A stretch of 64,000 bases of DNA from Burkholderiales bacterium (GTDB taxonomy: Bacteria > Pseudomonadota > Gammaproteobacteria > Burkholderiales > Casimicrobiaceae), in the NCBI GenBank assembly GCA_020851235.1, contig JADZDD010000011.1, positions 1-64,000 of the forward strand, read 5' to 3'. Positions 1 through 64,000 of this stretch are shown here, in pieces; position 1 is the stretch's first letter, and each line of letters begins with the position of its first letter. Position numbers and translations under genes: made by a program. A model generated the notes under the pieces. The model did no database searches. It was not told where the DNA came from and saw only the letters and a program-made list of their open reading frames with translations.

Positions 1-369
1 CGGGTGGCGGCGGGCAGCCCCATCCTCGCGGCCGAGCACATCGAGGCGCAGTACCGCATCGACGGCGCCCTGTTCACGCCGCGCGCCGACTACCTCCTGC
101 GGGTGAAAGGCGCCAGCATGCAAGGCATCGGAATCCTGGACGGCGATCTGCTCGTCGTGCACAAGACCAGTGACGCGCGCAGCGGGCAGATCGTGGTCGC
201 GCGTCTGGGCGAGGAAGTCACCGTCAAGCGGTTGAGACGGCGTGGGCGCGAGATCACGCTGGTCGCGGAGAACGCCGCCTTCGCGCCGATCGTCGTCGAG
301 CCGACGAAAACGTCGTTCTCCATCGAGGGTATCGCCGTCGGCGTCATCCGCCCGAGTCGCTCGCTGTAA
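1..369 (+). CDS. lexA: LexA-type repressor, C-terminal part (5' end outside window)
   Basis: This is the C-terminal self-cleavage domain of a LexA-family repressor; the DNA-binding N-terminus lies upstream of the window. The frame is open from base 1 and begins RVAAGSP, which contains the Ala-Gly cleavage bond of the family. The catalytic Ser lies in GASMQGIGI and the Lys in VTVKRL, so the latent protease looks intact. It sits 114 bp upstream of imuA on the same strand, as in the known lexA-imuA-imuB-dnaE2 cassettes, where a dedicated LexA controls the mutagenic polymerase genes. I infer that it controls imuAB here and perhaps dnaE2 at 15.6 kb. Whether the genome has a second LexA cannot be seen. 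Confidence 0.9.
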
Positions 370-483
370 CCCTGGCGCTGGGCCGCCCACGGCTCGGAGG
401 CCGCCCTCGCGTGCCCGAAGCCGACGTAAGGCGCGCTCGCCTCCGCCCCACCCCGGTCCGCACGCCCTGCCCCCGTTTTGCCC

Positions 484-1161
484 ATGGCTGCCGCACTCGC
501 TCCTCTCCTCGTGCATCCGGCGCTCTGGCGCGGTGACGATCTCGCCCCGCAGCCGGCCGCGTTGCCCTCGGGCTTCGCCGCACTCGACGCCGTGCTGCCC
601 GGACGGGGCTGGCCGCAGGATGCGCTGACCGAGATCCTGCTCGAGCGCGAGGGCATCGGCGAGCTGCGCCTCACGCTCCCCGCGCTCGTGCAACTCGCGG
701 CACGGCACCGGGACATCGTGTGGATCGCGCCCCCCTACCAACCCTGCGCACCGGCGCTCGCTGCGGCGGGACTCGATCTCGCACGACTGTACGTCGTGAC
801 GTGCAAGGTGCCGCAGGATGCGCTGTGGGCCTTCGAACAGGCGCTGCGCGCACCTCGATGCGGCGCCGCCTTCGCCTGGCTCCCCACGCACGACGACCGC
901 GTACTGCGGCGCCTGCAGGTGGCAGCACGCGACGGGCAGACCTGGGGCGTGCTGTGGCGACGCCCCGGCGAGCGCGGAAGCGCCACGACGGCGCCGTTGC
1001 GCCTCGCGCTCGCTCGCGAGGAGGGGCAGCTCGCCGTCCACGTGCTGAAGCGGCGCGGGACCGATCTCGCGCATCCCGTGCGCCTCGCCCTCGACGGCAG
1101 GATGCCACCGCGCCCGCGCAACGCCAGCGACATCCCCTGGCAAGTGCACGAGACCGCCTGA
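484..1161 (+). CDS. imuA: ImuA, SOS mutagenesis accessory protein (RecA-fold)
   Basis: 225 aa. This is the RecA/SulA-like partner of ImuB in the damage-inducible mutasome that lets DnaE2 bypass lesions. The N-terminal LPSGFAALDAVLPGRGWP segment is typical of the family, followed by a RecA-like core with a hydrophobic DIVWIAPPY strand. The start is the ATG at 484; a TTG six bases upstream is a weaker alternative. It follows the LexA-type gene and precedes imuB by 43 bp in one direction, so the three probably form one SOS unit. No separate operator-like palindrome is visible between 370 and 483, so transcription may start upstream of lexA. Confidence 0.88.
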   Translation: MAAALAPLLVHPALWRGDDLAPQPAALPSGFAALDAVLPGRGWPQDALTEILLEREGIGELRLTLPALVQLAARHRDIVWIAPPYQPCAPALAAAGLDLARLYVVTCKVPQDALWAFEQALRAPRCGAAFAWLPTHDDRVLRRLQVAARDGQTWGVLWRRPGERGSATTAPLRLALAREEGQLAVHVLKRRGTDLAHPVRLALDGRMPPRPRNASDIPWQVHETA

Positions 1162-1204
1162 CACGCGTTGCCGGAAGCGGTCCGCGCACCGCTTATCCAT
1201 TCCC

Positions 1205-2677
1205 ATGGCGCTGTGGGTCTGCCTCCTCTTCCCGTCGCTGTCGCTCGACGTCTTCGCGCGGGCGCTGTCCCCGCACGACGCCGCGTACCCTTTCGCCGTC
1301 GGCAGCGACGAGCACCCGCCGCGCATCGTCGCCGCCAACGCTGCCGCACGCACCGCCGGCATCCGCGAGGGCCAGCTCGTCTCCGGTGCGCTCGCGCTCA
1401 CCCACGACCTCGTGCTGCGCGAGCGCAATGCCGACGCCGAGATGCGCGCCCTCACGCAGATCGCGACATGGACCCTGGCTTTCACGCCGATGACCTGCAT
1501 CGTGCCACCGCAGGCGGTGCTCGCCGACGTCGGCGGCAGCCTGCGCCTTTTCGGCGGCTTGCAGCGCCTTCTTGCCCGTCTCGCATCGGGCGCGCCGGAG
1601 ATGGGCTACACGAGCCGGCTCGGCGTCGCGCCCACACCCGAGGCGGCCTTGTTGCTCGCTCGCGCCGCGCACGCCGCACCGGTGCGCGAGCAGGCCGACC
1701 TGCCCGCGGTGCTCGAGCCACTGCCGTTGACGCTGCTCGACATGCCGCAGGCCACGCGCTCGATGCTGCGCGACGCGGGCGTGACCACCTTCGGTCAGGC
1801 GGTCGCGTTGCCGCGCGACGGCGCGGCCCGCCGCTTCGGCCACGACTTCGTCGTGTGCATCGATCGTGCCCTGGGCCGCGTGCCGGATCCGCGCGCGCCT
1901 TTCACGCCGCCGCCACGCTTTGCCGGCTCGCTCGAACTTCCCGCTCCGGCGCGAGACATCGAGGCGCTGGGCTTTGGCGTCCAGCGCCTCGTGCGCGATC
2001 TCGCCGACTGGCTCCAGGCGCGCAGCCTGGGCGCGCTCCGCGTCACGCTCACGCTCACGCACGAGCACGCCCTGCACACGCGTGACCTGCCGCCCACGGT
2101 GGCGCCGTTCGCGCTCGGTGCGCCGACGCGCTCCACCGCGCACCTCTTCGGCGTGCTGCGCGAGCGACTCGCGCGCGTGGTGCTACCGGCGCCGGTCGAG
2201 GCGATGACCCTCGAAAGCAACGCAGTCACGCCGCTCGCCGGCAAGAATCTCGGGCTGCTGCCCGGGGACGGTCCCGATCCGGTCGAGGCCCCACTCATCG
2301 ATCGTCTGCGCGCACGCCTGGGTGACGAGGCCATCCAGCGCCTCGCCCTCCACGCCGAGCACCGTCCCGAACGCGCCACGCAGATCGTGCGCGGGCACGC
2401 GAGATTGCCTCCGGCGCCCGCATCGCTGCCGGCAACGCTGCGACCGCTCTGGCTGCTCGCCGAGCCGCAACCGCTCGGCGATATCTTCGCGCGCTCACCC
2501 TGGATCCTGCGCGACGGGCCGGAGCGCATCGAATCGGGCTGGTGGGACGACGGCGACATCCGCCGCGATTACTTCATCGCCGACACCGCCGACGGCAAGG
2601 CTACGGCATGGATCTACCGCGACGGCCGGCACGGGCTCGACGGCGGTGACTGGTTCCTGCACGGGATCTTCGCGTAG
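1205..2677 (+). CDS. imuB: ImuB, Y-family polymerase-like mutasome subunit
   Basis: 490 aa, the usual family length. ImuB proteins have a Y-family polymerase fold but lack the catalytic acidic residues; they act as a hub linking DnaE2, ImuA and the sliding clamp. Here the N-terminal strand reads LLFPSLSLDVFAR where active DinB proteins have an HVDMDAFFA-type motif, so the first metal-binding Asp is absent. The palm segment LADVGGSLRLFGG is also ImuB-like. A little-finger region follows, and the C-terminal part ends WFLHGIFA. It is the last gene of the lexA-imuA-imuB run: the next gene is convergent, and dnaE2, often next in line, is about 13 kb away. Confidence 0.9.
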   Translation: MALWVCLLFPSLSLDVFARALSPHDAAYPFAVGSDEHPPRIVAANAAARTAGIREGQLVSGALALTHDLVLRERNADAEMRALTQIATWTLAFTPMTCIVPPQAVLADVGGSLRLFGGLQRLLARLASGAPEMGYTSRLGVAPTPEAALLLARAAHAAPVREQADLPAVLEPLPLTLLDMPQATRSMLRDAGVTTFGQAVALPRDGAARRFGHDFVVCIDRALGRVPDPRAPFTPPPRFAGSLELPAPARDIEALGFGVQRLVRDLADWLQARSLGALRVTLTLTHEHALHTRDLPPTVAPFALGAPTRSTAHLFGVLRERLARVVLPAPVEAMTLESNAVTPLAGKNLGLLPGDGPDPVEAPLIDRLRARLGDEAIQRLALHAEHRPERATQIVRGHARLPPAPASLPATLRPLWLLAEPQPLGDIFARSPWILRDGPERIESGWWDDGDIRRDYFIADTADGKATAWIYRDGRHGLDGGDWFLHGIFA

Positions 2678-2716
2678 CACCGGCACCCGCCTGCCACCGC
2701 GCCGCACCGCCGCACC

Positions 2717-3550
2717 TCAGGCGCGCAACGCCCGCGCGTGATGCGCGATGTGATCGCCCATGAAAGTCGCGATGAAGTAGTAGCTGTGGTCGTAGCCCGG
2801 CTGCATGCGCAACGTGAGCGGATGCTCGACCGCCGCGCACGCTTGCACGAGGAGTTCGGGTCGCAACTGCCCGGCCAGGAACTCGTCGGCCTCGCCCTGA
2901 TCCACGAGCAGCGGCCAACGTGGCGCTGCGGTCTTCACGAGTTCGACCGCGTCCCAGGCGCGCCACGCCGCACGCTCCGGGCCGAGGTAGGCGGCGAAGG
3001 CCTTCTCGCCCCAAGGCACCTGCGACGGGGCGACGATCGGTGCAAACGCCGACACGCTGCGGTAGCGCCCCGGCTCCCGCAGCGCGGTGACGAGCGCGCC
3101 GTGCCCACCCATCGAGTGACCGAAGATGCCGCGCGCCTCGCTCGCCGCGAAATGTCGCTCGACGAGCGCCGGCAATTCCTGCGCGACGTACGTGTGCATG
3201 CGATAGTGCGTCGACCATGGCGCCACGGTGGCGTCGACGTAGAAACCCGCACCCTGCCCGAGATCGTAGCCCGGGTCGTCGGCAACCGCCTCGCCGCGCG
3301 GACTCGTGTCGGGGGCCACGACGATGACGTCGTGCCGCGCGGCATGTTCCTGCGCCCCCGCCTTGGTGATGAAGTTCTGCTCGGTGCAGGTCAGCCCCGA
3401 GAGCCAGTAGAGCACCGGGCAGCGCTCGCCACGCAGCGCGGCGCTCGGCAGGTAGATGCCGAAGCGGGCATCACCGCGCAGGCACGACGACGCGTGGCGC
3501 CAGACCTCCTGGCGTCCGCCGAAGCTTGCGTGCTGTTCGATGCGTTCCAT
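2717..3550 (-). CDS. frmB: S-formylglutathione hydrolase
   Basis: 277 aa alpha/beta hydrolase of the esterase D family. It hydrolyses S-formylglutathione to formate and glutathione, the second step of glutathione-dependent formaldehyde oxidation. The nucleophile elbow is GHSMGG. The catalytic Asp is probably in VDQGEADEF and the His in GYDHSYYF. The segment WLSGLTCTEQNFITKAGAQ is diagnostic of the family. It lies 36 bp downstream of frmA on the same strand, so the two enzymes probably share a transcript. No FrmR-type regulator is seen nearby. Confidence 0.95.
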   Translation of the reverse strand: MERIEQHASFGGRQEVWRHASSCLRGDARFGIYLPSAALRGERCPVLYWLSGLTCTEQNFITKAGAQEHAARHDVIVVAPDTSPRGEAVADDPGYDLGQGAGFYVDATVAPWSTHYRMHTYVAQELPALVERHFAASEARGIFGHSMGGHGALVTALREPGRYRSVSAFAPIVAPSQVPWGEKAFAAYLGPERAAWRAWDAVELVKTAAPRWPLLVDQGEADEFLAGQLRPELLVQACAAVEHPLTLRMQPGYDHSYYFIATFMGDHIAHHARALRA

Positions 3551-3586
3551 CCGTGGCGTCCGAACGGGCGATCCGGGGTCGAGCGG

Positions 3587-4750
<1,164 letters not shown>

Positions 4751-4757
4751 TCACCCA

Positions 4758-7700
4758 TCACTGTATCGCGGGTTCCGGCACCGCCTCGTGCGCGAGCTGC
4801 TCGCGCAGCTCGGCCATCCGCGCCCGCGTGCTCGCCACGTTCTTCGCCTTCACGTGGCCGTAGCCGCGCATCGCCTCGGGTGCCGCGGCGAGCGCGATCG
4901 CAACGGCGACGTTGTCCTCGCGCAAGAGCGTTGCGATGTCGGCGAGCACCACTTCGAATTCGGCGATGAGCGCGCGCTCCATGCGTCGCTCCGCGGTGCG
5001 CCCGAATGGATCGAAGGGCGTGCCCCGCAGCCGCCGCAAGCGGGGCAGCACGCGCATCGCCCGCAGCATCCAGGGGCCGTACGCCTTCTTGCGCGGCAAT
5101 CCGGTCTGCGGATCCTTGCTGGCGAGAAGGGGTGGCGCGAGGTGCACCGTCAGGCGCAGGTCGCCCTCGAACGCGTCGGCCAGGCGCTGCGCGAAGGTAC
5201 CGTCGGTGTAAAGGCGCGCGACCTCGTATTCGTCCTTGTACGCCATGAGCTTGTACAACGACTTCGCTGCGGCCAGCGGCAGCGCTTCGCCGGCGCCGAC
5301 GCGCCTGGCCGCCGCCTGGACCGGTGCCAACGTGCGGCGATAGCGCTCGGCATACGCCGCATCCTGGTAGGCGGTGAGCCACCGGACGTGACGCTCGGTC
5401 CACTCGGCGAGCGTGCGCGGCGCCGCCGGTGCGGCAACCCGGCCCGCGGCGCGCTCGACGGCGGCGCGGTCGTGCGCGGCGGCGCGACCCCACGCGAACG
5501 CGCGCTTGCCCGCGGCCACGGCCACGCCGTTGAGCTCGATCGCGCGCTCGATGGCCGCGATCGACACGGGCAAGGCACCGCGTTGCGCCGCGAAACCCAG
5601 AAGAAAGAGATTCGCCCCGATCGCGTCGCCCAGCAGACGCGTGGCGAGCGCGGTGGCATCGATCGTCTCGAGCCCGGGCCCGACGCGCTGCGAAAGCGCC
5701 TCCCGCATGGCGTCGGGCTGCAAGTCGTAGTCCTTCTCGAAGACGAAGGCCGCGGTCGGTGTGGCGTGACCGTTGACGATCGCCTGCGTCGTCCCCGCGG
5801 CGAGGCGGGCGAGCGACGACGGATGCGCAGCCACCGCGAGGTCGCAGCCCAGAAGCAGATGTGCGCCGCCCGCGGACAGGCGCGCCGCGTGCAGGGCATC
5901 GGGGTCGCGTGCAATCTGGACGTGGCTCGTCACCGCACCGTTCTTCTGTGCCATGCCGGTGAAGTCGAGCGTCGTGCACGCCTTGCCTTCGAGGTGAGCC
6001 GCCATGCCCAAGAGCGCGCTGATCGTGAGCACGCCGGTGCCACCGATCCCGGCGACCAGGATGCCGTAGGGTGCGGCGAGCGACGCAAGCGCGGGCGCGG
6101 GCAGGTCGGAGGGTGGATCCACCTTGCCATCCATCTTGCGCGGCGTGGCACCCGTCACCGTCACGAAGCTCGGGCAAAAGCCCTTCACGCACGAGTAGTC
6201 CTTGTTGCACGAGGACTGGTCGATGCTGCGCTTGATCCCGAGTTCGGTGGGAAGCGGCTGCACCGAGACGCAATTCGACTGCACCGAGCAGTCGCCACAG
6301 CCCTCGCACACGTCCTCGTTGATGAAGATGCGCCCGGGCGGATCGACGAGCTTGCCGCGCTTGCGCCGACGCCGCTTCTCCGCCGCGCACGTCTGATCGT
6401 AGATCAGCACCGTGAGCCCGGGCATCTTGCGCAGATCGCGCTGCACGCTGTCGAGGTCGTCGCGATGATGGACCGGCACGTCGGCCGGGACGACACGGCG
6501 CGCGTAGCGCTCGGGCTGGTCGGTGACGATGGTGACGTGGCGCGCACCCTCGGCCTGCACTTGCGCGACGATCTGCGGCACCGTCAACTGCCCGTCGACC
6601 GGCTGCCCACCGGTCATCGCCACGGCGTCGTTGTAGAGGATCTTGTACGTGATGTCGATGCCGGCCGCCGCTGCCGCACGAATCGCGAGCAGGCCGCTGT
6701 GGAAGTACGTGCCGTCGCCGATGTTCTGGAACACGTGCTTGTTGCGCACGTAGCGCGACTGTCCGATCCACGCCGCGCCCTCGCCGCCCATGTGACTGTA
6801 CGTGCGCGTCTGCCGCGGCATCTGCACCGCGAGCCAGTGGCAGCCGATGCCGCCGAGCGCGCGGCTGCCTTCGGGCACGCGCGTGGACGTGTTGTGCGGG
6901 CAGCCCGAGCAGAAGAACGGCGTGCGCGCGGGATACGCGGGCCGGGTCGTCGCAATCGCGGCCAGCGCGCGCAGGCGGGCGAGCGCGGCCGCGATCTCGG
7001 GCAGCGCACCGTGACGCGCCTCGAGCACGTGCACGATGGCCTGCGCCACCTGCACCGGCGTCAGCTCACCGGCGCTGGGCAGGAGCGCGGTCCCGTCGGC
7101 GCTCTGCTTGCCGTGCAGGCGCGGCGCCGCCGCGGCGCCGTAGAGGAGCCGCGCGAACTGATCCTCGATGAAGGCACGCTTCTCCTCGACCACGAGGATG
7201 TCGTCCAGCCCCTGCGCGAAGCTCCGGGCGCCGTCGGGCTCGAGCGGCCAGACGAGCCCGATCTTGTAGAGGCGGATGCCCAGCGCGCTCGCCTTGGCGT
7301 CGTCGATGCCGAGATCGACGAGCGCCTGGCGCACGTCGAGGTACGCCTTGCCGGTGGTCGCGATGCCAAGCCGCGCGGCGGGCGCGTCGAGCACGATGCG
7401 GTCGATGCGGTTCGCGCGCGCGAACGCGCGCACCGCCTGCATCTTGGGACCGTGCAGGCGCTGCTCCTGATCGAGCGGCGGATCCGGCCACCGGATCGAC
7501 AGGCCTTCCGGAGGCAGCGTGAAGTCGACCGGATCGACGAAGCGCATGCGCTCGGGATCGACGTCGATCGTCGCCGAACCCTCCACCGCTTCGGCCACCG
7601 CCTTGAAGCCGACCCAGCAGCCCGCGTAGCGCGACAGCGCGATGCCGAAGAGGCCGAAGTCGAGGTAATCCTGCACGGTGGCCGGATTGAGCACGGGAAT

Positions 7701-8234
7701 CATCGCCGCGACGAGCACCTGTTCGCTCTGGTGCGCCGACGTCGACGACTGGCATCCGTGATCGTCACCCGCGAGGACGAGCACGCCGCCGTACTTCGAC
7801 GTCCCCGCCGCATTGGCGTGCTTGAAGGCGTCGGTCGACCGATCGACGCCGGGACCCTTGCCGTACCAGATCCCGAACACGCCGTCGACCGTCGCGTCGT
7901 CCTCCAGCGCGACCTGCTGCGTACCCCACAGCGCGGTCGCCGCGAGATCCTCGTTCACCCCGGGCTGGAACGTGATGTCGTTGGCCTCGAGCAGCGCCGC
8001 GGCGCCCCACAGCGCGTTGTCGTACGTTCCAAGCGGCGAGCCGCGATAGCCGGTGATGAAGCCGGCGGTATTGAGTCCGGCCGCGCGATCGCGCGCGCGC
8101 TGCATGAGCGGCAGACGCACGAGCGCCTGGATGCCCGTGAGGTAGACGCGGCCGGCGCCCTGCGCGTACTTGTCGGCGAGGGAGACGTCGGCGAGTGCAG
8201 GAACGGCTGGGGGTGGCGGGTCGCGATCTGCCAC
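4758..8234 (-). CDS. Indolepyruvate:ferredoxin oxidoreductase, fused alpha and beta subunits
   Basis: About 1158 aa, a single-chain form of the enzyme that decarboxylates aryl-pyruvates (indolepyruvate, phenylpyruvate) to acyl-CoA with reduction of ferredoxin. From the N-terminus it has a transketolase-like pyrimidine-binding region (FITGYRGSPLGTYD), a TPP-binding region (FCSGCPHNTS, GGEGAAWIGQ), ferredoxin-like clusters (CEGCGDCSVQSNC, CNKDYSCVKGFCP), and a gamma/beta-type domain (VAGIGGTGVLTISALLG). The C-terminal part from about residue 900 looks like the extension seen in long proteobacterial homologues. The start is taken as GTG 8234; an in-frame ATG at 8300 is possible. It is 61 bp upstream of frmA on the same strand, with no obvious metabolic link. 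Confidence 0.9.
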   Translation of the reverse strand: MADRDPPPPAVPALADVSLADKYAQGAGRVYLTGIQALVRLPLMQRARDRAAGLNTAGFITGYRGSPLGTYDNALWGAAALLEANDITFQPGVNEDLAATALWGTQQVALEDDATVDGVFGIWYGKGPGVDRSTDAFKHANAAGTSKYGGVLVLAGDDHGCQSSTSAHQSEQVLVAAMIPVLNPATVQDYLDFGLFGIALSRYAGCWVGFKAVAEAVEGSATIDVDPERMRFVDPVDFTLPPEGLSIRWPDPPLDQEQRLHGPKMQAVRAFARANRIDRIVLDAPAARLGIATTGKAYLDVRQALVDLGIDDAKASALGIRLYKIGLVWPLEPDGARSFAQGLDDILVVEEKRAFIEDQFARLLYGAAAAPRLHGKQSADGTALLPSAGELTPVQVAQAIVHVLEARHGALPEIAAALARLRALAAIATTRPAYPARTPFFCSGCPHNTSTRVPEGSRALGGIGCHWLAVQMPRQTRTYSHMGGEGAAWIGQSRYVRNKHVFQNIGDGTYFHSGLLAIRAAAAAGIDITYKILYNDAVAMTGGQPVDGQLTVPQIVAQVQAEGARHVTIVTDQPERYARRVVPADVPVHHRDDLDSVQRDLRKMPGLTVLIYDQTCAAEKRRRRKRGKLVDPPGRIFINEDVCEGCGDCSVQSNCVSVQPLPTELGIKRSIDQSSCNKDYSCVKGFCPSFVTVTGATPRKMDGKVDPPSDLPAPALASLAAPYGILVAGIGGTGVLTISALLGMAAHLEGKACTTLDFTGMAQKNGAVTSHVQIARDPDALHAARLSAGGAHLLLGCDLAVAAHPSSLARLAAGTTQAIVNGHATPTAAFVFEKDYDLQPDAMREALSQRVGPGLETIDATALATRLLGDAIGANLFLLGFAAQRGALPVSIAAIERAIELNGVAVAAGKRAFAWGRAAAHDRAAVERAAGRVAAPAAPRTLAEWTERHVRWLTAYQDAAYAERYRRTLAPVQAAARRVGAGEALPLAAAKSLYKLMAYKDEYEVARLYTDGTFAQRLADAFEGDLRLTVHLAPPLLASKDPQTGLPRKKAYGPWMLRAMRVLPRLRRLRGTPFDPFGRTAERRMERALIAEFEVVLADIATLLREDNVAVAIALAAAPEAMRGYGHVKAKNVASTRARMAELREQLAHEAVPEPAIQ

Positions 8235-8348
8235 GGGCGGGTGACCGGAGGCCGGCGCTCGAAGGATTCGGGTGGCTACGGCTTGCAGCCTAGCCGCCAC
8301 CCCGGGTTAAGGCAAGCTGCGCTGCGGGACCGCGGCGCGCGCCGGCAT

Positions 8349-9305
8349 TCATTTCGCCTCCACCGGATCGCGCACGATGCAGCGAAAACCGAGATGGCAC
8401 GTCGATGTGTCGACGGGCTGCGCCATGCGAGCGGCGGGCCGGTAGCGACGGCAATAGTCGGGCGCGCAAAGATACGAGCCGCCCTTGGTGACCCGCCGCG
8501 GAATGCGCAGGTGCGGCGTTGCGGGGTCGATGCTGGCATCGCGCTCGCCACCGCGGGGATTGTCGAGCGTGCAACAGGGTTTCATGGCGCGGTCGAAGTC
8601 CCGATAGAAATCGGCGGTCCACTCCCACACGTTGCCGGTCATCTCGAACAGGCCATGACCGTTGGGCGGAAACGCGCGCACGGGTGCGGTCCACAGGTAG
8701 CCATCCTCGAACGTGTTCTGCCAAGGGAAGGCGCCTTGCCAGGTGTTGGCGAGCGGCACGCCCGCAGGCATCCATTCGTTGCCCCACGCGTACTGTGCCG
8801 CATGAAGACCGCCGCGCGCCGCGTACTCCCATTCGGCTTCGGTCGGCAGCGCCTTGCCGGCCCACGTCGCATACGCTTGCGCGTCCTCGTAGGCGACGTG
8901 CACGACGGGATGGTCCCAGGCGCCATCGAGCCCGCTGCCCGGACCGCGCGGATGCCGCCAGTTCGCCCCGGCGACGTAGCGCCACCATTGGCGGTGATCG
9001 GAGAGGTCCACCGGACCCGGTGGCGGCTCGAATACCGCCGACGACGGCACGAGACGCGCGGGATCGGCGCCCGGGTAGTCGGCCGCATTGGCCGGACGCT
9101 CGGCGAGCGTGACGTAACCCGTCGCCGCGACGAATGCGTCGAACTGCGCGTTGGTCACGGCGGTGGCATCGATCCAGAAGGCGCCCACGCGCACGGCGTG
9201 CGCGGGCGCCTCTTCGGGATAGTGGTGGTCCGAACCCATGCGGAACGTGCCACCAGGCAGGCGAATCATGTCCCCCGTCACGGCAGCGTCGGCGCGCGCG
9301 ACCAT
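8349..9305 (-). CDS. Formylglycine-generating enzyme family protein (SUMF1/FGE-like)
   Basis: 318 aa FGE-sulfatase domain protein. True FGEs oxidise a cysteine in type I sulfatases to formylglycine, using a copper-binding pair of cysteines. The sequence GGSYLCAPDYCRRYRPAAR has this pair at Cys280 and Cys285, with the same five-residue spacing as the human enzyme. EMTGNVWEWTADFY and the C-terminal LGFRC also match the fold, so this looks like an active FGE and not just a fold relative. No sulfatase gene is visible in the window. It stops 43 bp before the divergent-looking boundary of the oxidoreductase start region and is followed leftward by 114 bp without a gene. Confidence 0.88.
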   Translation of the reverse strand: MVARADAAVTGDMIRLPGGTFRMGSDHHYPEEAPAHAVRVGAFWIDATAVTNAQFDAFVAATGYVTLAERPANAADYPGADPARLVPSSAVFEPPPGPVDLSDHRQWWRYVAGANWRHPRGPGSGLDGAWDHPVVHVAYEDAQAYATWAGKALPTEAEWEYAARGGLHAAQYAWGNEWMPAGVPLANTWQGAFPWQNTFEDGYLWTAPVRAFPPNGHGLFEMTGNVWEWTADFYRDFDRAMKPCCTLDNPRGGERDASIDPATPHLRIPRRVTKGGSYLCAPDYCRRYRPAARMAQPVDTSTCHLGFRCIVRDPVEAK

Positions 9306-9311
9306 GAACCG

Positions 9312-10097
9312 TCAGATCCCCGCCCACCACTGGTAGCCCTGATCCTCCCAGTAGCCACCGCGCCCACCGCCGATCGCGGCAAACGATGCGACGAATTCGA
9401 TCCCGGTGATGTACTTCGCGTGCTTGTAGCCCAGCTGGCGTTCGACGCGCAGCCGGATCGGCGCGCCGTTGGGAACGGGCAGCGGCGCATCGTTGAGCTC
9501 GTAGGCGAGGATCGTCTGTTCGTGTCGCGCGTCGTCGAGATCGATGCTCTCGTAGTAGAGGTCGGTCGGGTCATCCGACATGGGGTCGGCGCAGTAGAAG
9601 ACGACGTAACGCGCTTCGGGCTTGACCGCCACCGCATCGAGGAGTGCGGCAAGACGCGCGCCCTTCCACTTCGCGATCGCGCTCCATCCCTCGACGCAAT
9701 CGTGGCGGGTGATCTGCGTGCGTGACGGCAGGTCGCGCACCTGGGCGAGGGTGAGCCGCTGCGGGTGCGCACACAGGCCGCCGACGTCGAGCGTGTACGT
9801 CGCAAAGCCGGATGCGACCCACGCGGCGTACTGCGCGGTCGCGGGATCGGCGGTGCCGTTGCTGCGAAACGTCGGCGAGCGATCCTCGGCGCTGAACTCC
9901 TGCGCCAGCGCCCGCCGGCCGACGACGTTGGCGATCGCCGCGTTGACCGACGTCGCCGCGTCCAGCACCTTGGGAAACCATTCGCTGCGTGACAGGTTGT
10001 CGCAGCCGGCGAGGGCAAGCCCCGAGACGGCGCCGACGCCGGCCCGCAGGAACGTGCGCCGCGCATGGCGCGGATGCGCTCGACGCCACCGCTTCAT
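9312..10097 (-). CDS. Tat-exported molybdopterin-dependent oxidoreductase (sulfite oxidase/YedY fold)
   Basis: 261 aa. The N-terminus has a twin-arginine motif, ARRTFLRAGVG, then a hydrophobic stretch ending GLALAGC, so export by Tat is expected. The body is the oxidoreductase molybdopterin-binding domain; the molybdenum-ligating Cys is probably that in RHDCVEGWSAI. The close of the domain, KYITGIEFV, is typical of the family. The ATG at 10097 overlaps the stop of the upstream cytochrome gene (ATGA), so the two are translationally coupled. This is a periplasmic enzyme with a membrane electron partner; the substrate could be sulfite, a sulfoxide or something else. Confidence 0.85.
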   Translation of the reverse strand: MKRWRRAHPRHARRTFLRAGVGAVSGLALAGCDNLSRSEWFPKVLDAATSVNAAIANVVGRRALAQEFSAEDRSPTFRSNGTADPATAQYAAWVASGFATYTLDVGGLCAHPQRLTLAQVRDLPSRTQITRHDCVEGWSAIAKWKGARLAALLDAVAVKPEARYVVFYCADPMSDDPTDLYYESIDLDDARHEQTILAYELNDAPLPVPNGAPIRLRVERQLGYKHAKYITGIEFVASFAAIGGGRGGYWEDQGYQWWAGI

Positions 10098-10942
10098 GGC
10101 GAGGGCTCCGCCGGCAATCGGTAGCGGCCGGTGATCATCGCTCGCAGGTGATTCCACAGGCCGTGGACCACGAGCTGGAAGATGTGGATGAGCGCGAAGG
10201 CGACGAGGAGCCAGGCAACGATGAAGTGCAGCGCGCGCGCGCTCTGGCGACCGCCCAGGAGATCGACCCAACCGGCGAGCACGGCGTTGAACCACGGCGA
10301 CATGGCAAGGCCGGTGATCACGGCCATCGGGAGGAGGACGAAGATGACGGTGAGGTAGGCGAGCTTTTGCAGCACGTTGTAGCGCCGCGCCGCCTCACCG
10401 GTGGCCCGGCGAAAGCGCAGGTGGTCGCGCACCGACGCGCCGATGCCACGCAACTCGGTGCGGTCCGGAACGAGATCGCGCACGAGATGCCGGCTCGCGA
10501 CGGCGTAGACGAGGAAGGCAACGCCATTCACGACGAACACCCACGCGAAGAAGAAGTGCCACAGGCGCGCCATCGAAAGCCACTGGACGCCGGGGAGCAT
10601 GAGCCATGGCGGGAAGGTCGAGGCGACCCATTCGCCGTCGGCATCGCGCCTGAGACCCAACCAGCCGGTGGTGTCGAAGTCGTGGCCAGCGATCGACGTC
10701 ACGCCCCGCGGCTCGCCATGGGCGTCAAGCTGCACCCCGATCTCGAGCGCATGCGCGGTGCCGTCGTAGGCGGACTTGCCGAAGTGCACGACCGGAAACG
10801 CATTGAAGATCTGCAAGCCGCTCATGAACAGCACGGTGAGCGCGACGACGTTGATCCAGTGCATGATGCGCACCGGCAGCGTATGCCGGTAGTAGAGCGC
10901 TCCCGGGCGTACGGTCGACGGCGCGGCGGCGATGGTGGTCAT
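10094..10942 (-). CDS. Cytochrome b561-type membrane subunit
   Basis: 282 aa integral membrane protein with four main hydrophobic segments and histidines placed as b-haem ligands (RIMHWINV near residue 27, LWHFFFAWVFV, LHFIVAWLLVAFALIHIFQLVVHG near the C-terminus). It should pass electrons between the quinone pool and the molybdoenzyme encoded immediately downstream, whose start overlaps its stop by 4 bp. Start chosen at the ATG 10942; the longer frame upstream is not protein-like. It is divergent from the kinase gene at 11035, and the 92 bp between them must hold both promoters. Confidence 0.85.
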   Translation of the reverse strand: MTTIAAAPSTVRPGALYYRHTLPVRIMHWINVVALTVLFMSGLQIFNAFPVVHFGKSAYDGTAHALEIGVQLDAHGEPRGVTSIAGHDFDTTGWLGLRRDADGEWVASTFPPWLMLPGVQWLSMARLWHFFFAWVFVVNGVAFLVYAVASRHLVRDLVPDRTELRGIGASVRDHLRFRRATGEAARRYNVLQKLAYLTVIFVLLPMAVITGLAMSPWFNAVLAGWVDLLGGRQSARALHFIVAWLLVAFALIHIFQLVVHGLWNHLRAMITGRYRLPAEPSP

Positions 10943-11034
10943 CGCGGCATTGTCGCACCGTGCCGGGGGCCGCAGCGGCTTGCACGGCAAGCGGCACCGC
11001 CCTGCCGCGATCGCGGGACCTTACAATCGGTCCC

Positions 11035-12096
11035 ATGACCGACCACACCCCGCCGGGCGCGCCGACCCTCGACGCCGCGCCGGCCGACGAGACGCCCTTG
11101 CCCGGCGTCGACACTGCTCCGTACGCATCGCTCACCCCCGATCGCATCCTCGATGCGCTCGATGCCGTGGGAATCCATGGCGACGGTCGCCTCCTCGCGC
11201 TCAACAGCTACGAGAATCGCGTCTACCTCGTCTACTGTGATCGGGCGCCCGACGCCGCGACCTCGGTCGTGGTCAAGTTCTACCGCCCGCAGCGCTGGAG
11301 CGACGCGCAGATCGAGGAAGAGCACGCGTTCGTGCGCGAACTCGTCGCGCATGAGGTTCCGGCCGTCGCCGCGATGGACCTCGGCGGGCGCACGCTGCAT
11401 CACGACGGCGACCTGCGCTTTGCGGTCTTTCCGCGCGACGGCGGGCGCACGCCCGAGATCGACCAGCCGACGACGCTCGCCTGGATCGGGCGTTACCTCG
11501 GACGCATCCATGCGGTGGGCGCGCAACGGCGCTTCGTGCACCGGCCGACGCTCGACGTCGGCAGCTTCGGTGACGCGTCGCGCGCCTTCCTCCTCGACCG
11601 CGGCGTCGTTCCGGACGACCTGCGCGAGTCGTACGCCGCGGTCTCCGCGTTGGCGTTGACCGGTATCCGCCGCTGTTACGAGCGGGCCGGACCCATCGCC
11701 ACGCTGCGCCTGCACGGGGACTGCCACGCCGCGAACATCCTGTGGACCGCCGACGGCCCGCACTTCGTCGACTTCGACGACGCGCGCACCGGTCCGGCGG
11801 TGCAGGACCTGTGGATGCTGCTGTCGGGCGATCGCGCGTCGATGACGCGCCAGCTGGGCGACGTGCTGTCCGGTTACGAGCAGTTTGCCGACCTCGACCG
11901 CCGCGAGCTCCACCTCGTCGAGGCGCTGCGCAGCCTGCGCCTGCTCCACTACGCGGCGTGGATCGCAAGGCGCTGGCACGATCCCGCGTTCCCCGCGGCG
12001 TTTCCGTGGTTCGCCACGCACCGCTACTGGCAGGATCGCATCCTCGAGCTGCGCGAGCAGGTCGCCGCGATGGACGAGGCGCCGCTCGTGGTGTGA
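11035..12096 (+). CDS. srkA: SrkA/RdoA-like stress response Ser/Thr protein kinase
   Basis: 353 aa kinase of the aminoglycoside-phosphotransferase fold. The catalytic loop is LHGDCHAANILW and the metal-binding DFDDART follows it. The N-terminal SYENRVYLV and KFYRPQRW strands match E. coli SrkA (YihE), a kinase linked to Cpx-controlled stress and cell death. The N-terminal 35 residues are rich in Pro and Ala and look unstructured. A TACAAT hexamer ends only 7 bases before the ATG, which would make the mRNA nearly leaderless if it is the -10 element. The gene converges on ftrD, with 17 bp between the stops. Confidence 0.88.
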   Translation: MTDHTPPGAPTLDAAPADETPLPGVDTAPYASLTPDRILDALDAVGIHGDGRLLALNSYENRVYLVYCDRAPDAATSVVVKFYRPQRWSDAQIEEEHAFVRELVAHEVPAVAAMDLGGRTLHHDGDLRFAVFPRDGGRTPEIDQPTTLAWIGRYLGRIHAVGAQRRFVHRPTLDVGSFGDASRAFLLDRGVVPDDLRESYAAVSALALTGIRRCYERAGPIATLRLHGDCHAANILWTADGPHFVDFDDARTGPAVQDLWMLLSGDRASMTRQLGDVLSGYEQFADLDRRELHLVEALRSLRLLHYAAWIARRWHDPAFPAAFPWFATHRYWQDRILELREQVAAMDEAPLVV

Positions 12097-12113
12097 GCTG
12101 GGGTACCGGCGCG

Positions 12114-13529
12114 TCAGCGCGCCCAGTGGAAGAAGAGCAGGCCCCACGCGCCGACGGTCAGTGCGACCGCTCCGGCAAAGGCGACGAGTGCCGCCCACCG
12201 CGCCGTTGCGCGCGGCACGTCGGCCAACTGCCGCCAGGCGAGCCAGAGGCTCCAGCCCGCACCCGCGGCGAGCAGGAGCGCGCGCAGCGCCGGCACGGCG
12301 GAGGTCGTGATGCCTTCGGCCCGCGCGAGCGTCACGGTGAGACTCGACAGGCCAAGAAAGACGCCGATCCCGGCGAGCGGGATGAGCGCGTAGGCGAGCC
12401 GCATCCCGTGGCGCAGCCGCGGCGCCGGACCGGCGCGCGCCGCGAGCAGGAGAAACAGCGAGACCGCGCCCCCGACGACGAGCGCGGTGACGCCGATGTA
12501 GGTGACGATGAGCGCGCCGTCGAGCCAGGTGAACACATCGTTGCTCTCGGGGTAGTGCGTCAACACCCACCAGGGTGCATCGGCGGTGAGGAGCCACGTC
12601 ATGCCGTGATCGATCGCGAAATCGGCAGCGGCGAGCTTGAGCGACACGAACCAGGGACTCGCGTTCCAGTGGAAGGCGCCGAGCGCGACGCCGATGAGGC
12701 CGAAGACGATGAGCGCGGCGTCCCACCCGGACGCCTTGGCGAGGGGGAGCGTCGCGACCTCGCGGTTCGGTGGGCGCGCGGCGAGTTCGACCGCGCCCAG
12801 GTGCCCGCTGCAGCGTCCGCACATGTGGCACTCCGAGGGCCCCGTCATGTGCTTGATGCGTACCAGCGGTGCGCAGTTGATCGGGTGGATGGGGACGTGG
12901 CCCGCGTTGCGGTCCCACCCGTCGCGGTCGATGCGAAAGGCCACCGGCGACACTCGCGCCAGGACGTTGAACACGCCGCTGACGGGGCACAGGTACCGGC
13001 ACCACACGCGCTTCTCGCGGCCGTAGACGTAACCCACGACGATCGCCGCGACCGTCGAGCCGCCCAGCACCAGCAAGGCCGCCTTCGGATACTGGTAGAC
13101 GCTCACGAGCTGGCCGAAGAGCGTCGTCAGGACGAACGCGACGAAAGGCCAGCCGCCCCAGCGCAGCCATCGCGGTGGCGCACGGTGCAGGCCGACCTTC
13201 GACGCCGCTTCGGTGAGCGTGCCTTCGGGGCAGAACACGCCGCACCAGGTGCGCCCCATGACGAACATCGAGGCGATGACGAACGGCCACCACAGGCCCC
13301 AGAACGCCCACTGCGCAAAGACGGTGAAGTTGTCGAGCGCGTGCGCGTCGTTGCCCGGCAGGGGTAGCACCGCGGGGACGATGAGCAGGATCATGTAGGC
13401 GCCGACCACCACCCACTGCACGCGACGGACGATCGGCTGATGCCGCGCGAGCCAGTCGCCGTAGCGCGCGAGCCAGCGGCGCGAGTGTCGGTCGCGCCGC
13501 GGCGTGGTGGTGGCGGTGAGCGCGCTCAC
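12114..13529 (-). CDS. ftrD: FtrD-like polyferredoxin of the FTR1 iron uptake system
   Basis: 471 aa membrane iron-sulfur protein. It has several transmembrane helices and cysteine clusters of the NapH/CcoG type: TWCGVFCPEGT, CRYLCPVSG and a CHMCGRC group after residue 235. In Bordetella and Brucella, ftrABCD imports ferrous iron: FtrA (P19) and FtrB (cupredoxin) act in the periplasm, FtrC is the permease, and FtrD is thought to recycle electrons. The GTG start overlaps the ftrC stop (GTGA), so the genes are coupled. The C-terminal 150 residues add further helices. Confidence 0.86.
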   Translation of the reverse strand: MSALTATTTPRRDRHSRRWLARYGDWLARHQPIVRRVQWVVVGAYMILLIVPAVLPLPGNDAHALDNFTVFAQWAFWGLWWPFVIASMFVMGRTWCGVFCPEGTLTEAASKVGLHRAPPRWLRWGGWPFVAFVLTTLFGQLVSVYQYPKAALLVLGGSTVAAIVVGYVYGREKRVWCRYLCPVSGVFNVLARVSPVAFRIDRDGWDRNAGHVPIHPINCAPLVRIKHMTGPSECHMCGRCSGHLGAVELAARPPNREVATLPLAKASGWDAALIVFGLIGVALGAFHWNASPWFVSLKLAAADFAIDHGMTWLLTADAPWWVLTHYPESNDVFTWLDGALIVTYIGVTALVVGGAVSLFLLLAARAGPAPRLRHGMRLAYALIPLAGIGVFLGLSSLTVTLARAEGITTSAVPALRALLLAAGAGWSLWLAWRQLADVPRATARWAALVAFAGAVALTVGAWGLLFFHWAR

Positions 13530-14347
13530 GCTGCCTTCTTGCTCACCTCGTCGGGCGTACGCAGCTGCCACCCCATCACGATCCAGTACACGGCAAGCAC
13601 GAGCGTGGGCAGCAACGCGGGCTGCGATCGGTACCCCGTGAACGACGCGACGAAACCTCCGAAGCGCGAGCTGTCGTCGAGGAGTGCGGTCGTGTTCCAC
13701 AGCGGATCGACGAGCGGCGGGAGGATGTCCATGCCGATCAGCTTGTCGAGGCCGCCGACCATGAGACCACCGGCGAGCAGCAGGAGCGCGATCTCGGAGA
13801 AGCGAAAGAACGCCCGCCACGAGAACCAGCGCGAGCCCTGCTGCAACAGCCAGAAGGTGAGCCACGCGAGAACGATGCCCGCCGCCACGACGGCGAGGAA
13901 CGTGGGCCAGGTCATCTGCGCCATGCCGACCCCGTAGAGGAACACCACCGTCTCCGCCGTCTCGCGGCCGATCGCGAGCGCCACGACGACGCTAAGCCCC
14001 CACCAGTTGGCGGCATCGGCGTTGCGTCGCATGCGCGTCTCGAGGTCGCGCTTCAGCGTGCGGCCGTGCCGGCGCATCCAGAACACCATCTGCACGATGA
14101 GCGCGGCGGCGACGAGCATCATCGCCGCCTGGAAGCCGTCGAGCGCGTCACCCGACAGGAAATGCGCGACGCCGAGCATCGCTGCCGCGAGCAGCAGCGC
14201 GAGGGCGATGCCGGCGACGACGCCGATCGCGAGATAGCGCCGCCCGATCGCGGCATCGGGTTGGCGGCGCAGCCACGCATAGACGATGCCGATGACGAGC
14301 AGCGCTTCGGCGGACTCGCGCCAGACGATGAACAGGGCGTTGCCCAT
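13526..14347 (-). CDS. ftrC: FTR1-family iron permease
   Basis: 273 aa integral membrane protein with about seven hydrophobic helices. The FTR1 family carries two REXXE-type iron-binding motifs; here they read RESAE at residue 10 and RETAE near residue 128, in WRESAEALLVIGI and IGRETAETVVFLYG. It lies third in the ftrABCD order, 17 bp after ftrB, and its stop overlaps the ftrD start. It should move iron across the inner membrane after oxidation or handling by the periplasmic FtrA and FtrB. Confidence 0.93.
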   Translation of the reverse strand: MGNALFIVWRESAEALLVIGIVYAWLRRQPDAAIGRRYLAIGVVAGIALALLLAAAMLGVAHFLSGDALDGFQAAMMLVAAALIVQMVFWMRRHGRTLKRDLETRMRRNADAANWWGLSVVVALAIGRETAETVVFLYGVGMAQMTWPTFLAVVAAGIVLAWLTFWLLQQGSRWFSWRAFFRFSEIALLLLAGGLMVGGLDKLIGMDILPPLVDPLWNTTALLDDSSRFGGFVASFTGYRSQPALLPTLVLAVYWIVMGWQLRTPDEVSKKAA

Positions 14348-14364
14348 GCGTGTCGCGACCGCCG

Positions 14365-14745
14365 CTACCGGGCGATGATGAAACCCTTGGACGTATCGGG
14401 ATGGAATTCATCCCAGAACGGATACTGCCCGGGCTTCAGCTTGTTGATGACGACCGACGACGTGGCGCCGGGTGCGAGCACCTTTTCGATCTTGAGCGGC
14501 AGGCTCTCGAACTCCATCGGCTCCTTGCCCTCGTTGCTGATCGTGATCTTGATGCGCACACCGGCGGGCACCTCGAGATTGGGCGGCGTGAAATGCCCGT
14601 CACGCGCGACGATCTGCACGACGTGAGCCTCGGCAGCCAGCACGGCACCGACGACGACCAGCGCGGCCAATGCGACCAGGGCGCGGATGCGACAACCGAT
14701 GGCAGCCCGGCAGGCCGTGCCCACCGGTCGGCACTCAGTAGCCAC
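14365..14745 (-). CDS. ftrB: Periplasmic cupredoxin FtrB
   Basis: 126 aa with a signal-like N-terminus (IRALVALAALVVVGAVLAAEA) and a small cupredoxin domain. The body is ARDGHFTPPNLEVPAGVRIKI followed by EFESLPLKIEKVLAPGA and ends YPFWDEFHPDTSKGFIIAR, matching the cupredoxin_1 proteins found beside P19-type iron proteins. The start is uncertain: GTG 14745 overlaps the end of ftrA by about 11 bp, and GTG 14724 is an alternative that leaves a shorter signal region. It probably works with FtrA in iron oxidation or delivery to FtrC. Confidence 0.8.
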   Translation of the reverse strand: MATECRPVGTACRAAIGCRIRALVALAALVVVGAVLAAEAHVVQIVARDGHFTPPNLEVPAGVRIKITISNEGKEPMEFESLPLKIEKVLAPGATSSVVINKLKPGQYPFWDEFHPDTSKGFIIAR

Positions 14746-15291
14746 CCTTCTTCCCCGTGCCGGCAAAGGTGAACTCGTACTGCAGCGTGAACGGCGCGAA
14801 CCACGGCGCGACGCCGGTTTCCTTGTCGACGTGGCGGCCGAAGGTGGCGTGCGCACCTCCCGGCGGCGGCGCGATCGTGAGCTTCAGCGTGTAACGGCCG
14901 GGGCCTGCCAGCTTGACGTTGTCGCCGTAGTGCGGTCCGTCGCTTGCCACCATCGCCATCAGCGGACCCTTCATCACCTCGGAGCGCCCTGCTTCGCGAG
15001 TTCGTAGCGCACGTCGAGGTACGGGATCCAGCTGCCGTCGGCGAAGCCGTTCGGATTCTGGTCGGTGGCGCGGATGTCGGCCTCGAGATGGATGTCGGCC
15101 GCCTTGGCCTCGCGCATCATCCCGGCGGGTTCCATCGCGATCGGCTGCAGGTACACGGCGGCGACCTCCATGCCGTTCCTGATCTGCGGCTTGCCGATCG
15201 GATATTCGAGCGCCGCCACCGACGTCGCGACGGCCAGCGTCGCGAGCGCCACGCCGGCCTTGCCCAGCGTCGATGCAACGTCTTGTTTCAT
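14735..15291 (-). pseudogene. ftrA: ftrA (P19/Tp34-type periplasmic iron-binding protein), frameshifted
   Basis: The family protein is split over two frames. Positions 15291 to about 14985 encode the signal peptide and first half (start MKQDVASTLG; ALEYPIGKPQIRNGMEV; YLDVRYELAKQG). That frame then runs into a stop at 14974. The second half (EVMKGPLMAMVASDGPHYGD to FAGTGKKGGY) continues in another frame down to 14735. One extra base in the GGGCG stretch around 14984-14989 would restore a continuous P19 protein of about 185 aa. Either the gene has a one-base deletion or the assembly has an error in this G/C run. Both halves are well conserved, which favours a recent change or an error. It heads the ftr operon, behind a Fur-like palindrome. 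Confidence 0.85.
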
Positions 15292-15359
15292 GAGGGACCG
15301 GTTCGAGAGCGCGGGGGTCGGGCCGCCGCAAGGCGCCACGTTAGCAGTTTCGGGCCCCC

Positions 15360-15384
15360 AACGCAAATAGGAATTATTTGTGTT
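15360..15384. promoter_or_regulatory. Fur-box-like palindrome upstream of ftrA
   Basis: AACGCAAATA and TATTTGTGTT flank GGAAT. The arms pair at 9 of 10 positions, with a perfect 6-bp core (CAAATA/TATTTG). The site lies about 70 bp upstream of the ftrA start in an A+T-rich patch that stands out from the GC-rich surroundings. Iron-uptake operons are commonly repressed by Fur at such AT-rich palindromes, so Fur is the likely ligand. It does not match the E. coli Fur consensus closely. Confidence 0.55.
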
Positions 15385-15465
15385 CATGCCTTAACCCGCG
15401 CGGCAGCGCGCCGTGCGACGCGGCAGGAGGCTTGAGCCACCACATGCCTTGCGCGCATCGACCGG

Positions 15466-15489
15466 ACTACCGTATATTCATGCGGTAGT
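15466..15489. promoter_or_regulatory. 24-bp palindrome upstream of dnaE2, candidate LexA operator
   Basis: ACTACCG and CGGTAGT form perfect 7-bp arms around a 10-bp A+T-rich spacer (TATATTCATG). The site is 95 bp upstream of the dnaE2 ATG. DnaE2 genes are damage-inducible, and LexA operators differ widely between bacterial groups, including non-CTGT/ACAG types in genomes with lexA-imuAB-dnaE2 cassettes. I infer that this is the box of the LexA-type protein whose gene ends at 369. The upstream region of that gene, where a second copy would be expected, lies outside the window. Confidence 0.55.
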
Positions 15490-15583
15490 TCTCGCCGACC
15501 CTGCACCCCGCCTCGTCCCCTGCCCCGAACGCGCGCGACCTCCAGGCACTCGCCCCGTCCTCTCGCAGCCCGTCTCGCGCGCC

Positions 15584-18500
15584 ATGACCGCCGTCGCCCT
15601 CCCGCCGTACGCCGAACTGCATTGCCTCACCAACTTCACGTTCCTGCGTGGCGCCTCGCACCCGGCCGAACTCGTGGCACGCGCACGCGATCTTGGCTAT
15701 CGCGCCCTCGCCATCACCGACGAGTGCTCGGTGGCAGGCATCGTGCGGGCGCATCAGGCGGCGCAAGCCACCGCGGACGAGGCGGCGCTGCCCTTGATCG
15801 TAGGCAGCGAGTTCACCCTCGCCGATGGCCTGAGGCTCGTCGTCTACGCCACCGACCGGCGTACGTACGGCGATCTCACCCAGCTCATCACGCGCGCGCG
15901 CCGGCGCGCCCCCAAGGGAACGTACCGTGTGGACCGCGACGACGTGGCCTCGCTGGCGCCGCACGGCCTTGCGCTGTGGCTGCCCACCCTGCGCGGCGAG
16001 GCCGACGACCTCGATGCGCGACACGACGCCGGGTGGATTCGCGAGGTCTTCGCCGATCGCGCCTGGCTCGGCGTGGAACACTGCGCGCGGGCAGGCGAGG
16101 CCGCGCGCGTGGCGAGGCTCGTGCGCCTGGGCCGCGCCAGCGGCCTGCCTTGCGTGGCCGCCGGCGACGTCCACATGCACGTTCGCGGACGCCGCGCGCT
16201 GCAGGACACGCTCACGGCGATCCGCCTGCGCACGCCTCTGGCCGAATGCGGTCACGCGCTGTTTCCCAACGGCGAGCGCCACCTGCGCTCGCGCGCCGTG
16301 CTCGCCAGGGCCTACGAACACGAACCGCAGCTCCTGCGCGCGACGCTCGACGTCGCCGCGCGCTGCCGTTTCACGCTCGGCCAGCTGCGCTACGAATATC
16401 CCGACGAACTCGTCCCGCCGGGGCAAACGCCGACGAGCCATCTGCGCCACCTCGTCGAAGCCGGCATCGCGCGCCGCTATCCCGGCGGCGTGCCTTGCGC
16501 CGTGCGCGAGCTGATCGAGAAGGAACTGGCGCTCATCGCCGAGCTGCACTACGAGCCGTATTTCCTCACCGTGGAGGACATCGTCCGCTACGCGCGCAGC
16601 CAGGACATCCTGTGCCAGGGTCGCGGCTCGGCCGCGAACTCCGCGGTGTGCTACGTGCTCGGCATCACCGCGATCGACCCCACGCGCATCGGTGTCCTCT
16701 TCGAGCGCTTCGTGAGCCGCGAGCGCAACGAGCCGCCCGACATCGACGTCGACTTCGAGCACCAGCGTCGCGAGACCGTGCTGCAGTACATCTACGACAA
16801 GTACGGCCGCGACCGCGCGGCCCTTGCCGCCACGCTCATCACGTATCGGCCGAAGAGCGCGATACGCGACGTCGGCAAGGCGCTGGGTCTTGGCCTCGCG
16901 CAGGTCGACCGGCTGGCCGGCACGCTCGCCTGGTGGGACGGCGGCAGCGTCGACCCGGCACGCATACGCGAGGCGGGCTTCGATCCGGACCACCCGCTGA
17001 TCCACAAGCTCACCACGCTCGTGCGCGATCTCGTCGGCTTTCCCCGGCACCTGTCGCAGCACGTCGGTGGCTTCGTGATCGCGCGCGATCTCCTCGAACG
17101 CATGGTGCCGATCGAGAACGCGTCGATGCCGGATCGCTCGGTCATCCAGTGGGACAAGGACGACCTCGACGCCCTGGGCCTGCTCAAGGTCGACTGCCTC
17201 GCGCTTGGCATGCTCTCGGCGATCCGTCGTGCGCTCGCGCTGGTCTCCGCCTTCCGCGGCCTCCCCTTCACCATGACCGACATCCCCAGGGAAGACGCGC
17301 GCGTCTACGCGATGTGCCAGCGCGCCGATACCGTCGGCGTGTTCCAGATCGAATCGCGGGCGCAGCAATCGATGCTGCCGCGCTTGCGGCCGGCCACGTT
17401 CTACGACCTCGTGGTGCAGGTCGCCATCGTGCGGCCGGGGCCGATCCAGGGCGGCATGGTGCATCCGTACCTGCGGCGGCGCCAGGGCAAGGAAGCGGTG
17501 ACGGACCTGGGTCCGAAAGTCAACGCCATCCTCGAGCGCACGCTCGGCGTGCCGATCTTCCCGGCGCAGGTGATGCGCCTTGCCATCGAGGCGGCAGGCT
17601 TCACACCGGGCGAGGCCGACGCGTTGCGGCGTGGAATGGCGGCCTGGCGGCGCAAGGGCAACCTCGAGCCATTCGAGCGCAAGCTCATCCGCGGGATGGC
17701 GAAAAACGCCATCCCCGAAGCCTTCGCACGACAGGTCTACCAGCAGATCCTGGGCTTCGGCGAATACGGCTTCCCCGAATCGCACTCGGCGTCGTTCGCG
17801 CTCATCGCCTACGACTCGGCGTGGTTGAAGTGTCACGAGCCCGCGGCCTTTTGCGCCGCGCTCCTCAATGCGCAGCCGCTCGGCTTCTACGCTCCGGCAC
17901 AACTCGTGGCCGATGCGCGGCGGCACGGCGTCGAGGTGCGTGGTGTCGACGTCACGGCGAGCGACTGGGACTGCACGCTGGAGGGGCCCGGCCCGATCCC
18001 CGCGCTGCGCCTCGGACTGCGCCTCGTGCAAGGGCTCGCGCAGGAGAGCGCGCTGCGCATCGTCGCGGCCCGGACCCAGCGCGGCTTCACCGACGCGACC
18101 GACCTCGCACGTCGAGCGACGCTCGATCGTCGTGACTTGCACACCCTCGCGGCTGCGGGTGCGCTCGCCGCCCTCAGCGGCGATCGCCACGCCGCCATGT
18201 GGGAGGTCGCCGGCGTGGAGAGGCTGCCTCCCCTCCTTGCCGATACCACGTTCGCCGAGACACTGCCCGCCCTGCCGACTCCGAGCGAAGGTCAGGACAT
18301 CGTGGCCGACTACCGCATGCTCGGCCTCACGCTCGGCCGGCATCCGCTCGCGCTGTTGCGCGATGCGCTGCGCGAGCGACGCCTCGTGACCGCCGCCGAA
18401 GTCACGAATGCGCCGCACGGTCGGCTGCGCCGCACCGCCGGCATCGTGATCGGCCGCCAGCGCCCGGACACCGCCAGTGGCGTCGTCTTCGTCACGCTCG

Positions 18501-18703
18501 AGGATGAAACGGGCGTGATCAACGTCATCGTGTGGCGCACCGTCACGCAACGGCAGCGGCGCGAGCTCCTCGGTTCGCGCCTCCTCGCGGTCCACGGGCG
18601 CGTGGAGCGCGAAGGCGACGTCGTGCACCTCGTCGCCGGTCACCTCGTCGACCTCACGCCGCTCCTCGGGGCATTGCCGACGCGATCACGCGACTTCCAC
18701 TGA
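15584..18703 (+). CDS. dnaE2: DnaE2 (ImuC), error-prone DNA polymerase III alpha
   Basis: 1039 aa, the usual length for DnaE2. It carries out translesion synthesis in SOS mutagenesis together with ImuA and ImuB. The PHP domain is at the N-terminus (HCLTNFTFLRGASHPAEL; ITDECSVAGI). The polymerase core has the catalytic PPDIDVDFEHQRRE motif near residue 385. A C-terminal OB-fold (VVFVTLEDETGVINVIVWR) is followed by the RSRDFH ending. The ATG at 15584 fits the start of the PHP domain; the longer upstream frame is not protein-like. It is not adjacent to imuAB but about 13 kb away, with its own upstream palindrome. Confidence 0.95.
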   Translation: MTAVALPPYAELHCLTNFTFLRGASHPAELVARARDLGYRALAITDECSVAGIVRAHQAAQATADEAALPLIVGSEFTLADGLRLVVYATDRRTYGDLTQLITRARRRAPKGTYRVDRDDVASLAPHGLALWLPTLRGEADDLDARHDAGWIREVFADRAWLGVEHCARAGEAARVARLVRLGRASGLPCVAAGDVHMHVRGRRALQDTLTAIRLRTPLAECGHALFPNGERHLRSRAVLARAYEHEPQLLRATLDVAARCRFTLGQLRYEYPDELVPPGQTPTSHLRHLVEAGIARRYPGGVPCAVRELIEKELALIAELHYEPYFLTVEDIVRYARSQDILCQGRGSAANSAVCYVLGITAIDPTRIGVLFERFVSRERNEPPDIDVDFEHQRRETVLQYIYDKYGRDRAALAATLITYRPKSAIRDVGKALGLGLAQVDRLAGTLAWWDGGSVDPARIREAGFDPDHPLIHKLTTLVRDLVGFPRHLSQHVGGFVIARDLLERMVPIENASMPDRSVIQWDKDDLDALGLLKVDCLALGMLSAIRRALALVSAFRGLPFTMTDIPREDARVYAMCQRADTVGVFQIESRAQQSMLPRLRPATFYDLVVQVAIVRPGPIQGGMVHPYLRRRQGKEAVTDLGPKVNAILERTLGVPIFPAQVMRLAIEAAGFTPGEADALRRGMAAWRRKGNLEPFERKLIRGMAKNAIPEAFARQVYQQILGFGEYGFPESHSASFALIAYDSAWLKCHEPAAFCAALLNAQPLGFYAPAQLVADARRHGVEVRGVDVTASDWDCTLEGPGPIPALRLGLRLVQGLAQESALRIVAARTQRGFTDATDLARRATLDRRDLHTLAAAGALAALSGDRHAAMWEVAGVERLPPLLADTTFAETLPALPTPSEGQDIVADYRMLGLTLGRHPLALLRDALRERRLVTAAEVTNAPHGRLRRTAGIVIGRQRPDTASGVVFVTLEDETGVINVIVWRTVTQRQRRELLGSRLLAVHGRVEREGDVVHLVAGHLVDLTPLLGALPTRSRDFH

Positions 18704-18797
18704 TGCCGCTTCGCGCGCACCGCCGCGCGAACGGGTGCATGCTCGACCCCGTGCTACCCTATCGCGTTCCCGCGAACGAATCGCTCCGGAGTTCCTC

Positions 18798-19946
18798 ATG
18801 CCCGGCCTCCTCCCCGACGTCGACCCCGACGGCCTGCTCGAATACTCGGTCGTATTCACCGACCGCTCGCTCAATCACATGTCGCAGCGCTTCCAGCGCG
18901 TGATGCGCGACATCAGCGCAACGCTGCGCCGCGTCTACCACGCGCAGGCCGTCGCCGTGGTTCCCGGAGGCGGCACCTTCGGCATGGAAGCGGTCGCGCG
19001 CCAGTTCGCCACCGGCAAGCGCGTCCTCGTGCTGCGCAACGGCTGGTTCAGCTTTCGCTGGACACAGATCTTCGACATGGGTCGCATTCCAGCCCAGGTG
19101 ACCGTCCTCAAGGCGCGCCCGACCGGCGCCGGCAGCCAGGCTCCCTTCGCCCCCGCGCCGATCGCCGACGTCGTCGCCACGATTCGCCGCGAGCGGCCCG
19201 ACATCGTCTTCGCCCCGCACGTGGAGACCGCGTCGGGGATCCTGCTGCCCGACGATTACGTGCGCGCGGTCGCCGACGCCGTGCACGACGTGGGCGGGCT
19301 CTTCGTCCTCGACTGCGTCGCCTCGGGAGCGCTTTGGGTCGACATGGAGGCCGCGGGCGTCGACGTGCTGATCAGCGCGCCGCAAAAGGGCTGGTCGAGC
19401 TCGCCCAGCGCGGGGCTCGTCATGCTCTCGACGCGAGCGCGCACGGCGCTCGACGCCACGACGAGCACGAGCTTTGCCATCGATCTCAAGAAGTGGCTCG
19501 CGATCATGGAAGCCTACGAGAAGGGCAGCCACGCCTATCACGGCACCGTGCCGACCGACGCCCTCGCGCACCTGCGCGACGCGATGCAGGACACCGAGCG
19601 CTTCGGCTTCGAGCGCGCGCGCGCCGCGCAGCAGGACCTCGGCCGCAAGGTGCGCGCCCTCCTCGCCCGCCATGGCTATCCGAGCGTGGCTGCGCCCGGC
19701 TTCGAGGCCCCGGGGGTGGTGGTGAGCTACACCACCGACCCGGACGTGCACAGCGGCGCCAAGTTCCTCGCGCAGGGTCTGCAAACCGCCGCCGGCGTGC
19801 CGCTGCAATGCGACGAGCCGGCGGACTTCCGCACGTTTCGCATCGGCCTGTTCGGTCTCGACAAGCTCGCCGACGTCGACCGCACCGTGGGCCACCTCGA
19901 GCGCGCGTTGCACGCGATCGCGAAGCCCGCGCTCGTCGGCAAGTAG
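18798..19946 (+). CDS. Class V aminotransferase (alanine/serine-glyoxylate type)
   Basis: 382 aa PLP enzyme. It has a glycine-rich cofactor segment (VVPGGGTFGMEAVARQF) and an Asp in the LFVLDCVASGALWVDMEA region. The probable PLP lysine is in ISAPQKGWSSSPSAG. The whole length resembles alanine-glyoxylate and serine-pyruvate aminotransferases. The start ATG at 18798 follows a CGGAG sequence. The gene lies 94 bp after dnaE2 on the same strand and converges on mgtC. The substrate cannot be settled from sequence alone. Confidence 0.82.
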   Translation: MPGLLPDVDPDGLLEYSVVFTDRSLNHMSQRFQRVMRDISATLRRVYHAQAVAVVPGGGTFGMEAVARQFATGKRVLVLRNGWFSFRWTQIFDMGRIPAQVTVLKARPTGAGSQAPFAPAPIADVVATIRRERPDIVFAPHVETASGILLPDDYVRAVADAVHDVGGLFVLDCVASGALWVDMEAAGVDVLISAPQKGWSSSPSAGLVMLSTRARTALDATTSTSFAIDLKKWLAIMEAYEKGSHAYHGTVPTDALAHLRDAMQDTERFGFERARAAQQDLGRKVRALLARHGYPSVAAPGFEAPGVVVSYTTDPDVHSGAKFLAQGLQTAAGVPLQCDEPADFRTFRIGLFGLDKLADVDRTVGHLERALHAIAKPALVGK

Positions 19947-19958
19947 CTCCCGCTCGCG

Positions 19959-20624
19959 CTATTCGACGTCGCGCACGCCGGGGAGCGCGCGCAGGCGCTT
20001 CTCGATCTCGGCCAGGTCGCGCGCCGGCGCGGGGCCGAGCGTGATGCGGATCTCGTCGAGGTCGGTGGATGGATCGCGCAGCGCGACGTACTGCCGCAGC
20101 GTCACCGCCGCCGGCCGCACCGCGGCGCTCAAGGCCTCGATCGACACGGTCCCCGGGTCGGCGATGACGACGAAGTCGTGCGCCTGATGCTTCATGTGGT
20201 AGCGCGCTTCCAGCGGCTTGATGCCCGCCAGGATGATGAGGATGAGGATCGTGGCGATGACCGCTGGCACGTACAGGCCGCTGCCGACGGCGAGACCGAT
20301 CGCCGCCACCGCCCACAGGCTCGCCGCGGTCGTGAGGCCGCGCACGATCTCGCCGCGCAACAGGATCGCTCCTGCCCCCAGGAAGCCGATGCCGGACACC
20401 ACCTGCGCGGCCACCCGCGACGGATCGAGCACGACATGCTCGCCCAGGACCTCCGAGAAGCCGTGCATCGACACGATCATGATGAGCGCGGAGCTCAAGG
20501 CAACGAGCATGTGCGTGCGCAATCCGGCAGACCACGACTTGCGCTCGCGCTCGAGTCCGATGACGCTGCCCAGCGCCGCCGCCACGACGAGTCGCAGGGC
20601 GAGATCGATCATAGAGTGAGTCAT
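19959..20624 (-). CDS. mgtC: MgtC/SapB family membrane protein
   Basis: 221 aa. Four to five N-terminal hydrophobic helices carry the family signatures GLERERKSWSAGLRTHMLV and SGIGFLGAGAILLR. A C-terminal cytoplasmic part (residues about 140-221) has an ACT-like pattern. MgtC proteins aid growth at low magnesium and survival in hosts, partly by acting on the ATP synthase. No magnesium transporter gene lies next to it, so its role here is open. Confidence 0.9.
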   Translation of the reverse strand: MTHSMIDLALRLVVAAALGSVIGLERERKSWSAGLRTHMLVALSSALIMIVSMHGFSEVLGEHVVLDPSRVAAQVVSGIGFLGAGAILLRGEIVRGLTTAASLWAVAAIGLAVGSGLYVPAVIATILILIILAGIKPLEARYHMKHQAHDFVVIADPGTVSIEALSAAVRPAAVTLRQYVALRDPSTDLDEIRITLGPAPARDLAEIEKRLRALPGVRDVE

Positions 20625-20719
20625 GCGTATCGCCTCCCTTCACGCTGCCCGCCGCGTGGCGCCGTGACGGGCGCCGCGCGCACCGGTCGGCGCGGCAAGG
20701 ATGCGCCGCCGGCGACCGG

Positions 20720-22672
20720 CTAGACCAGATCGCGCAGGACGAGCGTCACCTCGCTGCCGGCGGCAGTCTTGACCTTCACGCGTGAGCCCGGTGTGGCACG
20801 CAACGTCTCGCGCACCGCCGACAGCGGAACCTGCAACGCCGGATAGCCGTTGACCTCGACGATGACATCGCCCGTCTTCAATCCGACCGCGGCCGCCGGT
20901 CCGCCGGCAACCACGCCGACGACGTCGAAGCCGGTGGCGCCGCGCTCGAGCCACAGGCCGCTGCGGTCGGCGACGTCGGGGGCGCCGAAATTGAGGTAGC
21001 GCTCGAAGTACAGCGCATCGTTGGGCAGGTCGTACGTGATCGCGAACTGGCGCATGAGCGCGTGGCCGACGTTGCCGGCGACGTCGGTCTTGGGCACCGG
21101 GCCGTCGACCTGCGGGATCGCGACGATGGGATTGGGGATGCTGACCTCGCCCAGCTTGAGGAGCTTCGCCCGGGCGAGCGCGGCGCGCACCGGCCCGCGC
21201 ACGCCGGCGCCGATCACCGCGACGTTCTTCGCACCGAGCTTGCGCGCAAGATCGTTGCGCTCGGCAAATTCCGGCACGAGCGTCAACGAGCCACGACTGC
21301 CGGTGTCGATCTCGAACAGACCTTCGTTGCCGTCGAGGCTGCCCTGCACCTGCGGCAGGCGGCCGCGCTTGGCCACCGCGACCCGGGTGCCGCCACCGGC
21401 GTACTTGAACGCCGCCGGATCGTTGAGCGTGAGCCGGCCGCGTGCGTAGTCGAGACGGATCGGCATGCGCACGAACCACTCGAGGCCGACGACGCCGGCC
21501 ACGTCGTCGAGCCCCTCCACCCGGCGCAGGAAGGCATCGATGTCGGCGATGACGTATTTCTGGCCGGTGAGTTCGACCCCGGCGATCGTCGTCGACCCCA
21601 CCGCGAGCATGGGAGGTGGCGCCTTGTTCGGGCCGAGCAGCACGGCGGCCGTCTGCGGCGTCAGCACATTGGCGCCGCCCGCATCGAGCAGCATGCGAAA
21701 GGGGCCGCGACCATCGAGCATCACCTGGACGAAGAGGTGACCCGAGAACACCTCGAACGGCAGCTCGACCGCGGCCTTGCCCGCCGGGAAGCTGAGCTCC
21801 GCCACGACCTCGGGCGGTCCGAATGCGATCCCGGCGAGCGACGCGTTGTAGACGAGCGTTTGCACTTCGAGCGTTTCGTCGAGCTTCGGGTCGCCGCGCC
21901 GCGTGAGCACCTTGAAGGGAATCCGCACGCCCTGCACGTCGCGCCAGTCCGAGTAGATCTCGGTGCGCGTGACCTCGCCTTCGCTCTCGACCAGACGGGC
22001 GATGAGCTTCGTCTGCGCATCGAGCCAGAACTCGAACGGACGCCCGCCCTGCGGCGCCACGACGACGACGTCGTAGGTGCGATCGTCGGCCTGCACGCGC
22101 TCCTTGTAGTCGATGCGTGCCGTCATCCGATCGGGAAACCAGAAGGCGAGCCGATCGCGATACGCCGCATTGGCGGCAAGCTCCAGCGCCATCGCCGAGG
22201 TCTGAATCTGTGGCTCGTCGCCGCCGTCCTGGGTCCAGACGACCTTGCCGTCGTTGCCCAGCGCCCCGCTGATGGGACCGATGGCAAAGCGCAGCAGCGC
22301 GCGCCCGGTGGCCATGTCGCTCCAGCGCTCGGCGGTGCCCTCGAGCCCGGCTGCGCCGAGCTTCACCACGCTATGCTGGGTCCGCAGCGCGTCCCACGCC
22401 GCGCCGCCGCTCGCCGCCTTGGCGGCAGCAAGGAGCGCGTTCGCATCGGGCCGGGTGGCGTCAGCGGCGCTGCTGTCGGCGCGCGGGGACTTGGCGGCTT
22501 CGCCCTTGGCCGGCGCCTGGCGCGCTGCGGCCTTGCCCGTGCTTGACGCCTTCGGCGTCTCGCTGCGCTTGGCGGGCGGCGACTGGCCCCACGCCAGCGT
22601 GAGGCCGCAAGCCATGAGGCTCGCAAGCAGAATTCGAACGAGGGGGAGCGACACGGGGTGCGAAGCAAGCAC
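20720..22672 (-). CDS. Exported retropepsin-like aspartic protease with PDZ domain
   Basis: 650 aa. The N-terminus has a signal-like segment (LLASLMACGLTLAWGQ), then an Ala/Lys/Pro-rich linker. Residues about 80-270 resemble an outer-membrane lipoprotein-sorting-like beta domain. Two aspartyl-protease lobes follow. The second has an intact DTGS in LFEIDTGSRG. The first reads LLDAGGAN where DTG would be expected, so one catalytic triad is altered. A PDZ domain closes the protein (residues about 560-650; LKTGDVIVEVNGYPAL). It is likely periplasmic; its substrate is unknown. The start at 22672 gives a plausible signal peptide. Confidence 0.78.
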   Translation of the reverse strand: MLASHPVSLPLVRILLASLMACGLTLAWGQSPPAKRSETPKASSTGKAAARQAPAKGEAAKSPRADSSAADATRPDANALLAAAKAASGGAAWDALRTQHSVVKLGAAGLEGTAERWSDMATGRALLRFAIGPISGALGNDGKVVWTQDGGDEPQIQTSAMALELAANAAYRDRLAFWFPDRMTARIDYKERVQADDRTYDVVVVAPQGGRPFEFWLDAQTKLIARLVESEGEVTRTEIYSDWRDVQGVRIPFKVLTRRGDPKLDETLEVQTLVYNASLAGIAFGPPEVVAELSFPAGKAAVELPFEVFSGHLFVQVMLDGRGPFRMLLDAGGANVLTPQTAAVLLGPNKAPPPMLAVGSTTIAGVELTGQKYVIADIDAFLRRVEGLDDVAGVVGLEWFVRMPIRLDYARGRLTLNDPAAFKYAGGGTRVAVAKRGRLPQVQGSLDGNEGLFEIDTGSRGSLTLVPEFAERNDLARKLGAKNVAVIGAGVRGPVRAALARAKLLKLGEVSIPNPIVAIPQVDGPVPKTDVAGNVGHALMRQFAITYDLPNDALYFERYLNFGAPDVADRSGLWLERGATGFDVVGVVAGGPAAAVGLKTGDVIVEVNGYPALQVPLSAVRETLRATPGSRVKVKTAAGSEVTLVLRDLV

Positions 22673-22744
22673 GGTCGTGAATTATCGCAGATCGGAGTCG
22701 GCACGAAGGGCGGCCGACGCCGATCACGAGGCCCGGTGCCGAGC

Positions 22745-23440
22745 TCAGGGGACCGTCATGCCCACGGTGAACAGCGCGCCGTTGCCCCCCAGGAGGACGA
22801 ACTCGGTGCAATAGCGCGTCCAGCAATACCCCACCGACGGCACGATCGCCGGCGCAATCTCGTAGTGGTTGAACGGGATCTTGTCGCGGAACTCACCGCG
22901 GTAGCCGTGCAGGAGACCGGCCGAGACCTTGACGTAGAACGGTGGCTGCTCCTGCCACGGATGCCACTGCAGCGCTCCGTACAGGTACTGCGAAAACTGG
23001 CCGAACGAGTTCTGGAAGAGTGCGAGACCGACGAGCCAGCGCCCGCCCAGCCAGTATTCGTCGAGGCGGTACGTCGTGTCGACGGCGTACGACTGCTCGT
23101 GCCTTGGGTCCGGGTGGAAATGCCAGGTGTAGTAGGCGAACTGGACGTACCACTTGTCGGTACGCCACGGCTGCGGCGCATCCCAGCCGGGCCGGGTCGA
23201 CCATAGCGAGGCAAGCGACGGTTCGCTCTCCCCGGCCGCCGCCTTCGCCGAAGGAGGGGCGGAAGTGTCCTGCGCGTGCGCGATCGATGCGCTTGCCGCG
23301 AGCGCCACCGCGGCCAGCGCACCCGTGAGCGCACCACGCCCGGCGCGCCGCAGGCGCGATGCGGCTCGGGTGAGGCGAACGGCGCGGGAGCGTAACGGCA
23401 ACAGGAAAGCGGCGCCAGGCACGCGCAAGTGGACAGGCAT
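22745..23440 (-). CDS. PagP-like outer-membrane beta-barrel protein
   Basis: 231 aa with a long basic N-terminus, then a signal-like segment ending ASIAHAQ and a short linker. The last 140 residues follow the layout of the lipid A palmitoyltransferase PagP: YYTWHFHP aligns with ITWHARF, LALFQNSFGQF with MAFKDSWNKW, FYVKVSAGLLHGYRG with the LGLGFTAGVTAR strand, and EIAPAIVPSVGY with LPVLLPLASVGY. The catalytic His and Ser of PagP (His33, Ser77) have counterparts, but Asp76 is Asn here. The homology is my reading of the pattern. It may be a PagP-fold protein with altered or lost acyltransferase activity. The true start may be internal to the basic N-terminus. Confidence 0.55.
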   Translation of the reverse strand: MPVHLRVPGAAFLLPLRSRAVRLTRAASRLRRAGRGALTGALAAVALAASASIAHAQDTSAPPSAKAAAGESEPSLASLWSTRPGWDAPQPWRTDKWYVQFAYYTWHFHPDPRHEQSYAVDTTYRLDEYWLGGRWLVGLALFQNSFGQFSQYLYGALQWHPWQEQPPFYVKVSAGLLHGYRGEFRDKIPFNHYEIAPAIVPSVGYCWTRYCTEFVLLGGNGALFTVGMTVP

Positions 23441-23514
23441 GACCCTTGGGGGGCGGGTTGCGGGGCCGTAACGTTACCACGCCGGCTGCGGCGGCCGGCG
23501 CAACCGTGCGGAAC

Positions 23515-24525
23515 CTAGGCGATGGCGCAGGCGACGCTTGCCTGCTGCTCCTTCGCTGCCGCAATGCTCGCGGCATCGGGGAGCGCGACCCCGTTCTTGA
23601 CGGCCGTGATCTCGGCCACGATCGAGATCGCGATCTCCGGCGGCGTGCGGCTGCCGATGTAGATTCCGATCGGCCCGTGCAGGCGAGCGATCTCGGCCGC
23701 GGTCAGGTCGAACTGCGCGAGGCGCTCGCGGCGCTTCGCATTGTTCGCGCGCGAACCCAGCGCACCGACGTAGAACGCCGGTGACTTGAGCGCCTCGAGG
23801 AGCGCGAGATCGTCGAGCTTGGGATCGTGCGTGAGCGCGACGACCGCGCAGCGCTCGTCGAGTTGCATCGCCTGCGCGGTGTCGTCCGGCATCGTGCGCA
23901 CCACGGTGACGCCGGGAATGTCCCAGGTCTCGGTATATTCCTCGCGCGGATCGCAGATCGTCACCTGATAGTCGAGGCCGACGGCGATCGTCGCGAGGTA
24001 CTTCGACAATTGCGAGGCCCCGATCACGAGCATCCGATAGCGCGGGCCGTGGATCGTCGTGAGCGTGGCGCCGTCGAAGCTCACGCCGTCGGTTGCGCGC
24101 GCCGGGTGCAGCGTCGCCTCGCCGGTGACGAGGTCGAGGCGGCGTGCGACCAGGTGCCCCGCCTCGATCTCGCGCAGGAGCGCGCGCATGCCGGACGCCC
24201 GGGTGAGCGGCTCGGTCACCAGCTGGATCGTTCCGCCGCAGGGCAGCCCGAAGCGGCGCGCCTCGTCGGCGGACACGCCGTAGGTCACTGCCTCGGCCGT
24301 CGCCTGCGTGATTCCGAGCCGGCGCACGCGATCGATGATGTCGTCCTCGATGCAGCCTCCGGAGACCGAACCCACGACCAGACCATCGTCACGCACCGCA
24401 AGCATGGCGCCTTCGGGACGCGGTGAACTGCCCCACGTCTTCACCACCGTGACGAGCAGCACGCGCCGGCCGGCATCGAGCCAGTCGGCACTGCGCTTCA
24501 AGACCTCGAGATCGACGCTATCCAT
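23515..24525 (-). CDS. XdhC/CoxF-family molybdenum hydroxylase maturation protein
   Basis: 336 aa with the two XdhC domains. The N-terminal part has TWGSSPRPEGAMLAV, GSVSGGCIEDDII and FGLPCGGTIQLV. The C-terminal Rossmann part has RMLVIGASQLSKYLA and VVALTHDPKLDDLAL, closing with GIYIGSRTPPEIAISI. Family members bind the molybdenum cofactor, promote its sulfuration and insert it into xanthine-dehydrogenase-type enzymes. The likely client in this window is the coxSLM enzyme at 49.8-53.5 kb. coxG, coxE and coxD lie to the right, and the gene may serve as the CoxF equivalent. Confidence 0.88.
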   Translation of the reverse strand: MDSVDLEVLKRSADWLDAGRRVLLVTVVKTWGSSPRPEGAMLAVRDDGLVVGSVSGGCIEDDIIDRVRRLGITQATAEAVTYGVSADEARRFGLPCGGTIQLVTEPLTRASGMRALLREIEAGHLVARRLDLVTGEATLHPARATDGVSFDGATLTTIHGPRYRMLVIGASQLSKYLATIAVGLDYQVTICDPREEYTETWDIPGVTVVRTMPDDTAQAMQLDERCAVVALTHDPKLDDLALLEALKSPAFYVGALGSRANNAKRRERLAQFDLTAAEIARLHGPIGIYIGSRTPPEIAISIVAEITAVKNGVALPDAASIAAAKEQQASVACAIA

Positions 24526-24699
24526 CGCCTGTCGCCTCCGAAGGGGTCGAACCTGTCGCCTGATTCTACCCCGGCGTGACGCGCTGTCGCCTTCGCCGGC
24601 GGGCGATCCCGGACCGCATCGGGCGCGCGACCACCGCCGGCGCCGCGATGCGGTATCGTTCGTCGCACCGTCACCCGCCCCGTCGCGTCGTTCGTCCCG

Positions 24700-26631
24700 G
24701 TGCATACGCTCGTCCGCCATTCGGTTGCGCTGCTGCTCGTTGCAGTGTTCGTCCTGCTCGCGACGATCGCGCTCGACAAGCCCGGGTATTACTACGACGA
24801 GGTGATCCACGTCCCGGTCGCGCTCCGCGCGCTCGGCGACTGCGAGGTCGACGCCGCCGTCACCAGGGAGATCGGCTGCTTCCCGCTCCTGCAAACCTTG
24901 GGCTACGTGGGCGCGGTCAAGGCCTGGCTCGCCGCGCCGATCATCGCCGCCTTCGGCATCAACACGTGGTCGGTGCGCCTGCCGCCGATTCTCGTCGCCG
25001 CGGCGGCACTGCTCGTCCTCGCGTCGTTCGTCCGCCGCGAACTCGGCGTGACGTGGTCGGTGCTCCTGCTCCTGCTCCTCGCCGGCGACCCCGTGCTCCT
25101 CAATCACGCGCGCCTCGACTGGGGGCCGCAGATGATTGCGCTGCTGTTGCGCGTGACGTCGCTCGCCGCGCTCGTGCGCTGGCTGCAAACCGGGCGCCTG
25201 GCCTCGCTCGTCCTCGTCGGCGCGTGCTTCCTCCTGGGTCTCGTCGACAAGGTCAATTTCATCTGGGTGATCGGCGCCTGGCTGGCAGCGACGCTGACGC
25301 TGATGGCCCCCACCGCGTGGCATCGCCTGCGCGCGGGCGCACCGTGGCAGCCTCTCGTTGCCGGCGTGACGCTCTTGCTCCTCCTGTGGGGCGCGCTCGC
25401 GCTCGTGCGCCCGGCGGCGGGACTCGACATCCTGGGCGACGCGCGCACGCTGAGCGCCAGTGCGCAGGTCGCGAAGGTATGGCAGCTCTACGCCGCGACG
25501 TTCAGCGGCCTGTCGGTCATCGGCTGGGTCTTCGGCGCTCCGGTTCCGGTGACCGCGGCCTTCAACGTGCTGCTCCTCGCGCAACTCGCGGCCGCGGTCG
25601 CGCTCCTCGCCTGGTGCCGGCCGTGGACTCCGGCGCGGCGCCTGCTCGCCTTTCTCACCGCCGCCACCTTCTATCTCGTCCTCGCCATCGGCGCCACGCC
25701 GCAGGTGGGCGGCACGCACCACCTCTTCATGATCTGGCCGATGCCGACGCTGCATCTCGTCGCGCTGGTCGCGGTCGCGGCGCAGCACCTCGGGACCGAA
25801 CGCGGTCGCGGCATGGCGCTGCGCAGCGCGATCGCGCTGGGCGGCATCGTTGCCGGCGGCACGCTACTCGCGTGGAACGTGGCGATGGACCTGCGCTACG
25901 CCGACATCTGGCGGCACGATCGTGATTTCCGGCCGCTCTTCGATCCCGCCATCGCGACGCTCGGCGCGCGCCTGCATGAAATCGCTCCCGATCGCGTCAT
26001 CTCGGTCGACTGGGGGTTGCACCAGCCCCTCGTCACGCTCGCCGGGCGCGAGCGCGCGCGCGACTATCGCGAGTGGACGTGGCGACTGATCGATGCGAAA
26101 GACGACCCCGATCGCCCGGACCTGCAACGCGCGATCGCGCGCGATCTCACGGGAAAGCGCGTCGCCTTCGTCTTGCATGGGCCCGGATTCACGGTGGTCG
26201 ACGGGGCGCGTGCGCGGCTCGACGCGCTCATTGCCGCGACGCGGCCGTGTCGCACGAGCGAGGAGGGATGGACCAATGCATCGGGACGCACGATCTACAC
26301 GATCGTCATTGCCGACTACGCGAGCTGCCGCGCGGCACCGCGGGCGAATCAGCGCAGCCCGCGCACCGCGAGCCACGCCACGATCGCGACGATGATGGCG
26401 AGCGATACCCAGCGGATCCACGGACTGCTGCCCGGCGCGCGCCCCGACCCGACAGCGACGACCGCGCCGGTTTCGGCGATGGCCTGGTCGCCCGCGACCA
26501 CCTCCGCCGCTGGCGCGACACGGGCACTGAAGCGCGCGAAGAAGTCGTCGGCGATCTTCGCGGCTGCGGCATCGATGAGCCGCGAGCCGATCTGCGCGAT
26601 CTTGCCGCCGACGTTGGCTTCCACGACGTAG
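24700..26631 (+). CDS. Polytopic membrane glycosyltransferase-like protein (PMT/ArnT-type)
   Basis: 643 aa as an open frame. It has about ten hydrophobic helices. An early acidic segment, DKPGYYYDEVIHV, lies where GT-C glycosyltransferases keep their catalytic Asp in the first periplasmic loop. Residues about 440-540 form a soluble C-terminal part. The last ~95 residues are composition-biased and lie opposite the 3' part of coxG, so the natural end is probably near residue 545 and the true stop may have been lost. The GTG at 24700 has no clear ribosome site. Substrate unknown. Confidence 0.65.
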   Translation: MHTLVRHSVALLLVAVFVLLATIALDKPGYYYDEVIHVPVALRALGDCEVDAAVTREIGCFPLLQTLGYVGAVKAWLAAPIIAAFGINTWSVRLPPILVAAAALLVLASFVRRELGVTWSVLLLLLLAGDPVLLNHARLDWGPQMIALLLRVTSLAALVRWLQTGRLASLVLVGACFLLGLVDKVNFIWVIGAWLAATLTLMAPTAWHRLRAGAPWQPLVAGVTLLLLLWGALALVRPAAGLDILGDARTLSASAQVAKVWQLYAATFSGLSVIGWVFGAPVPVTAAFNVLLLAQLAAAVALLAWCRPWTPARRLLAFLTAATFYLVLAIGATPQVGGTHHLFMIWPMPTLHLVALVAVAAQHLGTERGRGMALRSAIALGGIVAGGTLLAWNVAMDLRYADIWRHDRDFRPLFDPAIATLGARLHEIAPDRVISVDWGLHQPLVTLAGRERARDYREWTWRLIDAKDDPDRPDLQRAIARDLTGKRVAFVLHGPGFTVVDGARARLDALIAATRPCRTSEEGWTNASGRTIYTIVIADYASCRAAPRANQRSPRTASHATIATMMASDTQRIHGLLPGARPDPTATTAPVSAMAWSPATTSAAGATRALKRAKKSSAIFAAAASMSREPICAILPPTLASTT

Positions 26632-26951
26632 GTGAGCGTCGTGCTTGCCGCATCGGCAGGCGCCAGCGACACCTTCGCTTCGCCGTTGGCGAAACCCGCG
26701 GCGCCGCCCTTCCCCTCGAACTTCAACGTGTAACCGGTCGGCTCCACGATGTCGAACATCGTCATCGTCCCGGTAAATCGTGCCGACACCGGGCCGACCT
26801 TGGCGGCGACGACCGCGCGCCACGCGCCCTCGCCGGTCGACTCGAAGGATTCGCAACCCGGGATCGACGCCTGCAGCGTCGCCGGATCGTTGAGCGCGTT
26901 CCACACGACGTCCGGAGGGGCCGGGATCACCCGGGTGTTCGTCATCTGCAT
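26349..26951 (-). CDS. coxG: CoxG-family protein (CO dehydrogenase subunit G, SRPBCC fold)
   Basis: 200 aa. The N-terminal SRPBCC domain has the family's TRVIPAPPDVVWNALNDP start and PGCESFE. The C-terminus carries a single membrane anchor (SPWIRWVSLAIIVAIVAWLAV). In Oligotropha, CoxG recruits the CO dehydrogenase to the membrane. The ATG at 26951 is used; a second ATG lies two codons on. It belongs with coxE, coxD and the coxSLM operon, though it is separated from both. Its 3' 283 bp lie opposite the open frame of the membrane protein gene. Confidence 0.87.
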   Translation of the reverse strand: MQMTNTRVIPAPPDVVWNALNDPATLQASIPGCESFESTGEGAWRAVVAAKVGPVSARFTGTMTMFDIVEPTGYTLKFEGKGGAAGFANGEAKVSLAPADAASTTLTYVVEANVGGKIAQIGSRLIDAAAAKIADDFFARFSARVAPAAEVVAGDQAIAETGAVVAVGSGRAPGSSPWIRWVSLAIIVAIVAWLAVRGLR

Positions 26952-27113
26952 CGATGCTCCTCGCGCGGCGCACCGCCGCCGGGCGCATCGTAGCAAACGC
27001 GGGGTATCATCGACCACGGGCTGTTGCCGCTCACGAATCTTCGCGTGCGACCGATCGCGTGACACGGCGGCACCAAGTCGCTCGTGCCAGTTCTCGCGAA
27101 AGGAACCCGCTTC

Positions 27114-29870
27114 ATGAAGCTTCGCCGCCTCCTGGTCGCTGTCTTTGCGATTGCCGCGTCGGCGTGTGGCACCGGTGCGCAAGGCGCGTCGGTCGACGTC
27201 GTCGAGTTCTACCACCAGGGCTTCGACCATTACTTCGTGAGCTCGCTGCCCGCGGACATCGCGGCACTGGATAGCGGCACGCTCAAGGGCTGGACCCGCA
27301 CCGGCCGCACCTTCAAGGCCTTCGATGCACCCGCGCCGGGCATGAATCCGGTCTGCCGCTTCTACATCCCGCCGGCGCTGGGTGATTCGCATTTCTATTC
27401 GGCGTCACCCGACGAGTGCGCCGAAGTCGCGGTGAAGTTCCCCGCCTTTACCTACGAATCGCCCGGCGTCATGTACGTCGGCCTGCCCGACGCGGCAAGC
27501 GGCGCCTGTCCGGCGGGAACGCGCCCGGTCTATCGCCTGTGGAACAACCGCGCGGACTCCAACCACCGCTACACGACCGATACCGGCGTGCGCGCGGAGA
27601 TGCTCGCGCGTGGCTACATTGCCGAGGGTTACGGTCCCGAAGGTGTGGCGATGTGCTCGCCCACGGTGGCGAGCGCGTTCACGGTGGCCGCCGCGCCCGC
27701 GGCGGTCACGCTCACGCCCGGCGAAACGCGCGACGTGCAGGTGACCGTCACCCCCAGCGACGGCTTTGCCGGGTCGGTGACGCTCGCCGTCGCCGGACTG
27801 CCTGTGGGAACGCACGCCGAACCGGCCAGTGCCACCGTGAGTGTGGGACCGGGACCGGCGTCGGTACTCGTACGGATCGCCGCCGACGGCAACGCGACGC
27901 CGTCCGGAAGCGCAGCGCCGGCGACCATCGACGCGACCGGCCCGGGCGGTACCCGTACGACGGCAGCGCTCGTCGTCGGCGTGGTCGCCGCGGGCAGCCC
28001 TGCCGCCACGCGGTTGCGCGTGATCGCCGATGTCGAGCAGCGTGCGCGCGAGCTGAGCGGCGACGGGTTGTCGGCTGCCGCATTCGTGCAGGCGATCGGC
28101 GCGTACATGGCCGGGCGCTCCGAGTATGTCGCGACCGGTGTCGACGCCGAGACGCGCACTGCGTGGGGTCGGTTCGCCGACGGCAGGGTGCATTTCGTCG
28201 TCGCCAACCGCGAACCGGCCCCTGCGGCCTCGCTCGTCCGCAGCATCGAGCCGCGCAGCGATCCCGAAGTGCCGAACGCGACCAGCGCGCGCCTGCTGCA
28301 CACCTTCGGCTCCAACTTCGAAGGGCAGACGCCCATCGACGAGATGCGCGGGGCACTGCGCAGCCGCGGCTGGAACGTGCGCAGTGGCCCCGAGGGGCTC
28401 GCCGGCATCGAGGCACTCAAGGCAGCGAGCGGCGATGGATTCTTCTACATCAATACGCACGGCGGCCGCGGCGAGGTCGGTGATCCGAGCGAGCCCGAAG
28501 GGAAGATGTACGCGATCCAGACGTCGGCGCTCGTCAGCGGCGATCTCGAGGCGGCATACGACGCCGACCTCAAGGCGTTGAACCTCATCCACTTCACCGC
28601 CCGCAACGGCGAGAAGATCGCCGGGCTGATCGACGACTGGGATACCCGGTACGCGATCACCTACCGTTTCGTCCTGAAGTACATGAACTTTGCCGCGGGG
28701 AGCGTTGCGTTGATCAACGCCTGCTACAGCAGCCGCAACGCTTCGTTCATCAATGCGTTCCTGGCGAAGGGCGCCGGTGTCTACCTCGGCTGGTCGGAGA
28801 CGGTGACCGCGGCGGCGGCGTACGAGTCGCCACCGTACTTCGTCGATCGCATGGTCGGCGCCAACCAGCACCGGCTCAAGGAATCACCGCCGCAGCGCCC
28901 GTTCGCCTACGACCTCGTGCTGCAGGACATGGGAACGAAAGGACTCGACGTCGATCGGGCGAGTGGTGCGCGGCTCCAGGCCACGCTCAAGACCGGGGTG
29001 GCGCCGCCCATCTTCGCGCCGTCGATCCGCTACGTCGCGGTCGAGGAATACGGCGATACGCTCACGCTCACCGGTGAATTCGGCTCGCGCGCCGGAAAGG
29101 TTACGGTCGGCGGCACCGAGCTCGGCATCCGCAGCTGGGCGCCCACCAGGATCGACGCGGCGCTCCCGCTCACCGGGCCCGGAGCGTCGGGTGACGTCGT
29201 CGTCGAGGTCGATCACGTCCGCAGCAATGCGCGTCAGCTCACCGAGTGGGTGATTCCGCTCCAGTATCGGTGGCTCGACGCCTTCGACGTGCCCGGCCTG
29301 CGCTTCGAAGGGTCCGGCAACGTCCGGTTGCGAGCCGACATCGCCGAATATCGCCTGCTGCCGGCGGAGACGCCGAAGTACAAGGCACGCGGCGGCCCCC
29401 CGACACGCGACAGCGCCGTGCGCATCACCGGGTCCGGCTCGCACACCGAGCAGAACTGCACGCAAACGTTGAGCGGCACCGCGAACTACGTGAGTCCGAT
29501 CGGCGGCGCCTCGACGGTGCTTGCGAGTGCGTTCCGCGTCACGGCCGACACGAGGGAGGGTGCGCTGGGTCTGGCACTCGGAGCCATGACGCCGCCGCAT
29601 ACGCTCACCATCAGTGGCGATTGCGGATCGCTGTCCTCGCCGATAGCCACGACCTTCGGCCTCCTCGACGGACCGACGAGCGTTCTGAACGACCAGACCG
29701 AGAACCCGCAGACCTTCGAGATGCCGGGTCTCGTGTTCCGGCTCGATTCGGCGTTCAACATCGCGCCGGTGACCCATACGACGGACGAAGCCGGCGGCAC
29801 GCTGACGGTCTCCTGGACCGGGGTGGTCACCAAGGCCGCGCCGCGCACCGCCGACGACGCCGGCAGGTAA
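27114..29870 (+). CDS. Secreted or lipid-anchored multidomain protein with DUF5648, caspase-like and IPT/TIG regions
   Basis: 918 aa. A signal segment (LLVAVFAIAASAC) has a possible lipobox at Cys18. Residues about 27-182 match the DUF5648 pattern (VVEFYHQGFDHYF; CRFYIPPALGDSHFY; YRLWNNRADSNHRY). Residues about 185-290 form an Ig-like beta domain. Residues about 395-600 look like a caspase/gingipain-type peptidase: FFYINTHGG with His449, and VALINACYSS with Cys537, the expected His-Cys dyad. A TIG-like domain (about 635-715) and a C-terminal beta domain follow. The peptidase reading rests on motif pattern only. The gene stands alone between coxG and coxE on opposite strands. Confidence 0.72.
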   Translation: MKLRRLLVAVFAIAASACGTGAQGASVDVVEFYHQGFDHYFVSSLPADIAALDSGTLKGWTRTGRTFKAFDAPAPGMNPVCRFYIPPALGDSHFYSASPDECAEVAVKFPAFTYESPGVMYVGLPDAASGACPAGTRPVYRLWNNRADSNHRYTTDTGVRAEMLARGYIAEGYGPEGVAMCSPTVASAFTVAAAPAAVTLTPGETRDVQVTVTPSDGFAGSVTLAVAGLPVGTHAEPASATVSVGPGPASVLVRIAADGNATPSGSAAPATIDATGPGGTRTTAALVVGVVAAGSPAATRLRVIADVEQRARELSGDGLSAAAFVQAIGAYMAGRSEYVATGVDAETRTAWGRFADGRVHFVVANREPAPAASLVRSIEPRSDPEVPNATSARLLHTFGSNFEGQTPIDEMRGALRSRGWNVRSGPEGLAGIEALKAASGDGFFYINTHGGRGEVGDPSEPEGKMYAIQTSALVSGDLEAAYDADLKALNLIHFTARNGEKIAGLIDDWDTRYAITYRFVLKYMNFAAGSVALINACYSSRNASFINAFLAKGAGVYLGWSETVTAAAAYESPPYFVDRMVGANQHRLKESPPQRPFAYDLVLQDMGTKGLDVDRASGARLQATLKTGVAPPIFAPSIRYVAVEEYGDTLTLTGEFGSRAGKVTVGGTELGIRSWAPTRIDAALPLTGPGASGDVVVEVDHVRSNARQLTEWVIPLQYRWLDAFDVPGLRFEGSGNVRLRADIAEYRLLPAETPKYKARGGPPTRDSAVRITGSGSHTEQNCTQTLSGTANYVSPIGGASTVLASAFRVTADTREGALGLALGAMTPPHTLTISGDCGSLSSPIATTFGLLDGPTSVLNDQTENPQTFEMPGLVFRLDSAFNIAPVTHTTDEAGGTLTVSWTGVVTKAAPRTADDAGR

Positions 29871-29920
29871 GACGCGGGTGTATCGCGCGCCGCCATGCCG
29901 GCTGGAGGCTCGCCGCGCGC

Positions 29921-31150
29921 TCAGCGTGCCCGCTGATGCGGGTGCGCAGTAGCGCGCGGCGCGTGCGGGGCGCGGCGCTCATCCAGCGCCGCCGCGAGGC
30001 CGGTGAGTGAAGCGACGTTGTGGACCGGCAAGAAGTCGTCGACGTGCGGCAGGATGGCGCGGATGCCGGCGGGCCGCGCCTCGAACCCGGCGTAGCGCAA
30101 CAGCGGATTGAGCCACACGACGCGCGCACAGGACTTGGCAAGGCGCTCCATCTCGAATGACAGCCCGGCGCCGGCGTCGGCGTCGAGGCCATCGCTGATG
30201 AGCAACACGACCGCGTTCTGCCCGAGAAGGCGGCGCGACCAGCGACGATTGAAGCGCGCGAGGCAGGCGCCGATGCGCGTGCCGCCGGCCCAGTCGTCGA
30301 CGGCCGCCGCCACCCGCGCCAGCGCCACGTCGACATCGCGGTGCTTCAGGTAGCGCGTGACGTTGGTGAGCCGCGTGCCGAACACCAGCGTGTGCACCCG
30401 GTGGCGGTCGTTGGTGATGGCATGCAGGAAGTGCAGCAGCATCCGCGCGTAACGGTCCATCGACCCCGAGATGTCGCACAGGACCACGAGCGGCGGCGGC
30501 CGGCGGACGCGAGACCGGTACGCGAGGGGTGCGAGGTCGCGTGCGGCACCGGTCATTCGCCGCAAGGTCTGGCGCAGGTCGATGCGATGCCCCGTGCGTG
30601 CGGCGCGCGTGCGCCGCTGCGGCAACTCTGGCAGCGGCAGGCGCAGCCGCGCGAGCATCGCTTTCACCTGCGCGAGCTCGTCGGGGGTCATCGTCGCAAA
30701 GTCCTTGCGCTGCAGGACCTCGTGCGCCGAGAACGTGTGCGCGGCGTCGAGATCGATGTCGTCGTCTTCGTCCGGCGGCGACGCGCGTGGCGGCGTTGGC
30801 GCCAGACGCGCCGGCGGCGGGGGCGTCGCGTCGTGCTCCGCGAGGCGGCCCTGCACCGGCGGCAACTGCGCGGCGACGATGCGTTCAAGGAGGCGCGGAT
30901 TCTTCCAGAAGAGCTCGAACGCCTGCTCGAAGATGGGAAGGTGCTCCTGGCGCGAGACGAGGACCGCGGCGAGCGCGGCACGAAAGTCCGTGCGCTGCGC
31001 GACGCCCACCGCGGATACCGCCGCGAGCGCATCGATGACCTTGGCCGGCCCCAGGGGCAGCCCTGCCGCGCGCAAGAGGCGCACGAAGTGCGCGACGTTC
31101 GCGGCGAGATGGCCGCGTGGCAGCAGCGTCGGGGCGGAGGCGGCGAGCAC
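29921..31150 (-). CDS. coxE: VWA-domain protein CoxE
   Basis: 409 aa. The C-terminal von Willebrand A-like domain carries an intact metal-site motif, CDISGSMDRY, with SDGLDADAGAG later on. The N-terminal half (FVRLLRAAGLPLGPAKVIDAL) matches the CoxE family. CoxE partners the AAA+ protein CoxD in assembling the unusual active site of CO-dehydrogenase-type molybdenum enzymes. It lies 28 bp after coxD. The start is taken as GTG 31150; the residues just before it are not family-like. Confidence 0.87.
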   Translation of the reverse strand: MLAASAPTLLPRGHLAANVAHFVRLLRAAGLPLGPAKVIDALAAVSAVGVAQRTDFRAALAAVLVSRQEHLPIFEQAFELFWKNPRLLERIVAAQLPPVQGRLAEHDATPPPPARLAPTPPRASPPDEDDDIDLDAAHTFSAHEVLQRKDFATMTPDELAQVKAMLARLRLPLPELPQRRTRAARTGHRIDLRQTLRRMTGAARDLAPLAYRSRVRRPPPLVVLCDISGSMDRYARMLLHFLHAITNDRHRVHTLVFGTRLTNVTRYLKHRDVDVALARVAAAVDDWAGGTRIGACLARFNRRWSRRLLGQNAVVLLISDGLDADAGAGLSFEMERLAKSCARVVWLNPLLRYAGFEARPAGIRAILPHVDDFLPVHNVASLTGLAAALDERRAPHAPRATAHPHQRAR

Positions 31151-31178
31151 GGTCGCGTTCGCGCGCGGCGAGCGGGAA

Positions 31179-32111
31179 TCAGGCGGCGGCCGCGGCCTTC
31201 GCCTCGGCGACGATGCGTGCGGCGACGTCGGGCGCGAGCGCGCCGATGTCGTCCTGGTACTTGAGCAGGACGCCCAGCGTGTCGTTGACCACGGCAGGAT
31301 CGAGCGCGATGCGATCGAGCGCCACGAGCGCCTCGGCCCAGTCGAGCGTCTCGGCAACACCCGGCGCCTTGAAAAGGTCGAGCGAACGCAGCCGCTGCGT
31401 GAACGCGACCACCTCGCGGGCGAGGTGCTCGGGCGCCTGCGGACACTTGCGGCGGACGATGGCAAGCTCGCGCTCGGCGTCGGGATAGTCGACCCAGTGG
31501 TACAGGCAGCGACGCTTGATCGCATCGTGGATCTCGCGCGTGCGATTGGACGTGATCACCACGATCGGCGGCGTCACGGCGCGCACCACGCCGAGCTCGG
31601 GGATCGACACCTGGAAGTCGGAAAGCACCTCGAGGAGGTACGCCTCGAACGGCTCGTCGGCACGATCGAGCTCGTCGATGAGCAGGACCGGCGCGGTTCC
31701 CGCAGGTGGGTCGATCGCCTGCAGGAGCGGCCGCTTGTGCAGGAAGCGCTCGGTGAAGATGTCCTGCGCGAGGCCCTCGCGACTGGCACCCCCCGCCGCC
31801 TCGGCGAGCCGGATCTCGATCATCTGCCGCGGATAGTTCCACTCGTAGACGGCCGCCGCGACGTCGAGCCCCTCGTAGCACTGCAGACGGATGAGTGGGC
31901 GGGCGAGCCCCGCGGCGAGCACCTTGGCGATCTCGGTCTTGCCCACCCCTGCCTCCCCTTCGAGGAAGAGCGGCCGGGTGAGCTTGAGTGCCAGGAAGAC
32001 CGACGTCGCGAGACGGCGGTCGGCGACGTAGTCCTGCGCGCCGAGGAGTTCCAGTGTCGCGTCGACGTCACCGGGTACGGTACGGCCAGAGAGCGCGGGT
32101 GATGGCGCCAT
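31179..32111 (-). CDS. coxD: MoxR-type AAA+ ATPase CoxD
   Basis: 310 aa. The Walker A motif is EGEAGVGKTE and Walker B is VLLIDELDRAD; sensor 1 is in VVITSN and an arginine-rich RRCLYHWVDYP follows. This is the MoxR/CoxD subgroup of AAA+ proteins that act with VWA partners. In carboxydotrophs CoxD is needed to mature the molybdenum-copper centre. It is followed at once by coxE. ATG 32111 is used and ATG 32123 is an alternative. It is divergent from the flavin monooxygenase at 32169, with only about 57 bp between the starts. Confidence 0.89.
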   Translation of the reverse strand: MAPSPALSGRTVPGDVDATLELLGAQDYVADRRLATSVFLALKLTRPLFLEGEAGVGKTEIAKVLAAGLARPLIRLQCYEGLDVAAAVYEWNYPRQMIEIRLAEAAGGASREGLAQDIFTERFLHKRPLLQAIDPPAGTAPVLLIDELDRADEPFEAYLLEVLSDFQVSIPELGVVRAVTPPIVVITSNRTREIHDAIKRRCLYHWVDYPDAERELAIVRRKCPQAPEHLAREVVAFTQRLRSLDLFKAPGVAETLDWAEALVALDRIALDPAVVNDTLGVLLKYQDDIGALAPDVAARIVAEAKAAAAA

Positions 32112-32168
32112 GGGAGCGATCATAGCAAGCGTGCTCACGGTACCATGCAACCGCCCCAGGCACGCCCC

Positions 32169-33626
32169 ATGCGCAACCCCATCCTCATCGTCGGCGCCGG
32201 TCCCGTGGGTCTCACGCTGGCCTGTGAACTCGCCCGCTATCGCCTGCCGGTACGCATCGTCGACAAGGCTCCCGCGCGCAGCGACCAATCCCGGGCGCTG
32301 GCCGTGTGGCCGCGTACGCTCGAACTCCTCGATCGCACCGGCTGCGTGGAGGCGTTCACCAGGGCCGGGTTGCACGGCCGCGGCGCCGGCTTCTACGAAA
32401 GGGATGAGCCGATCGCGAAGGTGAGCTTCGATACCCTGGAATCGGCGTTCCGCTACGTGCTCCTCATCCCGCAGTCGGAAACCGAGCGGCTACTCGATGC
32501 CCATCTGCACGTCCTCGGCGGCCAGGTCGAGCGCAGCGTCCAACTGACCGCATTCGTGCCGGCAAGCGATCGCGTCACGTGCACGCTGCGCCACGCCGAC
32601 GGCAGCGACGAAACGATCGAGGCGAGCGTCCTCGTGGGTTGCGACGGTGCGCATTCATTCGTGCGGGAAAGCCTCGCCATGCCCTTCGACGGCGACACGC
32701 TGCCGGGACATTTCGTCCTCGCCGACGTGCACCTCGCCGGGGGTCGGCTGCCGGCGGACGAGGTCGCGATCGTCCTGCACGAGGACGGCACGCTGGCGTT
32801 CTTTCCGATCGCGCCCGGCCGCTACCGGGTCATCGCGGATGTCGGCGCCGAACCGCGCCACGATCCGACATTCGCGGAAATCCAAACGCTCGTCGCCCGG
32901 CGCGGGCCGGCTGGCATCACCCTGTCGAATCCGCTCTGGCTCTCGGGCTTCGGCGTCAACGAGCGCAAGGTGGCGTCATTCCGCGCGGGGCGCGTGTTCG
33001 TCGCGGGTGACGCGGCTCACGTCCACAGTCCGGCCGGTGGCCAAGGCATGAACACCGGCATGCAGGATGCGTTCAACCTCGCCTGGAAGCTTGCGCTGGT
33101 CGAACGCGGTCTCGCGAAGCCGAGTCTCCTCGACAGCTACAGCGACGAGCGCAGCGCCGTGGCGCGCCGGATCCTCGCCGACTCGGGAAAGATGATCCGC
33201 ATGGCGACGCTGCGCAACGCCGTTGCGCAATACGCCCGCAATTTCGTTGCGCATCGCTTGCTCGGCCTGCCCTTCGTGCAGCGCGCGGCCGCGAGCCGGC
33301 TCGCGGAAATCGCCATCGGCTACGCGGGGAGCCCCCTCAATGTCGGTTCGGCCGATGGTCTAGCCGGTCCGGCACCGGGGCAGCGCATCGTCGACAGCCA
33401 TCCCTTCGGCGCCGGCGACACGCCGCGCTTCGCAGTCATGGCGAACGACAGTCCCGGCATACGCGCCATGCTCGCCCGGTACGCCGACCTCGTCGAACCG
33501 TCACCGCGCGCGCCCCCCGACCCTGCCGGCCTGTGGCTCGTGCGTCCCGACGGCTACGTCGCGGCGGTCGCGCGTGCCGACGACCCGGCCCTGATCGCGA
33601 CCTGCCTCGCGCGGATCGCCCGCTGA
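32169..33626 (+). CDS. FAD-dependent aromatic hydroxylase-type monooxygenase
   Basis: 485 aa of the PheA/TfdB/RdmE type. The N-terminal dinucleotide motif is ILIVGAGPVGLTLACELAR. The FAD ribityl-binding segment is GRVFVAGDAAHVHSPAGGQGMNTGMQDA, split by the usual GD motif. The middle VLVGCDGAHSFVRESL is the family DG motif. The C-terminal 100 residues resemble the thioredoxin-like cap of this group. Family members hydroxylate phenols or polyketides with NAD(P)H; the substrate here is unknown. The ATG at 32169 is preferred over one eight codons upstream. This is the last backbone gene before the integron. Confidence 0.87.
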   Translation: MRNPILIVGAGPVGLTLACELARYRLPVRIVDKAPARSDQSRALAVWPRTLELLDRTGCVEAFTRAGLHGRGAGFYERDEPIAKVSFDTLESAFRYVLLIPQSETERLLDAHLHVLGGQVERSVQLTAFVPASDRVTCTLRHADGSDETIEASVLVGCDGAHSFVRESLAMPFDGDTLPGHFVLADVHLAGGRLPADEVAIVLHEDGTLAFFPIAPGRYRVIADVGAEPRHDPTFAEIQTLVARRGPAGITLSNPLWLSGFGVNERKVASFRAGRVFVAGDAAHVHSPAGGQGMNTGMQDAFNLAWKLALVERGLAKPSLLDSYSDERSAVARRILADSGKMIRMATLRNAVAQYARNFVAHRLLGLPFVQRAAASRLAEIAIGYAGSPLNVGSADGLAGPAPGQRIVDSHPFGAGDTPRFAVMANDSPGIRAMLARYADLVEPSPRAPPDPAGLWLVRPDGYVAAVARADDPALIATCLARIAR

Positions 33627-33673
33627 GGACTGCGGCGAGCGCGGCGACGATTTTCGTCCTGCTCGGGCTTGCG

Positions 33674-34224
<551 letters not shown>

Positions 34225-34252
34225 TCATCACGCGCCCAGGCGGCGAGTCACG

Positions 34253-35029
34253 TCAAGCGATCATCCCGTGGTCGCCGCACACTGATAGCGCCTGACCCGA
34301 GATATTCCGGCCCGAGGGTGTCGCGAGGAACAGCGCCATGTCGGCAATATCCTGCGCGCTGATCATGCGGCGCAGTGAGATCGAAGAAACGAACCGCGCG
34401 CGAAATTCCTCGACACTTACACCCAGCGCCTCGGCCTTGGCGCTAACGACCCGATCGACTCGGTCGCCTTCGACCACACCAGGCAGGAGCGCGTTGACAC
34501 GGATGTTCGAGGGCCCCAACTCCATCGCGAGGCTCTTGGAAAAACCGACCACGCCCCACTTCGCCGCGGAGTACGGAGTGCGCAGAGGGAATCCCAAACG
34601 GCCGGCGATCGAGGAAAGGTTGATGATGCTTCCGCCGCCTGCCGCCTTGAGCAGCGGGACGGCCCGGCGGGTGCAAAAGAACATGCTATTGAGATCAACC
34701 GCGATCGTGCGTTCCCACTCGGCAACGCTGATGTCCTCCACTCTCGCCGTGGGCCCGCTGATCCCGGCGTTGTTTATCAATACGTCGAGACCCCCAAGAT
34801 GGGAAACGGCAAGATCGAACATCCGATCGACTTGCTCGGGCGCAGCGACATCGGCAGTCGTCACTCCAATCCTTGGATATGAGGCGCGAATATCCGATAC
34901 CGCCGCGGCGTCGATATCGCATACAAACACGTTCGCGCCGGCGTCGGCGAAGGTCGACGCGATCGCGCGACCGATCCCGGCGGCACCGGCGGTTACCAGG
35001 ACGCGCATGCCCGCAGCGGAAACGTTCAT
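34253..35029 (-). CDS. Short-chain dehydrogenase/reductase
   Basis: 258 aa classical SDR. The cofactor motif is VTAGAAGIGRAIA (a TGxxxGIG variant with Ala for the first Gly). NNAG appears in LINNAGISG. The catalytic Ser is in INLSSIAGRLG, and the Tyr-Lys pair is in YSAAKWG. It ends GQALSVCGDHGMIA. The ATG at 35029 follows a strong GAGGGGAGG ribosome site. It lies in the eroded distal part of the integron and is longer than most cassette genes here, but has the same orientation and an attC-like remnant at its 3' end. Substrate unknown. Confidence 0.87.
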   Translation of the reverse strand: MNVSAAGMRVLVTAGAAGIGRAIASTFADAGANVFVCDIDAAAVSDIRASYPRIGVTTADVAAPEQVDRMFDLAVSHLGGLDVLINNAGISGPTARVEDISVAEWERTIAVDLNSMFFCTRRAVPLLKAAGGGSIINLSSIAGRLGFPLRTPYSAAKWGVVGFSKSLAMELGPSNIRVNALLPGVVEGDRVDRVVSAKAEALGVSVEEFRARFVSSISLRRMISAQDIADMALFLATPSGRNISGQALSVCGDHGMIA

Positions 35030-35045
35030 GCTGAATGGCCTCCCC

Positions 35046-35279
35046 TCATGACAGCGAATCCAGCACTGGCCCCGTATCGCGTGGCGCCTTGCAGTGCGTG
35101 TGGGCGCCCAACGTGATACCGGACTGGCGGGCCGCGCCAATGCGCGAACAGTAGCAGTCGTAGGGCGGCCCGTCCGGTCGAGCGCAGGGTCGGACGTCGG
35201 TCTCCATGCGCGCAGCCTTGCCAACATTGCATTCTGCACAGAGAGGCCGAAAGTTGTCCAACGTGGTCTCTTTGTTCAC
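35046..35279 (-). pseudogene. HNH endonuclease C-terminal fragment
   Basis: 77 codons from a GTG. Only the tail of an HNH nuclease is recognisable: TLDNFRPLCAECNVGKAARM corresponds to the second half of the motif, with its Cys-x2-Cys pair. The His-rich first half is missing. Upstream in the same frame there are only about ten codons before the TAA that also ends the glyoxalase gene at 35310. It looks like a broken cassette gene or a remnant left by loss of an attC. No function expected. Confidence 0.5.
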
Positions 35280-35309
35280 CGAGGTCCCGGTGCGTGAGCC
35301 TGCGAAGGC

Positions 35310-35699
35310 TTACCGAGAGGGTGCCGCAAAGGCGAGGACGTGACCGTCCGGGTCGAGCGAGTACGCTGCGGCGTGACCCCAGGACCGCACCATGAGCGGA
35401 CTGAGCTCTCGCGCTCCCATGCTCAACGCCCGCTGGTGCGAGGCCTGTGGATCCGGGACGACGAGATACAACTCGCAGCGCGGCGTGCCTGCCGCATGCG
35501 CCGGATCAGGCAGAGCGGACCGGAGCAACGCCTTGATTCCGCGTTCCGGCATCAGGCCCAGGACGCCGCCGCCTGGAAGCGCGAACTCGGTCATTCCCGG
35601 AACGCTCAGCCTCGGGGCCAATTGCAGGGCCGTCGCATAGAAGGCCTCGCTGCGCGCCTGATCGGCGACGTAGAGGATGAAGTGCGCGACAGTCCCCAC
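35310..35699 (-). CDS. Glyoxalase/bleomycin-resistance (VOC) family protein
   Basis: 129 aa from GTG 35699 (VGTVAHFILYVADQARSEAFY). An upstream ATG would start inside the attC. The protein has the VOC fold pattern: GMTEFALPGGGVLGLMPE, then RCELYLVVPDPQASHQRAL, then HAAAYSLDPDGHVLAFA. It resembles the 'glyoxalase-like' proteins common in cassettes. Substrate and metal use are unknown. The cassette also contains the HNH fragment just downstream. Confidence 0.8.
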   Translation of the reverse strand: MGTVAHFILYVADQARSEAFYATALQLAPRLSVPGMTEFALPGGGVLGLMPERGIKALLRSALPDPAHAAGTPRCELYLVVPDPQASHQRALSMGARELSPLMVRSWGHAAAYSLDPDGHVLAFAAPSR

Positions 35700-35716
35700 A
35701 GGCGGCGCCGTGCAAG

Positions 35717-35781
35717 CCCTAACGCCGAAGCCCAGCCGCCAAGGACCGCTGAGCGGTTCTCGGCGGCTCGAGCGACTTACC
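35717..35781 (-). other. attC of the AraC-GyrI cassette (degenerate gene-side core)
   Basis: CCCTAAC at 35717-35723 is a good outer core. AGCCGCC and GGCGGCT form a perfect inner stem around a second small hairpin (ACCGCTGAGCGGT). The gene-side core is altered (CTTACCA near 35776). It lies 27 bp past the AraC gene stop. Confidence 0.55.
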
Positions 35782-35807
35782 AGGTGCAAAACTCCGCAGC
35801 CACGCCT

Positions 35808-36749
35808 TCACAGTGGAGCAACGGGTATGCATATCTCGCACTCAAACGCCCCTGGGCCGCTGGTACAGTCGGCGCCCTTCGGATAGTACTCAAAGCATGG
35901 ACGATCATCGAGTTGGAAACCGCTGGAGGGTAACCAGTCGCGAAGCAACGCCGACCAGGCATCTCCCACTTGTTGGGCCGTGCCCTTGAATCTATGCACG
36001 GCATACTTGCCCCCGGGTAATGTAGCCTTGATCGCGCCACCTGTTGCGACAAAGTCTGCGTCGACTTCTGCACAAGCATCATATCTGCACTTCCCTGGTG
36101 CCGTGATGCTTGGGTCGTCGTGGCTGATGCCGTACCTCGCGTGGTCTTCACCAAGTTGATTCATGATTGCCCACGGAACGTAGGTTTCTTGCCAGAATCT
36201 GGAGATGGGCTCGCCGTAAGGGCCGACGTAACGAAGGTAGGCGACGGTTGCGGGATTCCGATCTACTAATGAAACCTGCATGTTGGCTTCCTCACCGGGT
36301 TTGAAGGAGCCTTCATGTTCGCCGAACGCCATCATTAGTGCCTGACTGCGGTTGCTGTCTGCCTGACCAGAATTGCTATTTGCACTGCGGCGCGACGACT
36401 GCTCCGCACGCCACTCCGATGGGGAACAGCCAAACCGATTCCTGAATGCGCGGGTGAACGCTTCACCAGAACCAAAGCCCACAGACAAGGCAATGTTCAG
36501 AACTTTGGTTTGAGGCTGTGCCGCGAGACGCATCGCTCCGATCTCCACACGACGCCTGCGTATGTATTCGCCGAGTCGCTCGCCCATCCATGCGGAGAAT
36601 AGCCGATGAAAGTGGAACGAAGAGCAGCAGGCAACATTGGCCAACGTTTCCAGGTCAAGTGACTGGTCCAGATGCTCATCGATGTATGCGAGCACGCGGT
36701 GCATTCGAGTTTGGTACTCGGAACGGGCGCGATGGTTGCCAAGGGCCAT
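35808..36749 (-). CDS. AraC-family regulator with GyrI-like effector domain
   Basis: 313 aa. The N-terminal AraC helix-turn-helix pair is clear (residues about 10-115; IDEHLDQSLDLETLANVACC and VLNIALSVGFGSGEAFTRAFR with FGCSPSEWR). The C-terminal half (about 155-313) is a GyrI-like small-molecule-binding domain (VDRNPATVAYLRYVGPYGEPI; GGKYAVHRFKG). Such fusions sense drugs or cationic compounds and activate export genes. The start ATG 36749 lies 18 bp inside the cassette with an AGGTG upstream. The LysE exporter is the neighbouring cassette, but separate cassettes need not be functionally linked. Confidence 0.88.
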   Translation of the reverse strand: MALGNHRARSEYQTRMHRVLAYIDEHLDQSLDLETLANVACCSSFHFHRLFSAWMGERLGEYIRRRRVEIGAMRLAAQPQTKVLNIALSVGFGSGEAFTRAFRNRFGCSPSEWRAEQSSRRSANSNSGQADSNRSQALMMAFGEHEGSFKPGEEANMQVSLVDRNPATVAYLRYVGPYGEPISRFWQETYVPWAIMNQLGEDHARYGISHDDPSITAPGKCRYDACAEVDADFVATGGAIKATLPGGKYAVHRFKGTAQQVGDAWSALLRDWLPSSGFQLDDRPCFEYYPKGADCTSGPGAFECEICIPVAPL

Positions 36750-36766
36750 GCCGCACCTGACGTGGA

Positions 36767-36828
36767 GGGTAACCGGCGCGTGCGAGGCTGGCGAAGCCTG
36801 CTGCAGCACGTCCGGCAACGGGTTAGCA
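36767..36828 (-). other. attC of the LysE cassette
   Basis: 62 bp with an outer core GGGTAAC at 36767-36773 and gene-side core GTTAGCA at 36822-36828. The inside holds GGCGAAGCC flanked by imperfect inverted repeats. The LysE stop codon is two bases beyond the gene-side core. Confidence 0.82.
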
Positions 36829-36829
36829 G

Positions 36830-37444
36830 TCACCTCTCGCTCGCGGCCAACCTCGCGCCGAGGGCCACAAACGCTGCCGAGAAGCCATAGCGCAGGACGC
36901 TCTGCACACGGGCGGACTCCATGACAAGCCGGCGAAAGGCGTGCGCCAAGAAGCCATAGATGACAAAGACCACGAAGGTCATTGCCATGAAGACCCCGCT
37001 CAGGATCAGCAGGTCGGCCAGTGGCTGCGTCGAGGCCGGATCGACAAACTGAGGCAGGAACGCCAGAAAGAAGATGGTGAGCTTGGGATTGAGGATGTTG
37101 AGCAGAAGAGCTTTGACGACAAGGCCGGTCGCCGAGACCTTGGACATGCTGCCATCGACCGCGAAGGCCGAGCGGTCGCGCCACGTTGCCACCGCCAGGT
37201 AGAAGAGGTAGGCCACACCTGAGAACTTGAGCACCTGAAACGCCAGCGCACTGGTGTGCATGACGGCCGCCAGGCCCAGGACGGTGGCCAGCAAGTGCGG
37301 GAGGATTCCCGCCGTGCAGCCAATTGCTGCGTAGATGCTGGCGCGCCGGCCACGCGTCAGACCCGTCGAGACGGTGTACACGACACCGGTTCCGGGAATG
37401 AGAACGACGACGAGCGACGTGATGAGGAATTCGGGCGTGATCAT
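36830..37444 (-). CDS. LysE/RhtB family exporter
   Basis: 204 aa membrane protein with six hydrophobic segments. The family signatures are LIPGTGVVYTVSTGLTRGRR near the N-terminus and the LNPKLTIFFLAFLPQFVDP segment in the middle. LysE/RhtB proteins export amino acids and related compounds. The ATG at 37444 is used. This is a complete transporter gene inside a cassette; its stop lies two bases from the attC core. Confidence 0.92.
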   Translation of the reverse strand: MITPEFLITSLVVVLIPGTGVVYTVSTGLTRGRRASIYAAIGCTAGILPHLLATVLGLAAVMHTSALAFQVLKFSGVAYLFYLAVATWRDRSAFAVDGSMSKVSATGLVVKALLLNILNPKLTIFFLAFLPQFVDPASTQPLADLLILSGVFMAMTFVVFVIYGFLAHAFRRLVMESARVQSVLRYGFSAAFVALGARLAASER

Positions 37445-37473
37445 GGGGAGACAGTATGGCGGATTCCGGTGGC

Positions 37474-37551
37474 GCCTAACGACCACGTTCAGCGGCGCGA
37501 GCCGGGAGGCGAAGCCCGCTGGTGAGCGTCCGATGCAATGCTCGGTTAGGG
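37474..37551 (-). other. attC of the GNAT cassette
   Basis: 78 bp. Outer core GCCTAAC at 37474-37480 and gene-side core GTTAGGG at 37545-37551. Inside, GTTCAGCGGC and GCTGGTGAGC are imperfectly paired around GGCGAAGCCC. Confidence 0.88.
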
Positions 37552-37552
37552 C

Positions 37553-38068
37553 TCAGATGCTTCTCGGCAATGAAAGCGACCATAGTTCTTCGTCGATGAA
37601 CCGCCCGTTCACCTGCAACGACTCAGGATGTCTAGCGACAAACCGAAAACCGAACTTTGCGTAAAGCGACTTTGCGGCGAAATTCTCCGACCAGACGTGG
37701 AGCTGGAGTTGGCGTAAAGCGGGCAAAGCGTCGACACGCTTCAGGAGAGCCAAAAGAAGTGCTGATCCGTAGCCGATTCGGCGGTGTGAGACCTGCACAT
37801 AGGCGCCCCACAACGTGGATTGGTGCGCCCGCTTCGCGCCACGCTCGCGAAACCAGCCCATCGCGCCTCGGAGAATATCGCTCTCATCGAACGCGCCGAC
37901 CACCCACGCGCAGTCGGTCGGCGTGATACGGCGAGCGAACTCGGCACCTGGAAGGTTCTCTTCGTCGTCGATGTGTGCCCCGAACGACTCGGGGCTCAGG
38001 CGCAAACCCTCCAACCGCAGCGCACGAAACGCTTGGGCATCGTCGGGTGTGAGGGTGCGCACTGACAT
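37553..38068 (-). CDS. GNAT-family N-acetyltransferase
   Basis: 171 aa. The acetyl-CoA-binding motif is VQVSHRRIGYGSALLLALL, a Q/RxxGxG/A form with Ile between the Arg and Gly. The C-terminal LHVWSENFAAKSLYAKFGFRF is the usual GNAT ending. GNAT enzymes are among the commonest cassette products; the substrate could be an amine, an antibiotic or a protein. The start is at 38068, close after the cassette boundary at 38084. Confidence 0.9.
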   Translation of the reverse strand: MSVRTLTPDDAQAFRALRLEGLRLSPESFGAHIDDEENLPGAEFARRITPTDCAWVVGAFDESDILRGAMGWFRERGAKRAHQSTLWGAYVQVSHRRIGYGSALLLALLKRVDALPALRQLQLHVWSENFAAKSLYAKFGFRFVARHPESLQVNGRFIDEELWSLSLPRSI

Positions 38069-38078
38069 TTCCTCTGAG

Positions 38079-38159
38079 CCCTAACGATGCGCATAGGCGG
38101 CGCGAATCAGCGGCGCGCAGCATCGCTGTTGAGCGTCCGTCCTTATGCGCGGGTTAGCC
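38079..38159 (-). other. attC of the DPDTGL-protein cassette
   Basis: 81 bp. Outer core CCCTAAC at 38079-38085 and gene-side core GTTAGCC at 38153-38159. ATGCGCATA and TATGCGC are among the inverted pieces. The TAA stop of the upstream gene is read out of the gene-side core. Confidence 0.88.
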
Positions 38160-38750
38160 AGCACTTTTCGTGACACACAGGAAGACGACATCGGTGCCTC
38201 CCCTCTCGGACCGCGCCACTTCTACAGCAGACCCGTCGCACAACTCGCTAAACTGAGACGATACAGATGCCACCCAGTCGGGTGTGCGCCGAGCGTGTTG
38301 GTATAGCACAAGCCAATCTCCACGGTGCAACCCCGACCAAGCATCGTGTACTTCACTTCGGGTAACGTGGGTTACGATCGCACGACCGGGTTCCAACCCC
38401 GTATCTGGGTCGAGGAACAGCAGTAGAGGCCGAGCATTGTGGCCCAATTGCTGCCGGACCATTGCCGAATACTCTTCACGGTTAGTTGCATCAAAGCGTG
38501 CAGTCAGGACCTTCACGGGTATACCGCAATCCCTTCCAAGACGCTCCGTGTGTCTGATGTCGCGAAAGAACGCCCAAACATCTTCCGCTACGGGTACCGC
38601 GCGATCTCGAAATCGGAAGTGTGGGCGCTCCGGTTCTGGTCGCCAATAGGGAACATGAATGATCGAACGAAGAGAGTGTTGCCTGGCAAGATGTACAAGC
38701 ACCCCCCACTTCGCGAGGTCTCGGTTGTCGGAATACCAGATATCACGCAC
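38154..38750 (-). CDS. Cassette protein of unknown function with DPDTGL motif
   Basis: 198 aa from GTG 38750. I do not recognise a named family with confidence. The N-terminus reads RDIWYSDNRDLAKWGVLVHLAR. The centre has LLFLDPDTGLEPG at about residues 127-139, followed by VHDAWSGLHRGDWLVLYQHAR. The acidic DPDTGL after a hydrophobic strand and the YQHAR segment look like active-site or binding loops of an alpha/beta enzyme. They vaguely recall the strand-4 region of methyltransferase-like partner proteins. The stop codon is formed by the attC core. It is the only gene of its cassette. Confidence 0.7.
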   Translation of the reverse strand: MRDIWYSDNRDLAKWGVLVHLARQHSLRSIIHVPYWRPEPERPHFRFRDRAVPVAEDVWAFFRDIRHTERLGRDCGIPVKVLTARFDATNREEYSAMVRQQLGHNARPLLLFLDPDTGLEPGRAIVTHVTRSEVHDAWSGLHRGDWLVLYQHARRTPDWVASVSSQFSELCDGSAVEVARSERGGTDVVFLCVTKSAG

Positions 38751-38765
38751 GGCGCGGCTCGTGCT

Positions 38766-38837
38766 GGCTAACGTTCGATATGAGCGGCGGCGCAAGGGCG
38801 AAGCCCTTGTGACGTCCGCTCGATGGAGCGGTTAGCC
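38766..38837 (-). other. attC of the HicAB cassette
   Basis: 72 bp. Outer core GGCTAAC at 38766-38772 and gene-side core GTTAGCC at 38831-38837. GTTCGATATGAGCGGC and GTCCGCTCGATGGAG are the imperfectly paired halves, around AAGGGCGAAGCCCTT. The outer halves are nearly the same as in the site at 40663-40734. Confidence 0.92.
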
Positions 38838-39170
38838 ATCAGCCCGCATCGCCTGTTCGAGCGCTTCGGTTGCCCATTGATTCAGGCTCTTGCCCATTGC
38901 CTGAGCCTTTATCAGCGCCCGACTGTGCACCTCGGGCGGCACGCGGAGGAGCAGCTTGCCCGAGGCCGGCTTTTCGGGCGAGATACCTTGCTCTTCGCAG
39001 TCTGCAAGATAGTCCTTGATCGCTGCCGTGAACTCACGCCGCAGTTCAGCCACGGTTCTTCCGTGGAAACTGATGATGCTGCGAAGCCCGAGCACCCGAC
39101 CGACAAAGATGTCGTCGCGCTCGTCGTATTCGACCCTAGCGGTGTAGCCTCGAAAGGTCATCGTGTTCAT
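38832..39170 (-). CDS. hicB: HicB-family antitoxin
   Basis: 112 aa. The N-terminal HicB partial-RNase-H-like domain reads FRGYTARVEYDERDDIFVGRVLGL. The C-terminal part (LLLRVPPEVHSRALIKAQAMGKSLNQWATEAL) is a ribbon-helix-helix DNA-binding segment. HicB neutralises HicA and represses the operon. Its ATG overlaps the HicA stop by 4 bp. The TAA stop is provided by the attC core. Confidence 0.93.
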   Translation of the reverse strand: MNTMTFRGYTARVEYDERDDIFVGRVLGLRSIISFHGRTVAELRREFTAAIKDYLADCEEQGISPEKPASGKLLLRVPPEVHSRALIKAQAMGKSLNQWATEALEQAMRADG

Positions 39171-39421
39171 GGTTTGACTCCTGCGCGCTCGAGAAGCTCG
39201 CGTGCCTCTTCAACTTGGTACCGCTTGGCCTCCTTACCTGGGTGGGGGCGATGGCAGCGCCATTCGTGACCCTCGAGCACTACCCTGACCCTGGATCCTT
39301 CGCGCTCGCGGACACTGCCGCCGAGCGCTTTGATCAGAGATTCAATATCTGAAAAGTCGATCGACGGCGAGGTTGGTCGCGCGAAGATGGCTGACAGCGT
39401 CTTCTTGTGCTTGGAGTTCAC
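39167..39421 (-). CDS. hicA: HicA-family mRNA interferase toxin
   Basis: 84 aa, a little longer than the shortest HicA proteins because of an N-terminal extension (MNSKHKKTLSAIFARPTSPSI). The dsRBD-like core has the catalytic His in WRCHRPHPGK, although the usual G-S-H order is altered. LIKALGGSVREREGSRVRV is the typical first half. HicA cleaves mRNA without ribosomes until bound by HicB. The toxin gene precedes the antitoxin, as usual for hicAB. A palindrome lies 9 bp upstream of the start. Confidence 0.9.
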   Translation of the reverse strand: MNSKHKKTLSAIFARPTSPSIDFSDIESLIKALGGSVREREGSRVRVVLEGHEWRCHRPHPGKEAKRYQVEEARELLERAGVKP

Positions 39422-39429
39422 GCTGCAAC

Positions 39430-39448
39430 GATAGCATAACGTGCTATC
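39430..39448. promoter_or_regulatory. Candidate HicB operator
   Basis: GATAGCA and TGCTATC are perfect 7-bp arms with TAACG between them, 9 bp upstream of the hicA start and inside the same cassette. HicB proteins with a ribbon-helix-helix domain bind short palindromes in their own promoter, so autoregulation is the natural reading. Confidence 0.65.
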
Positions 39449-39500
39449 ACATCAAACCGTGGTGGCGTGCAGACCGCGCTTGGCTGATGGCTAGCGTGTC

Positions 39501-39569
39501 AGGTAACCGGCACGCGAGAGGCGGGCGAAGGCCCGCCGAGGCGCGTCCGCGTTGACCGCCAGGTTAGGG
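39501..39569 (-). other. attC of the RelBE cassette
   Basis: 69 bp. Outer core AGGTAAC at 39501-39507 (imperfect) and gene-side core GTTAGGG at 39563-39569. GGCGGGC, GAAG and GCCCGCC form a strong central hairpin. The TAA stop of the toxin gene is inside the gene-side core. Confidence 0.82.
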
Positions 39570-39833
39570 GGCGCGATAGACCTCACGGCGATGCCCCACC
39601 TTGATGATCTCAACGATCCGATGCGCGTCATCGACCATATAGATGACGCGATAGTCGCCTTGGCGAACTCGAAAGAGGGCTGCCGGTCCTGCGAGCTTTT
39701 CACTGCCCGGGGGCTTGGGCTCGGTCGCCAACGATCGGATCCGACCCACGATCCGTTGACGGTCACGCTTGCTTCCAACCGCCTCGATCTCCTTTGCGGC
39801 CGACGGCTTGATCAGCAGCCTATATCCGGCCAC
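39564..39833 (-). CDS. RelE/ParE-family toxin
   Basis: 89 aa. It has the RelE fold pattern: YRLLIKPSAAKEIEAV, LAGPAALFRVRQGDYRVIYMVDDA and a C-terminal IIKVGHRREVY, where Arg, Tyr and His residues expected for ribosome-dependent mRNA cleavage are present. It overlaps the antitoxin gene by 14 bp. Stop codon TAA comes from the attC core. The alternative, a ParE-type gyrase poison, is less likely given the VGHRREVY ending. Confidence 0.9.
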   Translation of the reverse strand: MAGYRLLIKPSAAKEIEAVGSKRDRQRIVGRIRSLATEPKPPGSEKLAGPAALFRVRQGDYRVIYMVDDAHRIVEIIKVGHRREVYRAP

Positions 39834-40059
39834 GTTTCCTCAGATCGCGAACCAGCGTCTCGAAGGAAACACTGCGCTCGGACTTGCGCTTATCAAACGA
39901 CGCAAGATCCTCGGCGTCCTCCGCCAGTGCGACCTTCACGGCATCGTTGACCATGTCGGAAATCGACCGATCAGTAGCGGCGGCCTTGAGGCGCAGCGCT
40001 TGGTGGACCGCTGCGTCGAAATACACGGTGGCGCGTTTGGCGTCTTCCATCGCGCGCAT
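39820..40059 (-). CDS. Ribbon-helix-helix antitoxin of the RelE-type toxin
   Basis: 79 aa. The N-terminal RATVYFDAAVHQALRLKAAATDRSISDMVNDAV is a ribbon-helix-helix DNA-binding domain. The C-terminal acidic tail and basic end (LRKRGRI) should bind the toxin. ATG 40059 gives MRAMEDAK; ATG 40050 (MEDAK) is an alternative start. It lies upstream of its toxin, as is usual for relBE-type pairs, behind a tandem repeat that may be its operator. Confidence 0.88.
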   Translation of the reverse strand: MRAMEDAKRATVYFDAAVHQALRLKAAATDRSISDMVNDAVKVALAEDAEDLASFDKRKSERSVSFETLVRDLRKRGRI

Positions 40060-40068
40060 GGTAGCGCT

Positions 40069-40084
40069 ATAACGTCATAACGTC
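40069..40084. promoter_or_regulatory. Candidate antitoxin operator: tandem 8-bp repeat
   Basis: ATAACGTC occurs twice head-to-tail directly upstream of the antitoxin start. Ribbon-helix-helix antitoxins bind repeated half-sites in their own promoter; the location and spacing fit this. Confidence 0.55.
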
Positions 40085-40108
40085 AAGACGCCACGCGCTA
40101 CGAAAGCC

Positions 40109-40162
<54 letters not shown>

Positions 40163-40168
<6 letters not shown>

Positions 40169-40633
40169 GGCGGTCTGCCCACGCTCCGCCAGTTCCTTGA
40201 CCTTAGGCAAGAGCCTTCCCCACAAGCTCACGACGAAGGGATCCAGCTGTTCGCCCCCGACAAGTTTCGCGAAGTCTCCGTGCGCCGTTGAGAGAACGGT
40301 ACGGCCTGCGTCACCTACCAAAGAGTAAGTCTGGGTGATGTCGTCATCGGCGAGTCCCGAGGCTGGACGTAGCTCTGGGTTCAGTACGTCGCGGACCGTG
40401 AATCGCAGGAGCCTGCCCCGAGCAACTGCGGTGACCTTGCCATCTACATACACCTCGCCTTGCGCGTTCCTCCAGAGTACATCGCTGCCGAGCTTCCAAT
40501 TGGAATCGATGGGGCCGGTCGCGCCAAACTCCACCGCCCATCGGCTGGTCCATTCTGGCTCGGTCAGAATCTCCCACACGCGCGAAGGCCTCACATGAAT
40601 CTCGATGGAACGTTCCACATAAAGCTTGTCCAT
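40163..40633 (-). CDS. SRPBCC-fold (START/AHSA1-like) protein
   Basis: 156 aa. The pattern KLYVERSIEIHVRPSRVWEILTEPEWTSRW is the opening of AHSA1/START-type ligand-binding domains. The protein continues with a WKLGSDVLWRN segment and ends in a C-terminal helix with LWGRLLPKVKELAERG. Such proteins bind hydrophobic small molecules or act with Hsp90; the function is open. The ATG at 40633 after GAGAG is preferred over 40651, and both lie inside the cassette. The stop codon is supplied by the attC core. Confidence 0.85.
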
Positions 40634-40662
40634 GTCGCACTCTCGGCGCATCGTCGGCTGCT

Positions 40663-40734
40663 GTCTAACGTTCGACATGAGCGGCAGGCGACCGGCGCAG
40701 CCGGTTGACTGTCCGCTCGATGGAGGGGTTAGGC
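40663..40734 (-). other. attC of the HEPN-DUF262 cassette
   Basis: 72 bp. Outer core GTCTAAC at 40663-40669 and gene-side core GTTAGGC at 40728-40734, both perfect matches to RYYYAAC and GTTRRRY. GTTCGACATGAGCGGC and GTCCGCTCGATGGA are the imperfect halves around GACCGGCGCAGCCGGTT. It closes the first, two-gene cassette. Confidence 0.93.
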
Positions 40735-40748
40735 GTCACTGCCGCTGC

Positions 40749-41216
40749 TCACGGCTCGACCAGTTGCATGATGTGATCCACTATCTCGTTGACTGCGCGA
40801 TAGTGCGTCTTGATCTGCGATAGGCTCGTGCCTACTGATTCACCGTGAGCGATCTTGTGCCTTAGCGCTACAAGGCTGTTGACGCTATCTTTTCGCTGAT
40901 CCACTAGGAACTGCGTCAAGTCATTGCGCCAGTCTTGATTGAACGCGCCAAAGAGATCAATTATTTTCTCCGACTTCGGATTTGTCCAAGGGCCTAGCTG
41001 GCGCTCGACAAACGAGGCTACCTCGGGGGAACTGTGTTGCTGCGAGTAAGACAATAGAAGCGCGCACAAAGCGCTCTCAAGATACCCCGATACCAGTACG
41101 CAAAGATACTTTGCGAAATCCGACTGAAGCTCTGGATCGCTCGAAGCGTCGGGCGCGCGCCCAAAAGCCGCATCCAATCGCGTCCGTAGACGGTGAACTT
41201 CTCGCCTGCCGCTCAT
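40749..41216 (-). CDS. HEPN-domain protein, predicted RNase (MAE_28990/RiboL-PSP type)
   Basis: 155 aa, all-helical. ALRHKIAHGES contains the R-x4-H motif of HEPN RNases at Arg119 and His124, followed by the usual Gly. The first half (LQSDFAKYLCVLVSGYLESAL) resembles the conserved helix of the MAE_28990/MAE_18760 and RiboL-PSP HEPN groups. HEPN proteins are the RNA-cutting toxins of many defence and toxin-antitoxin systems. Its ATG overlaps the DUF262 stop (ATGA), so the two are made together. Whether the partner activates or restrains it is not known from sequence. Confidence 0.82.
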   Translation of the reverse strand: MSGRREVHRLRTRLDAAFGRAPDASSDPELQSDFAKYLCVLVSGYLESALCALLLSYSQQHSSPEVASFVERQLGPWTNPKSEKIIDLFGAFNQDWRNDLTQFLVDQRKDSVNSLVALRHKIAHGESVGTSLSQIKTHYRAVNEIVDHIMQLVEP

Positions 41217-42325
41217 TCGACCCTGGCAAAGGCTGCTATTGCTCGATCAAGCCGCAAACGGACGAACTCCTCGTCGGCAGTGGAACGCCCGGACGCCTTT
41301 AGGTACTCCGCGTCCCGGAGCAATTCTTCGTACGCGCTCTTAAAAGACTCCGGCTTCGTAGGTTTGCCGGCAGCGAGGCGACGAGCCACTCCAACCATTA
41401 CGGAATCGGCTATCGCCGCATTTATAGCTGTCTTCAGGCGAAACGCGCGCGAGCCGATATAGCTGTGTATCGTCTCAACTGTCGACTCGAAGAGGCTTCG
41501 AAGTTCGCCTTCGTCATTTCTCTGTAAGTCCACGTTAGCGGCCATATATCGATTTAGGAACTCTTTCATAGGCCGCTTATACTGCTTTGCGCGGTAGTAC
41601 AATGCAAAAAAGCGGAGAATCAGCTCGAGGTCTTTGAGGCGCGTACTCTTCTGGCCATAGAGGCCCCGCCACGCTGCGTTTGTATTTAGCGAGCTAAGCA
41701 AGGACGCGAACCTGCCGTGATACAGAGCGACACGTATCTCTTGAGGTTGAAGAAAGGTACCACCTGAGTTCAGGCGCTCAAAGATTAGATAGACGCTGCT
41801 CTGATCGTCCGAAGGCTCATCCTGTCGGACGATCGTCGCATGAATGATGCTATCGTCCAAGCGGCGGCGATCGTCCGGCTCAAGAGTCTTGTAGGTCTTG
41901 CCGCGCCACTTGTCCTGCACGTTCTCGAGAAGGAACTCCTTGCCTTGCATGACACCGTCGTAGAAATGCTGCAAGGTACGCAGCCGTTGCTGACCGTCGA
42001 GTACGAGATGCTTACCGCTCGCTTCCTTCACTAAGAAGATTCCAGGGACTGGCAGGCCGAGAAGTAGTGATTCAATGAATCGGTCGCATTGAGGTTTTGT
42101 CCAGACGAACTCCCGTTGGAAGCCAACAGTTGATTGGCCCGCTTCCGCCTGCATGCTGAAGAGTGGCACGACTATGTCGCCTTGGCCAAGGCGCTTAACA
42201 AGGCCATCTACCGGGTAGTCTGCCCCGTAGGCGGTGATGGTGTACGCGGTAGGAATGACCTCGTTAACCTCATCGAGATCTTCCACGTCCTCGTCCGGAA
42301 AAGGCGTAGCAAGTTCGTTTGTCAT
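41213..42325 (-). CDS. DUF262 (GmrS/ParB-Srx-like) protein
   Basis: 370 aa. The DUF262 motifs are clear: FQREFVW at residues 69-75, LVLDGQQRLRTL around 108-119 and IFERLNSGGTFLQPQEIR at 181-198. This domain has a ParB/sulfiredoxin-like nucleotide-handling fold. It occurs in GmrSD-type modification-dependent restriction enzymes and in many defence islands. There is no DUF1524 HNH nuclease domain; the C-terminal ~170 residues are helical. The partner nuclease would then be the HEPN RNase downstream. The ATG at 42325 is chosen because the longer frame runs back across attI. This is the first gene after attI. Confidence 0.87.
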   Translation of the reverse strand: MTNELATPFPDEDVEDLDEVNEVIPTAYTITAYGADYPVDGLVKRLGQGDIVVPLFSMQAEAGQSTVGFQREFVWTKPQCDRFIESLLLGLPVPGIFLVKEASGKHLVLDGQQRLRTLQHFYDGVMQGKEFLLENVQDKWRGKTYKTLEPDDRRRLDDSIIHATIVRQDEPSDDQSSVYLIFERLNSGGTFLQPQEIRVALYHGRFASLLSSLNTNAAWRGLYGQKSTRLKDLELILRFFALYYRAKQYKRPMKEFLNRYMAANVDLQRNDEGELRSLFESTVETIHSYIGSRAFRLKTAINAAIADSVMVGVARRLAAGKPTKPESFKSAYEELLRDAEYLKASGRSTADEEFVRLRLDRAIAAFARVE

Positions 42326-42388
42326 AGATAAGAACCTTCGGTGAAGTACGATTCTCGTGCATTTTCGCCTGAGAGTGACTTCTGTGCC

Positions 42389-42475
42389 GCCTAACGAGAA
42401 GTATGACGCGAAACCGCCATCTTGCCACGCCGCGTTTCGGACGTGATGGCCGCCTCCGCTCGTCCTAACAGCCGA
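42389..42475 (-). other. attI-like recombination site with first cassette junction
   Basis: Read on the minus strand, the first cassette begins at GTTAGGC (complement of GCCTAAC at 42389-42395). A second GTTAGGA (complement of TCCTAAC at 42464-42470) lies about 75 bp toward intI and may be part of a direct-repeat integrase-binding site. The stretch lacks the gene-side structure of an attC. It lies between the first cassette and the integrase relic, exactly where attI belongs. Exact limits are a guess. Confidence 0.6.
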
Positions 42476-42479
42476 TGGG

Positions 42480-42876
42480 ATGCGGTGCGCAAAGTTCCCG
42501 AAAATCACGGGACTGCATTGCGAATGGGAGGCCGAAAGGCCGGGTTCCGTGGGGGCGAAACCGCCGGCTCTGCTGCTCGATCGCGTCCGCCAACGGATCC
42601 GGTTCAAGCACTACAGCCTTCGCACCGAGCGGGCGTACTGCGACTGGATCCGGCGCTTCGTCGTGTTCCACGGCAAGCGCCATCCGTCCGGACTCGATCG
42701 GTTGATCGGATCGTTGCTCTACGGCACGGGGTTGCGCATCCTGGAGGCGATGCGGCTCCGCGTGAAGGACGTCGAATTCTCCCGCCGGGAGATCCTCGTG
42801 CGTGGCGGCATCGAGCGCTGGCACCACCTGTCGGACCAGGCGTTCCAGCGCGCGATGAAGCATGCCGCGCGCACCC
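42480..42876 (+). pseudogene. intI: Integron integrase remnant with two internal deletions
   Basis: Three pieces of IntI are joined in one open frame. Codons about 29-69 give the N-terminal DNA-binding start (LLLDRVRQRIRFKHYSLRTE, WIRRFVVFHGKRHP). Codons about 71-110 give the box 1 region (SLLYGTGLRILEAMRLRVKDVEF, REILVRGG) with the catalytic Arg. Codons about 111-132 resemble the segment before box 2 (RWHHLSDQAFQRAMKHAAR). The stretch between GKRHP and box 1 and the whole IntI-specific insertion are gone. The HxxR box, the His and the nucleophilic Tyr are also gone. It cannot recombine. A GTG at 42549 is the likeliest original start. Confidence 0.88.
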
Positions 42877-43128
42877 CAAGCGCGGCAGCCCATCGATCAC
42901 CGCGTACACGATGTGGAAGCGATCGATCCCGTTGCGCACGCACCTGTCGAACGGCAGGGCCGGGGCCGCGTGCGGCCGCAACGGAGGCGCGAAAGTCCGG
43001 CCGGGGCCACTCGCGTGGCAGCGCGCCGCCGTTGGCGTGCGGGCTGTCGCTCCTGCGCCGACTGCCACCAGGCGGCAACCCCGCGAGACAAGCAGGAAGA
43101 CGACGCGGGCATGGCGCGCGTTCGTACG
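42877..43128. other. Gene-free stretch after the integrase remnant
   Basis: About 250 bp of GC-rich sequence between the intI relic and lysR. Open frames exist on both strands but none has recognisable motifs or a convincing start. It may be what is left of the intI 3' end after the deletions. I see no attC, hairpin terminator or transposon end. Confidence 0.5.
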
Positions 43129-44109
43129 TCACTTGCGCTTGCGACCTGATGCGCTCGCGCGTGCGGCGCGCATGCGAGCGCCCGTCGATGGCGGAGGCGA
43201 CGGCGCATCGAGCGCCCATTGCGACGTCGCGAAGTGCTCCGACAGGAACTGCGCAAAGGCGCGGACCTTCGCCGACAGATGGCGACGACTCGGATACATC
43301 ACGTGGATCGGCGCGCCCGGCGGTGGAAAATCGCGCAGGATCGGAACGAGGCGACCGGCGCGCACGTCGGGGCCGACGGCGAAGTCCGGTTCGTACGTGA
43401 TGCCCGCGCCGTCGCGCGCGAGCGCCGCGAGGAAGCTCCCGTTGTTGGCGACGACCGGGCCGGCAACGCGCACGCGCCACGTCGTGCCGCCGGCGCCGAC
43501 GAAGGTCCACACGTCGCGCTGCGTCGCGTACTGGTAGAGGAGGCAGCGGTGCCTGGTGAGATCGTCGGGCACCCGCGGCGTGCCGTGGCGCGCGAGATAT
43601 GCAGGCGCCGCGCAGCAAACGAGCGCGCTCGATCCGATGCGCCTCCCGACGAGGTTGCTTGCCGGCGAGCCGCCGATGCGCACGGCGGCATCGAAACCCT
43701 CGTCGACGAGGTCGACCATGCGATCGGACAGCTCCACCTCGAAGCGGACGTCGGGATACTTCACCATGAACGCGGCGACGGCACCCACGAGGTGCGCGTT
43801 GCCGAACGTCGTCCCGCAGGTCACGCGCAAGGTGCCGCGCGGCACGACCGCCTCGGCGCTCGCCGACGCCTCAGCCTCGTCGAGGTCGGCGAGCAACTGC
43901 ACGCCGTGCTCGTGAAACCGTCGTCCCGCCTCGGTCAGCGACAGGCGCCGCGTCGTGCGGTTGAGAAGCCGCGACCCGAGGTGCGCCTCGAGATCGGCCA
44001 CCAGTCGCGACACTGCCGACACCGACACGGCGAGCCGCTGCGCGGCGCCGGCAAAGCTCCCTGTCTCCACGACCTTGACGAAGGTCGCAATGGCGCGAAA
44101 TCGATCCAC
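43129..44109 (-). CDS. LysR-family transcriptional regulator
   Basis: 326 aa. The N-terminal winged helix-turn-helix is typical (FRAIATFVKVVETGSFAGAAQRLAVSVSAVSRLV). The effector domain follows (TFGNAHLVGAVAAFMVKYPDVRFEVELSDRMVDLV), closest in style to the CrgA/DsdC-like subgroup. A basic Ala/Arg-rich tail of about 30 residues (ARMRAARASASGRKRK) extends beyond the usual end. GTG 44109 is used. It is divergent from a glutathione transferase gene, with a near-perfect palindrome just upstream of its start. Confidence 0.92.
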   Translation of the reverse strand: MDRFRAIATFVKVVETGSFAGAAQRLAVSVSAVSRLVADLEAHLGSRLLNRTTRRLSLTEAGRRFHEHGVQLLADLDEAEASASAEAVVPRGTLRVTCGTTFGNAHLVGAVAAFMVKYPDVRFEVELSDRMVDLVDEGFDAAVRIGGSPASNLVGRRIGSSALVCCAAPAYLARHGTPRVPDDLTRHRCLLYQYATQRDVWTFVGAGGTTWRVRVAGPVVANNGSFLAALARDGAGITYEPDFAVGPDVRAGRLVPILRDFPPPGAPIHVMYPSRRHLSAKVRAFAQFLSEHFATSQWALDAPSPPPSTGARMRAARASASGRKRK

Positions 44110-44113
44110 CAGG

Positions 44114-44140
44114 ACATTGTTGCATATTTCACAACAATGT
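44114..44140. promoter_or_regulatory. Candidate LysR-type operator
   Basis: ACATTGTTG and CAACAATGT are perfect 9-bp arms around a 9-bp spacer (CATATTTCA). It begins 5 bases upstream of the lysR start and 138 bp upstream of the transferase start. It includes the T-N11-A pattern of LysR-type sites. Position suggests autoregulation and control of the divergent gene. Confidence 0.75.
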
Positions 44141-44277
44141 TTCAGCAAGAGGCCTGTTTATCTCGATCCGATCGCGATCCAGAATACGCGGGTGTCGTGG
44201 CGCATCGACGGGCAAACCGCTCGTGCGCGATGCGAATTCACCACGACCCGACCCCAGACCCTTCGATGGAGCTCATG

Positions 44278-44880
44278 ATGAAACTGTATTTCGCGCCTGG
44301 CGCCTGCTCGCTCGCCCCGCATATTGCACTCGCGGAAGCCGGCCTTTCGTACGACACGACGAAGGTCGACCTGCGCAAGCACGTCACGGCCGACGGCACC
44401 GACTACTACACGATCAATGCCAAGGGGTACGTGCCGTTTCTCGTTCTCGACGATGGATCGACGCTGTCGGAAGTCGCGGTGATCCTGCAATACATCGCCG
44501 ACCGCAAGCCGGGCACGCTCGCACCGGCGTTTGGCGGGCAGGATCGCTACAAGCTCATGGAGTGGCTCAACTTCGTCGCCACCGAACTGCACAAGACGTA
44601 CGGACCGTTGTGGCACCCCACCACACCCGAGGCGACGAAGAGCGCGAACATCGAGCGCCTCCGCGCCCGTTACGGCGTGATCGAGAAGACGCTCGCGACG
44701 CAGCCGTATCTCATGGGCGAGGCGTACAGCGTTGCCGACGTCTACCTGTACGCGATCACCCGCTGGGCGGCGATGCTCAAGGTCGATCTCGGCGCCTTCC
44801 CGGCGCTTGCGAAATTCATGGCGCGCGTCGAGGCGCGCCCCGCCGTACAGAAGGCGCTCGCCGCGGAGGGCCTCAAGTAG
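44278..44880 (+). CDS. gst: Glutathione S-transferase (beta-class)
   Basis: 200 aa. The N-terminal thioredoxin-like domain starts MKLYFAPGACSLAPHIALAEAG with Cys10, the catalytic cysteine of beta-class bacterial enzymes. GSTLSEVAVILQYIAD is the glutathione-binding turn with the conserved Glu-Ser type site. The C-terminal helical domain includes YSVADVYLYAITRW. GGAG lies 6 bases before the ATG at 44278. Likely controlled by the divergent LysR protein. Substrates may be electrophilic xenobiotics. Confidence 0.93.
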   Translation: MKLYFAPGACSLAPHIALAEAGLSYDTTKVDLRKHVTADGTDYYTINAKGYVPFLVLDDGSTLSEVAVILQYIADRKPGTLAPAFGGQDRYKLMEWLNFVATELHKTYGPLWHPTTPEATKSANIERLRARYGVIEKTLATQPYLMGEAYSVADVYLYAITRWAAMLKVDLGAFPALAKFMARVEARPAVQKALAAEGLK

Positions 44881-44982
44881 CGGCGGCGTCACGCAACCCG
44901 GAGCGGAGCCGCGACGCGTCGCTCCGGGCGCCCGCCATCGATGCGGTGCGCGCCGCCCGCACCATGTCACGCGAGACTCCTC

Positions 44983-45795
44983 ATGACCGCGCTCCCCACG
45001 CTCTTCCTCTCCCACGGCTCGCCGCTGCACGCCGTGCGCGCGGGCGCGGCCGGCCGGGCGTGGGTCGAGATTGCACGCGCACTGCCGAAGCCGAAGGCGA
45101 TCCTCATCGCGTCGGCACACTGGGAAACGTCGCTGCCGCTGCTCACCGGGAGTCGCGCACCGCAGACGATGCACGACTTCGGCGGCTTTCCGCCCGAACT
45201 CTATGCGCTGCGCTACCCCGCGCCGGGCGCGCCCGAGGTCGCCGCGCAAGCGGTCGAACTCCTGCGCGGGGCGGGAATCACCGCCGGCATCGATGGCTGT
45301 CGCGGGCTCGACCATGGGGCTTGGGTTCCGTTGCTGCACATGTACCCGGCGCACGACGTGCCCGTCGTGCAGTTGTCACTGCAGCCGGGTCGCGGCACGG
45401 CGCACCACGTCGCCCTCGGGCGCGCGCTCGCCCCGCTTGCAAGCGAGGGCGTCCTCATCGTGGGCTCGGGACACGCGACGCACAACCTGCGCGACTACCT
45501 GCAGCGCAGCCGCACGGAAGCGCCGTTGCCGTACGTGACGGCCTTCACCGACTGGCTCGCCGCCCGCATCGCCGCGCACGACGTCGCGGCGCTCGTCGCG
45601 TATCGCGAGGTCGCACCCGACGCCGAGCGCGCGCACCCGACCGAGGAGCACTATCTGCCGCTTCTGGTGGCCGTCGGCGCCGCCGCGGCCGACGCGCGCA
45701 GCGAGCACGTGAGGATCGGCAACGATGGCGGCGTGCTCGCGCTCGACGCCTGGCTCTTCCATCCCGCGCGCGGCGCGCGCCTCAAGGCTGCATGA
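44983..45795 (+). CDS. LigB-type extradiol dioxygenase (DODA/YgiD family)
   Basis: 270 aa. It has the class III extradiol pattern: LFLSHGSPLHAV with His11, IASAHWET with His48-type ligand, and LDHGAWVPLLHMYP with another His. GSGHATHNLRDY comes near residue 165. Family members cleave catechol-type rings or act on DOPA using iron or zinc. It starts 102 bp after the transferase and may be in the same transcript. Its 3' end overlaps the FHA gene stop by 14 bp. Confidence 0.88.
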   Translation: MTALPTLFLSHGSPLHAVRAGAAGRAWVEIARALPKPKAILIASAHWETSLPLLTGSRAPQTMHDFGGFPPELYALRYPAPGAPEVAAQAVELLRGAGITAGIDGCRGLDHGAWVPLLHMYPAHDVPVVQLSLQPGRGTAHHVALGRALAPLASEGVLIVGSGHATHNLRDYLQRSRTEAPLPYVTAFTDWLAARIAAHDVAALVAYREVAPDAERAHPTEEHYLPLLVAVGAAAADARSEHVRIGNDGGVLALDAWLFHPARGARLKAA

Positions 45796-46462
45796 AGCGC
45801 AGTGACGCGCCGGCGACCTCGATTACGTCACCGGGCGTGAGCGCGCACGCTTCGGCGCCGATCGAGCGCCCGTTCACGCGCGGGTAGTCCGCCCCCTCGA
45901 CGTGCGTGGCAAAAAAGCCCTGCGGTCGCCGGGTGAGCACCACCACACCGACGCCGGGCGTGCCGAATGTCGCGACGACGCGATCGAGACGGCGCTGCTC
46001 GCCGCGATGCGGCCCGTCGATCCATTCGACGTGGCCGGAAGGAAACCGCGCCGGCGACGCCTCCGGCGAGGTTGCCGCGATCGGGGTCGGACCCACGGTC
46101 GGCGCCGGATCGGAGGCGAGCGCGGGATCGAGTCCGCGGATGAGCATCGTGCGTTCGAGGTCGATCGGTGACGCCGCCCGCGAATCGACGTACTTGAGGT
46201 GGCAGTCGCCGAACTCGGCGACATCGCCGTGCTGCAGGATACGGCGCACGCACGAGGTGCCGTTGATCACGAGCTCGGCGGGCGGCGCGGCTTCGAGGAT
46301 GTAGTCGTGCCCGACCACGACGACGCGCGCGTGGATCGCGGCAACCCGAGGATCGTCGACCACGAAGTCGCTCGACGGATCGCGGCCGATCGTCAGCGAA
46401 TCCGCGTCGAGGAAGCGCTGCATCGCGATCGCGCCACCGCGGGAGAGGACGAGCTTGGCCAT
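45782..46462 (-). CDS. FHA-domain protein
   Basis: 226 aa. The forkhead-associated domain is at the N-terminus: LTIGRDPSSDFVVDDPRVAAIHARVVV carries the Gly-Arg and Ser-type phosphothreonine-binding residues, and ELVINGTSCVRRILQHGDVAEFG continues it. A Pro/Ala linker (about 120-145) leads to a second FHA-like beta domain, whose NGRSIGAEACALTPGDVIEVAG is an FHA-type ending. FHA domains read phosphothreonine. The gene is 5 bp after a PP2C phosphatase and opposite a Ser/Thr kinase, so it is probably the reader of that kinase. Confidence 0.87.
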   Translation of the reverse strand: MAKLVLSRGGAIAMQRFLDADSLTIGRDPSSDFVVDDPRVAAIHARVVVVGHDYILEAAPPAELVINGTSCVRRILQHGDVAEFGDCHLKYVDSRAASPIDLERTMLIRGLDPALASDPAPTVGPTPIAATSPEASPARFPSGHVEWIDGPHRGEQRRLDRVVATFGTPGVGVVVLTRRPQGFFATHVEGADYPRVNGRSIGAEACALTPGDVIEVAGASLRFMQP

Positions 46463-46467
46463 CGCGA

Positions 46468-47289
46468 TTACCCGCGTCCCCAGCGAGCGAGCAGGCGGCG
46501 CAGCCGCTGCCACAGGCCCGACCGCGGCATCGCACCCGGCTCCCGGACACGGGCGACGATCACCGAGACGTTATCGAAGCCGCCGTTGTCCTTCGCGGCC
46601 TGCACGAGGTGCAGCGCGCCAAGCGGCAGGTTGGCCGCGAGCTCGGTCACGATGAGCTCGATGTCGGCGTCGTCGACGAGGTCGTTCAGGCCATCCGAAC
46701 ACAGGAGGTAGACGTCGCCCGCTTGCGTGGGCTCGCTTGCGAGGTGCGCTCGCACCTGCGTCTCGATGCCCAGGGCGCGCGTCACGAGGCTGCGATTGTG
46801 CGACTGGCGCGCTTCCTCGGCGGAGATGATGCCGAGGTCGACCTGATCGCGCAGCAGCGAATCGTCGCGGGTGAGGAGCGCAAGCCTGCCGTCGCGCACG
46901 CGATAGATGCGCGAGTCGCCGACGTGCGCGTAGGTGATCCCACGGTCGGCAAAGATCGCGCACGCGAGCGTGGTGCCCATCCCCCGGTAGCGGACATCCG
47001 TGCGTGCCGCAGCGCGAATCGCCGCGTTGGCGCGATCGATGCTGCGTGCGAGCACCTCCTGCCGCCGGGCGTCACCTGCCTGCCGTGCGAGCGAACGCGC
47101 GGCAGCGCGCAGGTCGGTGAGGATCGCCTGGGTCGCCATCGCACTCGCGACCTCACCCGCCCGGTGTCCCCCCATGCCGTCGGCCAGCGCGACGATGCCG
47201 GCCTCGGCGTCGACGGCGATGCTGTCCTCGTTGTAGCGGCGAACGCTGCCGACGTCGGTGAGCGCGGCGATCTCGAGGCAATCACCCAT
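46468..47289 (-). CDS. PP2C-family Ser/Thr protein phosphatase
   Basis: 273 aa. The metal-binding motifs are present: RRYNEDSIAV, VALADGMGGHRAGEVAS, MGTTLACAIF, AHVGDSRIYRVRDG, LLCSDGLNDLVDD and DNVSVIVARV. This is the Stp1/PppA type of bacterial phosphatase that reverses Hanks-type kinase action. The ATG at 47289 fits the domain start. It is directly upstream of the FHA gene and divergent from the kinase gene, so writer, eraser and reader are together. Confidence 0.93.
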   Translation of the reverse strand: MGDCLEIAALTDVGSVRRYNEDSIAVDAEAGIVALADGMGGHRAGEVASAMATQAILTDLRAAARSLARQAGDARRQEVLARSIDRANAAIRAAARTDVRYRGMGTTLACAIFADRGITYAHVGDSRIYRVRDGRLALLTRDDSLLRDQVDLGIISAEEARQSHNRSLVTRALGIETQVRAHLASEPTQAGDVYLLCSDGLNDLVDDADIELIVTELAANLPLGALHLVQAAKDNGGFDNVSVIVARVREPGAMPRSGLWQRLRRLLARWGRG

Positions 47290-47501
47290 GGCGGCGCAGC
47301 GGAGGGCTCGAAGGATCGGCGTGACGAAACAAGCGAGGCGTGTCGGCAGGCGCGGCGCACCACGCGCGGCGCCGCCAAGTATTGCACGCGTCCCTGCCGG
47401 TGCGCACGTCCTTTGCATGCGTCAGCGCCGTCACGCACGGCATCACCACCGGCAAGCTTCGCGTCTTTGGCACAATCGCACCTGCGCCCCCCGCCACCGC
47501 C

Positions 47502-49229
47502 ATGTCCGACAATCCCGCCCCTCGCCGCACGCTCGGCCGCTACGAGATCCTGGAGGAGATCGCGCAGGGCGCGATGGGTGTGGTGTATCGGGCGCGCGAT
47601 CCGCTGATCGATCGCATCGTCGCCATCAAGACGGTGACGCTCGGCCTGTCCGATGCCGAGACCGAGGCGTACGAGAAGCGCTTCTTCCGCGAGGCCAAAT
47701 CCGCGGGGCGCCTCAATCATCCCAACGTCGTCACCATCTTCGACGTCGGCAAGACCGAGGGTGTCGCCTACATCGCGATGGAGTTCCTCGACGGGCAGTC
47801 GTTGCGCGAGATCCTCGATTCGGGGGTGGTGCTGTCCCCCCAGCGCATCGCCGACATCGTCGCCGAGGTCGCCGAAGGGCTCGCCTTCGCGCACGAGAAC
47901 GGGGTGGTCCACCGCGACGTGAAGCCGGCCAACATCATGGTGCTTGCGAGCGGTGCGGTGAAGATCACCGACTTCGGCATCGCGCTGCTGCCCACCGGCA
48001 CCCGGACCGTCGCCGGCAACGTCTTCGGCTCGCCGCGCTACACGTCGCCGGAGCAGGTGATGGGGCGTCCGGTCGACGGCCGCTCGGACGTCTTCTCGCT
48101 GGGCGCAACGCTCTACGAGATGCTCACCGGCGCGTCGCCCTTCCAGGGCGGTGATCTCAATACGATCCTGAAGCAGGTCCTGAGCGACCCGACGCCGCCG
48201 CCGTCGAGCCGCAATGCGCGCCTGCCCCGCTCGTTCGATCACATCGTCGGCAAGGCGCTCGCCAAGGACCCCGCCGATCGCTACCAGACCGCGGGGGCGC
48301 TTGCTGCCGATCTGCGCCGGTTCGACGCCCTCGAGCTCGAAACTCCGGCGCCGGGGCCGCTGCCCGTCCTCGAGCATCCAACGACCCCGCTCGCGCTGTC
48401 CGACCTCATTCCACCCGCCGACGTGGCCGCACCGCTGGCGAGCGTCGCCGGCGAGCCGATCGCCGCGACGGCACTGGCAAGGTCGGCGGGAGCGCCCTGG
48501 TGGCAGCAGCGCTGGGTCGTGGGCGCGGCGGCCGCCGCGGCGATCCTCGCGGTGATCGCGCTGGTCACCCTGGGTGGCCGTGACGACGCCCCGGCGACGC
48601 CGATCGCCAAGGCCCCGCCGCCCACCGGCTCGGCCGGCATGATCGGCAACGTGCCGACGGCCGCGCCACCGGCCGCCGCGACCGCGCCACCGGCCACCGC
48701 GACCGCGCCACCGGCCACCGCGACCGCGCCACCGGCCGCCGGGACCGCGCCACCGGCCGCCGCGACCGCGCCACCGGCCACCGCAGACGAGCCGTCACGG
48801 CCCGAGGTTGCGTCCGCGCCAGAACCCAACGCGGCCACACCCGTGCCGACGAGCCGCCGCGCGGACGTGGGCGCCGCCGCCACCCCGGCGGCGGGTCCGG
48901 CCACGGCGGACGCGGGTGCCGCGGCCGGCGCGGCGCCAATTGCAGCGGCAACGGCGCCCGCCAACGTGGCAGGGGCAGCGAGCAGCGCACCGCCCGTCGC
49001 ACGACCGGCGCCGCCGAAGCCCGTGGGCCGCGTCACCTTCGCGATCTCGCCCTGGGGCGAGATCTACATCGACGGCCGCCGTCGCGGCACCGCGCCGCCG
49101 CTGCAGGAACTGCGGCTGCCGCCGGGGCGGCACGTCATCGAGGTGCGCAACGCCACGTTCCCACCGCATCGTGAGACCATCGAGCTTGGCCCCGACGAGG
49201 TGCTGCGCATCCGCCACAAGTTCCAGTGA
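47502..49229 (+). CDS. Hanks-type Ser/Thr protein kinase with C-terminal PEGA domain
   Basis: 575 aa. The kinase domain occupies about residues 14-285: GAMGVVYRARD, Lys43 in VAIKT, HRDVKPANI at 137-145 and DFG at 157-159. One transmembrane helix (WVVGAAAAAAILAVIALVTL) lies near 330-350. An extracytoplasmic Ala/Pro-rich stalk follows, containing a 7-residue tandem repeat (APPATAT-type). A PEGA domain closes the protein (GEIYIDGRRRGTAPPLQELRLPPGRH). Stalk plus PEGA suggests an envelope-facing sensor. A lipoprotein gene overlaps its stop codon. The layout resembles the kinase-phosphatase-FHA control of type VI secretion, but no T6SS structural gene is seen. Confidence 0.92.
   Translation: MSDNPAPRRTLGRYEILEEIAQGAMGVVYRARDPLIDRIVAIKTVTLGLSDAETEAYEKRFFREAKSAGRLNHPNVVTIFDVGKTEGVAYIAMEFLDGQSLREILDSGVVLSPQRIADIVAEVAEGLAFAHENGVVHRDVKPANIMVLASGAVKITDFGIALLPTGTRTVAGNVFGSPRYTSPEQVMGRPVDGRSDVFSLGATLYEMLTGASPFQGGDLNTILKQVLSDPTPPPSSRNARLPRSFDHIVGKALAKDPADRYQTAGALAADLRRFDALELETPAPGPLPVLEHPTTPLALSDLIPPADVAAPLASVAGEPIAATALARSAGAPWWQQRWVVGAAAAAAILAVIALVTLGGRDDAPATPIAKAPPPTGSAGMIGNVPTAAPPAAATAPPATATAPPATATAPPAAGTAPPAAATAPPATADEPSRPEVASAPEPNAATPVPTSRRADVGAAATPAAGPATADAGAAAGAAPIAAATAPANVAGAASSAPPVARPAPPKPVGRVTFAISPWGEIYIDGRRRGTAPPLQELRLPPGRHVIEVRNATFPPHRETIELGPDEVLRIRHKFQ
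48665..48785. repeat. 21-bp coding tandem repeat in the kinase stalk
   Basis: About 5.7 copies of a 21-bp unit with GCCACCGGCC in each, differing at one or two bases between copies. Each encodes APPA(A/T)(A/G)T, so length changes keep the frame and alter stalk length. Confidence 0.9.
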
Positions 49230-49804
49230 ACCGCCCGAGCCAAATCCCCCGCATCGTCGCGCCGGTCGTGGTGCTCGCGCTCGTTGCCGCGTGCGCGACA
49301 CCGCCACCGCCCGAATCCACCCCCGCGCCCGCACCGGCTCCGGTGGCGGCACCGAGCGCACCAGCGCCACCGCCACCCCCACCGGAACCCCCGCCACCGC
49401 CGCCACCGACGGCGGCAAGCGAACTCGCCGCGGGTATCAAGAGCTACGACGACGGTGAATACGCCGCGGCCGGCCTGCACCTGCAACGCGCGCTCGACAT
49501 GGGCCTGACGAGCGCCGCCGAGCGCGCGCAGGCGCACAAGTACCGCGCCTTCATGACCTGCGTCACCGGCCGCGAGAAGGCGTGCCGCGACGAGTTTCGC
49601 CAACTGCTCGAGGCCGACCCGCAGTTCACGCTCGCCCCGGCCGAGGCGACGCACCCCGTGTGGCCCAAGGTCCTCGCGAGCGTGAAGGCTGAGATGGCGC
49701 GCGCCGCGGCACGCAAGGCGCCGGCCAAAGGTGCGGCGAAGAAGCCCGCCCACCCAGCGAAGCCCGCGGGGGTGACATCGGCCACCCCCGCACCGGCACG
49801 CTAG
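49226..49804 (+). CDS. Pro-rich lipoprotein with TPR-like domain
   Basis: 192 aa. The N-terminus has a lipoprotein signal, VVVLALVAACATPP, with the acylated Cys at residue 23. A Pro/Ala-rich linker covers about residues 25-70. A helical, TPR-like segment (AAGIKSYDDGEYAAAGLHLQRALDMG; AHKYRAFMTCVTGREKACRDEF) and a Lys/Ala/Pro tail follow. The GTG start overlaps the kinase stop (GTGA), so the two are coupled. It resembles the small lipoproteins tied to T6SS-linked signalling (TssQ-like), but this is a tentative match. Confidence 0.75.
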   Translation: MNRPSQIPRIVAPVVVLALVAACATPPPPESTPAPAPAPVAAPSAPAPPPPPPEPPPPPPPTAASELAAGIKSYDDGEYAAAGLHLQRALDMGLTSAAERAQAHKYRAFMTCVTGREKACRDEFRQLLEADPQFTLAPAEATHPVWPKVLASVKAEMARAAARKAPAKGAAKKPAHPAKPAGVTSATPAPAR

Positions 49805-49816
49805 CGCTGGCGCAGG

Positions 49817-50608
49817 TCAGGCGAGTGCAGCTACCGCACGCGCCGCCAGCACCGGGATGAGGTGGGCGCGATACTCGGCGGAACCGTGGAGGTCGCTGTT
49901 GAGTCCCGTTGCCGGGATCCGGACCGCCTTGGCGGCGTCCGCGGTGAAGGTCCGGGCGAGCGCGTCCTCCAGCGCCTTGGCGCGAAATACCGACGGCCCC
50001 GCCCCGGTCACCGCGACGCGGACCCCACCCCCCGTCTGCGCCACGAACACGCCGACGAGCGCGAAGCGCGACGCCGGCTGCGCGAACTTGACGTACGCCG
50101 CCTTGGTCGGGACCGGAAAGCTCACCTGCGTGATGAGTTCACCGTCACCGAGCGCCGTCTCATAGAGCCCCTTGAAGAAATCGTCGGCCGCGATGGTGCG
50201 GCGGTTGGTGTGCACCGTGGCGCCCAACCCCAGCACGCCGGCGGGATAGCACGCCGCGGGGTCGTTGTTGGCGAGCGAGCCCCCCAGCGTTCCCATGTTG
50301 CGCACCTGGCGATCGCCGATGCCCTCGGCGAGCGCGGCAAGCGCGGGAATGGCGGCCTTGACGTCGGCGGCCGCGGCGACTTCGGCGTGCCGCGTCATCG
50401 CGCCGATGACGAGCGCGTTGCCGTCGCGGCGAATGCCCTGCAACTCGGTGAGGCCGGCGAGATCGACGAGCGTACCGGGCTGCGCGAGGCGCAGCTTCAT
50501 CGCCGCGATGAGGCTTTGTCCGCCGGCAAGCGCGCGGCCTCCGGTTTGCGCGATGAGCGCCGCGGCCGCGGCGACCGAGTCGGCTTTCCTGATGTCGAAG
50601 CTGTACAT
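49817..50608 (-). CDS. coxM: CoxM-type FAD-binding subunit of a molybdenum hydroxylase
   Basis: 263 aa. The FAD-binding motifs of the family are clear: ALAGGQSLIAAMKLRLA at about 29-45, and RNMGTLGGSLANNDPAACYPAGVLGLGA at about 106-133, split by the usual TIGG-like turn. The C-terminal domain ends with a helix rich in Ala. It passes electrons from the iron-sulfur subunit to quinone or another acceptor. It is the third gene of a coxS-coxL-coxM operon, 14 bp after coxL, and ends convergent with the lipoprotein gene. Confidence 0.92.
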   Translation of the reverse strand: MYSFDIRKADSVAAAAALIAQTGGRALAGGQSLIAAMKLRLAQPGTLVDLAGLTELQGIRRDGNALVIGAMTRHAEVAAAADVKAAIPALAALAEGIGDRQVRNMGTLGGSLANNDPAACYPAGVLGLGATVHTNRRTIAADDFFKGLYETALGDGELITQVSFPVPTKAAYVKFAQPASRFALVGVFVAQTGGGVRVAVTGAGPSVFRAKALEDALARTFTADAAKAVRIPATGLNSDLHGSAEYRAHLIPVLAARAVAALA

Positions 50609-50622
50609 GTTCGTGTCCTTCC

Positions 50623-53007
50623 TCAGGCCGCGACGGTGGCGCCGGACTTGGCCGCCTGGATCGCCTGCCATACCCGGTGCGGGGATGCGGGCATCTGGAT
50701 GTCCTTCACGCCGACCGCGGCGAGCGCGTCGAGCACGGCATTGATCAGCGCCGGTGGCGCACCGATCGCGCCCGCCTCGCCGCAGCCCTTGGCACCGAGC
50801 GGGTTGTGCGTGCACGGCGTGACCTTGGTGCCGACCTTGAACGTGGGCAGGTCGTCCGCACGCGGCAAGGCGTAATCCATGAGGCTGCCGGAGAGCAGTT
50901 GTCCGCTCTGCCGGTCGTACACGCAATGCTCGAGCAGCGCCTGGCCGATGCCCTGCGCGAGTCCGCCGTGCACCTGGCCCTCGACGATCATCGGATTGAT
51001 GACGTTGCCGAAGTCGTCGCACGCCGAAAAGGCAACGACCGAGGTCTGCCCGGTCTCGGGATCGATCTCGACCTCGCAGATGTGCGTGCCCGCCGGATAC
51101 GTGAAATTGGTCGGATCGTAGAACGCCGTTTCGTCCAGGCCCGGTTCGAGCTTGTCCAGCGGATAGTTGTGCGGCACGTACGCGGCCAGTGCGACCTCGC
51201 CGAACGCCTTGCTCCGATCGGTTCCGGCGACGGTGAACTTGCCGTCGGCGAACTCGATGTCGGTCTCGGCCGCCTCGAGGAGATGCGCCGCGATCTTCTT
51301 GCCCTTGGCAACGATCTTGTCGAGCGCCTTCACGATGGCGGTGCCGCCGACCGCGAGCGAGCGCGAACCGTACGTGCCCATGCCGAACGGGATGCGCCCG
51401 GTGTCGCCGTGGACGACCTCGACGCTGCCGATGTCGATGCCGAGCCGCCCCGCCACGATCTGCGCGAACGTCGTCTCGTGACCCTGGCCGTGGCTGTGCG
51501 AACCGGTGAAAACGGTCACCCCGCCGGTCGGATTGACGCGCACCTGACCCGCCTCGTAGAGCCCGGCGCGCGCACCGAGCGCACCCGCGATGTTCGATGG
51601 GGCAAGGCCGCAGGCCTCGATGTACGACGAGTAGCCCAGGCCACGGAGCTTGCCACGCTTGGCGGCCTCCGCACGGCGCGCGGGGAATCCGGCGACGTCC
51701 GCCAGCCGCATCGCCTCGTCGAGCGTGGCGTCGTAGTTGCCGATGTCGTAGGTGAGCGCCACGGGGGTCGCGTACGGGAACGTGCGGATGAAATTGCGAC
51801 GCCGGACCTCGTCCTGCGCAAGCCCCAGATCCACGCCCACCTGATGCACGACGCGCTCGACGACGTAGGTCGCCTCCGGGCGACCCGCGCCCCGGTACGC
51901 GTCCACCGGCACCGTATTGGTGAACACGGCCGTGACCTCGCAGTGGATCGCCGGGGTCGCGTACTGCCCGGCGAGGAGCGTCGCGTACAGGATCGTCGGG
52001 ATGCACGAGGCAAACGTCGACAGGTACGCGCCGACGTTGGCCGTCGTCGTCACGCGCAGCGCGAGGAACTTCCCGTCCTTGTCCACCGCCATCTCGGCGT
52101 GCGTGACGTGATCGCGTCCGTGCGCATCCGAAATGAACGATTCGCTGCGCTCCGCCGCCCAGCGCAGCGGTCGGTTGACGTGCTTGCTCGCCCACACCAT
52201 CGCCGTCTCTTCGGCGTACAGGTAGATCTTGGAGCCGAAGCCGCCACCCACGTCCGGCGCGATCACGCGCACCTTCGTTTCCGGCAGGCCCAGGACGAAT
52301 GCCGTCATCAGCAGCCGCTCGACGTGCGGATTCTGGCTCGTCACGTAGAGCGTGTAGGACTCGTCCGCACGGCTGTACGAGGCCACCGCCGCGCGCGGCT
52401 CGATCGCGTTGGGCACGAGCCGGTTGTTGACGATGTCGACCTTCGACACGTGATGCGCCTTGGCGAAGGCGGCGTCGACCGCACCCTTGTCGCCGAGCGC
52501 CCAGGTGTAACAGCGGTTGCCCGGAGCCTCGTCGTGGATCTGCGGCGCGCCGGGCTTCAACGCATCGACTCCGTTGACGACCGCCGGCAGGATCTCGTAG
52601 TCGACGACGATGAGTTCGGCGGCGTCCTTGGCCTGGTGGAGCGATTCGGCGACGATCATCGCGACGGGATCGCCGACGTGGCGCACCTTGCCCTTGGCGA
52701 GAACCGGATGCGGCGGCTCGTTCATCGGCTTGCCGTCGGTTCCGGTGATGAGCCAGCCGCAAGGCAGGCCGTTGACGCCGACGAGGTCATCCCCCGTGTA
52801 GATCGCGAGCACGCCAGGCGCGGTCCTCGCCTCCTCCCGATCGATGCCGCTGATCTTCGCGTGCGCGTGCGGCGAACGCAGGAAATAGACGTACGCCTCG
52901 CGCGCCATCGTCACATCGTCGGTGTACTGCCCGGCACCGGTCAGGAAGCGCTGGTCCTCGCGGCGGCGCACTGACTGGCCGATCGGTCCGGTTTCGTTTG
53001 CACCCAT
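50623..53007 (-). CDS. coxL: CoxL-type molybdopterin catalytic subunit, form II
   Basis: 794 aa. It belongs to the xanthine-oxidase-type aldehyde/CO dehydrogenase large subunits. [14 protein letters not shown] and the C-terminal [18 protein letters not shown] are cofactor-binding segments, the latter with the active-site Glu. The active-site loop reads [11 protein letters not shown], the form II signature. Form I, the proven CO dehydrogenase, has AYxCSFR with the copper-binding Cys. The substrate may be CO or another small carbonyl or purine compound. A strong AAGGAGG site precedes the ATG at 53007. Confidence 0.93.
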
Positions 53008-53018
53008 GTCGCGCCTCC

Positions 53019-53492
53019 TTATTTCGCCATCGCAGCCGCGCCGGTCTGCACGGCCTTGACGATATTCTGGTAGCCCGTGCACCGGCAGAAGTTGCCCTCG
53101 AGCGCCTCACGGATCGTGCGCTCGTCGGCGTGCGGATGGTGCGCAACGAGATCGAGCGCGCCCAGCACCATCCCTGGCGTGCAGAACCCGCATTGCAGCC
53201 CGTGACACTCCTTGAATGCCGCCTGCATCGGGTGCAGCGTGCCATCGGCGCCGGCGAGGCCCTCGATCGTCGTGATCTTGGCTCCGGCGACCTGCGCCGC
53301 CAGCACGTTGCACGACTTGATCGCGCGGCCGTCGACGAGCACGGTGCACGCACCGCACTGCGCGGTGTCGCAGCCCACGTGCGTGCCGGTGAGCGCGAGA
53401 TCGTGGCGCAGGAACTCGACGAGCAGCGTGCGCTCGTCGACGTCGGCCGTGACGGCCTTGCCGTTCACGGAAAGCGAAAGCGGAATGGACAC
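53019..53492 (-). CDS. coxS: CoxS-type [2Fe-2S] subunit
   Basis: 157 aa. The plant-ferredoxin-type cluster is read from [16 protein letters not shown]. The second, helical cluster comes from [11 protein letters not shown] and [13 protein letters not shown]. It relays electrons from the molybdenum site in CoxL to the FAD in CoxM. GTG 53492 follows a GAGGAGAA ribosome site. It heads the operon, with 11 bp to coxL. Confidence 0.95.
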
Positions 53493-53716
53493 GGGACGTT
53501 CTCCTCGGAAATGCGCGGCCGCTCTTCGCGTCGGCTCGCAATCGACAGGCACGCCGTGGAGGATACTGCGCATTGCCCTGGGGCGGCAATCGTGCGGCGC
53601 GCATCTCGCAACGCAGCATCGGTGCCTTGCGCCGCGGCACGCCGGCTTCTGGCACAGTGCGACGTGTGCGCCCCCGCGCGCGACCACCCGATGCGAGCCT
53701 GCCCCACCTTTGCGCC

Positions 53717-54526
53717 ATGAACCTTGCCACCGATCCTGCACTGGCGGTCGCGATTCGCGCCGTGCGCGCCGCAGGGAGCATCCTCACCGATGCCGCGCGC
53801 GACCTCGTGCGCCTGCCGACGTTCTCACGCGAACACGCCCAGATCGCCGCCGGCGCCGACATGGAGGTTGCCGACACGCTCGTGGCGACGATCCGCGGTG
53901 CCTTTCCCGATCACGCGATCCTCGGCGAGGAATCCGGGCAGATCGCCGGCGCCCGTGAGGGTGGCGGCTATCGCTGGCTCATCGATCCCATCGACGGCAG
54001 CGCCAACTTCGCGCACGGCTATCCGGCGTACGCCGTATCGATCGCGCTGGTGCACGGCAGCGACATCACGCACGCCGTGATCCTCGACCCGGTGCGCGAC
54101 GAGCTCTACACCGCGGTCAAGGGCAAGGGTGCCGCCTGCAACGACGTCGCCTTGCACGTGTCGACGTGCCTCGACCTCGGGAGCGCGCTCGTCGCCACGG
54201 TGCCGCCGGCGCGGGACGCGCCGCACGCGGCCTCGTACCTGCCCACGCTCACCGCCTTGCTGCAGGGGTGCGCGGGCGTGCGCCTCGCGGGCAGTTGCGC
54301 GCTGTCGCTCGCGCAGCTTGCCGCGGGTCGCCTCGACGGATTCTGGATGACAGGACTGCAACCCTGGGACATCGCCGCCGGGGCGCTCGTCGTGCGCGAG
54401 GCCGGAGGCCGCCTCGGCGACTTTGCCGGCGCCACGCGCTTCCTGCGTACCGGCGAGGTCATCGCCGCGACGCCCGGGATCTTCAATCCGCTGCGCGAGG
54501 CCCTCGCCGCGACGCGAAGCCGGTAG
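53717..54526 (+). CDS. Inositol monophosphatase family protein
   Basis: 269 aa. The metal-site motifs are GEESG and [17 protein letters not shown], with [17 protein letters not shown] near the C-terminus. The usual DPIDGT reads DPIDGS, common in the family. It is a SuhB-like phosphatase; possible substrates are inositol phosphate, histidinol phosphate or a nucleotide. The ATG at 53717 is used. The 224 bp between this gene and coxS must hold both divergent promoters, but I saw no convincing operator in it. Confidence 0.88.
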
Positions 54527-54529
54527 CGA

Positions 54530-55501
54530 TCAGTCCTGCCACGGCAGCCGATCGAGATCGACGTTGCCGCCGGTCACGATCACGCCGACGCGCCTGCCCG
54601 CGACCGCGAGCGTCCCCTCGAGCATCGCCGCGAACACCACCGCGGACGACGGCTCGATCACGATCTTCGCCTTCTCCCACACGAGCCGCATCGCGGCGAC
54701 GATGGCGGCCTCGCTGCACAGGCCGATGGCAGCGACGTGCGTTCGCATCGCGTGCAGCGTCCGTGGCGAGATCGACGAGCGCAGGCCGTCGGCGATCGTC
54801 GTCGTGCCAGCGAGCGGCTCGACGCACCCGCTCGCCAGGCTGCGTGCGGCATCGTCGGCCCACGCGGGCTCCGCTCCGAGAACGATGATGTCCGGCTTCA
54901 CGCCGTGCGCGGCGATCGCGGTCCCGGAGAGGAGCCCTCCACCGCCGACCGGTGCCACGATGACGTCGAGATCGGGGCGCGCCTCGAGGAGTTCGAGGGC
55001 GGCCGTGCCCTGCCCTGCGATCACCGCGGGATCGTCGTACGGATGCACGAGCGTTGCACCGGTCGCGGTGAGGACCGCGGCGCAGGCCTGCTCACGGGCG
55101 GTGACCGTCGGCGCACAGAAGTGGACCTGGCCGCCGAAGCCCTCGACGTTGGCAACCTTGATGCGCGCCGCATTCTCCGGCATCACGACGTGCGCGACGA
55201 TGCCGCGCTGCTGCGCGGCGTAGGCGAGCGCCGCGCCGTGGTTGCCCGACGAATGCGTCGCGACGCCACGCCGCGCGGCGGCAGCGTCGAGGCTTTGCAC
55301 GGCATTGCACGCGCCGCGCGCCTTGAAGGCACCGACGCGCTGCAAGTTCTCGCACTTGACGTGAACCTCGGCGCCCAGGATCGCATCGAGCGCCGGCGTG
55401 TTCAGCACGGGCGTGCACGCCACGAGCGAATGGATGCGCGCGTGCGCGGCACGGATCGCGGCGAGGTCTGGCAGATCGGGAGGTGGTGCAGGTGGACGCA
55501 T
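54530..55501 (-). CDS. Threonine dehydratase / serine racemase-family PLP enzyme
   Basis: 323 aa fold-type II PLP enzyme without a C-terminal ACT domain. The PLP lysine is in VGAFKARGACNAV. The substrate loop is THSSGNHGAALAYAA, the phosphate-binding glycines are VAPVGGGGLLSG, and the cofactor-ring Ser/Thr is in VIVTGGNVD. Its length fits catabolic serine/threonine dehydratases and serine racemases; sequence alone does not separate these. It converges on the phosphatase gene, with 3 bp between stops. Confidence 0.86.
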   Translation of the reverse strand: MRPPAPPPDLPDLAAIRAAHARIHSLVACTPVLNTPALDAILGAEVHVKCENLQRVGAFKARGACNAVQSLDAAAARRGVATHSSGNHGAALAYAAQQRGIVAHVVMPENAARIKVANVEGFGGQVHFCAPTVTAREQACAAVLTATGATLVHPYDDPAVIAGQGTAALELLEARPDLDVIVAPVGGGGLLSGTAIAAHGVKPDIIVLGAEPAWADDAARSLASGCVEPLAGTTTIADGLRSSISPRTLHAMRTHVAAIGLCSEAAIVAAMRLVWEKAKIVIEPSSAVVFAAMLEGTLAVAGRRVGVIVTGGNVDLDRLPWQD

Positions 55502-55531
55502 CGTGATCGGGTTCGACGACAGGGTGCGAAT

Positions 55532-56098
55532 TCAAAGCGGCAGGGCAGCCTGCGCCACCGGGGCGAACGAGCGCCGGTGGATCGCGCAGGGCCCATGCCG
55601 CGCGAGGGCCGCAAGATGCGCCGCGGTCCCGTAGCCCTTGTTGCGGGCGAAGCCGTACTCGGGGTAGCGCGCGTCGAGCGCGACGAGGTGCGCGTCGCGC
55701 GCCGTCTTGGCGAGGATCGACGCTGCCGAGATCGCGGCGACGTCGCGGTCGCCCTTCACGATCGCCCGCACCGGGCACGGCAGCGCGGGACAGCGATCGC
55801 CGTCGACGAGCGCCTGCGTCGGCGCCACGGACAGCGCCGCGACCGCGCGCTGCATCGCGAGCAGCGTTGCGCGCAGGATGTCGAGCGCATCGATCTCCTC
55901 GACCTCGGCGCGCGCCACGGCCCAGGCAAGCGCGCGCTCGCGGATCAGCCCCGCCAACGCGTCGCGCCGGCGCGCCGAGAGCGCCTTCGAGTCGCGCAAC
56001 CCCGCGATGTCACGCGCGGGATCGAGGATCACCGCGGCGGCGTAGACCGGCCCGGCGAGCGGTCCGCGGCCGGCCTCGTCGATGCCCGCGATCAGCAT
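55532..56098 (-). CDS. rnhB: Ribonuclease HII
   Basis: 188 aa. The catalytic acids are in [10 protein letters not shown] (Asp7, Glu8) and in the LVDGDRC and later segments. [10 protein letters not shown] and [15 protein letters not shown] are RNase HII signatures. It removes RNA from RNA-DNA hybrids, including single ribonucleotides. The ATG at 56098 overlaps the lpxB end by 7 bp, the standard gammaproteobacterial/betaproteobacterial arrangement. Last gene of the block. Confidence 0.95.
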
Positions 56099-57273
56099 GC
56101 GGCGCCCGCCTGCGCGAGCTCGTCGACCACCGCCGCGGCGGCGAGCGCTCCCGTCGCAACCCCCAACTCCTGCGCGAAGCCGGCAAACAGCGCCTCCAGA
56201 CGACGACGGGTCACGGTATCGTCGAAGAGGTTCAGCGCCGCCTGCGCGAGATTGTCCGCGGTGGCGTCTTCCTGGAGGAATTCCGGGACCACGAAGCGGC
56301 CCGCGAGGACGTTGGGCAGGCCCACGTACGGCAGCAGGAACTTGCGGCGGACGAGATACGCGGTCAGCCGCGACACGCGATAGTAGATCGCGTGCGGGCA
56401 ACGTGCGAGCGCGGCCTCGAGTGTCGCGGTTCCCGATGCGACGAGCGCGACATCGGCCGCGCGCAGCGCCGCCGCGGCGTGACCATAGAGCAAGGTGAGC
56501 GGCAAGTGCATCTGCTCGCGCCGATGCACCTCGGCCGTGAAGGCATCGCGCGTCGCACGGGTGACGAGCGGGACGAGGAAGCGCGCATCGGGGCGCGCCT
56601 CGAGGATGCGCGACGCGGCGTCGATGAGCAGGCCCGCATGCATCTCGACCTCGGACATGCGACTGCCCGGCAGGAGGGCGAAGATCGGCGCAGCACCGGG
56701 CAGGCGCAACTGCTCGCGCGTGTCGCGCCGGGTCCCGTGCGCGGCGGCGCGCTGCGCGAGCGGATGCCCCACGTACGTGACCGGGATGCCCGCGGCCTCG
56801 TACAACGCGGGCTCGAACGGAAACAAGGCGAGCACGCGATGCACGCTCTCCCCGATCGTGGCAAGCCGCTCGCGCCGCCAGGCCCACACCGACGGACTCA
56901 CGAAATGCACGGTGCGCACGCCGGCGCGCTTGAGCCTGCGCTCGAGGCCGAGGTTGAAGTCCGGCGCGTCGACGCCGATGAAGAGCGCCACCCGCGCCGC
57001 GAGCAGTCGCTGCGCGAGCTCGCGGCGGATGTGCAGCAAGGCGGGCAGGTGGCGCACGACCTCGGCGAAGCCGCGCACCGCGAGCCTGTCCACCGGGTAC
57101 CACGCGGCGCACCCGGCTGCCTCCATGCGGGGGCCGGCGATGCCGACGAAGCGAACCTGCGGGCAGCGCGCACGCACGCTTTCGATGAGCGTGGCTGCCA
57201 GTGCGTCGCCCGACGTCTCGCCGGCGACGATGCCGACGGTGACCGGGCGCGCGATGGTCGCCGCATCGCGCAT
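56092..57273 (-). CDS. lpxB: Lipid-A-disaccharide synthase
   Basis: 393 aa GT-B glycosyltransferase that joins UDP-2,3-diacylglucosamine to lipid X. The opening [18 protein letters not shown] is the family signature. [39 protein letters not shown] and [10 protein letters not shown] follow in the expected order. [14 protein letters not shown] is the nucleotide-binding segment. ATG 57273 is chosen over an upstream frame that overlaps lpxA. It sits between lpxA and rnhB. Confidence 0.96.
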
Positions 57274-57280
57274 GACAGGG

Positions 57281-58057
57281 TCAGCGCACGATGCCGCGCG
57301 GCACGGTTTCGAGGAACGCGACCAGCGGTGCGAGCACCGGTGCGTCGCGCGCGGCCGCCGCAAGGTGCGTGCGCGCGTCGTCGAGCGACCGGTTCTCGCG
57401 ATACAGCGCCTTGTACGCACGCCGTGCCGCGACGATCTCGTCTGCGGCAAAGCCGCGACGGCGCAGGCCCTCGCTGTTGATCCCGTGCGGACGCGCCGGG
57501 TAGCCTTGCACGGTCACATACGGCGGGACGTCCTGGAGCACGACTGCGAATGCCGCGACCATCGCGTGCGCGCCCACGTGACAGAACTGATGGACTCCGG
57601 CAAACGCGCCGAGCACCGCCCAATCGTCGACCTTGACGTGCCCCGCGATCTGCGCGTTGTTGGAGAACGTGACCTGGTTGCCGACGACGCAGTCGTGCGC
57701 CACGTGCGTGTAGGCGAGGAAGAGGTTGCCGTCGCCGATCGTCGTGTCGCCGCGATCCTGCACGGTACCGGCGTGCACCGTGGCGTACTCGCGAAAGGTG
57801 TTGTCGCTGCCGATCGTCGTCGTCGTCGGCTCACCCCCGTACTTGCGGTCCTGCGCGATCTCGCCGATCGAGGCGAACTGGAAGATGCGGTTGCGCTCAC
57901 CCAGTCGCGTGCGCGCGCCGATCACCACGTGCGGTCCGATCACGCAGCCCGCGCCCAGCGTGACGTGCGGACCGACGATCGAGTACGCGCCGACCTCGAC
58001 GTCGGCGGCGAGATCGGCGCTGGCGTCGACGATCGCAGTGTGGTGGACGCGCGTCAC
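57281..58057 (-). CDS. lpxA: UDP-N-acetylglucosamine acyltransferase
   Basis: 258 aa. Left-handed beta-helix with hexapeptide repeats over the first ~185 residues, then a C-terminal helical part (GLRRRGFAADEIVAARRAYKALYRENRSL is its usual form). The catalytic His is in YTHVAHDCVVGN. It adds the first 3-hydroxyacyl chain in lipid A synthesis. Its start overlaps the fabZ stop by 4 bp. Confidence 0.96.
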   Translation of the reverse strand: MTRVHHTAIVDASADLAADVEVGAYSIVGPHVTLGAGCVIGPHVVIGARTRLGERNRIFQFASIGEIAQDRKYGGEPTTTTIGSDNTFREYATVHAGTVQDRGDTTIGDGNLFLAYTHVAHDCVVGNQVTFSNNAQIAGHVKVDDWAVLGAFAGVHQFCHVGAHAMVAAFAVVLQDVPPYVTVQGYPARPHGINSEGLRRRGFAADEIVAARRAYKALYRENRSLDDARTHLAAAARDAPVLAPLVAFLETVPRGIVR

Positions 58058-58503
58058 GGTGCGGCGGCTCGCGGCGCTGCGCCGACGGCGGCTTCGGGCG
58101 CGAGAATCATCTCCGCCTCCGCCGCGGTCACGCCGTCGACGCTCGCGCGCAGCACGAACTTGCCGTCGCCCGCCATGCGCGCCTCGAGGACGAGAAGGTC
58201 ACCCGGAATCACCTGTCGCTTGAAGCGGGCGCGACCGATGCTGCGAACCGTTTGCGGTGCCGGCTCGCCGGATTCGAGCGCGAGCCAGGTGGCGAGTTGC
58301 ACGAGCGCTTCCATGATGAGTACGCCAGGCATCACCGGATGACCGGGAAAGTGGCCCTGGAAGTACGGCTCGTTCACCGTGACGCACTTCACGCCGCGCG
58401 CTTCCACTCCTGGCGTGCAGGCGTCGATGCGATCGACGAGCAGCACGGGATAACGCCGCGGCAGCGTGCGCAGCGTCGCCTCGAGTTCGGCAAGCGTCAG
58501 CAC
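58054..58503 (-). CDS. fabZ: 3-hydroxyacyl-[acyl-carrier-protein] dehydratase
   Basis: 149 aa hot-dog-fold enzyme. The catalytic His and Glu are in [29 protein letters not shown] and [11 protein letters not shown] are typical of FabZ. The GTG start at 58503 overlaps the lpxD end by 7 bp. The C-terminal ~15 residues are Ala/Pro-rich and longer than usual. Confidence 0.95.
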
Positions 58504-59579
58504 GAATCGTCGCCGGGTTCGGGCCCGGTCGCCGCCTCGCGTCCTTCGAGCGCCGCCACGCGGGCCGCGAGGCGTGGCAGGCGGCGGATCTCGACGACGA
58601 CGTGGCGCCAGTCGCGCATCGGCAGGATGGGTGCGGCCGAAGCGTAGACCCCGGCGTTGCGGATCGAGCCGCTCACGCCGCTGCCACCGGCCAGGACGGT
58701 GTGGTCGGCGATCGACAGGTGCCCCGCGATCATCGTCGCGCCACCGATGCGCACGTTGCGGCCGATGACGACGCTGCCGGCAATCCCGGTGCAGCCGGCG
58801 ATCGCGGTATGCGCGCCGATGCGACAGTTGTGGCCGATCTGGATCTGGTTGTCGAGCTTGACGTCGTCTTCGAGGACGGTATCGTCGATCGCGCCACGGT
58901 CGATCGTCGTGTTGGCGCCGATCTCGCAGTCGGCACCGATGACGACCCTCCCGACCTGCGGCACCTTGAGCCAGCGGCCGTCGGTCTCCGCCATCCCAAA
59001 GCCGTCGGCGCCGATCACCGCGCCGGCGTGCACGAGCGTGCGGTCGCCGAGATGGCACGCGTGATAGATCGTCACCCGCGGCCCGAGCCGTACGTCCGCA
59101 CCGATCGAAGCATCGTCGCCGAGGAAGGCGTGCGCGCCGACGTCGCTGCGTGGACCCACCCGGGCCCGGGCGCCGATCACCGCGAAGGCGCCGACGTGCG
59201 CGGTGGAGTCGACGACGGCCGTGGGATCGACGCGCGCGGTGGCGTCGATCCCGGGCACCACCGGCGGCGCCGGATGCAGCAGCGACGCGCAGCGCGCGAA
59301 CGCCACGTGCGGATCGGGATGCACGAGCCGCGCCCGTGGCGTGGCGTCGACGTCGGCCGCGGTGACGATCACCGCCGCCGCAGCGGTCGTGGCCGCGGCG
59401 CCGCGCAAGCGTGCCTGCCCGAGGAACGCGACCGCATCGCCGGCGGCATGCTCGAGCGAGCCCACGCGGCGCACGACGATCGCACCGTCACCGACGAGTT
59501 CGGCGCCCAGCTGCGCGGCGAGATCGCGCAGCGCGATGCCGTTACGAAGCGGCGCCGGCGAGGAGGACGGTGCGCTCAA
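58497..59579 (-). CDS. lpxD: UDP-3-O-(3-hydroxymyristoyl)glucosamine N-acyltransferase
   Basis: 360 aa. An N-terminal uridine-binding domain (residues about 12-105) is followed by a hexapeptide-repeat beta-helix. The catalytic His is in [32 protein letters not shown] is the family signature. It adds the second acyl chain in lipid A synthesis. It starts 29 bp after skp and overlaps fabZ. Confidence 0.95.
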
Positions 59580-59608
59580 GACGTGACCCGTGGTCGCCGA
59601 CGCGACGA

Positions 59609-60109
59609 CTACTTGTCGGCGAGCGCCTTGATCACCTTGTCGGTGATGTCGATGCGCTGGCTCGCGTACACGACCGGGTCCTGGATGATGAGGTCGTACT
59701 TCTCCGCCTCGGCGATCTGCTGGATCACCTTGTTCGCCCGCTCCTGCACCCCGGCAAGCTCCTCGTTGCGGCGGATGTTGAGATCCTCGCGATTCTCGCG
59801 CTGCATGCGCTGGAAATCGCGCGTGAGGTTGGCGAGATCGCGCTCCTTGTTGCGCCGTTCGGACTCGCCCATCGTGGGGCCGTCGCGATCGAGGAGCGCC
59901 TGGAGATCCCGAACTTGCCGCGCGAGCTTCTGCTGCTCCGCGTCACGCGTCGAGAACTCCTTCTCGAGCCGCTGCTGCGCGCGCTTGGCCGGCGCCGCCT
60001 CGCGGAAGAGCCGTTCGGTATTGACGAAGCCGATCTTGTAGTCGGCGGCACTCGCCGTGCCCACCGCGAGGAGGAGCACCGCACCGATGGCGACCGCGAT
60101 GTGCTTCAA
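59609..60109 (-). CDS. skp: Skp/OmpH periplasmic chaperone
   Basis: 166 aa from TTG 60109. The signal peptide ([21 protein letters not shown]) ends before [14 protein letters not shown], the standard mature start. A long charged coiled coil (about residues 40-130) forms the tentacles that hold outer-membrane proteins in transit. An ATG at 60133 is possible, but GGAGA lies 6 bases before the TTG, and that start gives a normal signal peptide. It lies between bamA and lpxD. Confidence 0.92.
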
Positions 60110-60136
60110 GTCGATTCTCCGTGCGCAGGGCATCGA

Positions 60137-62449
60137 TCAGAAGACCGTCCCGACCTGGAACTGGAACTTCTGGATCTTGTCCTGCGGAATGTCGTTGAGT
60201 GGGATCGCGTAGCTGAACTTGAGCGGACCGATCGGCGAATTCCACGCGAGGCCCAAGCCTGCCGAGAAGCGGAAGCTCTCGAACTCGGGCTGCAGCCCGT
60301 CGACGTAGATCTGGCCGGCGTCGGCAAACGCCGAGATGCGCACCGACCGATCACCCTTGAGCACCGGATAGAAGAGCTCGACGTTGCCGACGATCTTCCG
60401 CTTGCCGCCGAGCGCATTGTTGTAGATGTCGCGCGGACCGAGCGATCCGCCCTCGTAGCCGCGCACCGATCCCGTGCCACCCGCGTAGAACGCCTTGAAG
60501 AACGGCAGCGGCTTGCCGCGGTAACCGTCGCCGTACCCCACATCCCCGCGCAGCATCAGCACGAAATCACCGTATACCGGCCAGAACGCCTGGTTCACGT
60601 ATTGGAGCTTGTAGTACGACAGGTCGCCGATCGGCAGTCCCACCTCGACCAGCGCCGACTGCAGACGGCCGAACGTAGGATAGAGGATGTCGTTGCGCGT
60701 GTCACGCGACCAGCCGCCGGACAGGATGTAGCTGTTGGTGGCATAGCCGAAGTCCTGCACGAACTGGTAGTAGATCGGCGGGCTGTTGTCGAACAGGTTG
60801 AGTTTCGTGTGCTCGAAGCGGAAGCCCAGGTTCACGGTGTCGATCTCGGACACCGGAACCCCGAAGCCGATCGCCGCGCCCTGCGTCGACGACGAATACT
60901 GGGCGATGGCAAGCCCGGTGGGGTCGGTGTTCTTGTCGTAGAGCTCGATGGTGCGCGACACCCCGTCCACCGTCCAGTACGGTTCGGTGAAGGTCAGCGC
61001 GATCGTGCGGTTGACGCGGCTCGTGTTGAGCGACAACGACAGGGCGTTGCCGGAGCCGAAAATGTTCTGCTGGGCGACCGACGCGCTGAAGACGACACCG
61101 TCGGCATTCGAATAACCCACCCCGGCCATCAGGTTGCCGGTGTTCTTCTCGGTGACCGAGACGTCGACGTCGACCTGATCGGTGGTCCCCGGGACCGGCG
61201 GCGTCTCGACGTTCACGCTGCCCTCCTCGAAGTAACCCAGCCGCCGCACGCGAACCTTCGATCGTTCGATGCGCGTGCCGTCGTACCACGCGCTCTCGAG
61301 CTGCCGCATCTCGCGCCGAATCACCTCGTCGCGCGTCTTGGGATTGCCGCTGATGTTGATCTTGCGCACGTACACGCGGCGTCCGGGATCGACGTACAGC
61401 GTGAAGCCGACGGTATTGTTCACGCGGTCGATGTCGGGAACCGCGTTGACGTTGGCGAACGCGTAGCCATCCTGCCCCATCCGCTCGCTGATCGCCTTCA
61501 CCGACTGCTGCATCCGGGCACGCGAGAACGTGTCGCCGGGCTTGACCGCGAGCAGCGCGCGCAGCTCCGGCTCGGCGACCGGCAGCTCGCCGGCGATGTT
61601 GATGGCCGAGATCGTGAAGCGGTTGCCCTCCGAAACGTTGATCGTGAGGTAGACATCCTCCTTGTCCGGCGAGATCGACACCTGGGTCGACTCGATGTTG
61701 AACTCGAGGAAGCCCTGATTCTGGTAGAAGCTGCGCAGCGCCTCGAGGTCGGCGGAGAGCTTCTGCTTGCTGTACTGGTCGTTCTTCGTGTACCACGACA
61801 GCCAGTTCGGCGTGGACAGCTGCATCTCGCGCTTCAACTGCGCCTCGGTGAAGGCGTGGTTGCCGACGATGTTGATGCGGGCGATGCTCGCGGTCTCGCC
61901 CTCGACGATCGTGAAATTGAGCGCGACCCGGTTGCGTTCCTGCGGCGTGACGGTGGTCTGCACGCTCGCTGCATACTTGCCGCGCGTGATGTACTGGCGC
62001 TTCAACTCCTGCTCGGCGCGGTCGAGCGCCGAGCGGTCGAAGATGCGTCCCTCGGTGATGCCGATCTCCTTCAGCGCCTTCTTGACCGTCTCGGTGTCGA
62101 ATTCCTTGTTGCCGACGAAGGTGAGCGAGCTGATCGTGGGCCGCTCCTGCACGCTGATCACGAGGATGTCGCCCTGCGCCTCGATGCGCACGTCACGGAA
62201 GAAGCCGGTCGCGTACAGCGCCTTCACCGCCTGCGCGACCTTCTCGTCGTCGACTCGCTCCCCGACCTTGATCGGCAGATACGAGAAGATCGTGCCGGCC
62301 TCGGTGCGCTGCACGCCTTCGACGCGAATGTCGCGCACGGTGAACGGATCGAAGGCGTACGCCGGCGTGCCCACCGCCACGGCGAGGAGCGCGGCAATGA
62401 GCGAAGGCAGCGAGCGGCGGCGCAGAGGCGCGCTGGAGCGTACGGGCAT
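60137..62449 (-). CDS. bamA: BamA outer-membrane protein assembly factor
   Basis: 770 aa. The signal peptide ends GTPAYAFDPF. Five POTRA repeats occupy about residues 25-420 (FTVRDIRVEGVQRTEAGTIF is the first, in usual form). A 16-stranded barrel follows, with the VRGYEGGSLGPRD loop carrying the conserved VRGY/F motif near residue 630. The last strand ends KFQFQVGTVF, with the C-terminal Phe typical of OMPs. It inserts beta-barrel proteins. ATG 62449 is the natural signal-peptide start. Confidence 0.97.
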   Translation of the reverse strand: MPVRSSAPLRRRSLPSLIAALLAVAVGTPAYAFDPFTVRDIRVEGVQRTEAGTIFSYLPIKVGERVDDEKVAQAVKALYATGFFRDVRIEAQGDILVISVQERPTISSLTFVGNKEFDTETVKKALKEIGITEGRIFDRSALDRAEQELKRQYITRGKYAASVQTTVTPQERNRVALNFTIVEGETASIARINIVGNHAFTEAQLKREMQLSTPNWLSWYTKNDQYSKQKLSADLEALRSFYQNQGFLEFNIESTQVSISPDKEDVYLTINVSEGNRFTISAINIAGELPVAEPELRALLAVKPGDTFSRARMQQSVKAISERMGQDGYAFANVNAVPDIDRVNNTVGFTLYVDPGRRVYVRKINISGNPKTRDEVIRREMRQLESAWYDGTRIERSKVRVRRLGYFEEGSVNVETPPVPGTTDQVDVDVSVTEKNTGNLMAGVGYSNADGVVFSASVAQQNIFGSGNALSLSLNTSRVNRTIALTFTEPYWTVDGVSRTIELYDKNTDPTGLAIAQYSSSTQGAAIGFGVPVSEIDTVNLGFRFEHTKLNLFDNSPPIYYQFVQDFGYATNSYILSGGWSRDTRNDILYPTFGRLQSALVEVGLPIGDLSYYKLQYVNQAFWPVYGDFVLMLRGDVGYGDGYRGKPLPFFKAFYAGGTGSVRGYEGGSLGPRDIYNNALGGKRKIVGNVELFYPVLKGDRSVRISAFADAGQIYVDGLQPEFESFRFSAGLGLAWNSPIGPLKFSYAIPLNDIPQDKIQKFQFQVGTVF

Positions 62450-62477
62450 GGCGTGAAGGCGAGGCGGCGCGGGGCCG

Positions 62478-63842
62478 TCAGAACAGGCGGGACACGTCAT
62501 TGAAAAGAGCCAAGGCCATCAGCACGGCAAGCATCGCCATGCCGATGCGCTGGCCGACCTCGAAGGCGCGGTCGGAGACGGGGCTGCCCTTGAAAATCTC
62601 CACCAAATAATACAGCAAATGCCCGCCATCGAGTAACGGCACCGGCAACAGGTTGAGCACGCCGAGGCTGATGCTGATGAGCGCGAGATAGCCGACGAAG
62701 ACGGAAAGTCCCGCCTGCGCCGATTGCCCGGCGAAATCGGCCATCGTCAGCGGACCGCTGATGTTCTTGAGCGACGCCTGTCCGATGAAGATGCGGCCGA
62801 GCATCTTGAGCGTGAACACCGACAGTTCGTACGTCCGGCGCGCGCCCTGCACGAGCGATTCGACGGGCCCGTAGCGCACGGTCAATGCGAGGCCGGCCGC
62901 GACCGCCGGATCGACGGCGAGCTTGATCCCCGCCATGCCCACCTGCCGGCCGTTGTCGTCGGTGGCCTCCGGCGTGATCGTCACGTCCGTCGTGGCGCCG
63001 CCGCGCTCGATGCGAAAGACGGTGGGCACGCCGGGGCGCGCATGCGTGATCGTTGCGACGTCGCCCGGCGAGCGCACCGGCGCGCCATCGATGGCGAGGA
63101 TGCGGTCGCCGGCGACGAGTCCGGCGCGTGCCGCCGGCCGGTGGGCGATGACCTCGGCCACGAGCGGCGGTCCAAGGTCGGTGCGCAGGCCCAATGCCGC
63201 CGGCGCGTTGCCCTCCCAGTCGGCCGTGGTGAGTCGCGAGACGTCGAGGCGGCGGGCCACTGGAGGGTCGCCGGCGTGCGGGCCCGCGCGCTCGACCGCA
63301 AGCGTCACCGCATCGCGACCTTGCGCCTTGACGAGCCGCCAGCGCAGATCCTGCCAGCTGCGCACCGGCTCGCCATCGACGGCGACGACGAGATCGCCCG
63401 CCTCGATCCCGGCGGCGGCGGCGGCGGTGCCGGGTGTGGGTGCGGCAAGGATCGCGCGCTGTCCGGACACGCCGGCCATGTACGTGCCGGCGAAGAGCAG
63501 GACCGCGAGGAGCAGGTTGGCGATGGGTCCGGCGGCGACGATCGCGATGCGCCGCCCCACGCTTTGCCGGTTGAAGGCGCGCGCGAGATCGCGCGGCGCC
63601 ACGTCGCCCTCGCGCTCGTCGAGCATCTTCACGTACCCGCCGAGCGGTATCGCCGACAGCGCCCACTCGGTGTCGTCGCGGCCGAAGCGGCGAACCGCGA
63701 TGACGCGACCGAAGCCGACCGAGAAGCGCAACACCTTCACGCCGACGAGCCGTGCCACGAGATAGTGCCCCAGCTCGTGGAAGACGACGAGCACGCCGAG
63801 CGTGACGAGGAAGGCGAGCGCCTTGTACGCGATCTCGATCAT
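62478..63842 (-). CDS. rseP: RseP site-2 zinc metalloprotease
   Basis: 454 aa. The zinc motif HELGH is at residues 22-26 in the first helix, and a second motif with LLDGGHLLYYL is near the C-terminus. Two PDZ domains lie between (residues about 115-290). It cleaves anti-sigma-E RseA and leftover signal peptides in the membrane. Its ATG overlaps the dxr stop (ATGA). Confidence 0.96.
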   Translation of the reverse strand: MIEIAYKALAFLVTLGVLVVFHELGHYLVARLVGVKVLRFSVGFGRVIAVRRFGRDDTEWALSAIPLGGYVKMLDEREGDVAPRDLARAFNRQSVGRRIAIVAAGPIANLLLAVLLFAGTYMAGVSGQRAILAAPTPGTAAAAAGIEAGDLVVAVDGEPVRSWQDLRWRLVKAQGRDAVTLAVERAGPHAGDPPVARRLDVSRLTTADWEGNAPAALGLRTDLGPPLVAEVIAHRPAARAGLVAGDRILAIDGAPVRSPGDVATITHARPGVPTVFRIERGGATTDVTITPEATDDNGRQVGMAGIKLAVDPAVAAGLALTVRYGPVESLVQGARRTYELSVFTLKMLGRIFIGQASLKNISGPLTMADFAGQSAQAGLSVFVGYLALISISLGVLNLLPVPLLDGGHLLYYLVEIFKGSPVSDRAFEVGQRIGMAMLAVLMALALFNDVSRLF

Positions 63843-64000
63843 GGCGTCACTCTACCTTGAACGAGGCGGGACGCGACGAAGCCTTGCGCGACGCTGCGCG
63901 CCGTGGTGTCGGCGGCGTGGACGTCGTCGAGCGCCGCCACCGCGGCGACGGGAACATGCGCGAGGACGTGCGCGCAGGTCGTCACGATGTCGGTAAAGCG
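63839..64000 (-). CDS. dxr: 1-deoxy-D-xylulose 5-phosphate reductoisomerase, C-terminal end (5' outside window)
   Basis: The last 53 codons of a gene running in from the right. They read FTDIVTTCAHVLAHVPVAA and then a DDVHAADTTARSVAQGFV segment, matching the C-terminal helical domain of Dxr. That domain usually ends with a Glu/Asp-rich helix followed by ARxxA. The gene's position just before rseP, as in other proteobacteria, supports the call. Its stop overlaps the rseP start. Confidence 0.82.
   Translation of the reverse strand, partial: RFTDIVTTCAHVLAHVPVAAVAALDDVHAADTTARSVAQGFVASRLVQGRVTP

Follow-up and report, generated by a model that had tools for sequence, protein, structure and literature searches.

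The window (the whole 64,000-nucleotide stretch analysed, positions 1–64,000 of contig JADZDD010000011.1 from a Burkholderiales bacterium) carries two overlapping genes that probably form an anti-phage defence unit. They belong to the DUF262-HEPN kind, in which they are divergent relatives of PD-T4-2, and an integron has captured them as its first cassette. The first gene (positions 41213–42325, minus strand) encodes a 370 aa DUF262 protein (GmrSD_N, Pfam PF03235), proposed to be an NTP-dependent sensor or regulator. The second (positions 40749–41216, minus strand) encodes a 155 aa HEPN_RiboL-PSP protein with an R119-x4-H124 motif, proposed to be an RNase effector. By their coordinates, the two genes share an ATGA stop/start overlap at positions 41213–41216 (minus strand). 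DUF262-HEPN systems are already known; the window holds a divergent, integron-carried version.

An integron cassette is recognised by an attC site at one end, attI or a further attC at the other, and genes in cassette orientation, all of which are found here. The attC site that closes the first cassette (positions 40663–40734, minus strand) folds into one hairpin with paired RYYYAAC/GTTRRRY ends, and positions 40665–40734 are 83–86% identical to segments found on two betaproteobacterial plasmids. On its integrase side the cassette has an attI/cassette junction, identified by a pattern match to the R-box GTTAGGC (positions 42389–42395, minus strand). This match covers only seven bases and owes its placement to lying between the first gene and the integrase remnant. 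The neighbouring integron integrase is recognisable as two pieces of TIGR02249 (positions 42573–42809, plus strand; model positions 1–41 and 119–155 of 315), with the remainder missing. Since these pieces start at position 42573, the cassette carrying the pair is attI-proximal. Gene coordinates, attC site, R-box and integrase pieces together bear out the original prediction of a self-contained, attI-proximal cassette that packs two genes overlapping by ATGA, with one correction: the adjacent integrase is a remnant. The G+C content of the cassette is 0.54, as compared with 0.70 in both flanks, which fits a foreign origin. Across the window, the strict attC pattern matches once and the intermediate pattern twice (mononucleotide shuffles: 0.6 for the intermediate pattern). 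No Rfam match was obtained between positions 30000 and 46000.

Both proteins carry the motifs of their families intact. GmrSD_N (E 1.5e-27) is the sole Pfam match of the DUF262 protein up to E 1, so the protein contains no DUF1524/HNH domain. Alignment places the three DUF262 motifs—named QR, DGQQR and FxxxN in the passages of PMC12137116 that describe them—at Q70-R71, 110–114 and F182-xxx-N186, respectively. Residues Q70, R71, D110, Q113, R114, F182 and N186 are invariant in all 17 aligned rows, and G111 is nearly so (one relative, L005, has DAQQR). The protein start was set at the ATG at position 42325, which aligns with the starts of the closest relatives; a longer, 464 aa open reading frame begins with a TTG inside the integrase/attI region. 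The second protein matches HEPN_RiboL-PSP (PF18735, E 8.6e-18), and E47, R119 and H124 are invariant among the 17 aligned HEPN partners. Its AlphaFold model (pLDDT 92) matches solved HEPN domains, and R-x4-6-H within a helical bundle, the mark of the HEPN superfamily, is accordingly found in R119/H124, the model and the structural matches. A search of solved structures by sequence, with either the protein or its profile, gave no credible HEPN match; NCBIfam (E 0.1) held no family for either protein. The DUF262 motifs QR and DGQQR, the lack of a fused HNH nuclease and the HEPN active-site residues had all been read correctly from the sequence at the outset, and a split between a DUF262 sensor and a HEPN effector is still the best reading of the pair.

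The idea that the pair is a one-off occurrence was rejected: it recurs on plasmids, in viral contigs and in genomes. The closest relatives are those of Burkholderia turbans (L002, 78%) and of Aquabacterium terrae (L003, 73%), and the ATGA overlap is kept in seven of the nine nearest relatives (in one of them, L026, only with the earliest start). The B. turbans locus is probably a prophage, given its neighbours: a tyrosine integrase, a tRNA-Arg gene and a match to a phage DNA-ejection protein. The A. terrae pair adjoins an integrase and a TIR-domain gene (L003:6891–8339, minus strand), the latter giving a weaker ThsB_TIR match. In the plasmid search, the DUF262 protein matched 123 records and the HEPN protein five; in all five of the latter, from hosts of three phyla (Kocuria, Arthrobacter, Hymenobacter, Rhodococcus and Phaeobacter), a DUF262 gene lies directly upstream. 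Among 274 genomes of the class, DUF262 matches occur at 19 places in 18 genomes, and the next gene encodes a HEPN protein (ten places, window included), an AAA/DUF3696-type ATPase (seven) or a RelA/SpoT-like protein (one), with no candidate at the remaining place. Viral contigs contain 61 DUF262 loci, in 35 of which an open reading frame following or overlapping the DUF262 end matches a HEPN profile (the profile included L031, of which L106 and L107 are near-copies); searching the viral contigs with the single DUF262 or HEPN protein revealed no relative. The reverse search, in which a HEPN profile was run against 398 genomes with at most nine candidates scored per genome, returned at least six places. 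Five of these lie directly after a DUF262 gene, and the sixth has its first base at contig position 13, where the contig end cuts off the upstream side; two of the six matches (the window and G606) were part of the profile. The pair is therefore conserved across plasmids, phages and chromosomes, and its relatives are found beside restriction genes as well as in phages. The refuting outcome named at the outset, a lack of conserved co-occurrence, thus did not come about.

Not every DUF262 gene has a HEPN partner of this type. The partner on the Acinetobacter plasmid pAB1 (L032) is without R-x4-H and falls under the Pfam cut-off, and no partner gene was found just downstream of the DUF262 genes of L007, L033 and L045. 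The latter three form a supported group on the HEPN side of the DUF262 tree. A third kind of partner, RelA/SpoT-like, follows the DUF262 genes of L021 and L039 (Pfam match for L021).

The tree itself is a quick one, built from 67 DUF262 proteins. A branch with support 97 unites 44 rows—40 HEPN-partnered, three without a partner and one other—and leaves 20 ATPase-partnered, two RelA-partnered and one unclassified row on the opposite side; the ATPase and RelA labels were read from the start of the neighbour's sequence, with a Pfam check for L011 and L021 only. All 40 HEPN-partnered rows, including that of the window, thus fall on the same side. Pfam was run on 33 of the 40 HEPN-labelled partners: 29 score above a HEPN cut-off, L009 and L042 miss it narrowly, L008 scores weakly and L048 gives no match. 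The window protein groups with L002 and L003 (support 99) inside a 19-row group (support 86), which neighbours the PD-T4-2 group; L048, L049 and L070, recognised by the PD-T4-2_B model, stand with L008 in that group of their own (support 100). Distances between DUF262 proteins correlate with those between their HEPN partners (r 0.80, 0 of 5000 permutations, over 35 selected pairs, most of them in the window group or the PD-T4-2 group), as expected for genes travelling together. The broad DUF262-HEPN two-gene kind includes the window pair, by gene order and by tree position alike.

PD-T4-2 is the tested member of this kind. In E. coli, deletion from the native strain raised T4 plaquing (Vassallo 2022; PMC9519451, in its passages on the system), and PD-T4-2 is listed under both DUF262 and HEPN PF18735 in the relevant part of PMC10952713; the domain assignment comes from the latter, the word DUF262 being absent from the main text of PMC9519451. 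PD-T4-2 and the window pair share the gene order, a DUF262 gene followed by one for a small R-x4-H protein. When profiles of the two DUF262 groups are built from separate sets of rows, they still align along most of the protein, across 313 columns (hhalign probability 100, E 1.5e-49), and the PADLOC model PD-T4-2_A matches the window DUF262 protein (6.8e-52, 175 bits, as compared with 516 bits for a true PD-T4-2, L110). However, PD-T4-2_A lacks specificity, since DUF262 proteins of Menshen type and others match it too, and PD-T4-2 members carry DGLQR where the window protein has DGQQR. The second genes are further apart. The PADLOC PD-T4-2_B models give no match to the window HEPN protein up to E 1, and PD-T4-2_B PDLC04028 finds none in the window genome (E 0.001), while L110 is matched by PD-T4-2_B at 8e-52; the HEPN profiles of the window and PD-T4-2 groups align weakly (hhalign probability 40, E 3e-4), and L048, a PD-T4-2_B protein, has no Pfam HEPN match. 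Strict identity with PD-T4-2 was consequently rejected, on the PD-T4-2_B models and on subclade membership. The window pair is therefore kin to PD-T4-2, and would work like it, without being classed as a member. (L110 itself has no near match among the E. coli genomes searched.)

The pair can now be placed as one subclade of a widespread defence kind. Of the original interpretation, the conserved two-gene unit stands, and the kind to which it belongs includes a proven anti-phage system; the uniqueness of the pair does not stand. The statement that no characterised system has exactly this pair is contradicted by the PD-T4-2 listing in PMC10952713 and by operons recorded in 2013, where passages of PMC3710099 place RiboL-PSP-HEPN genes in an "operon with ParB" and the MAE_28990 HEPN "in operon with a ParB nuclease and DNA methylase genes". 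These operons with a ParB(DUF262)-type gene share the Pfam HEPN family and the type of neighbour with the window. The passages describe the gene arrangement only, and a DNA methylase is a frequent member of the MAE_28990 operons, whereas the window pair is without one. Since the window subclade escapes the PADLOC PD-T4-2_B models that were run, surveys may overlook pairs of this sort.

Three further systems invite comparison. The NsnA model of Menshen (NsnABC) matches the window DUF262 protein (1.1e-61), as it does all ten DUF262 proteins scanned. The Menshen partner is of AAA/OLD type, and the gene beside an NsnA-like DUF262 (L011) is of AAA/DUF3696 type, whereas the window partner is a HEPN protein; Menshen identity was rejected on this second gene and because Menshen-like, AAA/DUF3696-partnered rows lie outside the HEPN-side branch. 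The type IV restriction systems GmrSD, BrxU, SspE and GrwAB have a DUF262 with QR, DGQQR and FxxxN, as in the window, but carry a DUF1524 nuclease where the window has a HEPN protein (GrwAB, a DUF262/DUF1524 system, has no HEPN). GmrSD identity was rejected, as DUF1524 is neither fused nor adjacent (the next cassette is AHSA1-like). HEPN-MNT toxin-antitoxin systems share the HEPN fold with the window, but their partner is an MNT nucleotidyltransferase rather than a DUF262 protein.

In the proposed mechanism, the DUF262 protein would (i) bind and turn over NTP, (ii) sense a feature of infection, most likely of the incoming DNA, such as a base modification, and (iii) keep the HEPN protein inactive, or recruit it, until sensing occurs. 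Once released, the HEPN protein would cut RNA at its R119/H124 centre, as its family suggests, and RNA cutting would stop phage growth, perhaps at the cell's cost. Lying first in the array, the pair would be well placed to be expressed from the integron promoter.

By analogy, the likeliest trigger of the pair would be DNA sensing, because (i) in SspE and BrxU, DUF262 binds NTP and controls the nuclease (passages of PMC10952713), (ii) phages escaping GrwAB show a change in a DNA-modification enzyme (passages of PMC12137116), and (iii) methyltransferase genes often lie near DUF262-HEPN loci. A DNA methyltransferase was found near 10 of 39 HEPN-partnered loci vs 1 of 20 ATPase-partnered loci, and near 24 of 61 viral DUF262 loci (many of them near-copies), in counts whose queries came from the same loci, whose flanks were of unequal length, and which missed the C5 methyltransferase of L090. 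None was found near the window's nearest relatives (L002, L003 and L005). Neither was there a C5 methyltransferase match in the host genome, so modification sensing would be indirect. Separately, in L031, L057, L106, L107 and L114 a gene for a C5-type DNA methyltransferase overlaps the DUF262 start, making a three-gene operon with HEPN.

A more far-reaching proposal, which we regard as possible but doubtful, is that the pair parallels type IV restriction but cuts RNA: its DUF262 protein, a GmrS-like NTPase, would read modified or foreign DNA and, rather than cut that DNA, switch on a HEPN RNase. The RNase would be one effector among several (HEPN, AAA/DUF3696 ATPase, RelA/SpoT-like) to have been joined to a common DUF262 sensor, and this version would be compact enough to travel as an integron cassette, with expression from the first position. 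If DNA sensing by DUF262 does set off an RNase, DNA-modification sensing would be linked to RNA-cutting defence, and at 1.7 kb the cassette offers a convenient means of testing that link.

An unlikely alternative to the anti-phage unit is a toxin-antitoxin system, in which a growth-inhibiting HEPN RNase and a DUF262 antitoxin are retained for stabilising the array, as the HicAB and ParE/RHH cassettes nearby may be. The gene order and ATGA overlap are toxin-antitoxin-like, HEPN-MNT toxins are among the nearest structural neighbours of the HEPN model, HicA/HicB and ParE/RHH-like genes sit in the same array, and integron HEPN proteins are proposed as stress RNases in passages of PMC3710099. However, the supposed antitoxin, at 370 aa, would exceed its toxin in size and carry conserved NTPase motifs, and relatives of the pair occur beside restriction genes and in phages, with PD-T4-2 defending against phage. 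Toxin-antitoxin and defence roles are not mutually exclusive.

It is very improbable that the cassette is decayed or silent, kept by chance in an array that its own integrase can no longer rearrange. The adjacent integrase is indeed a remnant, and no promoter-like site precedes the DUF262 gene in the stretch scanned; against this, both frames and all motifs are intact, and non-synonymous change with respect to L002 and L003 is low (pN 0.14–0.19, pS 0.76–0.82, saturated), although most of that divergence predates capture. The least probable reading is a modification-dependent restriction system whose DUF262 protein acts on DNA directly, as GmrSD does, with HEPN as an accessory only. It draws on the BrxU/SspE-type DUF262 entries that are the closest solved relatives of the DUF262 protein by profile (7p9k, 8e-11; 6jiv, 4.5e-4), but the protein ends at 370 aa with no DUF1524 or other nuclease domain, and its conserved partner is a HEPN protein with invariant R and H.

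As a small, probable defence unit in an array, the pair resembles the integron anti-phage cassettes reported in 2025 (Darracq, Kieffer, Getz; via PMC12409362 and PMC12444791), whose passages on those cassettes do not name a DUF262-HEPN pair. Integrons with cassettes for a different HEPN family (PDB 3jrt) had been pointed out in 2013 (a passage of PMC3710099). We found no description of a DUF262-HEPN integron cassette in the excerpted literature on DUF262/HEPN, PD-T4-2 and integron cassettes, the 2025 integron-defence work being known second-hand. An attC scan around 17 relative loci revealed none in 14, and one isolated weak match each in L003 (overlapping the HEPN 3' end), L073 and L079; integron carriage of the pair is therefore seen only in the window, within this analysis.

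Beyond the pair, the array continues on the minus strand with AHSA1-like, ParE plus RHH-like, HicA/HicB, an open reading frame without a match, GNAT, LysE and AraC/GyrI genes. The second cassette contains the AHSA1-like gene (positions 40163–40678) and an attC recognised by pattern (40109–40168, minus strand). Further attC-like sites (39502–39569, 38766–38837, 38079–38159 and 36768–36828, minus strand) come from a relaxed pattern run without shuffles, which also matched inside the DUF262 gene (42193–42269) and twice outside positions 33000–42500. Two cassettes are toxin-antitoxin-like (38832–39421 and 39564–40059, minus strand), holding HicA/HicB and a ParE with a weak, below-cut-off ribbon-helix-helix match. 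A 213 aa cassette open reading frame (38154–38795, minus strand) has no match in Pfam (0.01), NCBIfam (0.1) or PADLOC (0.1). The AraC/GyrI-type regulator (35808–37184, minus strand) matches Cass2, of an integron-associated effector-binding family.

The same genome contains a second integron integrase (L151; G000:C39:60960–61676, minus strand), with no attC-like site in the 12.2 kb around it. It is a single open frame of 282 aa that matches TIGR02249 positions 1–155 and 231–314, the intervening stretch being missing, and its N-terminal part is very like the integrase remnant in the window.
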